A stretch of DNA of 56,586 nucleotides from a virus. Each line of letters starts with the position of its first letter. The stretch's first letter is position 1. This document shows positions 1-56,586 of the stretch, one piece after another. The DNA lies in IMG/VR virus record IMGVR_UViG_3300031565_000038, positions 1-56,586 of that record. One strand, 5' to 3'. Position numbers and translations under genes: made by a program. Below the pieces are notes generated by a model. The model saw only the letters and a list, made by a program, of their open reading frames with translations, was not told the DNA's origin and did no database searches.

Positions 1-1
1 T

Positions 2-127
2 CAATGCTTACTGTGTAGCTTCGTATTAAGTTTGTGCAAGTGTTTTAAAAATTTTTGCCCACGCACATCAGTTTTTTCAAAACTGTAAGGATTGCTGTAC
101 TGCATCATAGTTAGTTTTGTGGTTACT
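2..127. repeat. Terminal direct repeat, left copy
   Basis: These 126 bases are identical to 56461-56586. This shows that the contig ends overlap, so the molecule is circular in assembly, either circularly permuted or terminally redundant. The repeat contains the end of the methyltransferase gene, which is therefore present partly twice in the window. Confidence 0.97.
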
Positions 128-766
128 CCAAATTGCTTCCGTTGTTTTACTGTAAGCTCCCGATAAATCAATCATTGGTTTAAACGGTAGCCAGTCTGCC
201 TTTGTATTTTCACAAACAATTACTTGTCCATTTCTACTTTTACACCATTCTGCAAGTTTGATAAAATCAATATTTTTAGTACTTTCTCTATAATGCTCAC
301 CGCCAAATTGGTAAGGTGGGTCAATAAACCAAGTAGATTCTGTGTTTTCCAATTCTTCATAACTCCCGTTTATTATTGTCCAATGCTTTATTTTAAATAA
401 TTGTTTTGCTATTCTTTTTTTGTCACCTGATATATTGCTAAATTTTTGTACTATTTTTTGAGGCGATGCAATAGCTCCAGCAACCATAAAACCCATTAAT
501 AATTTTTCATCATCAGAAATATTAAAATCATCAATTGACTCTTTATATTTTGGTTCTGGTAAATTTAAAATATCTTTTTCCGTTGCTTTTTGTAGCCATT
601 TCCATATACGAATTATTTTTTCATATTTATCAACTATCGTAATATCATTCTGCCAATATTTCAAACTGTACCTTGCTGAACCTGCAAACGGTTCAATTAT
701 ATTTTTGTGCTTCGGTGGTGGATAGTAGTCCACAATCTTTGATTTACTTCCGTAATATGAAAACAT
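77..766 (-). CDS. D12-class (Dam-like) DNA adenine methyltransferase
   Basis: A 229-residue protein that should transfer a methyl group from S-adenosylmethionine to adenine N6 in DNA. Residues 25-30 (EPFAGS) fit the SAM-binding motif of D12 methylases, and DPPY at 149-152 is the catalytic motif. The N-terminal YYGSKSK also fits the family, though the protein is somewhat shorter than Dam. It may protect phage DNA from host restriction. The gene is the only one in its cassette and lies between the two widely spaced attC-like arms. Its last codons fall in the terminal repeat. The class is well supported; the target sequence is unknown. Confidence 0.83.
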   Translation of the reverse strand: MFSYYGSKSKIVDYYPPPKHKNIIEPFAGSARYSLKYWQNDITIVDKYEKIIRIWKWLQKATEKDILNLPEPKYKESIDDFNISDDEKLLMGFMVAGAIASPQKIVQKFSNISGDKKRIAKQLFKIKHWTIINGSYEELENTESTWFIDPPYQFGGEHYRESTKNIDFIKLAEWCKSRNGQVIVCENTKADWLPFKPMIDLSGAYSKTTEAIWSNHKTNYDAVQQSLQF

Positions 767-837
767 AAAAAATCCTCCCTAAAAATTTTTAAAACAAGAA
801 CATTCGTACTCGTATCGAACTGTATCGGTTATTGTCG

Positions 838-863
838 CACTGGTCATATACCCAACGTTAGCA
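838..863. repeat. attC-like right arm of the methyltransferase cassette
   Basis: The right arm (GGTCATATACC followed by CGTTAGCA) pairs with the left arm at 56442-56465 (TGCTAAC then GGTATATAACC). The two arms are separated by about 850 nt across the contig join and enclose the whole methyltransferase gene. Confidence 0.6.
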
Positions 864-869
864 GTAATG

Positions 870-1172
870 CTAAATAACCTCTAACCATGCTACTTTTTCT
901 TGTGTTAGCCAATTATGAGCAAATTTTGAAAGTGGGTAATTCTTTTCGGGTTCAGAATCACTATTTACATACAATCTTCCATGTTTACTTACAATTGTTC
1001 CTGTAATGTCTTTATCTCCACTTCTCATATATGAACGCTGATATGTTATAAATCCCTTTACTTTCATACCAACTTTCAAAATAATACCTTCTCTGTTAAT
1101 GAAAGCACTACTGCTAACAAGCGGTAATACGGCATTGCCTTGTGCTTCATGGATGATTTTTTCTGTGTTCAT
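870..1172 (-). CDS. Hypothetical cassette protein, 100 aa
   Basis: I do not recognise this 100-residue soluble protein. Its middle (VGMKVKGF, then ITGTIVSKHGRLYV) looks like a small beta-rich domain. It is the only gene of the cassette bounded by G/TT at 857 and 1238, with the start codon inside the attC-like loop and the stop close to the cassette start. No membrane segment or cysteine motif is seen. Confidence 0.6.
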   Translation of the reverse strand: MNTEKIIHEAQGNAVLPLVSSSAFINREGIILKVGMKVKGFITYQRSYMRSGDKDITGTIVSKHGRLYVNSDSEPEKNYPLSKFAHNWLTQEKVAWLEVI

Positions 1173-1244
1173 AATTTTGTTCTCGTATTTAAGTTATTAC
1201 TAATTTGATAGTTCGGCAACGACCGCATACCGCAGCCGTTAACT
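1112..1244. repeat. attC-like site
   Basis: Left core TGCTAAC, right core GTTAACT. The arms CGGTAATACGGCATTGCC and GGCAACGACCGCATACCG pair imperfectly. The loop holds the first codons of the 870-1172 gene. The bases before AAC (ACTACTGC) mirror the cassette start at 857 (GTTAGCAGTA). Confidence 0.75.
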
Positions 1245-1575
1245 ACAATTGCCGCTTATGGCAATCATCTGTTAAGTATTTTCCGCATTCGCAAAATCTA
1301 TCATTTTCTTTAGACGGTGAGAAATAATGCGGCAACAGATAGTTAACAGCAGATATATTTAATGCTTGTTTTTCGTTCTCATAGAAACTTTTGTAATCAT
1401 CAACATCAAATTCAGCAAGTCCATAACAATCAATTGCTAAATCATCTACCTGTTGTTGTGTTAAACATATTGATGTTTTACCCATTAGCAACATTATACC
1501 ACCGTGTCTTGCTTGGTATATGTTGAAATCTCCTTTATAGGTTGTGTCTCCTATTTGATAGCTGAATTTTCCCAT
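1243..1575 (-). CDS. Hypothetical cassette protein, 110 aa
   Basis: A 110-residue protein of unknown function. It ends in a Cys-rich tail (CECGKYLTDDCHKRQL), possibly one half of a metal site. The reading frame passes through the left arm of the attC-like site at 1341-1631, so about two thirds of the protein is encoded in the hairpin loop. It stops with TAG at the cassette start. Confidence 0.6.
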   Translation of the reverse strand: MGKFSYQIGDTTYKGDFNIYQARHGGIMLLMGKTSICLTQQQVDDLAIDCYGLAEFDVDDYKSFYENEKQALNISAVNYLLPHYFSPSKENDRFCECGKYLTDDCHKRQL

Positions 1576-1631
1576 TTTATTAAAGTTTTTTGTTATTAAA
1601 TCGCACTAAATATATCTGCATCCCGTTATAG
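1341..1631. repeat. attC-like site with coding loop
   Basis: Left core AGTTAAC with arm GCAGATATATTTAATGC. Right arm GCACTAAATATATCTGC with core GTTATAG. The 16-17 bp arms pair almost perfectly, and the roughly 240-nt loop carries the 5' two-thirds of the 1243-1575 gene. Confidence 0.78.
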
Positions 1632-1883
1632 TGAATTTCCCTCCCACACTACATTTGAAAATCTATCCATCCAATCTTTGGCTCTATTCATATTTTTTAT
1701 GTGCGTATTAACACGTTTTTTGGCTTCTTCAAACGTTTCACATATTACAGAACTTGGCTTAGTAAATCTACCAATCTGCATACTATTAATATTTAACCAT
1801 AAGCCAAAAATCTTATATTGTGCAGTAAAATAAGTTTCAGCAAATGGGTGCTGCCATTCTTTAATTCTATATTTAAGTTTCAT
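1626..1883 (-). CDS. Hypothetical cassette protein, 85 aa
   Basis: A small protein beginning MKLKYRIKEW, of unknown function. An upstream TTG would add nine residues, but the ATG at 1883 is preferred. The stop TAA is formed by the GTTATAG core at 1625-1631, so the gene ends exactly at the cassette boundary. Aromatic residues and a basic C-terminal helix are visible; there is no membrane segment. Confidence 0.6.
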   Translation of the reverse strand: MKLKYRIKEWQHPFAETYFTAQYKIFGLWLNINSMQIGRFTKPSSVICETFEEAKKRVNTHIKNMNRAKDWMDRFSNVVWEGNSL

Positions 1884-1914
1884 ATAATTTGTTTTGCCAC
1901 CGCTCAAAAACTCA

Positions 1915-2010
1915 CTATAACAAAGTGTAAAGTTTATAAGCCAGTGAAGTTTATATTCATTTAATCAAAGTCCGTGCGTGGCTTACAAAACCTTACACAA
2001 ACCGTTAGCA
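1915..2010. repeat. attC-like site, compact
   Basis: Left core CTATAAC, right core GTTAGCA. The arms GTGTAAAGTTTATAAGCCA and TGGCTTACAAAACCTTACAC pair over about 19 positions with single extrahelical bases, the classic attC layout. No gene lies in the loop. Confidence 0.82.
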
Positions 2011-2016
2011 ACAACA

Positions 2017-2172
2017 CTACGTCAGTGCATTTTTCAAAGCCTGTGTTATCCAATAACGAACCATACCCGATTTATTGGAAGAGCCGAAAAACTCTTTCGA
2101 TACTTTTATCAAGTCTTGTTCTTCTTTTTCTGTAAGCGATAATGTAACCGCCTTTGTTTTTTCTTTTGCCAT
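2017..2172 (-). CDS. Small ribbon-helix-helix-like protein, 51 aa
   Basis: It begins MAKEKTKAVTLSLTEKE and continues with an amphipathic helix ending in WITQALKN. The pattern is a short beta strand, two helices and many charged residues, typical of CopG/Arc-type DNA-binding proteins, so a repressor role is likely. The ATG overlaps the TAA of the upstream gene (TAATG), suggesting coupled translation. Both genes share one cassette, the only clear two-gene unit in the array. Confidence 0.6.
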   Translation of the reverse strand: MAKEKTKAVTLSLTEKEEQDLIKVSKEFFGSSNKSGMVRYWITQALKNALT

Positions 2173-2549
2173 TATTTTACGGTATTAATATCTACAGCTA
2201 AACCATCTTCTAACATTCCAAACACATCAAAATTATATTCAATAAGTCTTTTTACAACAACATAAGGTGCCCTATTATGCCAGTAAGCTCTTCCATATTC
2301 TAAATATTCATTATAGTAATATTCAAAGCTTGTAAAACCGAAAAAGTTATCTTTAAATACACCAATCTCACTACCAAAATCAACAGGTAATGTTTGCGTG
2401 TCTGTCAAAGGTCTTAAGATAGGTTTAAATCCTTTTTCTAAATGATAAGTTAAGTTTTCAGTTGTTAACTCTGTTTTCTTACCTACTGCATTTATAATAG
2501 ATAATGAGTGAGGCAAATAAGGTGCTACTTTTTCAAATTTAAGTTTCAT
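2172..2549 (-). CDS. Conserved Bacteroidota phage protein, 125 aa
   Basis: A 125-residue protein of a type common in Bacteroidota prophages. It begins MKLKFEKVAPYLPHSL, has KPILRPL in the middle, and ends with a FDVFG plus GLAVDINT pattern. Its function is unknown. A promoter-like TTTGG-N18-TATCTTTG lies just upstream (2587-2617) within the same cassette, so this cassette brings its own promoter. Confidence 0.7.
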   Translation of the reverse strand: MKLKFEKVAPYLPHSLSIINAVGKKTELTTENLTYHLEKGFKPILRPLTDTQTLPVDFGSEIGVFKDNFFGFTSFEYYYNEYLEYGRAYWHNRAPYVVVKRLIEYNFDVFGMLEDGLAVDINTVK

Positions 2550-2584
2550 AATCGTATGTATTAAGTTTTAATGCGTTATTGCTC

Positions 2585-2619
2585 TACAAAGATAGTAATT
2601 ATTTACTAATTACCAAATA
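2585..2619 (-). promoter_or_regulatory. Bacteroidota-type promoter in a cassette
   Basis: The minus strand reads TTTGG (2617-2613), an 18-base spacer, then TATCTTTG (2594-2587), which fits the Bacteroidota -33/-7 pattern. It lies about 40 bases before the 2172-2549 start codon. Confidence 0.55.
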
Positions 2620-2646
2620 AATATTGCAATGATTTTACCGTGCAGT

Positions 2647-2745
2647 TGCTAACACGTTGTATATGTCAGTTTTGCCAATTGGTTTTTGTGCTTTGAATGA
2701 AGTATGTGCGTGGCAAAACCGAACACATACAACCATTCGTTATGC
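2647..2745. repeat. attC-like site, compact
   Basis: Left core TGCTAAC, right core GTTATGC. The arms TTGTATATGTCAGTTTTGCC and GGCAAAACCGAACACATACA pair over about 20 positions. The stop codon of the next gene (2740-2742) is part of the right core. Confidence 0.84.
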
Positions 2746-3096
2746 CCCATTAAAAAGGCGTTTAAACTTAGCTTGTATATATTTGTCCAATTCTTTCCGT
2801 AGGGCTTTCTTGTCAATACCCTTAGTGTTATAAAATCGAAAAATAATTGAGTTTCTTACTTTACCATCTTTTAAGTAGCAAGTGTCCATTCCTATTTCCC
2901 AATTGCAATCTGTAAATTGTACAATTATTTTCTTACAGTGTGCTTTTAACGAACCATTGTATGCTTCTTCATAGTAAGCCCTACTTTCTCGCTGGTTAAT
3001 AAGTAAGTCCTGCTCTTTTGCAGTCATTGTCTCTACATTTATTCCTATAATTGTCTGCATATCGTTAATTAACAACGGGGCATAACAACGCATCAT
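2740..3096 (-). CDS. Hypothetical cassette protein, 118 aa
   Basis: It begins MMRCYAPLLINDMQTI. These first codons lie in the left arm of the attC-like site at 3080-3207, so the true start could be the Met at residue 13. The central part (CNWEIGMDTCYLKDGK) and C-terminal basic helix give no family match. The stop TAA is made by the GTTATGC core at 2739-2745. Confidence 0.6.
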   Translation of the reverse strand: MMRCYAPLLINDMQTIIGINVETMTAKEQDLLINQRESRAYYEEAYNGSLKAHCKKIIVQFTDCNWEIGMDTCYLKDGKVRNSIIFRFYNTKGIDKKALRKELDKYIQAKFKRLFNGA

Positions 3097-3207
3097 AAAT
3101 AATAGCGGTGTTGTGCTTATCCGTAGGTTTATAATATTAATTTACTGCTTCTCATCTTTATAATTTAGTGCGGTTAATCCGCTACTATTCATATGCCAAC
3201 GTTACCA
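3080..3207. repeat. attC-like site
   Basis: Left core GCATAAC, right core GTTACCA. The arms GCATCATAAATAATAGCGG and CCGCTACTATTCATATGCC pair. The start codons of the 2740-3096 gene lie in the left arm. The bases before AAC mirror the cassette start at 2739 (GTTATGCCCC). Confidence 0.82.
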
Positions 3208-3212
3208 CCCAT

Positions 3213-3497
3213 TTAAAGAAATTGCGGTGTAGGTATATCAAATCGCTTTTCTCGTGGCTCGCTATCATCGTAGTCACACTCTTTTAGTTTTGGTAAGTTA
3301 GGGTGCATTCCATCGTGTTTAATATGTTTATTGTATCGCTCGCAAATATGTGGGTACTTTTTACCATCTTCCACCTTGTCTTGTTCTCGCTCGGTTATGC
3401 TTAAATATTTGCATTTTCGGAAGCAAAAAACGGGTGGTAACAAAGGCTCATATTGCATAGCCTTGTCAGTTGTCGAAGTTTCATTCTTTTTTGTCAT
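3213..3497 (-). CDS. Hypothetical cassette protein, 94 aa
   Basis: Residues about 13-22 (KAMQYEPLL) are encoded by an attC-like arm and recur in the unrelated product of 9472-9852. Translation may start at the Met within that motif. The rest is Cys/His-rich (CFRKCKYL, then HICERY, then ECDYDD), suggesting metal binding. Function unknown. Confidence 0.55.
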   Translation of the reverse strand: MTKKNETSTTDKAMQYEPLLPPVFCFRKCKYLSITEREQDKVEDGKKYPHICERYNKHIKHDGMHPNLPKLKECDYDDSEPREKRFDIPTPQFL

Positions 3498-3564
3498 TTC
3501 AGTAAGTATTTAAAGTTTATATATTCAATCTAAAAGGCTACGCAACATAGCCAAACCGTTAGCA
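3435..3564. repeat. attC-like site
   Basis: Left core TGGTAAC, right core GTTAGCA. The arms GGCTCATATTGCATAGCC and GGCTACGCAACATAGCC pair. The left arm is translated as part of the N-terminus of the 3213-3497 product. The same left arm recurs at 9733-9760. Confidence 0.82.
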
Positions 3565-3565
3565 C

Positions 3566-3736
3566 TTATTTACCTCGCTGTACGCTCGGTTTTTTCTTTC
3601 CCTTTAATTTTTTTATCCTTCTTCTTATATCCTTATCATCATACCAATCAATAATAACTGGCATTATCACAACCATAATGGCTATGAATACGTATGCCCC
3701 TATAATTACATATACTAAATTATCTTTGTTCATCAT
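3566..3736 (-). CDS. Small membrane protein, 56 aa
   Basis: It begins MMNKDNLVYVIIGAYVF with one strong membrane segment (about residues 8-30), followed by a very basic tail (RRRIKKLKGKKK). It is likely an inner-membrane peptide with the tail in the cytoplasm. It is the only gene of its cassette; small membrane proteins are common in integron cassettes. Function unknown. Confidence 0.55.
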   Translation of the reverse strand: MMNKDNLVYVIIGAYVFIAIMVVIMPVIIDWYDDKDIRRRIKKLKGKKKPSVQRGK

Positions 3737-3782
3737 GTCAATATTTTTTTAAAAATTAAATGTTTCAATAAAAACCAATAAG

Positions 3783-3843
3783 TGCTAACGTCCTCTGTCT
3801 CGTTTCGCTGTAATTACCGCTCGGTAAACCCACTTCGTTAAGT
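3783..3843. repeat. attC-like site, short and degenerate
   Basis: Left core TGCTAAC mirrors its cassette start at 3558 (GTTAGCACTTATT). The right core is GTTAAGT at 3837. The centre forms a TTACCG-CT-CGGTAA hairpin, but the outer arms pair poorly, so this is probably a recombined or worn site. Confidence 0.45.
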
Positions 3844-4135
3844 GCTAACATAGTGTATAATGAATGACTTAGGCGAAACTCGTAATGAGGTTCTTGTTCT
3901 CAGTATTTAAAAGAAAATAAAATCTTTATTCCTTTTTTTCATACAAGCGGTGCAAATACTTTCGTCTTTTTTAACAATATATTTACCAGTTTCAACATTC
4001 CTAAATCCAGAATATCTAATATCTGCCTCAACACCGCAATCGGTACAATAATATTTTTTCTCTTTATTATCATTCATTATATTTTCTTTTAAATCCTTTC
4101 ACAATTCAACTCATTATACACAGAGGACGTTACCA
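3843..4135. repeat. attC-like site enclosing the 3907-4077 gene
   Basis: Left arm GTGTATAATGAATGA after TGCTAAC. Right arm TCATTATACAC before CGTTACCA. An 11-bp exact match is separated by about 250 nt, and the small zinc-ribbon gene lies wholly inside. Confidence 0.65.
3907..4077 (-). CDS. Small zinc-ribbon protein, 56 aa
   Basis: It has CTDC near residue 11 and CTAC near residue 42, a two-knuckle zinc ribbon. The gene lies entirely between the attC-like arms at 3843 and 4135. It probably binds nucleic acid or a protein partner; the role is unknown. Confidence 0.55.
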   Translation of the reverse strand: MNDNKEKKYYCTDCGVEADIRYSGFRNVETGKYIVKKDESICTACMKKRNKDFIFF

Positions 4136-4200
4136 ACAATTTGCCAGTAAAAAAGTGCATAAAACGAAACGTAAGTACTGGCAAACTGTACGCTTCGCTT

Positions 4201-4642
4201 TGGTAACAACTTGTATATTCTATGCGCTGTGCATAGAATCAGCGGATTCCTCCCCTATTGTCATTTCTTCTTTACAGTCTTTAAGCATATTTATAAAACT
4301 ATCTATACTTTCAACTTTGTTAAAAACAAAAACAAGTTCAGGTTGCATTTCATCAAAGCTTTCAACACTTGCTTTTTCAATAACGTTTATCGGTCTTGGT
4401 TCAGTTACTGTTTTCATAGCGAGTACTGTTTCGCCGTTTTCGCCTTTTTCAGATCCTAGCATCCAAACATCGCCAGTTCCCATTTCACAAACCATTACAT
4501 TTTTTGTTTTTCCGTAAGTTGCATTTTTTGTTATCATCTTGTTTTTGTTTTTGCCTACACACCGTATGCGAGCGGTTATACATTTATTTTAGTTTCGTGC
4601 GATCCGGTAAAGCGCACATAACATACAATTCGATCGTTAGCG
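4201..4642. repeat. attC-like site enclosing the 4220-4537 gene
   Basis: Left core TGGTAAC with arm CTTGTATATTCTATGCGCTG. Right arm AGCGCACATAACATACAATT with core GTTAGCG. The arms pair imperfectly across a 400-nt loop that contains the whole gene. Confidence 0.6.
4220..4537 (-). CDS. Hypothetical cassette protein, 105 aa
   Basis: An acidic 105-residue protein starting MITKNATYGKTKNV, with a beta-rich first half and an acidic helix at the end. No family recognised. It lies wholly inside the loop of the attC-like site 4201-4642, one of four genes nested this way. Confidence 0.55.
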   Translation of the reverse strand: MITKNATYGKTKNVMVCEMGTGDVWMLGSEKGENGETVLAMKTVTEPRPINVIEKASVESFDEMQPELVFVFNKVESIDSFINMLKDCKEEMTIGEESADSMHSA

Positions 4643-4861
4643 GTAATAAGTCACAGTATAATCTGTACCTTCTACTGCTAAATCACATCCTATTATTACT
4701 TTAGGTGGCTCAAATAATGGTGTGTGTTCTGGCATCTTAATATCACCATTTTCAAAGTGTTTTTGCATTTGTGCTATGCGGTTTAATTTACTACCGCTAA
4801 CAACAGGTAAATTGCATTGCTGCTTTCTACCATTAAATAAGTTTTTTATAAATTTCAACAT
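4637..4861 (-). CDS. Hypothetical cassette protein, 74 aa
   Basis: It begins MLKFIKNLFNGRKQQ, a basic amphipathic helix, and ends in a beta-rich GCDLAVEGTDYTVTYYR. The stop is formed at the cassette core (4636). The frame runs through the left arm of the 4795-4922 site. Function unknown. Confidence 0.55.
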   Translation of the reverse strand: MLKFIKNLFNGRKQQCNLPVVSGSKLNRIAQMQKHFENGDIKMPEHTPLFEPPKVIIGCDLAVEGTDYTVTYYR

Positions 4862-4922
4862 CTGTTCTATTTTTTAAGTTTTTACTAAATTCACGCAACG
4901 CAACTTACCCAAACCGTTATCG
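4795..4922. repeat. attC-like site
   Basis: Left core CGCTAAC with arm GGTAAATTGCATTGC. Right arm GCAACGCAACTTACC with core GTTATCG. The bases before AAC mirror the cassette start at 4636 (GTTAGCGGTA). The start of the 4637-4861 gene is in the loop. Confidence 0.8.
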
Positions 4923-4946
4923 ACAATGCCGCTGCGCTTGACGAAG

Positions 4947-5198
4947 TCAATCAGTTTGTTTAATCAAATACATCTTAAAACACTTACTACACCATTTATT
5001 ACCATAAACGTCCTCGCTATCAGATTGTGTACAATCACAAACCTCCTTTGACTTCTCATTGTCGATAACGTTCTCACTTTCATTTGTTGCTTGAGAATTA
5101 ATCTGAATGAAATTTATTGCTCTTACTTCATCAGATCGCATATTATCTACTCCTGGTAATCTTAAATACTTTTGGAATTCAATTAATTCTTTCTTCAT
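4947..5198 (-). CDS. Zinc-ribbon-like cassette protein, 83 aa
   Basis: The N-terminal half is helical; the C-terminal half has CDC near residue 54 and CSKCF near residue 72, a likely metal-binding pair. The role is unknown. The compact attC-like site lies upstream of the start at 5238-5322. Confidence 0.55.
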   Translation of the reverse strand: MKKELIEFQKYLRLPGVDNMRSDEVRAINFIQINSQATNESENVIDNEKSKEVCDCTQSDSEDVYGNKWCSKCFKMYLIKQTD

Positions 5199-5237
5199 TG
5201 TTTCAATTTTAAATTTGTACTACGCTTGCGACACAGT

Positions 5238-5322
5238 CGATAACACACTGTATATCGAAAGCAACTAAATGAATGACTTTCCGCAACTGCGTTGCTCACG
5301 TCATACAGTGAGAACGTTATGT
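5238..5322. repeat. attC-like site, compact
   Basis: Left core CGATAAC with arm ACTGTATATCGAAAGCAAC. Right arm GTTGCTCACGTCATACAGT with core GTTATGT. No gene lies in the loop. The bases before AAC mirror the cassette start at 4916 (GTTATCGACA). Confidence 0.82.
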
Positions 5323-5640
5323 GGCATTTAAGATATGATACTCGTTCGGAGTAAAATTCCATGCCACCGCACCATCTTTAAATTTGAGTTTGGCGCAATC
5401 AATATCTCTATCTCTGTAATGTTTTCCATTGTCATCATACTCACAATATCCAGTTTCTACAACCGTTGCAAGTTTTCCTTTATGCCTGTACAAATTATAC
5501 CTTGTGCAAACTGTTTGCCCAACCCTCGCACGAATTTTGTTTCTACCTATGAACCACCTGAAAGCGGATAAGTAAAAACGCCACATAACAATGTATATAG
5601 CAAATTTGCGAGCTTTTAAGAAAGTTTTTACTGTATTCAT
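5317..5640 (-). CDS. Hypothetical cassette protein, 107 aa
   Basis: The product begins MNTVKTFLKARKFAIYIVMW with a hydrophobic stretch, then a basic region, then a small beta domain (RVGQTVCTRY, KLATVVETGYC). The frame passes through the left attC arm, whose bases at 5580-5589 mirror the cassette start at 5316. It could be membrane-associated. Confidence 0.55.
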   Translation of the reverse strand: MNTVKTFLKARKFAIYIVMWRFYLSAFRWFIGRNKIRARVGQTVCTRYNLYRHKGKLATVVETGYCEYDDNGKHYRDRDIDCAKLKFKDGAVAWNFTPNEYHILNAT

Positions 5641-5708
5641 AATTTATCTCATTTAATTAAGTTTCTACTAATTTGGATGGCAAACTTGCCATATTCTCAA
5701 CGTTGTGT
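5583..5708. repeat. attC-like site
   Basis: Left core ACATAAC with arm TGTATATAGCAAATTTGC. Right arm GCAAACTTGCCATATTCTC with core GTTGTGT. The ten bases ending at AAC (GCCACATAAC) are the exact reverse complement of the cassette start at 5316. Confidence 0.82.
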
Positions 5709-5976
5709 GTAATTTAAAGAACCCGTAGGCTTATTTTAGCACGTGCCTACGGGAGCTCGTCCGTGCATCCATTTTGTTGTTGTAGCAGGTAATTCGTCAA
5801 TTATCGCTATTTCTGGGAATGTGATTTTAAACCCAATATCTTAATAAACTACACACAACAATTTATATAATTAATAGCTGTGGTAGTGGTTATTTTAAAG
5901 AACTATCATTTATTAAGCCTATGCAAATATATGAAAATTATAGCATTTAATACGCTACTAATCATATAAGTAGCCG
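5702..5976 (-). mobile_element. Geneless cassette with promoter and strong hairpin
   Basis: This unit has no intact gene. It holds a perfect 9-bp hairpin (CCCGTAGGC at 5722-5730 with GCCTACGGG at 5745-5753). It also holds an open frame without a start codon on the minus strand (about 5737-5838, product ending ...WMHGRAPVGTC) and a minus-strand TATATTTG at 5924-5931. It may act as a promoter or regulator cassette, or be a decayed gene cassette. Confidence 0.5.
5722..5753 (-). terminator. Strong hairpin, possible terminator
   Basis: Nine perfect base pairs close a 14-nt loop. On the minus strand the stem is followed by GTTCTTTAAATT, only a weak T tract, so terminator or structural use is uncertain. 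Confidence 0.4.
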
Positions 5977-5982
5977 TTGTAG
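5853..5982. repeat. attC-like site, compact
   Basis: Left core ACACAAC with arm TTATATAATTAATAGC. Right arm GCTACTAATCATATAAG with core GTTGTAG. The bases before AAC (ACTACAC) mirror the cassette start at 5702 (GTTGTGTGTA). The loop contains a promoter-like CAAATATA (minus-strand TATATTTG). Confidence 0.8.
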
Positions 5983-5992
5983 GCAATTTTGC

Positions 5993-6241
5993 TTAGTAAG
6001 TGCATTGCCCACCACATTTTCTACATTCACCTGTACCTGCTATCAAATCTTGCACACCATCGCATTCGCAAAACTGTTCGCTTTGCCCTACAACATTAGC
6101 TATACCCAATAATTTTAACTTAGCTTGGTGGTATGCTTCAAGGGCTTTCTCCGTATCGTTTACATCTGTTTGGAATTGTGGTGAATATTGCGTTGGCATA
6201 TTCGGTATTCCGTGTTCATCTAAAAATTCTTTTGCTGTCAT
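5993..6241 (-). CDS. Hypothetical cassette protein with Cys-rich tail, 82 aa
   Basis: It begins MTAKEFLDEHGIPNM, has a helical middle (ALEAYHQAKLKLLG), and ends with FCECDGVQD and CRKCGGQC, a likely zinc knuckle. The helical part is encoded in the attC-like loop and the Cys-rich part in the cassette body. Function unknown. Confidence 0.55.
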   Translation of the reverse strand: MTAKEFLDEHGIPNMPTQYSPQFQTDVNDTEKALEAYHQAKLKLLGIANVVGQSEQFCECDGVQDLIAGTGECRKCGGQCTY

Positions 6242-6293
6242 TTTTTCGTTTTTAAGTCGTTAAAATTACTGTACATAGCCTTAGCCGTTGTAC
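6088..6293. repeat. attC-like site with coding loop
   Basis: Left core CTACAAC with arm TTAGCTATACCCAATAATTT. Right arm AAATTACTGTACATAGCC with core GTTGTAC. The bases before AAC (GCCCTAC) mirror the cassette start at 5976 (GTTGTAGGC). The loop encodes the N-terminal half of the 5993-6241 product. Confidence 0.75.
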
Positions 6294-6489
6294 TCAATAT
6301 TGCCCCTTAAATCCGTACTCTTTAAGAACATCAGCGAGTAACTTTGATTTTTCTTCTGGGATTGGTCCCCACCGCACTTTGGTTTTTGCAAAACCATTTG
6401 GGTTAAGAGCAATGCCCTGTACTACCTCCACAATGTCCCGCCATTGCTTCAATAAAGTTTGCAACTTTTCTCAAAACTTTCGTGTACAT
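6294..6489 (-). pseudogene. Frameshifted small gene
   Basis: An ATG at 6489 opens a frame (MYTKVLRKVANF) that soon stops. One frame over, a well-formed coding stretch (QWRDIVEVVQGIALNP and then KSKLLADVLKEYGFKGQY) runs to TGA at 6294-6296, right at the cassette boundary. The 196-nt span is one base off a whole number of codons, so a single-base indel probably broke the gene near residue 9, or there is a sequence error. Function unknown. Confidence 0.5.
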
Positions 6490-6493
6490 AATT

Positions 6494-13472: not shown

Positions 13473-13509
13473 AAAAGAGGGGGCTTCGCCGTAAGGCATC
13501 CCCTCTTTT
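13473..13509. terminator. Bidirectional hairpin terminator
   Basis: AAAAGAGGGG (13473-13482) pairs with CCCCTCTTTT (13500-13509), ten perfect pairs with A/T tracts on both sides. It separates the 13.6 kb cassette from the zinc-ribbon gene. Confidence 0.75.
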
Positions 13510-13580
13510 AAACCAAAAAAAAGTATTCAAATAGTACAAGAAATACGAATTTATAAAAAACAGAACACATTGTCAAATAT

Positions 13581-13637
13581 TTATCTGTAGTTTATATTTT
13601 TTTCGTTATGCAAAAAGTACTGTTATACGGTAGTTGT
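13581..13637. other. attI-like sequence, second copy
   Basis: Second copy of the 57-bp sequence at 55871-55927, again ending at the GTTG that opens a cassette (13633). The shared part begins TTATCTGTAG and includes GTACTGTTATACGGTAGTTG. Conservation at two separate array boundaries suggests a recombination site rather than a chance repeat. Confidence 0.55.
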
Positions 13638-14103
13638 GTGTAATACTACTTACTAAGCTCAATTAAGCAATTCTTTAGTATTTCAAACGCATCCTCTTGC
13701 GCTGCTTCTGTTGTGGAAAATCCAGCCCCACGCTCACTCGGTTCATGCAAGCTTTCTTCTAACACTTTCAATGCTTTTTCGGCAGCATCTTCTATTGCGT
13801 TATCCACACGCTCTTGCTCTTCAATTTCTTCCATAGCTATTCCATAACCTTCCCAGTTATCTACTCCAGCGCATTCCAACGCACGCATTTTAGATTCAAT
13901 CAACTCTAATTCTTTTAATCTACTTTTTGAAATTTCCATATCTATATTTTTTGTGGTTTAATAAACCGTACTACACACAACAATTTGTATAATTCAGTTG
14001 GCGTGTGTGCTTAGTCCAACTTTTGCACTTTTAATTTAGTTTATATCGGTTCGACAATTTAGTGCTATTAATGCCAACCGAAATCATACAATGGTCGTTA
14101 TAG
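13633..14103. mobile_element. Solo integron-like cassette next to an attI-like site
   Basis: It begins GTTGTGTGTA at 13633, mirrored by TACACACAAC ending at 13981. The attC-like site spans 13975-14103 with arm TGTATAATTCAGTTGGC paired with GCCAACCGAAATCATACA and right core GTTATAG. It carries the 13646-13939 gene and lies directly after the second attI-like copy. Confidence 0.78.
13646..13939 (-). CDS. Hypothetical cassette protein, 97 aa
   Basis: A very acidic, helical protein (ALEVLEES type repeats, EEIEEQERVD). No known family. It is the only gene of the cassette next to the second attI-like copy, with the stop seven bases from the cassette start. Confidence 0.58.
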   Translation of the reverse strand: MEISKSRLKELELIESKMRALECAGVDNWEGYGIAMEEIEEQERVDNAIEDAAEKALKVLEESLHEPSERGAGFSTTEAAQEDAFEILKNCLIELSK

Positions 14104-14190
14104 CGAATTATTTTTTAACCGCCTTATTGCAAGCATATATCCTTCGTGTAAGAAAATTTCGCATTTATGGTATATTCCTATTTCCCACAT
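14098..14190 (-). CDS. Very small cassette ORF, 30 aa
   Basis: ATG 14190 (MWEIGIYHKCEIFLHEGYML) overlaps the end of the 14178-14528 gene, and its TAA is part of the GTTATAG core at 14097. The fit of the stop codon to the core is the reason to list it; otherwise it is short and unrecognised. Confidence 0.4.
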   Translation of the reverse strand: MWEIGIYHKCEIFLHEGYMLAIRRLKNNSL

Positions 14191-14528
14191 TTATAGTACT
14201 CTATTCTAAATTTGAATCCATCACACAACCAATCCTCAATTTTTGGGACATAAGTTGACGAACCGTTCCAATACACTCTCGGATGAAACATAAATTGATT
14301 GCATTGTTCTTTTGTGAACCCATGTATTTCGAGAGTTGCAATTTTTTTAGTTACTAAATGAGTAAAATGAAATAACCAATCGCCATCTTTGTGTCTTTCA
14401 ATAAATTTCATTTCAACCTCGTTAAATCCTTCATCGTGAATTGATTTTAACCATTCTTTAGCATTTATTTCGGCTTGTTCAAAAGTTCCTCCTTTGTTTA
14501 CAGAACCTGCATTTATAATTATTCCCAT
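14178..14528 (-). CDS. Hypothetical protein, 116 aa
   Basis: It begins MGIIINAGSVNKGGTFEQAE. A mixed alpha/beta protein of unknown function (EIHGFTKEQCNQF). It precedes the overlapping 30-residue ORF. Confidence 0.58.
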   Translation of the reverse strand: MGIIINAGSVNKGGTFEQAEINAKEWLKSIHDEGFNEVEMKFIERHKDGDWLFHFTHLVTKKIATLEIHGFTKEQCNQFMFHPRVYWNGSSTYVPKIEDWLCDGFKFRIEYYKCGK

Positions 14529-14591
14529 TGTTTTGATATTTAATTGTTAATAATTCGATTAATAAAAGGCAGCCGATAACACTACAAAAAT

Positions 14592-14807
14592 TTATAAGCA
14601 AAATGAAACAGCATCGCCCATATAATTGTAAGTCATGTAAAAATGATTTCCGCAACCACATTTTATCTTTGTTGCCCAGCTTTTATTTCTGTTACATCTG
14701 TTCAGATATTTATCGTTTATATCATCATACCATTTTTCACAGTTTGGACATTGAAAATCCGTTTTTGCAAAATCCATGAAGCCGTCTTTTATTTCTATAC
14801 CTATCAT
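14592..14807 (-). CDS. Zinc-ribbon-like protein, 71 aa
   Basis: CPNCEKWY near residue 20 and KCGCGNHF near residue 50 form a likely zinc ribbon. It follows the 14813-15001 gene by a few bases. Role unknown. Confidence 0.58.
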   Translation of the reverse strand: MIGIEIKDGFMDFAKTDFQCPNCEKWYDDINDKYLNRCNRNKSWATKIKCGCGNHFYMTYNYMGDAVSFCL

Positions 14808-14812
14808 TTGTT

Positions 14813-15001
14813 CTACATCTCGTTTTTAAATATTTTTTCTAAATCAATATCCATTCCTTCACCATTGTTTTTTTCGACCCAAATTATATTTTCCCTGTCA
14901 AAACCTTCAATTTCTGATGCTTTTTGCAGTTTAAATATACCAACATTCAAAATTTCGTTACTATTTTGCCATATTAACTCTTGTTTTTTACTTTTTTTCA
15001 T
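14813..15001 (-). CDS. Hypothetical protein, 62 aa
   Basis: ATG 15001 (MKKSKKQELIWQNSNEIL) overlaps the end of the preceding gene. Short acidic protein (NNGEGMDIDLEKIF). Position suggests cotranscription with the helicase gene. Unknown function. Confidence 0.5.
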   Translation of the reverse strand: MKKSKKQELIWQNSNEILNVGIFKLQKASEIEGFDRENIIWVEKNNGEGMDIDLEKIFKNEM

Positions 15002-15215
15002 ACATATGTCCGTTTTTTGCATACCAGCGCATATCTGATTTATAACTTTCATAGGATTGAGGTGTTTCTGGTTTTCCCCATCCAATATTATTTTTTCTTA
15101 AAACAGAAGCGTCAATGATATTCCTATAAACCATTCTTTCAGGTTTTTTATCCATAATGATAAATACCTCTGTTCCTTTTTTTGGCAATTCTGTTATTTT
15201 TTTATAACCTTTCAT
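14988..15215 (-). CDS. Hypothetical protein, 75 aa
   Basis: It begins MKGYKKITELPKKGTEVFII and is a small beta-rich protein. It overlaps the helicase stop by 4 bases (ATGA), so translation is likely coupled to the helicase. Unknown function. Confidence 0.6.
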   Translation of the reverse strand: MKGYKKITELPKKGTEVFIIMDKKPERMVYRNIIDASVLRKNNIGWGKPETPQSYESYKSDMRWYAKNGHMYEKK

Positions 15216-16165
15216 ATGCCCATTTTTTCTTTTATATGTTTATCAAGTTCAGTAAAAGGGTCTTCGTTTTCCATGTAAAAACGGTTTTTCATCGGGTCAA
15301 AATGAACCTGAACAGTACCGGGTCTTCCACATATCCTTTGTTTTTTTATTTTTGCAGAAGTAAACAAAGCCATTGTATTATCTGGTTCAGAAATTTTATA
15401 AGGTCTGTGAACAAATAAAATATCGTCAATTTTATTGTTCCACATGGCCCCATGTGCAAGGTCAAACACATTCGGTTCTTTTATAACGCCATCATCTGTA
15501 ATCGGGTTTCTTGGTGATTTGCAATGCCCTACGATTATTTTGTAAACATCATTTCTTTGTGCGAACATTTTTTCTTTGCCTAAAAATGAAGAAAGATATT
15601 TATCGTCACGCCCCGACTTTTCCCAGTCGTTTTCCAACTGATTGAATGGGTCGATCACACAACCATCAACACCGTGCTTTACTATTGCATCTAAAAACCT
15701 ATCGTTTATATATTCAGGTGTCGGGGACTCTGTTTCTGGGTACAATAAAAAGAAGTGTTCTTTGACAAACTCCATTCCTGCCTCGTACTCGATCATTGAC
15801 ATTTGGTTATGGTGTTGCTTCATTGTGGATTTTCCGATCAGTGTATGTATAATGTCGTTATAGAAGTGATCGACTGGCATATTTTCTGGGGAAAATATTG
15901 CGAATTTCTCATTATCATTCAAAGCCCTTAATAACAACAATTGGTTTAACATTGCCGATTTTCCGTGATTTCCATACCCTGCAAACATTATCAGGTTTTT
16001 TTTAAGCCATCTAAAATGAGGGTTTATTCCATTAAAATAAGTTGTCTTACCAAGCTCATATCCATTTACAAAACCCTTGACCATGGAATCCCTGTGGTCG
16101 TCAAGATATTGAACGTCTTTTACCTTTTTGCTTTCGCTTTTTATTTCATCCAACGAAATATTCAT
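15212..16165 (-). CDS. DnaB-like replicative helicase (RecA-type ATPase)
   Basis: A 317-residue protein with Walker A GYGNHGKS at 63-70, Walker B-type IDPFN at 171-175 and a following VGHCKSPR segment. This is the C-terminal ATPase core of DnaB-family helicases; the N-terminal primase-binding domain of full DnaB is missing or short. It should unwind phage DNA at the fork. It follows a replication initiator-like gene and an uncharacterised 104-residue protein, a usual phage replication order. Confidence 0.85.
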   Translation of the reverse strand: MNISLDEIKSESKKVKDVQYLDDHRDSMVKGFVNGYELGKTTYFNGINPHFRWLKKNLIMFAGYGNHGKSAMLNQLLLLRALNDNEKFAIFSPENMPVDHFYNDIIHTLIGKSTMKQHHNQMSMIEYEAGMEFVKEHFFLLYPETESPTPEYINDRFLDAIVKHGVDGCVIDPFNQLENDWEKSGRDDKYLSSFLGKEKMFAQRNDVYKIIVGHCKSPRNPITDDGVIKEPNVFDLAHGAMWNNKIDDILFVHRPYKISEPDNTMALFTSAKIKKQRICGRPGTVQVHFDPMKNRFYMENEDPFTELDKHIKEKMGI

Positions 16166-16479
16166 TATCTTACTTTGAATTTAATAAGTTGTTTTATAAG
16201 TAAAGATTGAAGCCACCCAATACTTTCAATTGCTGTGGATTTAATTTTGTTTTTTTCATCAATACATTTATTCAACTCTGTCAACAACCTTATGTTTTCC
16301 ATTTCAATTTCTGACGCATAACTAATAAGCCCGTTATTGTGGTTTATAATGAAATTTAAAAACCTATCTGTCATTTGTATTCCCCTTGCTTCATTTTTTA
16401 AACGATTTTTAAATTCTTTTTGCTGTTCAAGAATATCGTATTTATTTGTCAGTTTGATATTTTCTAAAATGCTATTCAT
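16165..16479 (-). CDS. Replication-operon protein, 104 aa
   Basis: Mostly helical (YDILEQQKEFKNRLKNEA). ATG overlaps the stop of the initiator gene (GAATAG/ATGAATAG arrangement), and its own stop touches the helicase start. Its place between initiator and helicase suggests a helicase loader or accessory protein, but no motif confirms this. Confidence 0.58.
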   Translation of the reverse strand: MNSILENIKLTNKYDILEQQKEFKNRLKNEARGIQMTDRFLNFIINHNNGLISYASEIEMENIRLLTELNKCIDEKNKIKSTAIESIGWLQSLLIKQLIKFKVR

Positions 16480-17176
16480 TGCTTATTATTATTTCAGGAA
16501 ATTTAGCTTTTGGTATTGGTGGTTTTATTTTATATTCAGCTTCAAACCAATTATTAGATAATGTCCTACGCCATAATTTAACATCTTTCCCTTTTGAATT
16601 TATCCAATTGTCAAATTTACCGCCATTGGTATAATGGTTAATTATTTTTTGTACTGGAAGATCATAACCATTTTCTTTTCCGTATTGTTCAACTTCATCA
16701 AAAGAAGGGTTGACGTTTTTTGTATTACTATTACCATTACTATTAAACTTTATATTTATATTACTATTTTCAAAGGATTCTAAAGCCTTTAAAAGGCTTT
16801 CAAAGTCTTCTATATTACCCTCATAATTAGATAATTCTGTAATATTTAACGGTAAATCATTAAAAACAGCAATAGCCCCTATTTTCATATTACTGTTCAT
16901 ACTTTGATTTTTTAAAAAGTTTGCTAAAATGATGAAGTTGTCAATATGAAAAACCTTATTAAAACTTTCAAAGTGTTTTAAAGCTTTTAAAACGGTTTTT
17001 TCATCTAGCCCTGTATCAAATATCATCCGCTCTAATGTTATTTCATAAATTCCTAAAACATTAGTTAGTGAATTTGTCAATAAATATAAAAATAATAGTT
17101 TTTCGGCTGGTGATAATTTTCTAATAAAAACATCATCCCAAAAATGCGTATTTACAGACCTTAATTTTTTAGCCAT
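16472..17176 (-). CDS. Phage replication initiator-like protein, 234 aa
   Basis: The N-terminal 110 residues (FWDDVFIRKLSPAEKLLFLY, later TGLDEKTVLKALKHFE) look like the winged-helix DNA-binding domain of phage replication organisers. A Ser/Asn-rich linker (NINIKFNSNGNSNTKN) leads to a C-terminal domain ending NWFEAE, often the helicase-contacting part. It likely binds the origin and loads the helicase. It ends with TAG, showing TAG is a normal stop here. A large hairpin and a promoter lie upstream. Confidence 0.75.
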   Translation of the reverse strand: MAKKLRSVNTHFWDDVFIRKLSPAEKLLFLYLLTNSLTNVLGIYEITLERMIFDTGLDEKTVLKALKHFESFNKVFHIDNFIILANFLKNQSMNSNMKIGAIAVFNDLPLNITELSNYEGNIEDFESLLKALESFENSNINIKFNSNGNSNTKNVNPSFDEVEQYGKENGYDLPVQKIINHYTNGGKFDNWINSKGKDVKLWRRTLSNNWFEAEYKIKPPIPKAKFPEIIISNE

Positions 17177-17196
17177 TATTTTATAAATAAAATAAC

Positions 17197-17260
17197 AGAA
17201 CCGCCAGCGAGTGCCGTAGTAACTTAATCCGTAAGGAAAAGCCCACTCGCTTTTGGTTCT
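17197..17260. other. Long imperfect hairpin before the initiator gene
   Basis: AGAACC (17197-17202) and AGCGAGTG (17206-17213) pair with CACTCGCT (17244-17251) and GGTTCT (17255-17260), 14 pairs with one 3x3 internal loop. It lies in the 5' leader of the initiator mRNA and could be an origin element or a control hairpin. Confidence 0.55.
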
Positions 17261-17308
17261 TTTATATTAAATAAACTGATTTCATTTTTACGAATTAAAT
17301 TACTACAT

Positions 17309-17340
17309 TACAAATATACAAAAAATAACTTATATGCTGA
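17309..17340 (-). promoter_or_regulatory. Candidate promoter for the replication operon
   Basis: Minus-strand TATATTTG at 17318-17311 is a good -7 box. No clear TTG is seen at -33. It lies about 135 bases before the initiator ATG. Confidence 0.45.
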
Positions 17341-17382
17341 TTAATTTTTTAGTATTTTATTGATTAGTAAACTTTAATCCAC

Positions 17383-17772
17383 CTAATTATAACCGTTTTC
17401 GGTCTCATATCGTTCAATAACCTTTTTAGCGTTAAAATAAGCCTTTTCGCTTACAGGTTTTTTTTGTATTTCAATTCGTTCCAAAAACTTAATGTCAAAC
17501 TCTCGTACAACAATCACATTATTCCCTTCAATATCCTTCACATTATTATCAAGTTTTATTGCAAAGGTTGGATAACAGTCATTTTTAATTAAATGTTTGT
17601 TTACATAGGTATATTTACCGCTGCAAGTATGATAATATTGTTCATAATTTTTATTCTCAACTATTACACCTGTAACTTTCTTAAGTTTTTTCCATTTAAC
17701 TTCTGGATTAATTTCAACAGTTATTTCTCTTATCTGTACTTTTGCTCCAATATTTTTATTTATTCTTTTCAT
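17383..17772 (-). CDS. Hypothetical protein, 129 aa
   Basis: A basic, beta-rich protein (VQIREITVEINPEVKWKKL, TGVIVENKNYEQYYH). Unknown function. It ends before the replication promoter region, after the HTH-like gene. Confidence 0.6.
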   Translation of the reverse strand: MKRINKNIGAKVQIREITVEINPEVKWKKLKKVTGVIVENKNYEQYYHTCSGKYTYVNKHLIKNDCYPTFAIKLDNNVKDIEGNNVIVVREFDIKFLERIEIQKKPVSEKAYFNAKKVIERYETENGYN

Positions 17773-17807
17773 GTCATTAAAAATTTAACTATCGCTTTTG
17801 CTTTAAA

Positions 17808-18002
17808 TTATTTAAAGTCTTCAAAGTTTTTCAACATATAGGAAAAAACCTTGAGAACCCCAGAATGATGGGTCTTAAGTTCCCTTGCAATTTGATTGCA
17901 GTTTATATCCATGATAATTCGTTTTTCCATTATTTTTTTGGCTACCTTCTTGAACATTTCCGAGTTCGGGTCATTGAAGGTGTTGGCTGGTAATATTTTC
18001 AT
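17808..18002 (-). CDS. Small helix-turn-helix-like protein, 64 aa
   Basis: The centre (DINCNQIARELKTHHSGVLK) fits a helix-turn-helix in which IARELKTH is the first helix-turn. It may be a regulator or DNA-binding accessory protein. It starts at the NinG stop. Confidence 0.5.
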   Translation of the reverse strand: MKILPANTFNDPNSEMFKKVAKKIMEKRIIMDINCNQIARELKTHHSGVLKVFSYMLKNFEDFK

Positions 18003-18003
18003 G

Positions 18004-18462
18004 TCATTTTACCTTAAAATTTTTTTCCTTTGCCAGTTCCTTGCATTTTTCCTTATAAGTTTCAATGATTTCTATAAGCGAAACCCTGTCCCATTTGAAA
18101 GATATCCTTTTGTAATGATCGGCAATAAAACGAAGCCTGTCCATTCTTTCCTGACCTATTTTTTCAACAAGTTTTTTTCCGTATTCTATGGCGTTTGAGT
18201 GTTTGTAATAATTATCGCCCTTGGACTGCAAGTTAACGTTGTCCTCATTGAATTTCAACTCGCTTACAGTAGATGGGTAATAATGCCCGGCATGGCAGTT
18301 TGGGTGTCCATATTTTAATGGTTTTCCAGAACTTATACAAAACCCATTGCCATTTTCGTCAGTATCACGAAGCCTGATGAATTTATTGAACCATTTTTGT
18401 GCTGTTCCCTTAAGTTGGTCAATGTTTTTATCACTGTATTTTTGTATTTTTTTTGAGTCCAT
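18004..18462 (-). CDS. ninG: NinG/Rap-like recombination nuclease
   Basis: It starts at ATG 18462 (MDSKKIQKYSDKNIDQLKG). A 152-residue protein with the NinG pattern: QKWFNKFIRLRD, a Cys/His region (CISSGKPLKYGHPNCHAGHY), NVNLQSKGDNYYKHSN, and a C-terminal helical part. Lambda Rap (NinG) cleaves recombination junctions. The zinc-binding Cys and His are present. An upstream start would only add a poor N-terminus. It sits among the recombination and replication genes. Confidence 0.82.
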   Translation of the reverse strand: MDSKKIQKYSDKNIDQLKGTAQKWFNKFIRLRDTDENGNGFCISSGKPLKYGHPNCHAGHYYPSTVSELKFNEDNVNLQSKGDNYYKHSNAIEYGKKLVEKIGQERMDRLRFIADHYKRISFKWDRVSLIEIIETYKEKCKELAKEKNFKVK

Positions 18463-18514
18463 GATTCTAATTTTTTGGTTGTTTATGTTGCGTATATTTG
18501 AAAGTTGTATGCAA

Positions 18515-18784
18515 TTAAAAAGCGATACCACCGCAATCTTCACAACAACTATGTCCGTCATTAGGCTTTTGTTTTTCACACATAAGGCATTTAGAATCGC
18601 TTTTTAACGGCTCTCTTCGCCATACAACATTAAATATAAATAGTAAAAATTTACTACGTTTTGCGCTTCTTTCAATATCTCTGCATAGTCTCAACCAAGC
18701 TATGTTCAGTTCCATACATGCGCCTTGTAGTGTTTCTAATCTCATTAGTAGCCTTTGCTGTAAATTGTAATATGGTCTTTTCAT
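18515..18784 (-). CDS. Cassette-linked protein with zinc knuckles, 89 aa
   Basis: It begins MKRPYYNLQQRLLMRLETLQ, a basic amphipathic helix, and ends with CLMCEK, then CCEDCGG, a zinc knuckle. The frame passes through the attC-like left arm at 18622. Function unknown. Confidence 0.55.
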   Translation of the reverse strand: MKRPYYNLQQRLLMRLETLQGACMELNIAWLRLCRDIERSAKRSKFLLFIFNVVWRREPLKSDSKCLMCEKQKPNDGHSCCEDCGGIAF

Positions 18785-18823
18785 GTCCGTAAATTTTTAC
18801 TATTCATATTATTCCCGTTACAG
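18622..18823. repeat. attC-like site
   Basis: Left core ATACAAC with arm AATAGTAAAAATTTAC. Right arm GTAAATTTTTACTATTCATA with core GTTACAG. The arms match over 16 bases. The N-terminal part of the 18515-18784 gene is in the loop. Confidence 0.72.
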
Positions 18824-19142
18824 GCAATAAAAATTACTACTCTTTCTGTTTTAATTCAAGCAGTTCTTTTTCAAGTGTTTCTATTATTTGTTTAACCTCG
18901 TAACTTATCTGCTCCATCATACTACCTTCACCTTCATAATAGGTGAAGTTATGTTTAGTTTTTGGGTGATATAGTTTGCGTATAGCATTTAATGCTGTTG
19001 CTTTTTTATATTGTTTTAATTCCTCTGTTGTCATAACCGTAATTTTAAAAGCCTATAACAATTTGTAAAAATAATAGCCAATATAGGCGTTTGTACTATT
19101 ATTCAAGGTTTGTGGTTTGGCTACTATTCTTACAAGTTAACA
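18817..19142. mobile_element. Solo integron-like cassette with attC-like site
   Basis: It begins GTTACAGGC at 18817, mirrored with one mismatch by GCCTATAAC ending at 19059. Its attC-like site is 19053-19142 (arm TTGTAAAAATAATAGCCA with TGGCTACTATTCTTACAA; right core GTTAACA). The cassette carries the 18837-19034 gene. The site loop shares 34 bases with 10482-10515. Confidence 0.75.
18837..19034 (-). CDS. Hypothetical cassette protein, 65 aa
   Basis: A helical, charged protein (MTTEELKQYKKATALNAIRK) ending in LEKELLELKQKE. It is the only gene of the solo cassette 18817-19136. Function unknown. Confidence 0.55.
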   Translation of the reverse strand: MTTEELKQYKKATALNAIRKLYHPKTKHNFTYYEGEGSMMEQISYEVKQIIETLEKELLELKQKE

Positions 19143-19156
19143 TTAGCCTTCATTGA

Positions 19157-19441
19157 TTAACACACCGTCTGCACCTCGCCTTTTCTCCATGACACAGCTC
19201 TTTTAAATGCAGAGTCTCGTAGCGATTTTAAAGAAAGTTTATCTATTAATTCTTTAGCTTGCAATTCACTTATAGTTACTTTTATTTTTATAATTGGAGA
19301 ATCTTTACGCAAATAGCGTATTAATCTATATTTATCTCCGTATTGGGAAATCAACCATAAGTGATTCCATTCTGATATAAGATTGTCAATATTAACAAGA
19401 CAATTACCAGTTTCTTTAAAATCTTCAATAATTTTTTTCAT
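19157..19441 (-). CDS. Hypothetical protein, 94 aa
   Basis: A basic, helical and beta mix (LIRYLRKDSPIIKIKVTISE). Lies just after the attC core at 19136, so may be the remainder of a second cassette. Unknown function. Confidence 0.52.
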   Translation of the reverse strand: MKKIIEDFKETGNCLVNIDNLISEWNHLWLISQYGDKYRLIRYLRKDSPIIKIKVTISELQAKELIDKLSLKSLRDSAFKRAVSWRKGEVQTVC

Positions 19442-19480
19442 ATGTTTTTAAATTTTTTCGTTATTCAAAATCTTCCATGC

Positions 19481-19822
19481 TCATCCGTCTTTTTCCGTTC
19501 TTATCTCTCTCGAATACTCCAAAATCGGCTCGTTAAACACATATCCAATCAATCTTGCTCGATAACCTTTATCCAATAAATCACGTATTGGTATTGCGGT
19601 CCCATAGCTAATATATATTTTATTTACAGCTTTTTTGTTTACAGTTACTATTCCAAACTTGGCAATTATTCCGAAATAAATAATTCGCCAAAATCCATAT
19701 ATCACTAACCATTTTAATTTGAATTTCTCACCGTGCAGAGAGAAAAAACGAGGCATGGCAATAGATAAAATCCATTGCTTAAACTGTGATAATTTTGAAA
19801 TTATATGTTTTCTTATTTTCAT
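19481..19822 (-). CDS. Hypothetical protein with one hydrophobic helix, 113 aa
   Basis: A hydrophobic segment (WLVIYGFWRIIYFGIIAKFG, about residues 39-58) flanked by basic residues suggests membrane attachment. The C-terminal part is soluble. Role unknown. Confidence 0.5.
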   Translation of the reverse strand: MKIRKHIISKLSQFKQWILSIAMPRFFSLHGEKFKLKWLVIYGFWRIIYFGIIAKFGIVTVNKKAVNKIYISYGTAIPIRDLLDKGYRARLIGYVFNEPILEYSREIRTEKDG

Positions 19823-19878
19823 TTTACTAAGTTTTTGAAATTATAACTATTAAATAGCAACGTATCTTATCAGGGCTG

Positions 19879-20328
19879 TTATATAAAATTAGCAATCGTT
19901 TTTTCAAAATCCTCCATGCTTATCCAGTGCAGAATATGTTTGAGCATGGCATCAATGCACATACTGTATATCCTTGAAAATTCCACATCGTCCATCGACT
20001 TGAAGGATATAGAACGAGCTTGTAAATGTTCTTTTCCTGTCATATCGTAAATAACATCAGCTTCTCCTATCATTATCATTAGTTTTTTTCTAAGGTAATT
20101 GACATTCCTCAACCTGTCATATTCCTCTTCTTCAGGGAAAAGATATATGCATGCGTTCAGGAATGCAAAAAACTTTCTGTGAAAATCAACATTCCTTTCT
20201 TTCCATATATCAATATTGAGACAATCCCCATCATTTAATTTCAGGCTTTTTTTAAAACCGTCAAATTCAACGAAATCAACAGAATCACGGAAAGCGTCAA
20301 TATTTTTTATGGTGCATTTTAGTTCCAT
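19879..20328 (-). CDS. DUF1367-like phage protein, 149 aa
   Basis: The stretch RNVDFHRKFFAFLNAC and the later helical region match the general pattern of DUF1367-type phage proteins often found near ninG. The molecular function is not known. It starts 4 bases after the small membrane ORF. A small TATAAC/GTTATA inverted repeat abuts the stop codon. Confidence 0.6.
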   Translation of the reverse strand: MELKCTIKNIDAFRDSVDFVEFDGFKKSLKLNDGDCLNIDIWKERNVDFHRKFFAFLNACIYLFPEEEEYDRLRNVNYLRKKLMIMIGEADVIYDMTGKEHLQARSISFKSMDDVEFSRIYSMCIDAMLKHILHWISMEDFEKTIANFI

Positions 20329-20331
20329 TTT

Positions 20332-20424
20332 TCAAAATGATAAACACAACAAAAACGCAATAATAAACCCTATGAGCATATAGCGAATAATATGCAATAT
20401 AAAAAGATATTCAACTTTTCTCAT
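20332..20424 (-). CDS. Small membrane protein, 30 aa
   Basis: ATG 20424 overlaps the TGA of the regulator gene (ATGA). The product is almost wholly one membrane helix (IRYMLIGFIIAFLLCLSF) after a short charged start. Too short for the usual cutoffs but well placed between two genes. Confidence 0.5.
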   Translation of the reverse strand: MRKVEYLFILHIIRYMLIGFIIAFLLCLSF

Positions 20425-20792
20425 TTTGCTTTGATTTCATTTAAAACCCACTTGCATCCCAATGTTTCAGCCATAAGATTGATTTCATACAGCGTCAAAT
20501 CCCCGTCATCAAAGATATGAACTGTTTGTTTTTTTCTGATCTTCTGCATTTTAAATTCACATCCCAAAATCTCAGCTATCAGTTTCATCTCGGAATACCT
20601 AAAATCCCTTTTGTTTTTCTCGAAAAGACAAATATCCTTGTCCCTTATGTTTTCAGGGAGTTTTTCCGCAAGTTCTTTTTGGGTCATGCCTTTTTTTAGC
20701 CGCTGCTCTTTTACGAGTTCGTATATGGTTTTCATATGGTATTTTTCCGCCACGGATTTTACTGTTTTTTTAAACTTTTTTAGTGATGTCAT
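20421..20792 (-). CDS. XRE-type helix-turn-helix regulator, 123 aa
   Basis: Residues about 24-60 (YELVKEQRLKKGMTQKELAE, then KLPENI) fit an XRE/Cro helix-turn-helix. The second half repeats the SEMKLIAEILGCEF / NLMAETLGCKW pattern, possibly a duplicated dimerisation helix. It probably controls early phage transcription. Confidence 0.68.
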   Translation of the reverse strand: MTSLKKFKKTVKSVAEKYHMKTIYELVKEQRLKKGMTQKELAEKLPENIRDKDICLFEKNKRDFRYSEMKLIAEILGCEFKMQKIRKKQTVHIFDDGDLTLYEINLMAETLGCKWVLNEIKAK

Positions 20793-20821
20793 ATATTTGT
20801 TTTAAGTTAATTATATTTTGG

Positions 20822-21037
20822 TTATATTCCGCAAATTCGTTTTTTAGATCGTACTTCATCTTTTGTATAATTATTTATAATTTCAAGTTTCCAACCTTTC
20901 TTTACAACACCATCGCCTTCCAATTCAATTTTAATTTCACGTTCCAAAATTGATCGAATTATTTCGCCAACATCATCACCATGCCCATCATAACCGCCTT
21001 CATCATCAAATTTAAATTTCAATATTACTTCTTTCAT
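20822..21037 (-). CDS. Hypothetical protein, 71 aa
   Basis: An acidic protein (FDDEGGYDGHGDDVGEII) with a central amphipathic helix and basic end. Next to the SSB-like gene. Unknown role. Confidence 0.52.
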   Translation of the reverse strand: MKEVILKFKFDDEGGYDGHGDDVGEIIRSILEREIKIELEGDGVVKKGWKLEIINNYTKDEVRSKKRICGI

Positions 21038-21076
21038 CTCTTTTATTTAAAAAAACATAATTGCAAAGTCAACATT

Positions 21077-21748
21077 CTAAAAAGGTAAATCCGAAAAATC
21101 ACCGATATTTGGTTGTTTTTCTGGTGGAACATCATCTACAGAATGCTCAGTGGCTTCTTTCTCAACGGCAAAGTCACAAATATTGCCCATTTGTCCTTCA
21201 ATATATGATTTAAGAAACTTTTTAAGCTTAATAAAATACATTTTCCAGTCATCGGAATCAAAACCATCACCATTGTTTTCTGGTTGAACAATGCCATTTA
21301 TTGCGCATTTGTTTTCTTTGTCCCAAAAATAGTTTTCCAGCTTTTTACCGTTTTGGACAATCGAAATCCCAGTAAGCTGTTTTCCATCATTGTTAAAGTC
21401 GTAAGGGTTTATCGTTATTTTTTCTTCAAGGTTTATATTGGAGAACTTTCTTGCGAAGTCTATAAAATACCTTCCATTTGTAGGCATCGTCAAACATGCC
21501 GTATCCTTTCCGTCTGTCATTTTCAAAATACATTGCTCCCCAAATTCAGATTCGTTAAATTCTATCCCCGAAATGAACGCTGTTAGGTTTTTATGGTGCA
21601 GTTCCCATTTTTCACCGTTGCTACCATCTTTTTTTTCATAATGCCTTAAAATTGCATTAGGTGTATCCGCCGTGACTTTTTGTGTCAACTTGCCAGATAT
21701 AATGTATAAATACATTGTGTTGTTTTCGATTTTTTCCGTAAGTCCCAT
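21077..21748 (-). CDS. Single-stranded DNA-binding-like protein, 223 aa
   Basis: Long beta-rich protein with an acidic C-terminal tail ending FSDLPF, like the DDIPF tip of bacterial SSB that recruits partner proteins. It is next to the exonuclease, as SSB-like proteins often are in phage recombination modules. The fold is inferred; no clear DNA-contact residues can be named. Probably the phage SSB. Confidence 0.62.
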   Translation of the reverse strand: MGLTEKIENNTMYLYIISGKLTQKVTADTPNAILRHYEKKDGSNGEKWELHHKNLTAFISGIEFNESEFGEQCILKMTDGKDTACLTMPTNGRYFIDFARKFSNINLEEKITINPYDFNNDGKQLTGISIVQNGKKLENYFWDKENKCAINGIVQPENNGDGFDSDDWKMYFIKLKKFLKSYIEGQMGNICDFAVEKEATEHSVDDVPPEKQPNIGDFSDLPF

Positions 21749-21760
21749 TTTTATTGTTTT

Positions 21761-22390
21761 TTAATTTGTTAAAAAATCGTAATCGTTATAGTTCTTGATT
21801 TCCTGTTTGATCAAGGTAATCGTTTTTCTTAATCGTTCTTCAATTTCTTTGTGCATTTTAAAATCAGGATATACCCTAATGATAAAAGGCTTTAAACTTG
21901 GATGGTAACTCATAAAATCGCAATATTCAGCATTGGTTACAAACAATTGCCCCTGCACTTGCCATTTATATTCATTTGGTAATTTTTCCGCTTTAATATA
22001 ATTCCAATGGGTTCGTTTTTTAGGGCATTTTATTTCAAGCAATTTTGTAAAACCATCCATACCGCCATCTGGAGAAACCCCAACCCATTCGTGAAATTCG
22101 TTACTTTCATCAGGAATACAAAGCCCCGTTTCTTCAACATCAACCTCAAAAATGTCTTCATACGCTGCCCGTGCTTCTGGTTCTAATTCAATACCACGCT
22201 CCATATCTGCATTTGTATAAGTTTCTTCCATTTCACCACTTTTGATCTCAGCGGCAATATCAGAAATCAACCCCTTATAACCAATTGTAGACTCACCTGA
22301 CATTAAATCCTTGAATCTTGATGCCCCAATACGTCCAAGTTTAGCTTGAAACCACGCTTCACTTCTTTGCTCTGTTTCAATTCGAATCAT
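21761..22390 (-). CDS. YqaJ/lambda-type exonuclease
   Basis: A 209-residue protein with the YqaJ pattern: SEAWFQAKLGRIGASRF near the start, VGVSPDGGMDG at about 103-113, LLEIKCPKK at about 117-125 and WQVQGQLFVT near 143. The Asp, Glu and Lys of those motifs form the metal-binding nuclease site. It should digest one strand of duplex DNA from an end to create single strands for annealing. Its start overlaps the stop of the 22387-22773 gene. Confidence 0.85.
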   Translation of the reverse strand: MIRIETEQRSEAWFQAKLGRIGASRFKDLMSGESTIGYKGLISDIAAEIKSGEMEETYTNADMERGIELEPEARAAYEDIFEVDVEETGLCIPDESNEFHEWVGVSPDGGMDGFTKLLEIKCPKKRTHWNYIKAEKLPNEYKWQVQGQLFVTNAEYCDFMSYHPSLKPFIIRVYPDFKMHKEIEERLRKTITLIKQEIKNYNDYDFLTN

Positions 22391-22773
22391 TGTGAAATTT
22401 CTTTATCTTGTAAAACCATCCAGTCCATCATTTTTTTTGCCGTGGCAAACATTTGATCTGGTTTAATTTTGCCCTCGCATACCAAATCTTTAGCATATGA
22501 CATTGCAAAACCAGAATATTTAGACTGCTCTTTTTTTACCGCTCTGTTATAAGGTGAAAATTGTGCTTTTTGAATCGGTTTAATATTCAAATAATTGCCT
22601 TTTTTTTCTTCTGTAAATTCAGCTTCTTTACCAGCAATGAACTTAGTTTGGTCTTTTGCTGTTGAAAAGTATGTGGCTTTTTTGTCATCATATTCAATTT
22701 TATGAATATATGCTATACCAAATTTAGTTTCAATTTCTTTGTCAAACCTAGCTGATTTAATTATTGCTTTCAT
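22387..22773 (-). CDS. OB-fold-like recombination-module protein, 128 aa
   Basis: The N-terminal 75 residues (KFGIAYIHKIEYDDKKATYF, then KDQTKFIAGKEAEF, then NYLNIKPI) form a repeated beta pattern like a small OB fold that binds single-stranded DNA. The C-terminal helix-rich part may carry a contact domain. No RecT/Erf-type annealase is visible in the window, so this protein is a candidate to fill that role. The ATGA overlap with the exonuclease suggests coupled expression. Confidence 0.58.
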   Translation of the reverse strand: MKAIIKSARFDKEIETKFGIAYIHKIEYDDKKATYFSTAKDQTKFIAGKEAEFTEEKKGNYLNIKPIQKAQFSPYNRAVKKEQSKYSGFAMSYAKDLVCEGKIKPDQMFATAKKMMDWMVLQDKEISQ

Positions 22774-22986
22774 TTTTATTGTTTTTTATTGTGCTAAATT
22801 AATTAATTACATTTACATTATCAAGTAAATTCATAATTTATAGGCATTCTAAATAAAAAGTGAAATATTCTGCGTTTTTCACCACAAACTTAATATTAAC
22901 TTTTTGGTTCATAAACATTCGTATACACATACATTAGCATTAATACTACATTCGTGCTAATTCAGCTTGTATTTCTTTTTGCTTTT

Positions 22987-23274
22987 CTAATAATTTTCTT
23001 CTAAGTCGTAAAACCCAGAACCAAACTGCACACTTTTGTAATATTCATCACAAACATATCTCGATAAAATTACTGTAAATTGGTAGTTTACATCATTTTG
23101 AAAACCAACATTTATCCAGCTTAATTTATTGTCTTGAAAACTTATATTTAAACTTAAATGAGTTTTACTTCGGTTTCCCAAATATTTATGAGTAGTTTCT
23201 CTCAATTCAACTTTTTCTAATAAAGGAGCAGATTTAAGAACCGCTTGTTCTAATTTTTTAATAATATTTTTCAT
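22987..23274 (-). CDS. Hypothetical protein, 95 aa
   Basis: Begins MKNIIKKLEQAVLKSAPLLE; beta-rich middle (SLNISFQDNKLSWINVGF). Its stop is followed by an A/T-rich stretch (22774-22986) where I see only a promoter-like TTGATAATG and no gene. Unknown function. Confidence 0.55.
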   Translation of the reverse strand: MKNIIKKLEQAVLKSAPLLEKVELRETTHKYLGNRSKTHLSLNISFQDNKLSWINVGFQNDVNYQFTVILSRYVCDEYYKSVQFGSGFYDLEENY

Positions 23275-23312
23275 CTTGTTTTAAATTTTGTCGTTAATAA
23301 TCCGTACTAACC

Positions 23313-23613
23313 GTTGTGTGCAATAAAAATTACTCGCTAATCTCTTTTAATTTAGCTTCATTTTCTTTAATCAACTTCTCAATCAATCCCTTCATTACTG
23401 GAGGTAATTGCACTTGTGGTGCGTTTAGCAATGTTGCTATTTCAATATTCATTTCTAATAATTCTTGTAATTCCATGTCCGTAATTTTAAAAGCACACAA
23501 CAATGTATATATGGCATTGTATTAGTGCTTTGGTTAAACTTTTATTTTAATTTGTTAATGTATCTCATTTTTCAACTTTGGTTCTCAACGCCACATATAC
23601 TGCAACGTTGTTC
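23313..23613. mobile_element. Solo integron-like cassette with attC-like site
   Basis: It begins GTTGTGTGC at 23313, mirrored by GCACACAAC ending at 23501. The site (23495-23613) has arm GTATATATGGCATT paired with AACGCCACATATAC and right core GTTGTTC. It carries one 48-residue gene. Confidence 0.75.
23330..23476 (-). CDS. Small hypothetical cassette protein, 48 aa
   Basis: MELQELLEMNIEIATLLNA followed by a helical, acidic end (KENEAKLKEISE). The only gene in the cassette 23313-23607. Likely a coiled-coil-like helix; role unknown. Confidence 0.52.
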   Translation of the reverse strand: MELQELLEMNIEIATLLNAPQVQLPPVMKGLIEKLIKENEAKLKEISE

Positions 23614-23640
23614 GTAATACTAACACCATATAATTAATCA

Positions 23641-24081
23641 TCAATTAATTTCAAATTCGTTTCCACAGTTTGCGCAAACAAACATTTCTTTTCCATCCGA
23701 TTCTGGAGGGTCTAAGTACGTTGCTGATATCTCCTTGTTTTCTGGTGATGGTTCGCATTCTCCACCGCATTCAGGACAGTCGTATTTTCCCCATAAAACG
23801 AGTTTATAGAATAATTCTGATATATTAAATTCTTTCTTTCCCACAACAATAATCCCACATTTCCCTGTACATAGAATACATGCACCTTCCATTGTTCTTA
23901 ATTCTCCATCCTTCACCATATTGTCAACCAGAAGCCTTCCACTCTCGCAGATATCGTCAACCAGATAACCATGTTTATTTGAAATTTCCAAAATTTCCTC
24001 AATAAGCAAATCTGGCGACCTTCCAAGTGCAATGGAAAGTTCTATCAATGCCGTGTTTTTTTTGATCGTTATATTTTTCAT
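23641..24081 (-). CDS. Zinc-ribbon protein, 146 aa
   Basis: Contains CILCTGKCG, CPECGGEC and CANCGNEF, several zinc-ribbon knuckles in the C-terminal half. The N-terminal half is helical. Probably nucleic-acid or protein binding; function unknown. The stop codons of 23641 and start of the next gene overlap. Confidence 0.6.
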   Translation of the reverse strand: MKNITIKKNTALIELSIALGRSPDLLIEEILEISNKHGYLVDDICESGRLLVDNMVKDGELRTMEGACILCTGKCGIIVVGKKEFNISELFYKLVLWGKYDCPECGGECEPSPENKEISATYLDPPESDGKEMFVCANCGNEFEIN

Positions 24082-24422
24082 TCCAAATCTTTTTTAAGTT
24101 CTTCAACAAAATCAATTCCAAGTCCTGTTTTTTCGGCAATAGAAATCACCGCATCAATTCTGCTCGTTTCAATAGACTCCATAAAGCTTTCTGTTTTGTG
24201 AAATTCATTGCGAAGAAGTCTTTTTAAAAGTTCTTTTTCGTTCGACAAAAGGATTTTATCCAAAAATAAAGGAATATATTTTGATTCCAACTCAGTCAAG
24301 TCTTTATCCCTATTGTATTGGATATCCTGATATAATTCTAGTGCCTCTGGGTTCTTTTCAATATCTCCTATAAACGTGAAAAATTCAAATATCTTTTTTC
24401 TGATTGTTTCGGTTGTTTTCAT
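24078..24422 (-). CDS. Helical hypothetical protein, 114 aa
   Basis: Almost entirely helical and charged (ELESKYIPLFLDKILLSNEK). ATG overlaps the upstream gene by 4 bases in the early operon started at 25.18 kb. Unknown role. Confidence 0.55.
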   Translation of the reverse strand: MKTTETIRKKIFEFFTFIGDIEKNPEALELYQDIQYNRDKDLTELESKYIPLFLDKILLSNEKELLKRLLRNEFHKTESFMESIETSRIDAVISIAEKTGLGIDFVEELKKDLE

Positions 24423-24428
24423 TTTTGT

Positions 24429-24659
24429 TTATTTTTTCTTGTTGTGATAATCTTTCCTGACTTTTTCAATTGTATCTACAAAAGCGTTCATTCTTATGAA
24501 TTTAACGGTTTTATGGAAAACCTCGGATTCTATCCTTGTTCCGATCGCATTCGATAACCTTGTAGCTGTTTCTTTGTAAGATTCTCCTTTTATCGGCTCG
24601 ATCATCTGCGCATATATTGCGCATAGTTCGCCGATACGTTCTTTTTCTGGTTTTGCCAT
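24429..24659 (-). CDS. Helical hypothetical protein, 76 aa
   Basis: MAKPEKERIGELCAIYAQMI then a helical body ending in basic HNKKK. Could bind nucleic acid, but no motif is clear. Confidence 0.52.
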   Translation of the reverse strand: MAKPEKERIGELCAIYAQMIEPIKGESYKETATRLSNAIGTRIESEVFHKTVKFIRMNAFVDTIEKVRKDYHNKKK

Positions 24660-24666
24660 TTTACTG

Positions 24667-24864
24667 TTATTTTAAAATAACAGTAAATGGAGCAAATAAA
24701 AACTTGTTTTCCTGAGAATCTACATCATAGTAGGTAGTATGTTTATTGGTTGCTCTAAGAATTGGATACAATTCGCTAAATTCAACCCCATTGATGTTTT
24801 TTATGTTTTTTCTGTTTTTTTTCACTAAAACTTTAAGTTCTTTTTGTGTTTTTAATGTTTTCAT
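24667..24864 (-). CDS. Small basic protein, 65 aa
   Basis: Very basic N-terminus (KTQKELKVLVKKNRKNIK) and a beta-rich end. Early operon member of unknown function. Confidence 0.5.
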   Translation of the reverse strand: MKTLKTQKELKVLVKKNRKNIKNINGVEFSELYPILRATNKHTTYYDVDSQENKFLFAPFTVILK

Positions 24865-24924
24865 TTTGTTCTGCCCATGCCCTTGGGTCTTGCTTGGGCT
24901 TCTGGCTCGCCCGATTATATTATT

Positions 24925-25146
24925 TTAAGTTAAAAAATTAAGTCCTTTTTTTCTCAACATCCAAACTGGTGCTTCGATTTCAAATTGATCTATAACGTTC
25001 ACGCAGCTCAATGGAAACCAAACAGAGCCTTTAACTATCTGACCTTTAATTTGAACGGCTTTTTCTGTCATTTGAACGGCGTTGTCCAATTGAATGGTTA
25101 CTGTTTCCCAGTTTTTGAAGTTTGCGTGTGTTGCTTGTGATTTCAT
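24925..25146 (-). CDS. Early protein, 73 aa
   Basis: Small beta-rich protein (TVTIQLDNAVQMTEKAVQIK). The first gene after the early promoter at 25.18 kb, so it should be among the earliest expressed. Unknown function. Confidence 0.55.
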   Translation of the reverse strand: MKSQATHANFKNWETVTIQLDNAVQMTEKAVQIKGQIVKGSVWFPLSCVNVIDQFEIEAPVWMLRKKGLNFLT

Positions 25147-25174
25147 CTTTTTTGGTTTTTGGTTTGTTTGTCTT

Positions 25175-25210
25175 ACAAATATACGTCAACTAAATTACAT
25201 TGTCAAGTAA
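25175..25210 (-). promoter_or_regulatory. Early promoter, copy 1
   Basis: Minus strand TTGACA (25206-25201), 17 bases, TATATTTG (25183-25176). About 36 bases, including the spacer, are identical at 30590-30625, so the two promoters probably share a regulator. It lies about 30 bases before the 24925-25146 start. Confidence 0.75.
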
Positions 25211-25257
25211 TTAATGGTGTTTATTTAAAATAACAGCTAATTTATAACGTGTATAAA

Positions 25258-25280
25258 TAAAAAAGGGGCGTTAGCCCCTA
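25258..25280 (-). terminator. Intrinsic terminator after the lysis genes
   Basis: Minus strand GGGGCTAACGCCCC followed by TTTTTTATTT. It ends the operon that finishes with the spanin-like gene. Confidence 0.8.
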
Positions 25281-25305
25281 ATTCAACCAAACCAAAAAAC
25301 CAATA

Positions 25306-25968
25306 TCAGAAAAGTACCGATACACCCACTTTGGGAAGCACTTTTTTATCATAAAAAACAACGCCGCCCTGAAACCCCATGTTTTTTTTGAACATCCCGA
25401 ACTCAACATCATGGAGTACACCACCGTAACTGTACGATACATAGTGGTGGTATTTGTCCCTGTAAACTATCTTGTCCTTATAGATGGTTTCGTAGATTAT
25501 ATGCTCTTTTATTGCGGTCTTTTGTTTTAAGTCCCAATCGAAATCTACATTGAATATGCCGCCATAGTAGTCTATGGAGTACCTGAGTGTAAAATCATCG
25601 TTTTTAAAGGTGTCGTAAAGCGTTTTGGGTGTATTGTCTTCTTTTTGCAGATAAACGGTGTCATTGGGCTTCATTTCAGCCAAACGGCGCAATTTCCTCT
25701 CGTGGTCAAGCTTCGATTCAAAATTCCTTGTTATTGATCCGTTTTTGTCTTTGTAAAAGATCTCGACCTTTGTTTTTGCTTTTTCGAGTTTACTGTAGGA
25801 TTCATGCGAAGCCCTCAGTTTTTCGGACATGAAAACACTGTCCGATCTGTACTTTTCTATTTTAGAAGAGTATTGAGAGTTTTCTTTCTTTTCTGATTTC
25901 CAAAGAAAGAACAATGTTATTGCTATTGGCGCAATTATTACCAAAAGCCATTTTGTAAGTTTAGCCAT
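25306..25968 (-). CDS. Spanin-like membrane protein, 220 aa
   Basis: One N-terminal membrane helix (WLLVIIAPIAITLFFLW, about residues 7-23), then a charged coiled-coil-like stretch (to about 90), then beta-rich sequence ending in GVSVLF. Inner-membrane anchor plus periplasmic rod is the layout of spanins, which disrupt the outer membrane in lysis. It directly overlaps the endolysin gene. A unimolecular spanin is possible, but the C-terminal part is unusual, so this is inference from position. Confidence 0.55.
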   Translation of the reverse strand: MAKLTKWLLVIIAPIAITLFFLWKSEKKENSQYSSKIEKYRSDSVFMSEKLRASHESYSKLEKAKTKVEIFYKDKNGSITRNFESKLDHERKLRRLAEMKPNDTVYLQKEDNTPKTLYDTFKNDDFTLRYSIDYYGGIFNVDFDWDLKQKTAIKEHIIYETIYKDKIVYRDKYHHYVSYSYGGVLHDVEFGMFKKNMGFQGGVVFYDKKVLPKVGVSVLF

Positions 25969-26431
25969 TTTTAATATATTTTTCGTAAGTTTTTATGAAC
26001 CCGTCAACAGTTCCGGAACCCTTGTAAGTATTGTAACGTTTTTTCCATAATGCAGCCATTCCTTCAATGTCATGGATTTTAGGAAGTTTTTCTGGATATC
26101 TCCTATATTGGAATCTGCAAAAGCAAATGGAAAGCACATCGTTGTTTTCAAGGTACTCTGCCATTAAATCTTCAACACCAGCTTCTTTCATTACAAGATT
26201 CTTCAACATTGGGTTGTACTTCAAGAAATGCTGGATAATGTCATAAAATGTACTTGGTTCTATTTGACATATGCCCAATGCTGGACCGCCGCCGATCTGC
26301 TTCCTGTATTTCCCCATCAGGCTTTCTTTTGCGATCGTTCCTAATATAAGATATAGGGCTTCATCGGAATAAAGCCCTATTGATTTCAAAGTATCTGTTA
26401 TCAGCTTTTCAAGCTTTTTCCTTTCGATCAT
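25961..26431 (-). CDS. Lysozyme-like endolysin, 156 aa
   Basis: Residues about 28-65 (LGTIAKESLMGKYRKQIGGG, PALGICQIEP) carry a Glu followed by a Gly-rich turn and the GICQIEPS motif, typical of lysozyme/transglycosylase folds that cut peptidoglycan glycan strands. No signal peptide, so it needs the holin. ATG overlaps the holin stop. Confidence 0.7.
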   Translation of the reverse strand: MIERKKLEKLITDTLKSIGLYSDEALYLILGTIAKESLMGKYRKQIGGGPALGICQIEPSTFYDIIQHFLKYNPMLKNLVMKEAGVEDLMAEYLENNDVLSICFCRFQYRRYPEKLPKIHDIEGMAALWKKRYNTYKGSGTVDGFIKTYEKYIKNG

Positions 26432-26733
26432 TTCTTGTTAACCCCTAATGTTGTCTTGATATTTTTGTCAGCAATCTTTATAATGGATTTAAAAAGCTTC
26501 TGCCCGGTTATTCCAAAGCACATTGCGGTTATCTTCGTGAAGTCGAATCCATGAAGCATAAACTGGTCTGGTTTTAGTTCCAATGCCCAAATCAATACAC
26601 ATCCCGCCAGTACATTTGTAAATATACTGACAAAATATTTAAGTGTAAAAATACCTTTTCCAGTTGCTCCCACAAAATCTATAAGTGCATAAACCGTTGC
26701 ACCTATCAGTACTGCCAAATAAAGTTCTTTCAT
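26428..26733 (-). CDS. Holin-like membrane protein, 101 aa
   Basis: Two or three hydrophobic segments (MKELYLAVLIGATVYALIDF, then NVLAGCVLIWALEL), then a basic tail. Right before the endolysin with overlap ATGA, as holins usually are. Predicted to form lesions in the inner membrane. Confidence 0.68.
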   Translation of the reverse strand: MKELYLAVLIGATVYALIDFVGATGKGIFTLKYFVSIFTNVLAGCVLIWALELKPDQFMLHGFDFTKITAMCFGITGQKLFKSIIKIADKNIKTTLGVNKK

Positions 26734-26829
26734 AATGTTTTGTTTAAAATTTATGTAAAGGTAAGGTTTTTTTGTTTGAAAATCAAATATTGGTATCTGT
26801 GGTGCATATATTCAGTAGTTACCACACAT

Positions 26830-27123
26830 TTAAGAGTATGGTTGGTCAAATCCGTAATCTTCGCCAAATTCCTTTTCAAATTTTAAAGTTGCGTGTTCTT
26901 CACAAGTGGCTTCTATTTCTTTGGTTTCTAATATACCATCACGCTTCCAGCAATCAAAGAAGAATAAACGTGTGGTAACAACAGGTATAGTTAAATTTTC
27001 AACTCGCTTTAGTGCAAAATCTACACCTGCTTGGAATCCATTACCAAAGTATGCGTTACTTCCTGCTTTTTTATAGGCTTCATCTATGCCTTTTACTATT
27101 TCTTTTTCTTCAATCTGTATCAT
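26830..27123 (-). CDS. Hypothetical cassette protein, 97 aa
   Basis: Mixed helical/beta protein (GFQAGVDFALKRVENLTIPV). First of two tandem cassette genes in front of the lysis module. The frame passes through the left attC arm at 26973. Confidence 0.55.
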   Translation of the reverse strand: MIQIEEKEIVKGIDEAYKKAGSNAYFGNGFQAGVDFALKRVENLTIPVVTTRLFFFDCWKRDGILETKEIEATCEEHATLKFEKEFGEDYGFDQPYS

Positions 27124-27181
27124 AATTTCTGTTCTTTTAAATCGTTAAAAATCAAACCATACCCAAACCGTTAGCCACCAT

Positions 27182-27451
27182 TTAACGACAGTCAAACGAT
27201 GGGTTGAAAATTGGTTGTTCACCAGAATTCCACGGCGATTTAATCCATATCCAACAACTATCTTGATTTCTTTTTATTCTCACATCGTTTTCTAAAACAT
27301 CTCTTTGTCCTTCAAAGTATGCTTGTTCTAATGCTTTCGTTACATCCGATTCTTTTACCACTCCGTAATCACAAGAAGTAAATAAAACGGTGGCTAACAA
27401 GGTGTATAAAAAATACCTTGCTTTTCTGGTAATTGAACTTTTGTTTTTCAT
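27182..27451 (-). CDS. Lipoprotein-like cassette protein, 89 aa
   Basis: Starting at ATG 27451 gives MKNKSSITRKARYFLYTLLA and then a lipobox (LFTSC) followed by DYGVVKE, a typical lipoprotein signal. The mature part is helical and ends NPSFDCR. It may sit in the host envelope, for example for exclusion. Its left attC arm lies inside the gene. Confidence 0.58.
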   Translation of the reverse strand: MKNKSSITRKARYFLYTLLATVLFTSCDYGVVKESDVTKALEQAYFEGQRDVLENDVRIKRNQDSCWIWIKSPWNSGEQPIFNPSFDCR

Positions 27452-27525
27452 ATCAAATTTATTTTTAAAATTAAACATTATCTCTTTATTGTCGGTACTT
27501 TTCATACACCCGACATTAGGGCGAA

Positions 27526-27762
27526 TTAACGCACTATCAAAGTATCATCGTCTTGTATGGTTCTCATTTGTTCAGCTCCATTTTGAAACATCGGAGATTT
27601 TACAATTACGTGCGTTTGGTCTTTACCTAAACCCTCCCCGCAATGTGGGCATTTAGCATCTTCTAAAAGTTCAATTATAACTTGTCTTTGGTCGGTTTCT
27701 CCAATTACTTTTGCTGGTTTACCTTCCCACAATAAGTAATCTCCTAAGTTTGCGTTTTTCAT
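27526..27762 (-). CDS. Zinc-knuckle hypothetical protein, 78 aa
   Basis: CPHCGEGLG near residue 38 within a small beta-rich protein (ANLGDYLLWEGKPAKVIGE). Likely metal-binding. Lies in the same cluster as the two tandem cassettes. Role unknown. Confidence 0.58.
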   Translation of the reverse strand: MKNANLGDYLLWEGKPAKVIGETDQRQVIIELLEDAKCPHCGEGLGKDQTHVIVKSPMFQNGAEQMRTIQDDDTLIVR

Positions 27763-27763
27763 A

Positions 27764-27835
27764 TCAAATAATTAACTCGCATTGTTCTTTAATTAATTCA
27801 GTAATCTTATTAACTAATATTTGTTTTTTTTTCAT
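27764..27835 (-). CDS. Very small ORF, 23 aa
   Basis: ATG 27835 (MKKKQILVNKITELIKEQ) to TGA just upstream of the next gene's ATG. Helical and charged; could be a leader peptide for the 27526-27762 gene. No other support. Confidence 0.28.
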   Translation of the reverse strand: MKKKQILVNKITELIKEQCELII

Positions 27836-27839
27836 GATA

Positions 27840-28255
27840 TTTCTGTTTAAGTTATACTTCACCCTTTACGGCATATAATACCATTGGTTAATTTAAAAAT
27901 TAACTAAGCCTTTTGCAGCGACCTCATCCGGTAAAGGATTGAAGTTTAACTTTCGTTATGCCGTACCATGTTTGGGTGTACAAGAGCATGGTTTTATTTT
28001 CTTCAATGCCGCAAATAACTCTTTATACTCTTTTTTTTGTTTCTGCTCGATATAATCAGCAATGGGGTTTTCGAGTCCGAACCCCGATGTCTGCAAATGA
28101 TAGCAGTCGAAAAGGCACAAACAAAGGGGCATTTAGACCCGAAATAATATTTTAGCTTGAATTGACTGCTATCAATTACAGCTACTAAAGTACAAAAAAG
28201 ATTCAATTATTCAAAGAACTACGTTAACTATTTTCAATATCTCTTATTCGGATAT
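27840..28255. other. Non-coding region with several inverted repeats
   Basis: About 415 bases with no good gene. It contains an imperfect inverted repeat ACTTCACCCTTTACGG / CCGGTAAAGGATTGAAGT, a hairpin GGGGTT-TTCGAGTCCG-AACCCC, and an exact 11-bp inverted repeat TGATAGCAGTC (28098-28108) / GACTGCTATCA (28164-28174). It divides the lysis and cassette genes from the block that carries the radical SAM gene. It could be a regulatory, replication or packaging site, or a structured RNA. Confidence 0.55.
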
Positions 28256-28750
28256 TTAAATTTTATTATTATTATACAATCTATTTAATTGATCTATCAA
28301 ATTCTCATAACCGTTTTCTATCAAATATGTTTTAGCTTTTTTGTAATTAGCCTCTAATAAATCATTGTTGATAATTGTATTGATAAGTTTGGCTTTAGTT
28401 GTAATTGCATATCTCTTTCCTGCTGCATCTGAATAAATATAATTTATTTGATGAATGTACTTTTTTATTTTTTTACAGAAATTCATGTCATCTTTCAATT
28501 CCTTATCTAAACAAAACCTATTAATATTAAATGTTTCAAAAATTTTTGTTTTACCAATAATTCTATTTATAAAACTTTCATAAAGTTCATATTTATCTCC
28601 GCACCCTATACATCCAAAATAATTAATCAAATAAAAATCATTACATACATAACATAAAAACTTATTAGGGTTGTTTTCGCAAAGATTAAATATTGAATTT
28701 GAATGCTTAATGCAATAATCCGTATGAATATCTAAAATCAATTCTTTCAT
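28256..28750 (-). CDS. AT-rich hypothetical protein, 164 aa
   Basis: Cys-rich N-terminal half (YVCNDFYLINYFGCIGCGDK) and a Lys/Asn/Ile-rich remainder typical of very AT-rich DNA. Coding bases are more AT-rich than the tail genes, so recent acquisition is possible. Function unknown. Confidence 0.52.
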   Translation of the reverse strand: MKELILDIHTDYCIKHSNSIFNLCENNPNKFLCYVCNDFYLINYFGCIGCGDKYELYESFINRIIGKTKIFETFNINRFCLDKELKDDMNFCKKIKKYIHQINYIYSDAAGKRYAITTKAKLINTIINNDLLEANYKKAKTYLIENGYENLIDQLNRLYNNNKI

Positions 28751-28798
28751 TTATTTTTGGTTTGGTTTATTTACGTGGTGGTTCAGATAAATGTTGTT

Positions 28799-29131
28799 TT
28801 AAATTAAAACAAATCCATCACACAACAAATACAAAGATGCATCATGTATGTTCCCAAGCTTTATCAGCTCACCCTTTTCGTACCAAGCAGTTTTTAAGCT
28901 TATATTGTCTGGTTCATTATGCCAGCATACAGAACAGCTATCATCTGAGCTTAAGTCTTCTACAATTCCTATTATAAGTGGGTATTCCTTGGATGCAACA
29001 AATTCATGTAAGGTATAATGATTTGGCTCGTTATTGTGGTGGTTATAATATGTCTTACCCATGTAGTATGATTTTAAGTTTTTCTTAATTGTCAGTTTTT
29101 GATACTGGATTTTAAAGTCTTGTAGTTTCAT
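28799..29131 (-). CDS. Hypothetical protein, 110 aa
   Basis: CSVCWHNEP motif in the middle and beta-rich C-terminus. Its ATG overlaps the stop of the radical SAM gene, so probably works with it. Unknown function. Confidence 0.55.
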   Translation of the reverse strand: MKLQDFKIQYQKLTIKKNLKSYYMGKTYYNHHNNEPNHYTLHEFVASKEYPLIIGIVEDLSSDDSCSVCWHNEPDNISLKTAWYEKGELIKLGNIHDASLYLLCDGFVLI

Positions 29132-30138
29132 TTTTTTTGTAATAAAACATTTAAATAATTATAATCCTTACAGCATAAATCAATACATTCTTTAAAAGAC
29201 ATCAGTTCTATTCCTTTATAAAACGACCCTGTTTGTTCAACAACAGCAAAAGGTGCTGCTGAACCAATATTTTCCATATTGCTGTCAATTACTTTTTTTC
29301 CAAATAAATGATGTGTAATATTATACGTTTGTTCAATAAATCCATCCATTCCATCAACTCCACAGCAATTTAATGAATCTGACATATCACGAAGCCTGTT
29401 TTCGGCGCAATAAAATTTCAATCCTACATTGTAGCATTCAGCTTTTATTTCCTTAAAATCATCAATTAACACTTGTCTTGGAAAACAACAATCTGCACCA
29501 ACTTTCACAAGCCCATCTTTCATACTTCGCCATTTCATGCCCTCAATTATAATTCCATGAACACCTTGTTTTTTGTATTCTGATAAAATCTGCAATAAAT
29601 ATTCCTTAGATTCTAAAATATACGGTTGAACACGAATCAAAAGTCGTTTGCAATTCAATGATATTTCTTGCAAAGAATTTAACCTTTGATTATAAGTAGG
29701 TGCATTTGGTTCTATTTCGTCAAAATCAGGAGAAATCATAGAAATCTGAATAGCTACGTTCATATTAGAAATCAATTTTAAATCTCGCTTTAAAACATTA
29801 ACCCCTTTTGTTGAAATAATCAAAGGGTAGTCAGGTTTTGTTTTTTCAATATATTCTAAAACTTTTCGTGTTCTTTTTTCTATCTTTTCAATAGGTTGAT
29901 AAGGGTCCGATAATCCACCTATATGTATAGGTAATTCTCTAGAACACCATTTAGTAAATTCATTTCGCTCTCCATTTATCCAATTCTTAAACGAAATCCA
30001 TCCGCCACCGTTTTTAATTTTAGTAATATTATTCCCTCTTTTTGCAAAACAATATTCGCATTCATGCGAACATCCTTTATAAGTATCAAAATTCAATGGA
30101 TTGCTGCAATGCAATATCTGACTTCCAGTTTTTATCAT
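29128..30138 (-). CDS. Radical SAM protein (SPL-like), 336 aa
   Basis: Cys23, Cys27 and Cys30 (CSHECEYC) form the CxxxCxxC cluster motif, preceded by LNFDTYKG and followed by GGLSDPYQP, a pattern typical of SPL-like radical SAM enzymes. Extra cysteines (DCCFP, NCCGVDG) near the C-terminus could bind another cluster. The substrate is unknown; the neighbours on both sides are small unknown proteins that overlap it. Unlike the cassette radical SAM gene it is not flanked by attC-like sites. Confidence 0.78.
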   Translation of the reverse strand: MIKTGSQILHCSNPLNFDTYKGCSHECEYCFAKRGNNITKIKNGGGWISFKNWINGERNEFTKWCSRELPIHIGGLSDPYQPIEKIEKRTRKVLEYIEKTKPDYPLIISTKGVNVLKRDLKLISNMNVAIQISMISPDFDEIEPNAPTYNQRLNSLQEISLNCKRLLIRVQPYILESKEYLLQILSEYKKQGVHGIIIEGMKWRSMKDGLVKVGADCCFPRQVLIDDFKEIKAECYNVGLKFYCAENRLRDMSDSLNCCGVDGMDGFIEQTYNITHHLFGKKVIDSNMENIGSAAPFAVVEQTGSFYKGIELMSFKECIDLCCKDYNYLNVLLQKK

Positions 30139-30352
30139 TTTCTAAAATATCTAAAATGTAATTACTTAATTTTTCTTTTCCGTGTAATTCAATAAACTCA
30201 TCTAAAATAGATATTCTGCTTTTTTTAAATGTTAATCTTACGGCTTTAAGTGGGCTTTTAGCTCGTACCGATTCTTTAAAATCACAAGGAGAACTCAAAT
30301 CTATTCCCCTTGTATCTAATTCTTCTATTTTAATTTTGCTCCAATGTTCCAT
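30086..30352 (-). CDS. Small protein overlapping the radical SAM gene, 88 aa
   Basis: MEHWSKIKIEELDTRGIDLS, a basic middle (KAVRLTFKKSRI), and a helical end. It overlaps the radical SAM gene by 53 bases, so coordinated expression and a shared pathway are likely. May be a substrate or partner, but no motif shows it. Confidence 0.5.
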   Translation of the reverse strand: MEHWSKIKIEELDTRGIDLSSPCDFKESVRAKSPLKAVRLTFKKSRISILDEFIELHGKEKLSNYILDILENDKNWKSDIALQQSIEF

Positions 30353-30354
30353 TA

Positions 30355-30564
30355 TTAAAATCCTTCTGTCACGCGATTATAATTTCTTTTTCTATTTACT
30401 GTTGTGCAAACTTGGTTCTCGCTATTTATATAAACCAAACTTGAAGGTGATTCTAAGTTAAATCCGTATCCTTTTGCAAATGCTGTAATAGTTCTAATTC
30501 CATCACCATTTTTAATCATTTGTCTTACTTTTCTTGCTCCTGATGTTGCTATTGCTTTTGTCAT
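30355..30564 (-). CDS. Basic hypothetical protein, 69 aa
   Basis: Begins MTKAIATSGARKVRQMIKNG, with a basic helical start and a later basic RKRNYNR. First gene behind the promoter at 30.6 kb, so this operon covers 30564 to 25306. Unknown function. Confidence 0.52.
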   Translation of the reverse strand: MTKAIATSGARKVRQMIKNGDGIRTITAFAKGYGFNLESPSSLVYINSENQVCTTVNRKRNYNRVTEGF

Positions 30565-30589
30565 TTTATTAAGTATTAATTATTACACT

Positions 30590-30625
30590 ACAAATATACG
30601 TCAACTAAATTACATTGTCAAGTAA
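30590..30625 (-). promoter_or_regulatory. Promoter, copy 2
   Basis: Minus strand TTGACA (30621-30616), 17 bases, TATATTTG (30598-30591), identical over about 36 bases to 25175-25210. It drives the 30564-25306 operon. The long identity beyond the boxes suggests a common operator. Confidence 0.75.
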
Positions 30626-30649
30626 ATAGCTAATTTATAACGGGTATAA

Positions 30650-30672
30650 ATAAAAAAGGGGCTTGCGCCCCC
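30650..30672 (-). terminator. Intrinsic terminator
   Basis: Minus strand GGGGC-GCAA-GCCCC followed by TTTTTTATTT, directly after the 30693-30959 gene. Confidence 0.78.
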
Positions 30673-30692
30673 CAAACCAAATAATCATGAAA

Positions 30693-30959
30693 CTATTTTA
30701 GCTTACTATGCGTAATATTGGCAAAAGTCTGACCATTACCAACCATGACAAAGTACGTTGATCTCTTATACAATGCAACCAGTTTCATTCCTTCATTATA
30801 GGAAATAAAACCGTAAACATCCTGCTCGTCCATTTTCAATTTGACAAGCGATTTTTTGAAATCTTCTGGGTTTCTTTCTGCATCAAAAAGCAGATAGCTT
30901 TCTCCTAATATGGTGTTCCTTTCCATACCTTCAGAGGTAATCCTTCTTAGTACAAACAT
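30693..30959 (-). CDS. Hypothetical protein, 88 aa
   Basis: Mixed beta/helical protein (GFISYNEGMKLVALYKRSTY). It sits alone between a promoter and a terminator, so it is expressed on its own. Unknown function. Confidence 0.58.
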   Translation of the reverse strand: MFVLRRITSEGMERNTILGESYLLFDAERNPEDFKKSLVKLKMDEQDVYGFISYNEGMKLVALYKRSTYFVMVGNGQTFANITHSKLK

Positions 30960-31032
30960 ATATCTATTTATTTATAAAACGGGTACTCTGTAAAGTTTTC
31001 CCCTTCCCTTTTTTATTTAGTCTTTCAATTTA

Positions 31033-31063
31033 CAAATATACAAAAAAAGGGGCAAAGCCACAA
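31033..31063 (-). promoter_or_regulatory. Candidate promoter overlapping a terminator hairpin
   Basis: Minus strand TTGTGG (31063-31058), 17 bases, TATATTTG (31040-31033). The spacer includes a GGC-TTT-GCC hairpin with a T tract, so termination of upstream RNA and initiation of the 30693-30959 transcript may overlap. Confidence 0.5.
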
Positions 31064-31124
31064 TAATATATCATAACTGTAAATAATAGCAAAAACTGTA
31101 ATTATCTGCAAGCAAACTATCTTT

Positions 31125-31150
31125 AAATAAAAAAGGGGCGTTAGCCCCTA
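31125..31150 (-). terminator. Intrinsic terminator after the fibre gene
   Basis: Minus strand GGGGC-TAAC-GCCCC then TTTTTTATTT, the same hairpin and trailing sequence as at 25258-25280. Confidence 0.8.
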
Positions 31151-31173
31151 ATTCAACCAAACCAAGTATTATT

Positions 31174-33756
31174 TTAATTTAAAAATTCCTTGTCAAATGC
31201 TTTGTCGGCTTCCTTGAAAGCATCTGTAAAGCCATTGCGTTTGCCATTTAGCTTTTTGATCTCTTTTAAGTTATTCCTTAAGCAACGTTGCCACTCGTTA
31301 TAATTTATAATAGTATAAGCTCCGCTTGACAAACCCCATTTTGGTTGAATATCACATTGAATATTACTGAGTTCTGTATTATCTTTTTTAAGATCGCTTA
31401 CTGCTTTTTTCAGTTCGTCAATCTGCTCCTGCTGCTCCTGAATAGCTTTTATCATAACTGGGATCAGCTTGTTGTAATCCATCCCGTAGAAACTGTTGGC
31501 TTCATCCGTTGGCTCGTTAACCGCTTCTGGTATGATATCAAGAACCTCTTGTGCCACCAACCCGATCTCTTTTCTTTGGCTGTTCTTTTCGAGCTTTACT
31601 TTGCCGTTCTCTACGCTTCCAGAGAACCTTGTGTAGGATTTCGGCTTTAGCTTCATCAGCTCCGCAAGCCCGTAGCTTAACGGCTTTTGGTTTTTCTTTA
31701 GCCTGTTGTCGGAATAGGTCAGGTAAGAGCCGTCAATATACAGGTCGCCGTTGCCTTTTAAGATAAATTTTGTGCTAAAATTATTCTTCATAACTGTAAT
31801 ATTGTCATCGTCTGCAAATGATGTAACCCCCGTACCGCCATCTGTTTTATAAGAAACAAGGCTTATAATACCAAGAGATGATCCAGATTCTGTTTGACCC
31901 GCAGCTCCTGCATATCCTGATATTATAACAGCCGGTATTGTTTCTGTAAACCCATCTATACCGATACCGCCATTTGCCGTATTAGCTTTCTTTAACCCTC
32001 CCCACGTATCTGCTTCTGCAAAATCTGTGAAAAGATGTGCTACATCTGAGCTTTTCCCTGTAAATATAAACCCATCGGCAGCACCTTGGTTCAACGTTAA
32101 CCCACCTTTGTCAGCATCTGGGGCGGTTTCGTTTACCCCCAAAATATAATTTCCAGTTGAAAGCGTATCAACATCTAAAGTCCAATAATCGGTGGTAGAA
32201 GGAGGCTGCCATGTACCAGTGCCGCTGCCATCACTTGTAAGAACATAATCGTTCGTTGCCCCAGTGGGTAACTTGAACCCCGTCATTGTAGCAGTCCCGT
32301 TAACGTCAAGCTTTGAGGTTGGGGTTACGCCAATACCAAAATCGCCTTCTTTGCTCAGCGTCATTTTGATATCCATGTCAACCGCATCGCCAGCAGTGCC
32401 AGAAGCCTCCTCTGTCCTGAAGAAAATTGCACCGTTGCTGAACTGGAAGCCAGCCGTCCTGCCGTCCTCCAAAAGCCTTATATCGCCTCCGTTAAAATAT
32501 GAGTTTACGAACATGAACCCGTTCACGTCAGAAAATGACTGGGTGTTGAAAGAGCCGATAAGTTGTGTCGGCATGCTCGTTGTATGCCCGATATAGTGTA
32601 TCGGATAGATCGGGTCTGGGTTGTTTATCCCTAAATTGCCGTCCTTTATAACAACAGTGCTGTCAAATGCGCTGTATAAAGTATCTGCATCTAAAGTCCA
32701 GCCGCTAGCCGTTCCAGCGTTCCTATCAACATAAGCCTTTATAGAATCACCTCCGACCATGTAATTGGCTGCATTTTCCAAGGAAGCTGTTATGTTTGTA
32801 AATATAGTGTCTGCCAAAATACCTCCATTTACTTCTAACTTTTCATCTGGAATAGCAACCCCTATCCCAACGTTGCCAGTAGGCATTATCCACATCTTTT
32901 TTGTTGGTGGAGCGTTATCAGAAGTTGCAAAAGTTAGCATTCCTTTATTGCTCGACCCGTTTTTGTCGCCAGATATGTATGCAAGTATTTTATCTGGCTG
33001 TAAGTTGGCGGCAGCCATATTAGCAAAATTAACCCTGCCAAAAGGAAGGTCGTCACCTGCCAGTATTCCACCAATACGCATTTCCCCTGCCACATCAGAT
33101 GTAGTTTCGATTATATCTAGCATTTTTACGGGAGAAATTATATTTATTCCAAGACGGTCATTGACTTCATCATATGCTGACGTTCCAAAAAATATACTTC
33201 CCTTGGTTGCGTTAGTTGTACTTGAAATTGTTAAGTCGTCACCAACTTCAATGCCTCCTATTACCGATTGCCCACCATCTACACCAGTCGAAAGATCGGA
33301 TGTTACCGTGTTGACAGACCTTGTTAAGCCAGTACTGAATATGAGATCATCGCACGCTCCCGAATTGTTGTCGATGAACGTAAGCCAGTTAGCCCTGTTG
33401 ATATTCGTTGAAGTCGTGTCGATTAAACTCTGTACGATATCTTGGCTTATCTGAGTCAGATAATCCGCTGCCCCTGACAAAGTAACCGAGTCGTGCAATT
33501 GATCCGTGAACACGAACTCCATGAAATCAGTCCCGTCCACAATATTGGACAATGTTGTATCACCGTCTTGCGCCAACTTTATAAGGTACGCCTTCCATGC
33601 CGTCAAATCTATAACTATGTTCCCTCTTGAAGTAAAATCGGTAAACGGTGTTGTATTGTTGAATATCCTGTCCACCCTCGTTGTCGAAAGCTGCCCGTAC
33701 ATCCCTATGGTAGTAAAAAGAGCCACCGCCATCAATAATTTTTTCATTTTAATCAT
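31174..33756 (-). CDS. Tail fibre with Peptidase S74 chaperone, 860 aa
   Basis: A signal peptide-like start (MKKLLMAVALFTTIGMYGQ) precedes a long repetitive fibre body. Near the C-terminus, SDNRLKKNQKPLSYG and later KEIGLVAQEVLDIIPEAV are the Peptidase S74 intramolecular chaperone pattern, which trims itself after the fibre trimer folds. A coiled coil (QEQQEQIDELKKAVSDLKK) follows. Residues around 105-135 (ADYLTQISQDIVQSLIDTTS, NINRANWLTF) recur in the 33807-36908 fibre. A Sec signal on a virion protein is unusual. Confidence 0.8.
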   Translation of the reverse strand: MIKMKKLLMAVALFTTIGMYGQLSTTRVDRIFNNTTPFTDFTSRGNIVIDLTAWKAYLIKLAQDGDTTLSNIVDGTDFMEFVFTDQLHDSVTLSGAADYLTQISQDIVQSLIDTTSTNINRANWLTFIDNNSGACDDLIFSTGLTRSVNTVTSDLSTGVDGGQSVIGGIEVGDDLTISSTTNATKGSIFFGTSAYDEVNDRLGINIISPVKMLDIIETTSDVAGEMRIGGILAGDDLPFGRVNFANMAAANLQPDKILAYISGDKNGSSNKGMLTFATSDNAPPTKKMWIMPTGNVGIGVAIPDEKLEVNGGILADTIFTNITASLENAANYMVGGDSIKAYVDRNAGTASGWTLDADTLYSAFDSTVVIKDGNLGINNPDPIYPIHYIGHTTSMPTQLIGSFNTQSFSDVNGFMFVNSYFNGGDIRLLEDGRTAGFQFSNGAIFFRTEEASGTAGDAVDMDIKMTLSKEGDFGIGVTPTSKLDVNGTATMTGFKLPTGATNDYVLTSDGSGTGTWQPPSTTDYWTLDVDTLSTGNYILGVNETAPDADKGGLTLNQGAADGFIFTGKSSDVAHLFTDFAEADTWGGLKKANTANGGIGIDGFTETIPAVIISGYAGAAGQTESGSSLGIISLVSYKTDGGTGVTSFADDDNITVMKNNFSTKFILKGNGDLYIDGSYLTYSDNRLKKNQKPLSYGLAELMKLKPKSYTRFSGSVENGKVKLEKNSQRKEIGLVAQEVLDIIPEAVNEPTDEANSFYGMDYNKLIPVMIKAIQEQQEQIDELKKAVSDLKKDNTELSNIQCDIQPKWGLSSGAYTIINYNEWQRCLRNNLKEIKKLNGKRNGFTDAFKEADKAFDKEFLN

Positions 33757-33789
33757 TTTAAATCGTTGTTAAGTTTATAATTTATTTGC

Positions 33790-33822
33790 GGCAAATGTAG
33801 TGATTTTTAGTCATTGTAAACT
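33790..33822 (-). promoter_or_regulatory. Candidate fibre-gene promoter
   Basis: Minus strand TTTACA (33820-33815), 15 bases, TACATTTG (33799-33792). It is placed before the S74 fibre gene at 33756. The spacer is short. Confidence 0.42.
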
Positions 33823-36800
33823 TGTATTAAATCATTTATGTAACGCGGAAAGGTTATCGTTAACGTAGTGGTCCCTTCCCCTGACCAGTTACTAGTTTCT
33901 ATTATCCTTCCGTTGTAAAAAACCGTTGCCCCAACCTTTATGGTGAAAGTTGTTGTAAAATTGTTTTCACCGTCGATGGATACTTTAAATTCATTGAACG
34001 GGGTTTCCCTGTCATCGACATAATCGTAAATCTGGTTTCCAGTTGCAAGTGCCGTGCCACCATTAACGATAGTTCCTGTAATTATATTCAATTGCGGATC
34101 GGTAGAGCCATTGGTAACAGTCAATTGCCCTGTTGTATTTGATGAAGTAGTTATAACGACCGTACCTGTTTTTCCGTTCACCGAAATAACATCGTGGTTG
34201 TTGTCTATTTTTTCCCAAATAATACCATTAAATATGATCATGTCCCCGATTTTCCAATTCCCAGTACCATCAATAATAGTATTTCCTGCAACATTCACTG
34301 TGTAATAATGCCCTTTCGTGCCAACGCTTGACGTTATTGTTGGCGTGTTGGTCGAAGCGTTCCAAGTTCCTTGATACACAACAGCGCCAATCAAAGCATC
34401 TGGAATCTGCGAAATCGGTATTTTTGCACTTCCATCAAGCGTTGCCACACCGTTTGCAGACCCTTTTTCGTCCAAACCTATGTATTTGTTGTCAAGAAAT
34501 GACAACCAATTTGAACGGTTTATATTTGTCGAAGTCGTATCAATTAAATCCTGAGTTATCTGCTGACCCAACAAACTTAAATAATCCGCACCACCAGCCA
34601 ATGTAACAGCATTGTGCCTTACCGATGTGTTCGCCGCAACATCGGTATTATTTGAAACTTCCGTATCAAAATCAGAAATCGTGGATGCCGTCTGCGTACC
34701 GGTATGGTTCGCCCTCGCTAGATAATAACTACCCTGCTGTGAATCCAGCAAATCAGCATTTAGATTTGTATTAAGGGTTGTGGAAGCGGCTGCATAAGGC
34801 TGTGTTCCTGTTGAAACACTGGAAATGTAATTGTTTGCCGTCAACTGCCCAGTGAATATATTGTCCGTATCGAGGAACCCTATCCTTGACGTGTCGGAAA
34901 TATAAACAGGGTCGGCTTCGTTTGCGTTCACCGAATCCTTGAAATCCACTACCCTGTTGTACTGTATTTGGTCAAGGTGAATATAATCTGTACCGTCACC
35001 GCCCTGTTTGACCGTTGTATTGTTATGCTCTATTGTCGAAGGGGCATCACCTTTCGCTGCATCACGTTGAATAACAGTGCCGACAACGCCGTTTGTCCCG
35101 TATATTATACCGCCCAAAGGTATTCCAAATTCTTTTATTATTTCTGGAAACCCGCTCAATGCAAGTATATCGTTAACGTTAGCTTCTTTCGCATCGTCCA
35201 ACGTATTGTACTGAACATTGTGTATTGTCGTGAAAAACAAATTGTTGTCGTTCTTTGCTGCCCATATCCAATTAACGGTGAATTTGTTCGGCAATAAAGA
35301 AACTAGGTTGCCACCGCTGACATAATCGGTGTTGTTCAATGTGTTTTTAAGCGTGTACGAATAAACTCCGCCAGTCGGCGTGTATTCACGAAATGTCGTT
35401 GTTGCAGAGCTGTAGTCAGGGAAAGCCTGCTGTATTATGCCGCAGGAAGTAGAACCGCTGGACATGAAGAAATTCAGCCCACTTGCTGACAGCAGCATTC
35501 CGCTTTCTATGACAACCCCCCTTGATTCCGAAATTTTTAAAAGTTTCTCTGCCAGTCCGCCACCAGTGACGGAAACCTGTGTTTCCTCTTGGTCGTTGCC
35601 CTCCCTGAACCTCTGCTGAACACACACTATATTTGAAAGGTTTGAAAGGTTGGAAAGCTCCACCCTCCATTCAGGTGAACCCCCGTTGTAGTTTATCTCA
35701 ATGAAATTGTTCGCATCGTCGGTCAGCAATATGGTGTCGGCAGGGATGACATAGACCCTGGGATACCCGAAGTTGTCGGGGTTGTTATAAAGAAAACACC
35801 TTGATTCTGGTAAAATAACCGATCCAAGACCATCACCTGTTATACCCGGGTCAAAATCCAAACCTGCAGTATTTCCATCCAATAAGAGAAAATCCCTTTT
35901 GTTAACATAATTTACGTTTGCAGTCGAAGCGGTAAGACCGTCCATTTCAAGAAAACCACCGCTTGATATGTTATAGTCTATGTATTGGAATGTCGTTGCA
36001 CAGCTCCTCACCATCAACTGCGAAGTGCCGTCAATGTTTACCGTGTTTCCTATTTCCCCGTTTAAACACTGACCAGAAGATGAATTTGTATTGTTTAGTT
36101 CCCCTATTGTCTGTGAACCCTGTATGTCTATAAAACCACCGTTGTTGTTTATGTCGGCTGCCACCTGTGATATATCGACCAAGTGGAGTACATGCCCTCC
36201 ATCGCTCCTCGTGCCAGTAAAATTGATTTCCTGCGAAGCGTTGACCTGACCGCCCTTTATCCATACGGACTTGAAGCTTGACGCATCGCCGGTTACGAAG
36301 TTCATCGTGCCATCGGAAAATATTATGTCCTCCAGTATTATAGATTCGTTGCCAGCACCCGTGCTTGTCCAGTTTATCGTGCCGCTTATCTGTGTCTTTT
36401 TGAAATAACCCTTGATTATAAGGCTCTTCGTTGCAGGGAATGTGAAATCGCCAACATAAAGACCAGCATCGAGCAACAATACCCTGCTCACCGTTCCCGT
36501 CAAAGTATCTATTACGTCCTGAATAGGTGTTGCGCCAACGTTTTTTACGTATATCGTATTTTCATGGGTATTCAGATAAAAGAGGCTGTCAAGCTCCCTC
36601 AACGCACCCTGTACCGTTATACTGTCGATTATTGCATTGTTGGTCGTATCGTATGAGATTTTTGATGCCACCAATGCCCCTGCAAGTGAATCCGTCAATG
36701 TCATCAACGGTACTGCATCGCTAGAGTCCAACGGTCTACGGACATTCTTGAAAATATTGCCGAAACCAGAATAAGGGGCTATCAAAGTATCTCCCTCAGT

Positions 36801-36908
36801 ATTAATCATCTTGTTGAGAAGCTGAAGATTTCTTATGGGCAAATCTTGGCTTTGTGAAAAACATAATCCCGAAACCAACAAAAACAGTATGATAAAATAT
36901 TTTTTCAT
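33807..36908 (-). CDS. Large tail fibre/spike-like protein, 1033 aa
   Basis: Signal-like start (MKKYFIILFLLVSGLCFS, then QSQ). The centre, about residues 140-400, has the repeating short beta strands of a right-handed beta helix (SLIIKGYFKK, ESIILEDIIFSDG, KSVWIKGGQV). A later part has the shared ADYLSL module and Gly/Thr-rich fibre repeats, and the end is a small beta domain. Probably a receptor-binding fibre or spike. Gene lies between the small tail gene and the S74 fibre. Confidence 0.68.
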   Translation of the reverse strand: MKKYFIILFLLVSGLCFSQSQDLPIRNLQLLNKMINTEGDTLIAPYSGFGNIFKNVRRPLDSSDAVPLMTLTDSLAGALVASKISYDTTNNAIIDSITVQGALRELDSLFYLNTHENTIYVKNVGATPIQDVIDTLTGTVSRVLLLDAGLYVGDFTFPATKSLIIKGYFKKTQISGTINWTSTGAGNESIILEDIIFSDGTMNFVTGDASSFKSVWIKGGQVNASQEINFTGTRSDGGHVLHLVDISQVAADINNNGGFIDIQGSQTIGELNNTNSSSGQCLNGEIGNTVNIDGTSQLMVRSCATTFQYIDYNISSGGFLEMDGLTASTANVNYVNKRDFLLLDGNTAGLDFDPGITGDGLGSVILPESRCFLYNNPDNFGYPRVYVIPADTILLTDDANNFIEINYNGGSPEWRVELSNLSNLSNIVCVQQRFREGNDQEETQVSVTGGGLAEKLLKISESRGVVIESGMLLSASGLNFFMSSGSTSCGIIQQAFPDYSSATTTFREYTPTGGVYSYTLKNTLNNTDYVSGGNLVSLLPNKFTVNWIWAAKNDNNLFFTTIHNVQYNTLDDAKEANVNDILALSGFPEIIKEFGIPLGGIIYGTNGVVGTVIQRDAAKGDAPSTIEHNNTTVKQGGDGTDYIHLDQIQYNRVVDFKDSVNANEADPVYISDTSRIGFLDTDNIFTGQLTANNYISSVSTGTQPYAAASTTLNTNLNADLLDSQQGSYYLARANHTGTQTASTISDFDTEVSNNTDVAANTSVRHNAVTLAGGADYLSLLGQQITQDLIDTTSTNINRSNWLSFLDNKYIGLDEKGSANGVATLDGSAKIPISQIPDALIGAVVYQGTWNASTNTPTITSSVGTKGHYYTVNVAGNTIIDGTGNWKIGDMIIFNGIIWEKIDNNHDVISVNGKTGTVVITTSSNTTGQLTVTNGSTDPQLNIITGTIVNGGTALATGNQIYDYVDDRETPFNEFKVSIDGENNFTTTFTIKVGATVFYNGRIIETSNWSGEGTTTLTITFPRYINDLIQVYND

Positions 36909-38083
36909 TATGGTGTGTGTTTAAAAAATTGAACATAAAAATTGCCGATAGCCCCAACGGAATCTACTATCTCTAGATATAAAGTAGTGTCAACATCAAA
37001 AGAAATCGTTCTGTGAACAGGGGTTGCTTGAGGTTTCTCCGTCTTGTTCACTTCAGTTAGAAACTCTGAAATAATCTCATTTCCACCGGGTGTATAACCA
37101 AGTTTATATTTAAACGTGTCAGCAGCGGAAGATGAATTGTGTTTTGCACTTACTACATGCGTCATCCAACCTGCTTTTAAAGTGAAACTGATCGTTGAAG
37201 TTACGCCTATAAATGATTGATTGTCCATTTTGTCCTCTCCTATCTCTATGGTCGGCAGCCCCCTGTCGTCAGTGGACAGTGCCAACGGTTCTTTTTGTAT
37301 GAAGTCTATGCTTGTTTTTTCAAGGTTCGAGTTTCCGCTCTCGTCAACATCTATTCCTCCGTTGATGGTATAACCAAGATCGTTGACCGTGAAAAAGTAA
37401 TGCAGTGCTGCTATCGCTATTTTCCTTACAATGAATTTTGGCAAAGGTTCTGTTTCCAGTTTGAAGCCTGAAAACAATTGGGCTTGCGTCAGCTGGCTCA
37501 CTGTTTGGTTTTTATAATCACTTTTTTCGATCTCGAACACGCTCTTCCTGTCTGTTGACTCAACGTACATAAAGAACGTTATACCGCTCCTGTAATCGAC
37601 CTGAAAGCTTTCAAAATCAGATGGCGCATTATAGTTCGTGTAAACGAGTTTGAGCATATTGCCATTGTCGATCTCTGTTTGGACGTCATAAACCGTTTGC
37701 CATGCCGAGAACCATTTATAAGTACCTTTTTCTGCATAGACCCTGAAAGGATTTGAATATGAAGAAAAATCAATGTCGAACTCAAAGTAATACCTGTATT
37801 CGGATGGATCAGCCCAACTCGGTTCTTTGCTTAAATCTGGTTTTAATGTTACGGAAATAAAGTTAACGGTACCATCGCTTTGAACAACCCTTACGGTTGG
37901 GACTACATCTGTATCAGATACGCATTGAGCAGTTACCGTATCCGTTTCCGCAAACTTCTGACAATAACCGAATATCGTATGCCCTCCGAAACGCTCGTTT
38001 TCAGGCGATGTGTTCTCACGGCTCGGAAGCGCACCGTTGTCCGTGAAAAAATGAATGCTGTTTGCTTGCGATATTGTTAACAT
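36908..38083 (-). CDS. Tail-associated protein, 391 aa
   Basis: Beta-rich protein (SYSNPFRVYAEKGTYKWFSA). Position between the tail hub and the fibre genes, with single-base overlap on each side, indicates a baseplate or adsorption component. No family recognised. Confidence 0.6.
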   Translation of the reverse strand: MLTISQANSIHFFTDNGALPSRENTSPENERFGGHTIFGYCQKFAETDTVTAQCVSDTDVVPTVRVVQSDGTVNFISVTLKPDLSKEPSWADPSEYRYYFEFDIDFSSYSNPFRVYAEKGTYKWFSAWQTVYDVQTEIDNGNMLKLVYTNYNAPSDFESFQVDYRSGITFFMYVESTDRKSVFEIEKSDYKNQTVSQLTQAQLFSGFKLETEPLPKFIVRKIAIAALHYFFTVNDLGYTINGGIDVDESGNSNLEKTSIDFIQKEPLALSTDDRGLPTIEIGEDKMDNQSFIGVTSTISFTLKAGWMTHVVSAKHNSSSAADTFKYKLGYTPGGNEIISEFLTEVNKTEKPQATPVHRTISFDVDTTLYLEIVDSVGAIGNFYVQFFKHTP

Positions 38084-40287
38084 TATCCTACAAAATTATA
38101 TTTCTCTATTAATTTAAACGTTGCTTCTTTCTTTGCTATATCATATTTGAATCCCTCATCTGTTATAAGCCACCCTGCTTTGTTCCTCGCAACCTTTACA
38201 AGTTTGTTCTTGTTTGCAAGCAAGGTGGCAAAATTCGCATCATAAAACGGCACTTTAACGGTCATCAACATGATCCCGAATTTTGGGTCTCCGATTTCCG
38301 GCTCTGTCGCTATACTTTTTTTTATTTTTATGTCTTGGTTTTCCGTAACCTCCACCCCGGTCGCCACGCTTTTTGTTTTCAACGTTGACAATTTCCCGGA
38401 TTGTTGGTACGCAAGGACGGAATTCTGCACCACGTCCAGACCAGTCGCTATAATGTTTTTGTTCTTTAACAAAATATTCGTTGGGGTAAAAGGTAAATTC
38501 CATGAAGCATCGCCGAAAAGGCTTGAATTGTCAAGAACAGTGTAATTCTCGAAAACTTCTGGCTTCCATTCCGTTGCACCGTCCTTTTGTACTTTCAAAA
38601 TAAAAGCATCTTCATCGCCGTCAACATCTTCGCTTGCATTCGCACCTTTTCCGACAACTGGGTTCTCCAACAGCTTGAATGCTCCCTTTGGATCACCCCT
38701 TAACGTGGATACCAGTTCAACCTTCTCTCCAACCGGAAGTATCGAAGTTCTGGTATTTTGCGTGTTGTATTCAGCCCTGCCGTTTATAAGTTCATACGAA
38801 TATTCTTTGAACCCTGTTTCTATCTCGGAATAAATACCGTCCAAAAAAACCTCCTCCTCGATTTCGTTCTGGTTCAGTTTATCTGATATGTCAAAACCTA
38901 CTTCATCAATAAAAATATCGTCTATCGGTTCAAAAACAAGTTTTTCATCACCGCCGATTACCTGAAACTCAAAACCGATGTTGTTCAGCAACCCAACGGA
39001 ATTAAAAAATTCTTTCGGTTTTACCGTGATAGGTGCGTTCCTGTCACTTAACGGAAGTCCCCTAAAATTAAGCCCTCCTATTACGTTCATTAACGTTTCT
39101 TGATCTACCCCGTTGAAAAAATCAGATTTAAAAGGTTCTTGTTTATCGAATATCAATTGACAGCACCTTAGCAGGGCTTTGTCCATAGGTATAGATTCAA
39201 TAGAAGTGGATGCAATGTTTACAACGGACTCTATCATTTGATTTTGCCCAGAAATAGTGGTTATGAACGCGAAACTTGTAAAGTTTCCTATATAAAGAAT
39301 AACGGACTCCCCTGCCAATATTTCCAATGGTTCATTTGTCGATTTTGTATCGTAGGTTATTGTTTTACGAATACCAGACCCAGTGAACGTTCCGAGCGAA
39401 ATTTGATTTTTGATCGTACCATCGAAGGCGGCGACAAATAATTCTCCATTCAGTACCGGGGCTATTTGGATTTCCGCCGACCCATTAAAAAATAACGTCT
39501 TGTCGACTTCTGAATTCAATAATATCATGTTATTGTTGGACGGTTGGGAGTCATCCAATAATATCAAATCATCGCTTACCGATTGGGCTTCTTCAAAATC
39601 GCTTTCCGTCAATTCTTGGTTTATAACGAATATCGGGTTTTTTAAAAATTCTTGAATACCTATGCTAAAAGTTGCCCCAGGTGAACTTGTCCAATTTGCA
39701 AAAAAGTTATTCGAAATCTCGGGGATGTTGATTGTTTTCTTTAAATCTACAAAATCAATTATCTGGTATCCACCTATGCTCTTTGTCCTCGTAAGGTCGA
39801 GTTTTATGTTTTTTCTTTTTTGCCACAAAGTAAAAAGCCCAGTCTGGTCAACGCTTATGGATATGCTTTCTATTGCGCCAGTATCCCCTTTGTTTGTTTT
39901 TAAAGTATTGAAATCAAACGTGAACAGATCTCCGAATGGTTGGTATTCCCAGTCCTCGTCCCTGTATTCTACTATCAGTTTTGCTTCTGCGATCAACTTG
40001 TTTTCCAAGAACAGCCCTTTGTCCCACTCACCGCCACCAAGATAAGTCCCGTACAATATCCTGAACCCATCGTTTATGAATTTAAGGTCTCCGATCTTGT
40101 ACTTTGAAAAAACACCGCTCGTAAATACGGCACCGATACCAAAGCCCCTTCCAAGCACAATAGATGAGTCTTCCCATCCTATCGGTGCTGACTCAAGGAT
40201 CTGTAACCCGTTTTTGGAAGATATCCAAAAACGAAACCTATTAGGCGTTTTATTGCCTACCGTATTTGGGTTAATCGGAGATGTCAT
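38083..40287 (-). CDS. Tail hub/tail tip-like protein, 734 aa
   Basis: A long, beta-rich protein directly after the tape measure gene and overlapping it by 17 bases. In siphoviruses this slot holds the distal tail/hub protein. The sequence has no enzyme motif I can name (KPKEFFNSVGLLNNIGFEFQ, VKVPFYDANFATLLANKNKL). Assignment is from position. Confidence 0.6.
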   Translation of the reverse strand: MTSPINPNTVGNKTPNRFRFWISSKNGLQILESAPIGWEDSSIVLGRGFGIGAVFTSGVFSKYKIGDLKFINDGFRILYGTYLGGGEWDKGLFLENKLIAEAKLIVEYRDEDWEYQPFGDLFTFDFNTLKTNKGDTGAIESISISVDQTGLFTLWQKRKNIKLDLTRTKSIGGYQIIDFVDLKKTINIPEISNNFFANWTSSPGATFSIGIQEFLKNPIFVINQELTESDFEEAQSVSDDLILLDDSQPSNNNMILLNSEVDKTLFFNGSAEIQIAPVLNGELFVAAFDGTIKNQISLGTFTGSGIRKTITYDTKSTNEPLEILAGESVILYIGNFTSFAFITTISGQNQMIESVVNIASTSIESIPMDKALLRCCQLIFDKQEPFKSDFFNGVDQETLMNVIGGLNFRGLPLSDRNAPITVKPKEFFNSVGLLNNIGFEFQVIGGDEKLVFEPIDDIFIDEVGFDISDKLNQNEIEEEVFLDGIYSEIETGFKEYSYELINGRAEYNTQNTRTSILPVGEKVELVSTLRGDPKGAFKLLENPVVGKGANASEDVDGDEDAFILKVQKDGATEWKPEVFENYTVLDNSSLFGDASWNLPFTPTNILLKNKNIIATGLDVVQNSVLAYQQSGKLSTLKTKSVATGVEVTENQDIKIKKSIATEPEIGDPKFGIMLMTVKVPFYDANFATLLANKNKLVKVARNKAGWLITDEGFKYDIAKKEATFKLIEKYNFVG

Positions 40288-43200
40288 ATAGCTTGTCCCT
40301 GTATGTTTGTGTAAAATTCCCCGTGCGCTTTCCTATCACTATTCCCCTTCTGTCTATTATTGGTATTTCCTTGTTTGTTATGGCTCTTTCTATTTTTTTA
40401 TTGCTTTCGATTAATTTACCCGTCATTATTTTTAATTCTATTGGATCATGCCCTGTTTGATTGATACCAGCCATTGCGACCAACTGTGGGTCTGTTATCT
40501 TTTTGAGCTCTGGGTTCGATGTTACCCTAGAGCCAGCCATGTCCGTGAACAGAGTTGGTTTTGTTGTCAGGTAGGATTTGCCCGACCTGTCCGTGGTGAT
40601 CTCCGCTTTTCCGTCCTCGGAGGTTACGAAGTTTGCTGGCGTTGAGAATTTTCCTTTTGTTCCAGTCTTGAATTTTTTTGATTTATTAAACAATGAAAAG
40701 ATGCTTGCAAATTGTAGAATCGTTGCAGCTATAAGTGGTATATTAAATGGAAATCCTTTTTTTGCGGCATTTGAAACAGCTACGGCTTGATTTGATTGTA
40801 TTATACCTAATGAGATAAGGTTTTCTCTTATTGCATCCGCCTTCTTGATTGCAAGGGCAATTTTACCAATAGCAGTTTCCTGACCGAATATAGCTATTGT
40901 TGCATCAAGTGTTGCAAATTTAGCAGCCCTTTTTGCTTCTTCTAAATCTTGTATTCTTTTAAGATCATCCGCTTCAAGTTGCGCTTTTTTGTCAAGAAAA
41001 TCCTGCGTAGCCTGTAATTTCGCTTCGTTTTCTTCCTCCAAGCCTTCTTCGATATCTTCTTCTACTGGGGCATCGATCTCTTCTGCAAGTTTATCAATAG
41101 CTTCAGCTATTTCTGACTTCTGCTTATCAATAATTGTTTGGCGTCTTGCAAATTCAACATCCCAAAGTCCAGCAAGTACAATTATTTTTTCTTGTTCAGA
41201 TAATATTGCAAAATCTTTACTTTTTTTAATTTGGTTTATTTCGTGTTCATAAATTTCCTCATCAGTAACTAGACCGTATTTCTTTTTTATTTTAAATACT
41301 TCTTCCTGTCTTTTAATTTCGCTTTTTATATCTTCAGCAAGCTTAAGTTCTGCCGCCAATTTATCTGCTTTTATTTTATCTTCTTCTGCTTTTTTTGCAA
41401 GTGCTTTTTCTTCTTCGATAGATTTTATTTCTTCTTTTCTTTTATTGATAAGAAACGTTCTGACAATACCTATTAATTTATTTCTAAGATTTGTTTCAGA
41501 AACAGAAAATTCATCAGAAAATGAAGAAATCAATTTATTCTCCTCCAACCCAGCTGATGTTAGTAATTCCAAGGTTAGTTTTTTTCTTTTTTTCAGATTA
41601 TCAATTGATATATTGTTCTGAATAGCCTCAACCTTAGTTAACTCCCTAAATGTTCCAAATGTAGTTTCACGACCAACACGTAATTCACCCTCTAATTTAC
41701 TTATCTCTTTTAGAGTTACAGCTAAATCAGATACTATCTTCGGAGTCGAAAGTTCTGTTAACTCATTAAGTATTTCCTGCTGTTTTGTCACAAAACCCTC
41801 TGCAAGACCAGTATTTATTCCTAGAACTTTTCCGTACTTATCAATTTCGGTCGCAGCAGAAGGGACTATTTTTACAATATCGCCTATAATTGTTTCAATT
41901 TCATCTTGTTGTTTTTTATTTGGCTCTCCTATTTCTAATAATTCAGTATATCTTGTTATCAAAATATCGAGTTTATCTCCATTTTCTTTTAAAGATATTT
42001 TTGTTTTTGCCATCGCAGTTGATAATTCAGAATTGAATTCATTCAACGTTGACAATGAACTTGCGCCTTTGTTTAGAACGCCTATAAATTTAGTAAACAG
42101 TTGAGTTGCACTTCTCAGGAACGGATTTAGCTTTGTTCCCAAATTGATAGCCAGACCTTCAAGTGCCGATCGTGCCTTGTCAGCATCGCCAACAAGGTTG
42201 TCACGCATAACATCTGCCATTCGTTTTGCAGCACCAGCAGCACCTTCGTATTTCTTTGTCAGCAGATCGCCCTCTCTTGCGTTGTCAGCCAATATAATTG
42301 CCGCTGTAGCACCACGTTTCCCGAACAGTTCCATTGCAGTTTTGTTCTTATCGGTGGCATTACGGATTTTCCCCATTGCTTCTTCCCATGTCAGCCCCTG
42401 TTTTGAAAGTTCAAGGAAAATATTCCTTAGCGAAGTTCCTGCTATCGAAGCTTCAAGGCCCCTATCGACCAACAAACTTAATGAAGCCGTTGCACGTTCA
42501 ACGGATACATCTGCATTTGTTGCAACAGGAGCAACCTTCGACATTGCGTTCTCGAACTTGGATATGTCCAGAGCCGAGCTTGCAAATGAAAGTGCCATTA
42601 CATCCGCTACCCTCGTTGTTTCTTTTGCGGTAAGCCCAAAACCTTTAACCGTTGCTGCGGCTACCGTGGCAGCCTGCCCTAAGTCTGCGTCAGCAGCGGT
42701 CGATAAATCCAATACCGCTGCTGTGGCATCGAGTATCTGCGTTGACGTGAAGCCTAATTTAGCAAGGTTTATTTCCAATTGTGCAACTTCGGAAGCTGTT
42801 TTTTCAGTCGATTCGCCAAGGTCTTGTGCAAGTTTTCTGAGTGAAATGAGTTCGCTTCCAGTTGCGCCAGATACAGCACCGACCTTGCTTATTTGCCTGT
42901 CAAAACCTGCAAATGTACGTATTGCGTTGCTTACGCCCCTTATAGCAGACCTTATGCCCAAATATGCACCAGCGGTTGCCACAAGTGTCGTAACCTGTGA
43001 TTTAAGTGCTTTTGTTAACCCACCACCTACACCGGTTGTTTTTTGCAGTTCTGTTTTTGTCATTTTTAACTGCTCCGTGTATTGTTTGAATTTTGCCCTG
43101 CTCTCGTCCGTTTCTCTCTGCTCCCTATTCCTCAGTGTATTGAGCGCTTTTATTTTGGCTTTGAGATCGTCAATTGATTTTCCTTGGTTGACAGCGTCTT

Positions 43201-43516
43201 TTTGTAATTGTTTTTCTTTGATTGCAAGTTTTTCAGCTGTTTTTATCGCTTTTTGCCTCTCATTTTCAAGCGTGGCAGCAATTTTTTTTGCCTCCTTATC
43301 AGCTTTTTCTTTTTCCTTTACCGATTTCGCTAAATCATCTTGACCTTTTTTCAGGCTGTCAACCGTTGTTTTAGCCTTTTTTAGTTCAGAATCCCGCTCC
43401 TTTAGTAGTTTTAAGTCTTTTTTCCGTGTTTCGTGAAGCTCAATAATAGCATCGTTCAAAGCCCTTATGGCTTTTTCAACCTGCAATACCAAATCCATGC
43501 TAACATCTTCTGCCAT
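40271..43516 (-). CDS. Tape measure protein, 1081 aa
   Basis: Very long helical protein with a coiled coil over the first 160 residues (SLKKGQDDLAKSVKEKEK), a Gly/Ala-rich region with membrane-like stretches (GGGLTKALKSQVTTLVATAG), then long charged helices (EEKALAKKAEEDKIKADKL). This is the classic tail length ruler of siphoviruses, which also helps DNA entry. Flanked upstream by two assembly-chaperone-like genes. Confidence 0.88.
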   Translation of the reverse strand: MAEDVSMDLVLQVEKAIRALNDAIIELHETRKKDLKLLKERDSELKKAKTTVDSLKKGQDDLAKSVKEKEKADKEAKKIAATLENERQKAIKTAEKLAIKEKQLQKDAVNQGKSIDDLKAKIKALNTLRNREQRETDESRAKFKQYTEQLKMTKTELQKTTGVGGGLTKALKSQVTTLVATAGAYLGIRSAIRGVSNAIRTFAGFDRQISKVGAVSGATGSELISLRKLAQDLGESTEKTASEVAQLEINLAKLGFTSTQILDATAAVLDLSTAADADLGQAATVAAATVKGFGLTAKETTRVADVMALSFASSALDISKFENAMSKVAPVATNADVSVERATASLSLLVDRGLEASIAGTSLRNIFLELSKQGLTWEEAMGKIRNATDKNKTAMELFGKRGATAAIILADNAREGDLLTKKYEGAAGAAKRMADVMRDNLVGDADKARSALEGLAINLGTKLNPFLRSATQLFTKFIGVLNKGASSLSTLNEFNSELSTAMAKTKISLKENGDKLDILITRYTELLEIGEPNKKQQDEIETIIGDIVKIVPSAATEIDKYGKVLGINTGLAEGFVTKQQEILNELTELSTPKIVSDLAVTLKEISKLEGELRVGRETTFGTFRELTKVEAIQNNISIDNLKKRKKLTLELLTSAGLEENKLISSFSDEFSVSETNLRNKLIGIVRTFLINKRKEEIKSIEEEKALAKKAEEDKIKADKLAAELKLAEDIKSEIKRQEEVFKIKKKYGLVTDEEIYEHEINQIKKSKDFAILSEQEKIIVLAGLWDVEFARRQTIIDKQKSEIAEAIDKLAEEIDAPVEEDIEEGLEEENEAKLQATQDFLDKKAQLEADDLKRIQDLEEAKRAAKFATLDATIAIFGQETAIGKIALAIKKADAIRENLISLGIIQSNQAVAVSNAAKKGFPFNIPLIAATILQFASIFSLFNKSKKFKTGTKGKFSTPANFVTSEDGKAEITTDRSGKSYLTTKPTLFTDMAGSRVTSNPELKKITDPQLVAMAGINQTGHDPIELKIMTGKLIESNKKIERAITNKEIPIIDRRGIVIGKRTGNFTQTYRDKLYDISD

Positions 43517-43518
43517 TG

Positions 43519-44079
43519 TTATTTTATTTCACGTGCTATTTTTACCATTTCAAAAAAATCTGAAAGAACAACAGAATTGTCTATGTTGATGTTGTTCATC
43601 CCGAATACCTTTATTTTAAGATTTGTAAACGAAATCCCTTTTTTGCTCCCCTCGTTGATCTTGCTTTCATTGAACTTGTCGTTTATAAACTGGATTTCCT
43701 GTGTTATCTTCGCCAAGTCCTCGAACGTTTTTACTTCGATCTGGAACTCATCGAACAGCATCCTGCACCATTCATCCATCTTGCCGCCATTAAAATCTTT
43801 TCCAAGTGTTTCACAATATCCCTTCATTTCCGCTTCGTACTGCATCAGATCTGAAATTGTGTCCATGTACGTTTCTAGTTTCAAAACCTTGTTGCCAAGC
43901 GCAACAAGATCAAAACCGTTGTCCAAGAATGCGGTATCGCCAAGACCAACCTTGACGAGTGCGATAAGTTCATTTATATTTTCGTCATCAATACCGTACT
44001 TTTCCAACGGGTACAGTTCGTTGGTCTGGTCGTATTGACCGTAATCGCCCACCGTTATCTTATGCAGCTTCCTGTACAC
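43519..44079 (-). CDS. Tail assembly chaperone-like protein, 186 aa
   Basis: Starts with GTG at 44079 (MYRKLHKITVGDYGQYDQTN), overlapping the preceding gene by 20 bases. Acidic alpha-helical protein directly before the tape measure, as tail assembly chaperones are. The frame relation to the previous gene is +1, so a -1 slip could not fuse them. Assignment is from position. Confidence 0.55.
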   Translation of the reverse strand: MYRKLHKITVGDYGQYDQTNELYPLEKYGIDDENINELIALVKVGLGDTAFLDNGFDLVALGNKVLKLETYMDTISDLMQYEAEMKGYCETLGKDFNGGKMDEWCRMLFDEFQIEVKTFEDLAKITQEIQFINDKFNESKINEGSKKGISFTNLKIKVFGMNNINIDNSVVLSDFFEMVKIAREIK

Positions 44080-44389
44080 CTTCGATATAATATTTTTTAA
44101 CCGTTGAAATGCAGTTTTTTAAATAATCGAACGAAACGCCCCTTGAACCGATCTCTTTTGCTTCTTTTTTGCATTCTTTCAATATTGCATCAAGTAGGTT
44201 GAAAAATCCTTGCTGAATAGCGTAAGCCTCTTTTTTTTTCTCGTCAACCATATGAGACTTTGTTATTTTAACAAGTTCTTCAAGGTATTTGATCGAAACG
44301 TATCTGATCCCAAATTTTTTAGATACTTTTTTTGATGATTTATAAATATCATCAAGGTTCTTGAACAAAACTTTGTGTATTTTTTTCAT
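44060..44389 (-). CDS. Small tail-assembly gene, 109 aa
   Basis: Basic helical protein (VLFKNLDDIYKSSKKVSKKF). It lies in the slot of the first tail chaperone, overlapping the next gene by 20 bases. No motif names its role. Confidence 0.5.
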   Translation of the reverse strand: MKKIHKVLFKNLDDIYKSSKKVSKKFGIRYVSIKYLEELVKITKSHMVDEKKKEAYAIQQGFFNLLDAILKECKKEAKEIGSRGVSFDYLKNCISTVKKYYIEGVQEAA

Positions 44390-44835
44390 TTTCTAAGTAC
44401 TTTGTTTTTATAAAATCCGTACAATGATTTACTGCTTGCCATACTTGCAATACGTTTGTTATCTACCGTTAACCCATATATATATTCTCCGTATCCTGCC
44501 CGATTTTTCTCCGTTCTAGGTGCTGAAAGAAAATTCGACTTGTGGTCAAAACTCCCAAAAAAGTAAGTCCCTTTGTTTTCGTTTGTTGAAATAAACATCT
44601 CACCTTGAAAATCACCAGTTCCTTTAAGATTTGGTTTGCTAAAACCTTTTTTCTTTGCGTAAGGTTTTGAATAAAGCGGTTTTATGGGCTTTCCTGTTGA
44701 AAGCTGTGAAGCGAGCATCTGTTTTTGATTTAGCTTAACCAACAATTCCTCGTTGTCAGAAATTGCATTGGCAATCCAAACATCCATGTCCCTTACAAAT
44801 GCTTCGCTCCGCTTCCTCAGTTCGCCCAAATCCAT
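44386..44835 (-). CDS. Tail or connector component, 149 aa
   Basis: MDLGELRKRSEAFVRDMDVW followed by beta-rich sequence (GEMFISTNENKGTYFFGSF). Position between the tube gene and assembly genes suggests a tail completion role. Unknown family. Confidence 0.5.
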   Translation of the reverse strand: MDLGELRKRSEAFVRDMDVWIANAISDNEELLVKLNQKQMLASQLSTGKPIKPLYSKPYAKKKGFSKPNLKGTGDFQGEMFISTNENKGTYFFGSFDHKSNFLSAPRTEKNRAGYGEYIYGLTVDNKRIASMASSKSLYGFYKNKVLRK

Positions 44836-44838
44836 GGG

Positions 44839-44982
44839 TTACTCTTTTTTCTTTGGTAGTTTGCCGCCAATTTCAACATACCATTCTTCCCAAGTCTTGT
44901 TATCGCCTTTACAATATTTATTGTACCAAGCCTCGAATTGCTTAGGTGTCAATTTAGCATACCTTTTATTCAAACTTTTCAT
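44839..44982 (-). CDS. Small protein between tail genes, 47 aa
   Basis: ATG 44982 overlaps the stop of the tail tube gene (TAATG). MKSLNKRYAKLTPKQFEAWY then YVEIGGKLPKKKE. Basic and Trp-rich. Conserved spacing supports a real gene; its role is unknown. Confidence 0.5.
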   Translation of the reverse strand: MKSLNKRYAKLTPKQFEAWYNKYCKGDNKTWEEWYVEIGGKLPKKKE

Positions 44983-45887
44983 TATGCTTGTGGTTTAATT
45001 TCTAATCCATTTGAAATATACCCATAAAAAGTAGCGGTTGCAGCCTCATCGGTTACACGTATGGTCAAGGTATCACCAGCTGCTAAATTTGCAGGCACAG
45101 CATCTTTTTGAATTAAAAGATCATAAATGGACACATCATCGAAATCACTAATCGAAATTGCCGGTGTGCTTACACTTGTTATCAAAGTTTCAAAATCTGC
45201 ATCCACTAATGGATTTGTAGGCGCAAACCCTACACCGTCACGTGTGGTTATTTTTACCTGAACAATTCCAGTACTTATATTGTAAGGCGTTACAATTTTC
45301 ATCTTAAGCCCTACCGGTACATAATTTGTAAGATCGGTAAGCGTGTACCCAACGGATATAATTTCCCTGTTGTCCCATTGGTCTACATCACGTGCAAAGA
45401 AATAGAACGGGTAGCTGTTAGAAAGCGGATCTGCTGGAAGGTCGTTCTTTTTGTTAATTACAAAACGCATCCCTGAATAAGTGCCGTCCGAGTTCCTTGT
45501 AACGTCCCATTTTTTACCTTCAAGATAAATCAGCACGTCAACTGTCTGCCCATCGTAACCGTTCTTAGCCATATAATCGCAGAACGTTTCCCTCAAATAA
45601 GCAAGCATCGATGGAACTGGTTTGCTTTCCATGATCTTATAGTTGTTCGGCGTTGTGGTGATCGTTGGGTCATCTGTTGTTTTCTCTGTTGAATTTGTGA
45701 CAAGAACGTCACCCTTTACTCCTGCTGTTTTGCCAGCAACGATTGTTCTCATTGCAGTGGCAAGGTCATTGAGCTGCGCTTCTGTGTAGCTCTCACCGGG
45801 TCTTGTTATCAACGCAGCCTGTGGTTTACCTGGGAAGCATTCTTGCCCAGACCTGCCTACGAAAAATAACGGATTGTTACAGTTCAT
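44982..45887 (-). CDS. Major tail (tube) protein, 301 aa
   Basis: Beta-rich protein with no obvious enzyme motif (GVKGDVLVTNSTEKTTDDPT, SYPFYFFARDVDQWDN) between the connector genes and tape measure. In siphoviruses the major tail tube protein occupies this slot, and the size fits. Function assigned from position. Confidence 0.6.
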   Translation of the reverse strand: MNCNNPLFFVGRSGQECFPGKPQAALITRPGESYTEAQLNDLATAMRTIVAGKTAGVKGDVLVTNSTEKTTDDPTITTTPNNYKIMESKPVPSMLAYLRETFCDYMAKNGYDGQTVDVLIYLEGKKWDVTRNSDGTYSGMRFVINKKNDLPADPLSNSYPFYFFARDVDQWDNREIISVGYTLTDLTNYVPVGLKMKIVTPYNISTGIVQVKITTRDGVGFAPTNPLVDADFETLITSVSTPAISISDFDDVSIYDLLIQKDAVPANLAAGDTLTIRVTDEAATATFYGYISNGLEIKPQA

Positions 45888-45903
45888 TTTTTTATTTTTT
45901 TAA

Positions 45904-46410
45904 TTAACAATTGTTTAATTTATAATCTACGCTTGTATCGAACCTGACAAGATAAAAGGGCTGCATATTGTCTTCTGGCTTTACCATCCCGAACTTCTCA
46001 AAAGCCTCCAGTCCTGATGTAATCTCAGGTGGTTCAAAATCCGTGTTGACCATCAAAGCGACAATGTCTTTATGCACAAGATCAATGGCATCGCCACGAT
46101 CCGTTACACTTGGATATATCCTCTCTATGTCAACCGAAAAATAAATGCCCACCTTCGCACGGTAATCAGAATAACTGTCGCCTAAATGCTCATGGTCGTT
46201 TTCTACAAGAAAAAAACTGCTCGCATCTATCCTGTCATCCAATAAAACTTCTTTGTAATCAAGTTTGTTTCCAAGATCAATAGCAGGGACTTTTTCACCT
46301 GCCCTCTCATTGTGAAAGGCACGCCCATAACTCGAATAGTTTGCGGTTGTCCACAGACCGTTCTCGAATATAGCCCTAAGCTCCTCTATCTTAGCCCCTA
46401 TCCCGATCAT
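45904..46410 (-). CDS. Tail completion/neck protein, 168 aa
   Basis: Mixed alpha/beta protein (FFLVENDHEHLGDSYSDYRA) with ATGA overlap to the upstream gene. Sits between the head and tail blocks, typical of neck or tail terminator proteins. Family not recognised. Confidence 0.52.
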   Translation of the reverse strand: MIGIGAKIEELRAIFENGLWTTANYSSYGRAFHNERAGEKVPAIDLGNKLDYKEVLLDDRIDASSFFLVENDHEHLGDSYSDYRAKVGIYFSVDIERIYPSVTDRGDAIDLVHKDIVALMVNTDFEPPEITSGLEAFEKFGMVKPEDNMQPFYLVRFDTSVDYKLNNC

Positions 46411-47462
46411 CTTAAAGTAGCGTTTATGATTCTTGGCTTATAAAAGAAGTCCTTTTTCAAATCCCTTATAGCCCTACCTATTTTCGATAATACGCCCTGA
46501 ACATAAACGGTTTCATCTTTGTAGCCGTGCAGCTCAAGGTTTATCTTCTTTATGTTCTCATCGGTTATGCTTTCCGTGCGGTTGCTCCTTGTCGAGTTTT
46601 TTACAAGGTCAAGAACCTTTGCAGCCATTGACAACTGTATTGCATATGCAAGTTTGTTCTTGTTCCTTATCATCAGCTCCGTGTAATCTTGATATACGTT
46701 TATGATGATGTTCAACCCTCCCGTATCCGAAAGGCTCTGATATTCCGTTACGTCCAAAACCTTGTTTGTATGCTGCACGTAAACAGGCTCGATATAAAAG
46801 TCCATTAACTGGAATTGATAACTCGACATGTCGTAATTCCTCTTATATGGTTTCGCCCCGTTAAGATCATCTTCAAAATAACCAACATAAAAAGTACCGC
46901 CCTTGTAAGAAACATCATCCGCTATATACCATTCCAAACTTTCAATTACAGACTCTCCAGCGGAAGTCGTTACCGATTTCGTTGCAATCGCTGCTTTTTT
47001 ATTTGAGTTGTACAAATAAACATTAAACGTTTTTTCAAGGTCAAAAGCCAATTCTATTTGAGAAATAACGGATAATATGCTATTTCTGCAAATAGGAACG
47101 ATTTTAAAACCTATGAACCTATTAGACGTGTCAAGCGTATCGCTAAAATTCTTCTCAAAAGGATAAAGGTTGCAAGAACTGATATGATCAGATTCCCCCT
47201 GCGTTACCTTAGAACATACATCGCTGATAACCGCCTTTTGCATTTTTGATAAATACGTGTTAAAAGCAACATCGGCAACAGCCCTGTCCTCTTGACAGTC
47301 CTTTACGTTCTTTATCGTAACCAAGGCAGAGGCATCCTGAAATTTCAATCCAGAGGTACTTCCAAGATTATCGGCGTCAACAATATCATACCCGGAAGTG
47401 GTCGGCTGATTCCAACCGACCAATCCGAATATTGAAGCCTGTATCTTGTCGTGCCTCAGCAT
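46407..47462 (-). CDS. Head-tail region structural protein, 351 aa
   Basis: Alpha/beta protein (QSLSDTGGLNIIINVYQDYT) that could be a connector or adaptor. Two acidic and basic stretches but no clear motif. Assigned structural by position after the capsid and signal-bearing gene. Confidence 0.52.
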   Translation of the reverse strand: MLRHDKIQASIFGLVGWNQPTTSGYDIVDADNLGSTSGLKFQDASALVTIKNVKDCQEDRAVADVAFNTYLSKMQKAVISDVCSKVTQGESDHISSCNLYPFEKNFSDTLDTSNRFIGFKIVPICRNSILSVISQIELAFDLEKTFNVYLYNSNKKAAIATKSVTTSAGESVIESLEWYIADDVSYKGGTFYVGYFEDDLNGAKPYKRNYDMSSYQFQLMDFYIEPVYVQHTNKVLDVTEYQSLSDTGGLNIIINVYQDYTELMIRNKNKLAYAIQLSMAAKVLDLVKNSTRSNRTESITDENIKKINLELHGYKDETVYVQGVLSKIGRAIRDLKKDFFYKPRIINATLR

Positions 47463-47933
47463 TTAGTACCAAAATTTAAAATACCACTTTGTTGTTTTAA
47501 GTTTGAGTTCATCGGTTATACCTTTTTCAAGAATACGCCAATACCTTGCTTTCACAGCAGTGGTAGACGTTATCCTGAATGTTGTATCAACAGTGCCTGC
47601 ATAAGTAATGGTATCCAAAGCAGTATATGCCTCATCTGGGAACTCCTTGTACTGTAGTATAAAATAATGGGCATTTGCAATTCCTGCCGTTCCGCCCAAT
47701 GAATCAACATCCATATATAAATCACAGATAGTTTCAACATTTGTATTTACAAAAATAGTTTTTGTAAGTGTTGAATCCGCAGTTCCTGTTGTGTCAGCTG
47801 CAGTTCCCGTAATAAAATAAGCTGTTTTCCCATCTGAAAGAACGTTGTCGTATGCAGTATCTTTTCCCCTGAATTGCGCCATTATAGAAAATGAAACAAA
47901 CATTAAAGCAATATATAATATTATTTTTTTCAT
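47463..47933 (-). CDS. Secreted-type structural-operon protein, 156 aa
   Basis: Starting at ATG 47933 gives MKKIILYIALMFVSFSIMAQ, a textbook signal peptide with Gln after the cleavage site, followed by a beta-rich body (NTNVETICDLYMDVDSLGG) with repeated Thr/Ala-rich stretches. It lies between the major capsid gene and the connector gene, where a decoration or head protein is expected. A secreted protein in this slot is odd; it may instead act on the envelope. Confidence 0.55.
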   Translation of the reverse strand: MKKIILYIALMFVSFSIMAQFRGKDTAYDNVLSDGKTAYFITGTAADTTGTADSTLTKTIFVNTNVETICDLYMDVDSLGGTAGIANAHYFILQYKEFPDEAYTALDTITYAGTVDTTFRITSTTAVKARYWRILEKGITDELKLKTTKWYFKFWY

Positions 47934-47934
47934 C

Positions 47935-48987
47935 TTATTGTCCTCCATTATTTAATACATCAAATTTAAATATAGGACTTGCGTTAGCGGTTGACATTAC
48001 AGCTTTAACAGGCGAAAGGTCAACAGAAATCTCTACAAATACATTGATATCCTGTGTTTCCCCAGAAGTTGCTTGGTTGTCAGCGCCTGCATAACGTTCA
48101 TGAACAGCAAAAGTAAGCCCTGTTCCAAACGGGTCTTCCAATGTGGTATAAAATCCACCTGCTTCACCTGAACTACCAAAATCCCTTTTGTTCAAGTTTG
48201 GAATCCAAGGTAATATACCAACAGTTCCAGCAGGGAAAATAAACCCTGAGCCAAACGATCCTTCCGGCACTGTAATATCCTGTGATACCATTCCGTTGAT
48301 ATCTTGCATTTGCCATGCTAGGTTTTCATTGTTACCCTGCCCTTGCTGTACTAAAAACTCACCTTCTTGGTATAAAAGCTCATCAGCGATCATTTCGTAC
48401 ATACCCTTGTATTTTTGTTCACGCATAAACCCTTTAACACGCTGCGCCCATCTGTTCAGATCAGCATTTGCAACATCGAATTTGTAATTGGTCGGATCCC
48501 ATGTACCTGAACGTGGCGTCAAGGATTCCACGACCTGTGATTTGTTTGTGTTCATCCATGTTGCAAGACCGCTCTCAATATCTTCGTGCAATGCTATGAT
48601 CGAAGAAAGAACTTGTCTGGATTGGATTTCAGCCAATTCCCATATAATACGGTCGGATTCTTTAATAGAATAGCCGAAATTAGCCGCATAAGTGGTAAAT
48701 GTAGCGTCTACGCTCGTACCGTCATTTTTACTGCCTGTATGGGCTGCGGAACGTGCATTTGTTACGGAAATACTCTGTTTGTTGAGTATTTTAATTGATA
48801 CAGTGTTCTGATCCGATTGTTTCAAACCAAGTACACGTTCTTTTTCAGAAGCAGGGATCAAAAAATCCGTATTCCTCAAAAGAGTTGTTAATGTTGGAGA
48901 TGGAGATTTTCTAAACTCAGGTGCGCTCATTGCCTCATTAAGTTTATATTTAAAAGCATCCCAACGTTGTGTTGAATAATTTGCCAT
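47935..48987 (-). CDS. Major capsid protein, 350 aa
   Basis: A 350-residue protein with the alternating helix/beta character of HK97-type capsid proteins: a helical start, an E-loop-like early region (AFKYKLNEAMSAPEF), and a beta-rich core ending in FVEISVDLSPVKAV. Position after the scaffold-like gene and before connector genes supports it. No direct HK97 motif can be named, so the call is from size and order. Confidence 0.68.
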   Translation of the reverse strand: MANYSTQRWDAFKYKLNEAMSAPEFRKSPSPTLTTLLRNTDFLIPASEKERVLGLKQSDQNTVSIKILNKQSISVTNARSAAHTGSKNDGTSVDATFTTYAANFGYSIKESDRIIWELAEIQSRQVLSSIIALHEDIESGLATWMNTNKSQVVESLTPRSGTWDPTNYKFDVANADLNRWAQRVKGFMREQKYKGMYEMIADELLYQEGEFLVQQGQGNNENLAWQMQDINGMVSQDITVPEGSFGSGFIFPAGTVGILPWIPNLNKRDFGSSGEAGGFYTTLEDPFGTGLTFAVHERYAGADNQATSGETQDINVFVEISVDLSPVKAVMSTANASPIFKFDVLNNGGQ

Positions 48988-49040
48988 TTTAATATTTTTT
49001 AATTAATAATTTAGCCGCATCTGGCTTGATATCCCAAGTC

Positions 49041-49934
49041 TTAATCTTGACTTATATTTTCTAATATATATTGACCTTCCTTTGACCTAATGTCTATTTT
49101 GTTTTTTTCCATGTGTGCAAAAGCCTCGTTCTTTGTTTTGAATTTAGGCTTGGTTGGTATTTGGTCAGGCATTGACCTTCCAGCAGGTTTTTTGTTCCAT
49201 TCGTTTTCCGCTATGTAATCGGCTGCAACCGTGCTGAAAGATACTGGTTTTTCCATTTTATCAAGTACTGGCTTACCCCATCTTGTTGGTGATTCCTTGC
49301 CATTTTCGTCAATATTTACACCGTAACCGTCAGATTTGAACAAGGTTGTAAATTGGCTTTTTGTCAGCCCTTCGACTTTTGGCAAATTGGCATGAAGGAA
49401 ATTATCTTCTTTCAAAGAACTTATTTTTTTATTGAATATTTGTTCGCTTTTTTCCCATTCATTCTTTTCTTTTTCGTATGTTTTTTGGATTTTACTGTTG
49501 CTTTCCTCCAGTTCCTTGATCCGCTTATTTGGCTCGATTTTAGAATCGGACAGTATTTTCTCTTTAAAATTCGTTGATACGTGCTTCGCCGTTTCATCAA
49601 AATCTATCTTACCGTCACCTGCATATTTTATTTTACCCTCAAATTCAAGCCCATTGGTATTTTTGAATGCCTTTACGGTTTGCTCTACGCCTGATTTCAT
49701 CCCATCAACATACCCATCGTTTTTGCTTTTCAAACTATCCCCTTCTGTTGATTTTCTCACGCTTTCCTTGACGTCTTCAAGTTCCGCATCGGATAACAGG
49801 TTTAATTTATTTGTTTTGATCTCAACTTCATCTTCCGAAGTTATAAATGTTTTTAAATCTTCGACAGTAATATCTTTGTCGTTAACTTTTATTCCCTTTA
49901 GCCTATCTGCTAAAATATCTAAGTTTTTAATCAT
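49041..49934 (-). CDS. Scaffold-like protein, 297 aa
   Basis: Acidic, mostly helical with a coiled coil around residues 155-200 (KELEESNSKIQKTYEKEKNE) and a C-terminal basic patch. Typical of internal scaffolding proteins that guide capsid assembly. It lies between portal and capsid genes. No protease motif was found. Confidence 0.62.
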   Translation of the reverse strand: MIKNLDILADRLKGIKVNDKDITVEDLKTFITSEDEVEIKTNKLNLLSDAELEDVKESVRKSTEGDSLKSKNDGYVDGMKSGVEQTVKAFKNTNGLEFEGKIKYAGDGKIDFDETAKHVSTNFKEKILSDSKIEPNKRIKELEESNSKIQKTYEKEKNEWEKSEQIFNKKISSLKEDNFLHANLPKVEGLTKSQFTTLFKSDGYGVNIDENGKESPTRWGKPVLDKMEKPVSFSTVAADYIAENEWNKKPAGRSMPDQIPTKPKFKTKNEAFAHMEKNKIDIRSKEGQYILENISQD

Positions 49935-50170
49935 TTTTTAATTTCCTCCTTTGTTTTTAAAATCTCATTGCTTGTTGCTTTATCAGCCTTGTTTTCATTT
50001 AGTTGTTTTTTCGCAAGTTCATAATGTATTTTTGTCTGAATCGTGCTGTTGTTCAATCGCTCCGCTTCATGTTCATAAATCATTACAGATTTACGTGCCG
50101 TTGGCATTTTTTCTATTATTTTACCGTCTTGGATTACCACGGTAAATTCATTGTACTTCTTTTGTTCCAT
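49931..50170 (-). CDS. Small head-operon protein, 79 aa
   Basis: Charged small protein (YNEFTVVIQDGKIIEKMPTA) overlapping the portal end by 23 bases and the scaffold start by 4. It may be a head accessory protein. Confidence 0.52.
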   Translation of the reverse strand: MEQKKYNEFTVVIQDGKIIEKMPTARKSVMIYEHEAERLNNSTIQTKIHYELAKKQLNENKADKATSNEILKTKEEIKK

Positions 50171-51827
50171 TTTCTTCTATTTTTATGTTATCAACAAATT
50201 GGTTAAAATCTTTTACGTAATCATCATAACTGCCACTGAAAAAATCCTCATCCTTGGTCATCACCCATTCAGAAAATGCCACCTTCTTTTGTTTTAATCC
50301 CAATGGCAATTCCATTTTCAAAACATCATCAACCGTATAATGCACCAATGGATCAACTCGCATCAACGTTGTGTATTTATGAAAAGAAATCGGGTCGTTC
50401 TCAAATTCGCTGTTATAATATTGCGATAAAATGAAGTTCATGACCGATACTGTCAATTTTTTTTCTTTTGCTTCTGAGTATTCCTTCAATATCACGTTGG
50501 CATCCCCTATCACATATCTGTCTCCAAGGTTTATAGAACTTCCTTGATATGAACTTCCAAACATGAACTTTCCAAGAGTGTCGGTAAAATATGTTATGAT
50601 CCGCTCATAACTAACAGAATATGAATGCAGTTTATCTAGTTTTGGTTGCGCCCTCAATACTTCACCCGTTGCAGTGTTCGGTGTTATTTCAATATCATAT
50701 ACCCCCCAATGGCTTTTGTTTATGGCTTTTTCCAATAGTCCTAAATCTTCTGTCATCTGCTTCCATGTATCAATCGGTGGCGACACATATCCTGCAACAT
50801 CAGGAGCAAGTTTTGTCTCGTCCCCTTCAGGTGTTTTCAGCCCGATAACATCCGATACGTCTTTTTTCAAAGCATAACCAGTCCCACCGCATTGTGAGCA
50901 AACTATGTCCGTTTGATCTATATTGATAGTACCATGCCCTTTGCAAGCCTCGCAACGTGAGAAATATTTCCAAAATACTGGATAACCGTGTAAAAACTTG
51001 AATATCCTACGGACAGAATTATCAACAAGGAATTCTTTTGCAAGTTCAATTTCGTTGTCGATAGAACTCATTTTATATCCAGTCTCAGTATTCGGTATAT
51101 CTGAAATTATCTGTGCAGGTACTTCACCGAACATATTCGGTATGGTGTATGGAATCACACCTATCTTTTGAATGATTTCAGGCGTGATCTCTGGTATATA
51201 AGAAGTATAGTTTTCTTTTGTTAACAGAATAATGGAATTTTCTTTTTTAACATATAAATAATCAAACTCCTCATCAATTACCCTAAAAACTTCAAGCTCG
51301 TCCGTTTTTTTGTGATTTATCTTGACTGGTTCAAATATTACCCATAACAGTTTTTGGTTTTCAAAACCGTAATTATATATGCTGTTTATGGATTTATACG
51401 TGATGAAGGGATTGCCATCTGAATCTGTTTCGTACATGAATATGCCGTTTGGATCAACCGCTAATTTGTCTTTCCAGTACAATTGAAGCCACTCGTTCAA
51501 CGAATAACCCCTCATGTTTTTCAGTGCTTTTTCAAAAGCATTACGTTGGGCATCCCCTTTGAGGTCAAAAATAAAACTCCCACCTTTTGCTTTGAATATT
51601 TTGTTTATCGGAGCAAATAGATTTGAGAACAGACTTTGGTTTGTCCCAGAAAACCTTCTCCTTAAGCTTAATTGTTCTTCATTCTCAAGTCCTGAAATTT
51701 GTGATAAATATTGAGCCGTGCCAGTTCCGTAAACTTGGATTTTATATTCTTCGTGTTTTGTACGAAGTGTTTTGATTTCTTCGTTTCCTTTTTTGAATTG
51801 AAATAATATATGTTGTTCCGTTATCAT
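50148..51827 (-). CDS. Portal protein with a DnaJ-type zinc finger, 559 aa
   Basis: Position after the large terminase, size and helical body (KFMFGSSYQGSSINLGDRYV) fit the portal through which DNA enters the head. Unusually, residues 292-317 carry CEACKGHG and CSQCGGTG, two CxxCxGxG repeats as in DnaJ zinc fingers. Portal assignment rests on order; the zinc finger is directly visible. Confidence 0.72.
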   Translation of the reverse strand: MITEQHILFQFKKGNEEIKTLRTKHEEYKIQVYGTGTAQYLSQISGLENEEQLSLRRRFSGTNQSLFSNLFAPINKIFKAKGGSFIFDLKGDAQRNAFEKALKNMRGYSLNEWLQLYWKDKLAVDPNGIFMYETDSDGNPFITYKSINSIYNYGFENQKLLWVIFEPVKINHKKTDELEVFRVIDEEFDYLYVKKENSIILLTKENYTSYIPEITPEIIQKIGVIPYTIPNMFGEVPAQIISDIPNTETGYKMSSIDNEIELAKEFLVDNSVRRIFKFLHGYPVFWKYFSRCEACKGHGTINIDQTDIVCSQCGGTGYALKKDVSDVIGLKTPEGDETKLAPDVAGYVSPPIDTWKQMTEDLGLLEKAINKSHWGVYDIEITPNTATGEVLRAQPKLDKLHSYSVSYERIITYFTDTLGKFMFGSSYQGSSINLGDRYVIGDANVILKEYSEAKEKKLTVSVMNFILSQYYNSEFENDPISFHKYTTLMRVDPLVHYTVDDVLKMELPLGLKQKKVAFSEWVMTKDEDFFSGSYDDYVKDFNQFVDNIKIEENGTKEVQ

Positions 51828-51857
51828 TTATTTTTTTTGCTATCCGCAACCAATCTT

Positions 51858-53279
51858 TTAATATACCAATATTGATTTCTTTTTTATTGAAAAATACATC
51901 CCCATCAGTAACATATCCAAGTAATCAGGTGACCTACCAAGGAGTTTTTTCATTTTATCTTTGGATATCAACCTTTTTTTACTTTCATCATTATTTAAAT
52001 TCTCTCTCTTTAAACATGTACCGATTTCTTTTTTTATTTCTTTTTCCTGCTCCTCGCTGCAAACAATATAAATATTCCTTGAGTTTATCATCTCCGCCAA
52101 TTTAAAACCGCATTCTGATTTTAAATTGAAATAGGTCTTGTCATTTGCTTTACTACCACCATGGAATGTTGCTATATTTTTTAAATAACCCTCAAGGTAT
52201 GCTCCCATTCCATCAGAATCGGCAACTATCCTTGTATTTGGTGTAGCTGTTTTGTTTTTCAGTTCAGTTAAATCTTTCTCTATCGACTTTCCATCGGATT
52301 TTCCTTTGTCAATTTTAATGCTGCACCTTAAGCCATCCCAGTGACCAGCTATAAACCTATCCCTGCCCTGCATCGCCAAATCCGCACTTATTGATTTCAT
52401 TCCACTTTTTACATGCGAATTAGTGAACATATCGCATATGGCATCGTAATCGCATAAAGCCGAAGGGTCGTCATCGTACTCGAAATTTCCGTATATCTGC
52501 CTTTGGATCGTTATTTGATCGCCTGTTTTCATTAAATCCTCTACCCATTCTTTTACCAATGGATTTGGATTATCTGTAGGCAAAGCTGGAATAAACTTCC
52601 TGTGTTCTGGTTCTTTTTCATCACGGAACGGTATATAATACCGTTCATAAACATGGTTTTTTGCTGGATTGAAACATTCAAATTGCTTTCTTTTCAAACC
52701 GTATTTATCATTGTTTCTCCACCCAGTGCGTTCTAAAAGCTTATTGACTACAGAAGGTTCTGTCTCCTCACTTTGATCTATTGCAGACCTCGTTAATTCA
52801 AATCCACCGAATCTTGTATTCAATGGGTCGGATGGTTTATAAAAAGTATCAATCAAAAATATGTCTGATCCTGTGCTGAATGTTATCTTATTGAGTTCGT
52901 GATTATAATTGAAAGTGTTTTTTGCCTTCTTGTTTATTTTAAAATCCTTGATCCCATAAAATTGAAATTGCTTTAACAGTGTCAACAATACAGTACGTTT
53001 CAATACGGTCAATTCCTTACGCCCCAACCCCCAAGCAATATCAGGATATGCGAACCCGTCAAATATCATTATGGTTGATTCGATAATTGTTTTTCCGCCA
53101 CGTGCAGAACCACCATAGCCAACCTCTAACGTTTCTTGATCGTTCAACAGTTCAAATGTTTTCACTTGTTTTTCTGTCATGTAAAAATAATCCCCATTTG
53201 GGTATTCGCCTATCGGGATGCTCTTATATTCTCCACGCTTGTAAAGCTCAACGTATATATCAAATTCATGTTCCGTCAT
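51858..53279 (-). CDS. Terminase large subunit, 473 aa
   Basis: Walker A GSARGGKT at residues 57-64 fits the ATPase pocket that drives DNA packaging. Later acidic residues (SADLAMQGRD, VADSDGMG, LDMLLMG) match the metal-binding triad of the RNase H-like nuclease domain that cuts concatemers. Lies between the terminase small gene block and portal. Family assignment is strong. Confidence 0.88.
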   Translation of the reverse strand: MTEHEFDIYVELYKRGEYKSIPIGEYPNGDYFYMTEKQVKTFELLNDQETLEVGYGGSARGGKTIIESTIMIFDGFAYPDIAWGLGRKELTVLKRTVLLTLLKQFQFYGIKDFKINKKAKNTFNYNHELNKITFSTGSDIFLIDTFYKPSDPLNTRFGGFELTRSAIDQSEETEPSVVNKLLERTGWRNNDKYGLKRKQFECFNPAKNHVYERYYIPFRDEKEPEHRKFIPALPTDNPNPLVKEWVEDLMKTGDQITIQRQIYGNFEYDDDPSALCDYDAICDMFTNSHVKSGMKSISADLAMQGRDRFIAGHWDGLRCSIKIDKGKSDGKSIEKDLTELKNKTATPNTRIVADSDGMGAYLEGYLKNIATFHGGSKANDKTYFNLKSECGFKLAEMINSRNIYIVCSEEQEKEIKKEIGTCLKRENLNNDESKKRLISKDKMKKLLGRSPDYLDMLLMGMYFSIKKKSILVY

Positions 53280-53411
53280 TTAAATAATGATTTCAAAGAA
53301 CGATGTATAAGATCAAAATCGCTACAATGCTTTTCTTCTATAAATTCTGTGGTCAGCAATTTTAAGCTTTCTTACAAAAGTAAGCCTTAATTGCCCTAAA
53401 TGGTAATGGTT

Positions 53412-53654
53412 TTATTTTTTGTGTAGTTTATACGACATAAACGAAGGTTTAAGTGCAAACCCTTTTCTTTGTTTACAAGTGGTTTGATTGAAGTATATTG
53501 CCCATGAATTGAATATTTTCTCGTTGCACCCTATCTCTTCTGCTTCTTTTTGCCAACGTTTAATTGATTGTGATCCAATGTGAACCATTCTCGCTGCTTT
53601 GGCACGTGAAACATTTGAATAAGCTTGTTTTGTTTTGCGGTTTATAAGTATCAT
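53412..53654 (-). CDS. Small basic DNA-binding-like protein, 80 aa
   Basis: Basic protein with a helix-turn-helix-like middle (VSRAKAARMVHIGSQSIKRW). It lies before terminase large and could be a regulator. Between it and the terminase gene is a short frame without ATG (TTG start, product SDFDLIHRSLKSLFK), probably not a gene. Confidence 0.5.
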   Translation of the reverse strand: MILINRKTKQAYSNVSRAKAARMVHIGSQSIKRWQKEAEEIGCNEKIFNSWAIYFNQTTCKQRKGFALKPSFMSYKLHKK

Positions 53655-53670
53655 TTATTATTACATTCTT

Positions 53671-53820
53671 TTACTTTTTATAACAACTCTTTAATTTACC
53701 GCTATCATTGCTTATCCCTGCACGAACCAAGAACGCAAGAGCTTCACGCCTTGAAGATTCCTTTTTTTTTGAAAAGTCAACGAAGTATCTTAAGTATTTT
53801 CGATGTTCTTCCCTGTTCAT
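53671..53820 (-). CDS. Small basic protein, 49 aa
   Basis: ATG 53820 (MNREEHRKYLRYFVDFSKKK) starts one base from the stop of the preceding gene. Helical, Lys/Arg-rich. Function unknown. Confidence 0.48.
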   Translation of the reverse strand: MNREEHRKYLRYFVDFSKKKESSRREALAFLVRAGISNDSGKLKSCYKK

Positions 53821-53821
53821 T

Positions 53822-54067
53822 TTACACACTTTTGATTTCGTACTCGCATAGCATGTGGTCGTATATTTCAGGTTCATCATAAACACCATCGTACCATGAG
53901 ATTGCCTCCACGTTAAAATAAACAATCGTTTCTCTTAAAATTGAATTTTTTATTTCTCTTGCCTCGTTTACCAAAACTGGTCGGTTGCTCAAACGGCACC
54001 AATAAATTTTGCCTTCTTCAAGTTCTTCTCTTTTCAGTGGCTTTCCTATGATTCGTTTTTGTTTCAT
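53822..54067 (-). CDS. Hypothetical protein, 81 aa
   Basis: MKQKRIIGKPLKREELEEGK, then a Trp/Tyr-rich beta part. Tandem with the 49-residue gene. Unknown. Confidence 0.52.
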   Translation of the reverse strand: MKQKRIIGKPLKREELEEGKIYWCRLSNRPVLVNEAREIKNSILRETIVYFNVEAISWYDGVYDEPEIYDHMLCEYEIKSV

Positions 54068-54101
54068 ATGTTTTATTTTTTAATGGTTTATATGAATTGC
54101 T

Positions 54102-54290
54102 TCAATGATTATCGTGCTTTATCTTTAAAGTTTTATTGTCACTCCTTCCAAGGTTATCTTTAAAATCATCCATTACTTTTTCCATATCTGACAAACTCCT
54201 AACGCTTTCGTCAAGAATGACTATCCCGTTGATCTTCAATTTTTTCTTGCATTTATTGTCCATATCAAACAAATTCTTTATTTTACTCAT
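54102..54290 (-). CDS. Small charged protein, 62 aa
   Basis: MSKIKNLFDMDNKCKKKLKI and a helical acidic end. In the structural-operon start. Unknown function. Confidence 0.48.
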   Translation of the reverse strand: MSKIKNLFDMDNKCKKKLKINGIVILDESVRSLSDMEKVMDDFKDNLGRSDNKTLKIKHDNH

Positions 54291-54387
54291 GATAAATTTA
54301 ATTTTAAATTAACATTTGTTTTGTTTATATGGCATAAAGTTAACATTTTCAAAGAAGGAAATCAATCATTTTTGCGTATCACAATAT

Positions 54388-54759
54388 TTATTTTAAGATT
54401 ACAATATTACTCGGCTCTGGCATATCATCCATCCTGATAGCCCTTATTGTTTCTTTTCCTTTGATTATTGCGCTGACAACCCTATGCCATCCATCACAGA
54501 TAAAACCAGTACTGCTCAATATCACTGGGAAATCAAGATTTGCGTCCTTTACTCTTTTTCCGTGTTCGATAAAACATAAAACAGAATCAACATCCCAAAC
54601 CTTTACATCTAAATCAATGCCGTCCAATATTAAATCAAATTCTTTAAAATCATTTTCTTTACAATATTGAATCAGTTTTGGAACATCCTATATATATTCT
54701 TTGTCAACTGTATACCTTGTAAAAGTACCCTCGCTTAATTTAGTTTTGTTTATTTTCAT
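54388..54759 (-). pseudogene. ParB-like nuclease-domain gene interrupted by TAG
   Basis: From ATG 54759 the frame (MKINKTKLSEGTFTRYTVDK) reaches TAG at 54690-54688 after 23 codons. The same frame continues without further stop to 54388 for 99 more sense codons, including a ParB/sulfiredoxin-like CDGWHRV motif. Total 372 bases, a whole number of codons. TAG ends other genes here (for example 16472), so it is not reassigned. It may be a nonsense mutation, a readthrough site, or a sequence error; the downstream part could also start at a TTG near 54627. Confidence 0.6.
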
Positions 54760-54806
54760 ATGATAATAGTTTTTAATTTACCAAATGGCAAAAACAGACG
54801 TTAAAT

Positions 54807-55334
54807 TCATTCTCGCACGTTATCTTTTTTTGAAAGTTTGTTTATTGCATCAGCCCTTTTCTGGAGTTCTTCTGTTGACATGTTCGTATAATCACCATAT
54901 AAAGGTTTACCGTCCTTACCCGAAAGTTCGGTTTCGGATTTTTCTTTCAGCCCTAAATCACGTGCGATTATATTCTCTTTAAATATCCCTACCGCAGCCC
55001 CTTCAAATTTTTGGCTTCTGAATATTTTATTTATTATATGTATGATATCCGAAAAATCTTCATATGTTCCTTCTGCTTTTCTGTAATCCTCAAGTTTTGC
55101 AAGCCCCGTTTTTTCAAACACAAAATACTCAAACCCATCCCAAGTATATGGTCTTTTCAATTCTATTTCATTAACATTCTTTGTTCCTTTGTTGTCTTGA
55201 ACCTTGATGGGGTTGGAATCTATATGTTGCTTATAATCATAGGCAAGTAAAAATAGTTCTTTAGGGGTGAGTATTTTAGACCTCCCATGCTCCTCTCTTA
55301 GTTTCCAAAATTCATTTCCCTTAGGTGCTGCCAT
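54807..55334 (-). CDS. Terminase small subunit, 175 aa
   Basis: MAAPKGNEFWKLREEHGRSK is the typical start of small terminases of the gp3-like (P22/Sf6-type) group, whose N-terminal helix-turn-helix binds the packaging site. The middle (TPKELFLLAYDYKQHIDSNP) and the late helical part fit. A TATCTTTG box lies five bases upstream, so the mRNA may be leaderless. Confidence 0.75.
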   Translation of the reverse strand: MAAPKGNEFWKLREEHGRSKILTPKELFLLAYDYKQHIDSNPIKVQDNKGTKNVNEIELKRPYTWDGFEYFVFEKTGLAKLEDYRKAEGTYEDFSDIIHIINKIFRSQKFEGAAVGIFKENIIARDLGLKEKSETELSGKDGKPLYGDYTNMSTEELQKRADAINKLSKKDNVRE

Positions 55335-55338
55335 AATG

Positions 55339-55370
55339 CAAAGATAGCAAAATGAATTAAAAAATCCTAA
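55339..55370 (-). promoter_or_regulatory. Candidate late promoter for the structural genes
   Basis: Minus-strand TATCTTTG (55346-55339) ends only five bases before the terminase small ATG (55334). A transcript starting there would be nearly leaderless. The -33 region is AT-rich without a clear TTG. Confidence 0.5.
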
Positions 55371-55661
55371 TTTTTATAAATTAATGATTCATAGATACTT
55401 GGAGGTATCGTTATAACCTGACTTTATTATGGTACAATTTTTTTCCTTCCATTTTTATAATGAATCAGAAAACTTTAAAAACTTAATTGACAATTTAACT
55501 GGACCCCATTTAATATCTCAACAAAATATAATGTTCTGATAAACAAATAATTACAAAATATAATCAAATAAATAAATTTTGCATATATCTGTAAATCAAT
55601 AACTTAAATTCGGACCTGTTATGGAAAAAAAATTAACATCAAACAGATTTTCAATTAACTG
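55371..55661. other. Non-coding stretch before the terminase genes
   Basis: About 290 AT-rich bases. The only notable plus-strand frame (ATG 55429 to TGA 55539, 36 residues, MVQFFSFHFYNESENFKNLI) is weak. It may hold a packaging site, since it borders the small terminase. Confidence 0.4.
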
Positions 55662-55871
55662 TTATTCATATACCCAATTAGGGGCATTTGGTATTCTTTT
55701 ATTTTTATGCTCTATTTCTTTTAATGTATTTCTAAAATTAGAGTATAAGTAAGAATTTAAAGCACTCCTTATTAATTTAGACCGATTAAAACCTTTAGAT
55801 TCAAGTGTCTTAATTGCCTTGTCTTGATCTTGTGTTAATCTTATTGGATACGCCTTAGTTAAATTGTTCAT
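55662..55871 (-). CDS. Ribbon-helix-helix protein, 69 aa
   Basis: MNNLTKAYPIRLTQDQDKAI, then FNRSKLIRSALNSYL, then basic end. Short beta strand plus helices fit CopG/Arc-type DNA-binding proteins. Its start codon touches the attI-like copy, so it is the gene next to the cassette array entry. It might control the array or the late operon. Confidence 0.62.
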   Translation of the reverse strand: MNNLTKAYPIRLTQDQDKAIKTLESKGFNRSKLIRSALNSYLYSNFRNTLKEIEHKNKRIPNAPNWVYE

Positions 55872-55927
55872 TATCTGTAGTTTATATTTTGTTTGTTATA
55901 CAAAAAGTACTGTTATACGGTAGTTGT
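55871..55927. other. attI-like sequence before the main array
   Basis: This 57-bp stretch matches 13581-13637 with three mismatches. In both places it ends at the G/TT that opens the first cassette, which is where an integron primary recombination site (attI) lies. It also overlaps the start codon of the ribbon-helix-helix gene at 55662-55871. The attI role is inferred from position and repetition; no integrase is visible. Confidence 0.55.
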
Positions 55928-55938
55928 AGGTAATAAGC

Positions 55939-56046
55939 CTACTTGTATCGGTTCTTATGCTTTCCTTTTGGTTGTTTATACTCGCTCTTTTTATCAAGCA
56001 CTTTCACTATTAAAAACGCTGCTCCTATTGCTATTGCTCCAAACAT
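55939..56046 (-). CDS. Small membrane protein, 35 aa
   Basis: MFGAIAIGAAFLIVKVLDKK then a basic tail (PKGKHKNRYK). First gene of the first cassette of the array; ends with TAG. Likely an inner-membrane peptide of unknown function. Confidence 0.48.
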   Translation of the reverse strand: MFGAIAIGAAFLIVKVLDKKSEYKQPKGKHKNRYK

Positions 56047-56086
56047 ATCATTAAGTTTTAGTTATTAAATACGTAGGCTTACATAC

Positions 56087-56426
56087 CTACAACACTAAAT
56101 AAAAACCATAAAAATAAAACTACTTCCGGTTCTTTTTACGAGCTTTTTGCCTGCGCTCCCCACGTGTTTCGGGTAGTTTAGGTATCGGTTGTATAAGTTT
56201 CATATCTCTTTCCATGCTTGCTCCAAGTTCTTTAAGCCTGTCCACCTCACTTATAGCTTGTGGCACATCTCCAACAACAACTATCGGCACGTCTATTCTG
56301 GCTAATGCTTCAATTATGGCTACTTGCTCACCCGCCCCACAATGTGCGCCAATCAGTATCACTTTTGGTTTCTTTTCTGCTGTCATTCCGTTTTATTTTT
56401 ACAGGTTCTTATTAATCTCGTTAGCA
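56087..56426. repeat. attC-like site enclosing the 56120-56386 gene
   Basis: The left core CTACAAC at 56087-56093 and right core GTTAGCA at 56420-56426 are followed or preceded by matching arms (ATAAAAACC / GGTTCTTAT type pairing, with an AT-rich extension). The gene at 56120-56386 sits entirely in the loop. Confidence 0.6.
56120..56386 (-). CDS. Hypothetical alpha/beta cassette protein, 88 aa
   Basis: Begins PKVILIGAHCGAGEQVAIIE, then IDVPIVVVGDVP, a small alpha/beta fold reminiscent of Rossmann-like or TIR-like proteins but without a Walker A. C-terminal tail is highly basic (RRQKARKKNRK). The gene lies completely inside the attC-like loop 56087-56426. Confidence 0.55.
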   Translation of the reverse strand: MTAEKKPKVILIGAHCGAGEQVAIIEALARIDVPIVVVGDVPQAISEVDRLKELGASMERDMKLIQPIPKLPETRGERRQKARKKNRK

Positions 56427-56441
56427 AACATTAAAACGATT

Positions 56442-56468
56442 TGCTAACACGGTATATAACCAATGCTT
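56442..56468. repeat. attC-like left arm of the methyltransferase cassette
   Basis: The left core TGCTAAC followed by GGTATATAACC pairs with the arm at 842-860. The bases before AAC mirror the cassette start at 56420 (GTTAGCAAA). Confidence 0.6.
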
Positions 56469-56586
56469 ACTGTGTAGCTTCGTATTAAGTTTGTGCAAGT
56501 GTTTTAAAAATTTTTGCCCACGCACATCAGTTTTTTCAAAACTGTAAGGATTGCTGTACTGCATCATAGTTAGTTTTGTGGTTACT
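56461..56586. repeat. Terminal direct repeat, right copy
   Basis: Exact copy of 2-127. The cassette that begins near 56420 continues across the join into 1-857, so features near the window edges should be read as continuous. Confidence 0.97.

Follow-up and report, generated by a model that had tools for sequence, protein, structure and literature searches.

The left half of a phage genome, present in the virus record analysed here (56,586 nucleotides, referred to in its whole length as the window), very probably represents an integron-type cassette array, built of recombinase-moved units whose genes run against the polarity of their attC sites. Unit structure, polarity, gene inversion, a circular signature, shared cassettes with exact ends and the linkage to a recombinase and an attI-like site can all be read from the sequences of this phage and its relatives. 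The pattern is larger than the original prediction stated: other phages carry a recombinase gene and an attI-like site adjacent to such arrays. It is likely, on the strength of these sequences, that phages, probably of Bacteroidota, harbour a separate integron lineage in which a recombinase without I2 helix and patch moves hairpin-borne cassettes with inverted genes, which extend into the hairpin and are expressed by phage transcription. To our knowledge, integrons are treated as bacterial, with one integrase lineage and one gene orientation.

Results

The cassette array of the window

The virus was assigned to the phages by its portal, small terminase and tail fibre genes. The contig ends repeat 124 nt (4-127 = 56463-56586), hence the genome is probably complete with about 56.46 kb. 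The closest match of the portal is Rhodobacteraceae phage MD05 (39%); Polaribacter phage P12002L matches at 29%. The array extends from ~55.9 kb across the contig ends to ~27.5 kb, i.e. over the left half of the ~56.5 kb genome, and minus-strand genes alternate in it with sites of the form YTAAC|A-stem...stem-C|GTTA. A strict finder ([TC]AAC|A...stem...C|GTT[AG]) detected 21 sites of plus polarity vs 1 of minus polarity in the window. The sites and cassettes are listed below; own-end denotes the match of R'' to the left end of its own cassette, and shuffles the number of dinucleotide shuffles that equal the observed stem.

55923-56420 (+), cassette; left end G|TTGTAGG at 55923; R'' 56091, R' 56420; gene 56120-56386 (minus) wholly in loop; stem 17.1, shuffles 0/300, own-end 7/8
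56446-56586 (+), left arm and loop start of a long-loop attC-like site, continuing at 4-857
4-857 (+), remainder of the 56446 site; D12-type adenine methyltransferase gene 77-766 (minus) in loop; R' = GTTAGC at 857; stem 12.3, shuffles 0/300
857-1238 (+), cassette; ORF 870-1172 (minus); R'' 1116 (within ORF), R' 1238
1238-1625 (+), cassette; ORF 1243-1575 (minus), 2/3 of it in loop; R'' 1345, R' 1625
1625-2004 (+), cassette; ORF 1626-1907 (minus), stop = G|TTA; R'' 1919, R' 2004
2004-2739 (+), cassette; ORF 2172-2549 and a small ORF (minus); R'' 2651, R' 2739
2739-3201 (+), cassette; ORF 2740-3096 (minus), stop = G|TTA; R'' 3084, R' 3201
3201-3558 (+), cassette; ORF 3213-3497 (minus); R'' 3439 (within 5' end of ORF), R' 3558
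3558-4129 (+), cassette; composite site, R'' 3787 and 3847, R' 4129; gene 3907-4077 (minus) wholly in loop; own-end 8/8, shuffles 0/300
4129-4636 (+), cassette; R'' 4205, R' 4636; gene 4220-4537 (minus) wholly in loop; shuffles 4/300; own-end 5/8 ungapped, longer with a bulge
4636-4916 (+), cassette; ORF 4637-4861 (minus), stop = G|TTA; R'' 4799, R' 4916
4916-5316 (+), cassette; ORF 4947-5198 (minus); R'' 5242, R' 5316
5316-5702 (+), cassette; ORF 5317-5640 (minus), stop = G|TTA; R'' 5587, R' 5702
5976-6287 (+), cassette; ORF 5993-6241 (minus); R'' 6092 (within ORF), R' 6287
7551-7947 (+), cassette; ORF 7591-7803 (minus); R'' 7869, R' 7947
7947-8249 (+), cassette; ORF 7948-8193 (minus), stop = G|TTA; R'' 8053, R' 8249; stem 19.3
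8645-9460 (+), cassette; ORF 8646-9392 (minus), stop = G|TTA; R'' 9340, R' 9460
9927-10215 (+), cassette; R'' 10094, R' 10215
11853-12138 (+), cassette; ORF 11854-12075 (minus), stop = G|TTA; R'' near 12018, R' 12138; weak stem
13633-14097 (+), cassette; ORF 13646-13939 (minus); R'' 13979, R' 14097; own-end 7/8
26818-27170 (+), cassette; ORF 26830-27123 (minus); R'' 26977, R' 27170; own-end 7/8

Besides the seven genes listed with a stop codon formed by the TTA that follows the G of the R' core, gene 8250-8624 ends in the same way. Four genes had been predicted to lie wholly between the arms of a hairpin, and tested against 300 dinucleotide shuffles each their stems proved real: no shuffle equalled the observed stem at the sites with R' at 857, 56420 and 4129, and four did so at 4636. 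The longest of these sites (R' 857, R'' 56446) comprises 870 nt spanning the contig ends and encloses gene 77-766, the product of which matches Pfam MethyltransfD12. For gene 3907-4077 the inverted arms held up, and the left arm turned out to be composite, with two R'' cores (3787 and 3847) that both bear the own-cassette end. In a combined test (stem score of at least 11 and own-end match of at least 6/8), 22 R' cores passed in the cassette region and none in the structural region of the window genome (31.5-53 kb), which argues, together with the own-end signature, against arms paired by chance.

The window contains no PF00589 recombinase by profile search and no attI-like sequence was found in it, hence its array may be inactive. 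Several of its sites are degenerate, with weak stems or a composite R''. Lacking a recombinase, the window taken alone would be filed as a CALIN-like array, having at least two clustered attC sites, as judged with a purpose-written finder in place of IntegronFinder or HattCI, and no integrase. Viral probes with the portal protein and two cassette proteins returned zero or only two weak relatives, so that the cassettes of the window could not be traced individually.

In three cassettes of the window, the circular junction of the cassette itself recurs as an exact inverted copy of 22 nt (3777-3798, 5057-5078 and 7683-7704), composed in all three of 13 nt of the left end and 9 nt of the right end. 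Inverted junction copies reach at most 15/18 in all of ~490 other cassettes, and 22-nt copies occur in the window only. A near-identical attC left arm (TAACAAAGGCTCATATTGCATAGCCTTGT) is found in two different cassettes (3436-3466 and 9734-9764) with differing right arms; it also codes for the same stretch near the protein N-terminus in both. Near-identical terminator-like hairpins (ggggcgttagcccc) are located at 25261-25300 and 31131-31165. Their CGTTAG is a chance occurrence that could be taken for an attC core; CGTTAG at 25269 and 31139 was rejected as attC, being part of these G+C-rich hairpins. Two radical-SAM proteins of different subfamilies are encoded at 6494-7363 and 29128-30138, the former with a weak viperin-like match (E 6e-8, far below cut-off).

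Cassettes carry the signature of a circular unit

Arrays in further records were discovered by a pattern scan (CGTTANNNNNCATTTAAAG), the listed matches of which included many chance contigs. In the arrays, the sequence complementary to an R'' is found at the left end of the cassette to which this R'' belongs, and not in the core opposite it in the hairpin, as exemplified by GTTATGCCCCATT (2739) and CGGGGCATAAC (3084). In 467 cassettes from 98 loci, an own-end match of at least 7/8 was present in 52%, the corresponding figures being 0.6% with the facing core and 1% in random pairs. Complementarity of R'' to the far left end of the same unit is expected if the unit circularises and its two ends form one attC.

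Identical cassettes in different contexts point to the same unit. Two different phages share 315 nt at 100% identity between differing flanks (L126 2999-3313, L191 3313-3627), L232 (313-706) and L264 (7392-7785) share 394 nt at 100% identity, located at attI in L264, and L207 contains an internal duplicate of 721 nt (100%); all three blocks have G|TT at both ends (coordinates of L126, L191, L232 and L264 in the orientation of the comparison script). Among 18 distinct near-identical blocks, the left end coincides with CGTT in 6 and the right end in 6, chance being ~5%, and the others end elsewhere. Of 822 homologous blocks, 262 have their right end near R' and 50 near R''; left ends are less informative, only 37/822 being near R'. 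By these sequence signatures, attC hairpins, a G|TT cut and circularising cassettes as known from integrons are present.

The cassette pool comprises 431 distinct proteins (median 89 residues, 347 clusters), mostly small orphans; about one quarter of 70 mostly large cassette proteins scanned are DNA methyltransferases. Conserved bases outside the cores are common to all arrays, GTTANNN(g)CAATT at the left end and AACTGNNNTAAC at R'', forming a longer R box followed by conserved unpaired AAT/AAC.

Genes are inverted and overlap the hairpins

Site polarity is nearly uniform, with 610 sites in majority orientation vs 7 opposite at the 98 loci. The longest ORF runs against attC polarity in 444/458 cassettes of this set, a count not composed entirely of independent cases since the loci partly overlap (L246-L257 lie within L258-L271, and L004 mirrors L073) and some are duplicated. 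In loci found via the recombinase alone, a set sharing some contigs with the attC-found one, inversion affects 181/187 cassette genes (181:6). Chromosomal IntI integrons of Bacteroidota, analysed with the same script, gave 13 genes with and 5 against polarity, thus the inversion rule is not an artefact of the method. These IntI arrays were taken as controls because the site finder yielded zero sites in TJE1, the first 50 kb of H101 and a Vibrio phage, rendering these unusable for the purpose.

With gene starts located towards the hairpin, the 5' part of a coding sequence overlaps with attC arms and loop, up to the extreme case of a gene enclosed entirely by the loop. In the 444 inverted cassettes, the TTA of G|TTA serves as stop codon in 97, the start codon is located in the loop between R'' and R' in 167, and R'' lies inside the ORF in 163. 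A whole ORF in the loop is rare (4/444 by automatic count, one of the four in the window), the window with its four such sites being richer than its relatives. The original prediction of minus-strand genes opposed to attC polarity, of stops often formed by the GTTA core and of starts in the loop thus extends to the relatives; the proposal that the hairpin contains or shares coding sequence is supported as well, with the fully enclosed gene as its uncommon extreme. The Bacteroidota promoter motif TAnnTTTG occurs at one offset in only 27/464 hairpin sites, which does not support a promoter in every attC.

When both strands were folded, the bottom strand (of plus polarity) was more stable in 365/387 sites, as expected of attC. 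In bacterial arrays with genes facing the other way the bottom strand is still favoured in 22/26 sites (22:4). The bias is the same despite opposite gene sense and thus tracks recombination polarity, not mRNA. Independently of folding, polarity is fixed by the identical shared cassettes, which begin and end at G|TT. Hence, read from sequence, the cut core, strand stability and the position of the recombinase (see below) all give one polarity.

Related phages encode a recombinase beside an attI-like site

A tyrosine recombinase is encoded in 15/40 records (39 array-bearing viral records and the window, which has none). The array is located at the 5' side of the recombinase, pointing away from it, in 13/15 fetched regions; one exception stops at the contig end, the other has a fragmented recombinase. 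Searching IMG/VR by recombinase alone returned 152 relatives, of which 80 were kept, with enough sequence at 52 loci. attC-like sites were present on the 5' side in 51/52 of these, and sites of opposite polarity in none. An attI-like site, TATATATAATA|GTT, was identified in 54 loci; its AT-rich consensus, ttATATATaATA|GTTA, is joined to the first cassette, mostly 36-73 nt before the start codon of the recombinase, and matches the R'' of this cassette. An attI beside the integrase, as in integrons, is therefore found in relatives and not in the window.

The phage recombinases consist of ~265 residues and, in 30 recombinases, R132, K157, H216, R219, H242 and Y251 are invariant. With these RKHRH-Y residues and their Xer-like sequence they belong to the Xer type, their best matches being XerA and IntI4 (Xer structure 4a8e, E 3e-47); a predicted model of moderate quality (pTM 0.60) likewise best matches XerA and IntI4. 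The IntI4 structure 2a3v aligns to the phage recombinase in two pieces, skipping the IntI insertion. This insertion of ~31 residues (the patch) is absent from the phage recombinases. As the integron-integrase insertion has been called essential for integron function (Smyshlyaev et al. 2021, PMC8138268), action of the phage enzymes on a folded strand is not assured. In the phylogenetic tree, 13/14 phage recombinases form one clade (100/96) among patch-less Bacteroidota recombinases, separate from IntI (100/100) and from XerC/D. The remaining one (L246) comes from a second branch; relative to the recombinase, its array (L258) is of the same polarity as the others. An IntI with patch (I2 helix) is thus found neither in the window, which has no integrase, nor in its relatives, which lie outside the IntI clade.

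Bacterial counterparts

Matches of the patch-less clade are present in 82/247 sampled genomes of the phylum Bacteroidota. In several genomes, the recombinase gene is followed, beyond its stop codon, by an array of the same attC type that has an attI-like junction and genes with polarity. Unlike in the phages, attI and array of these bacteria are thus located 3' of the recombinase stop and the genes follow attC. The exact phage attC pattern was detected in 118 viral stretches vs 7 genome stretches. Four of the seven (L239, L240, L242 and L245) have normal gene direction, in L243 and L244 most genes are inverted and gene density suggests phage contigs, and the seventh contained no site above threshold.

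L360, L368 (Gaetbulibacter sp. 4G1) and L370 are chromosomal integron-like arrays beside patch-less XerA-like recombinases, with genes in normal direction. They have a related recombinase and the same own-end signature as the phages, and L360 and L368 also the same attC type (ACCGTGTATAA..CATACAC). The attI-like junction of L368 reads tgtatatatacaa|GTTGGC (TATATATACAA|GTT). These arrays may represent an overlooked class of bacterial integrons.

Discussion

The units of the array each span the distance between two successive CG|TT cores (R') and carry a small gene together with an attC-like imperfect hairpin (R''-L''...L'-R') at the right end. We infer that an Xer/IntI-like tyrosine recombinase would bind the folded bottom strand of this hairpin and cut at G|TT. 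The cassette would be excised as a circle and inserted at other attC-like sites and, in recombinase-encoding phages, also at attI just upstream of the recombinase gene. In classical integrons, cassette genes use the Pc promoter; the phage cassettes would presumably be expressed by leftward phage transcription running on into the recombinase gene. For the window phage, the recombinase would be supplied in trans by another phage or by the host. Alternatively, the window array may be a relic kept by selection on its genes, and possibly inactive.

The hairpins might act as RNA, as 5' leaders, terminators or processing sites of phage mRNAs unrelated to recombination. Their position between co-directional genes, the starts often lying in the loop and the better folding of the bottom strand, which is mRNA sense in the phages, would all fit such a role. 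We consider it extremely improbable and rejected it on the strand test, since the bottom strand remains favoured (22:4) in bacterial arrays of the same attC type with opposite genes. Moreover, G|TT marks the ends of cassettes found identical in different phages, an RNA leader leaves unexplained why outer arms match the far end of their own cassette, and an Rfam search of the window matched no family. There is scarcely any probability that polarity was read backwards, with the true cut at the AAC (R'') core and genes in normal direction. The best-defined shared blocks of 100% identity end at G|TT, right ends of homologous blocks are near R' more often than near R'', and the attI junction adjoins the recombinase at G|TT; a cut at R'' would split the genes of the 163 cassettes in which it lies inside the ORF. 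All this weighs against such a reading despite the near symmetry of the hairpin and an own-end pairing that by itself fits both directions.

An ordinary CALIN, in which cassettes from an IntI integron of the host are kept in the phage, is a natural thought as CALINs are known from phages, including the related P12002L (PMC9892861), and IntI is present in 106/395 sampled genomes of the phylum. It is highly unlikely here: block transfer would invert sites and genes together and not genes against sites, the host IntI arrays seen differ in their stems (AAGGCGTTTTAAATC) and contain genes of mostly normal direction, occurrences of the exact phage attC pattern are predominantly viral, and related phages have their own recombinase clade beside the array. 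It is also unlikely, in our opinion quite strongly so, that homologous recombination between repeated attC stems, and no site-specific recombinase, accounts for the shuffling of cassettes. Exact G|TT ends with unlike stems on either side require a site-specific cut, and so does the conserved linkage of attI and recombinase. Arguments for homologous recombination are the near-identical repetition of some stems in a single array (L053) and the missing recombinase of the window phage; in that phage such recombination may still take place.

An integron-type array of inverted cassettes thus remains the preferred reading, and phages appear to own a widespread version of the integron with its own recombinase clade, attI and cassette pool. 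This pool, mostly small unknown proteins and DNA methyltransferases, would provide phages with a built-in trade of accessory genes. The patch and I2 helix have been tied to single-strand attC recombination (PMC8138268 and, for the I2 helix, eLife 2020, PMC7790495), so that a recombinase without them makes the need for the helix directly testable. Tools based on the IntI patch would probably call such arrays CALINs or miss the recombinase.

Comparison with known systems

A literature search, with preprints and many subscription papers outside its scope, retrieved no description of arrays with patch-less recombinases or of a phage lineage with inverted cassettes; priority is therefore not certain. 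CALINs in phages have been reported, including those of P12002L and Tetrasphaera phage TJE1 (Qi et al. 2023, PMC9892861). In that study IntI1 acted on 5/6 phage sites with a preference for the bottom strand, and an attC of Polaribacter phage P12002L was among those recombined, again with the bottom strand preferred. Like the window, these virulent phages carry methyltransferase cassettes, and attC sites without an integrase. P12002L is a relative of the window by its portal and shows the same layout in the gp37 region (core pair 30952/31118, minus-strand gene 30965-31255). The reported phages differ in having few sites each, the attC sites of P12002L were read as having divergent directions, and no phage recombinase lineage, attI or gene-inversion rule is described there (PMC9892861).

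In Treponema integrons, intI is reversed and co-directional with the cassettes; it is transcribed toward attI, and the cassettes lie beyond in normal direction (PMC3607928). Recombinase and cassette genes are likewise co-directional in the phages and in the patch-less bacterial arrays. The phages differ from Treponema in that the array is upstream of the recombinase and the genes run against attC. With classical IntI integrons, the phage arrays share attC hairpin geometry, the G|TT cut, circular cassettes and an attI at the 5' end of the recombinase with the array pointing away. IntI integrons, unlike these arrays, possess the ~31-residue patch, form a separate clade and have genes mostly with attC (13:5). 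The wider class is thus integron-like and departs from classical integrons in two defining features, the IntI patch and the direction of the cassette genes.
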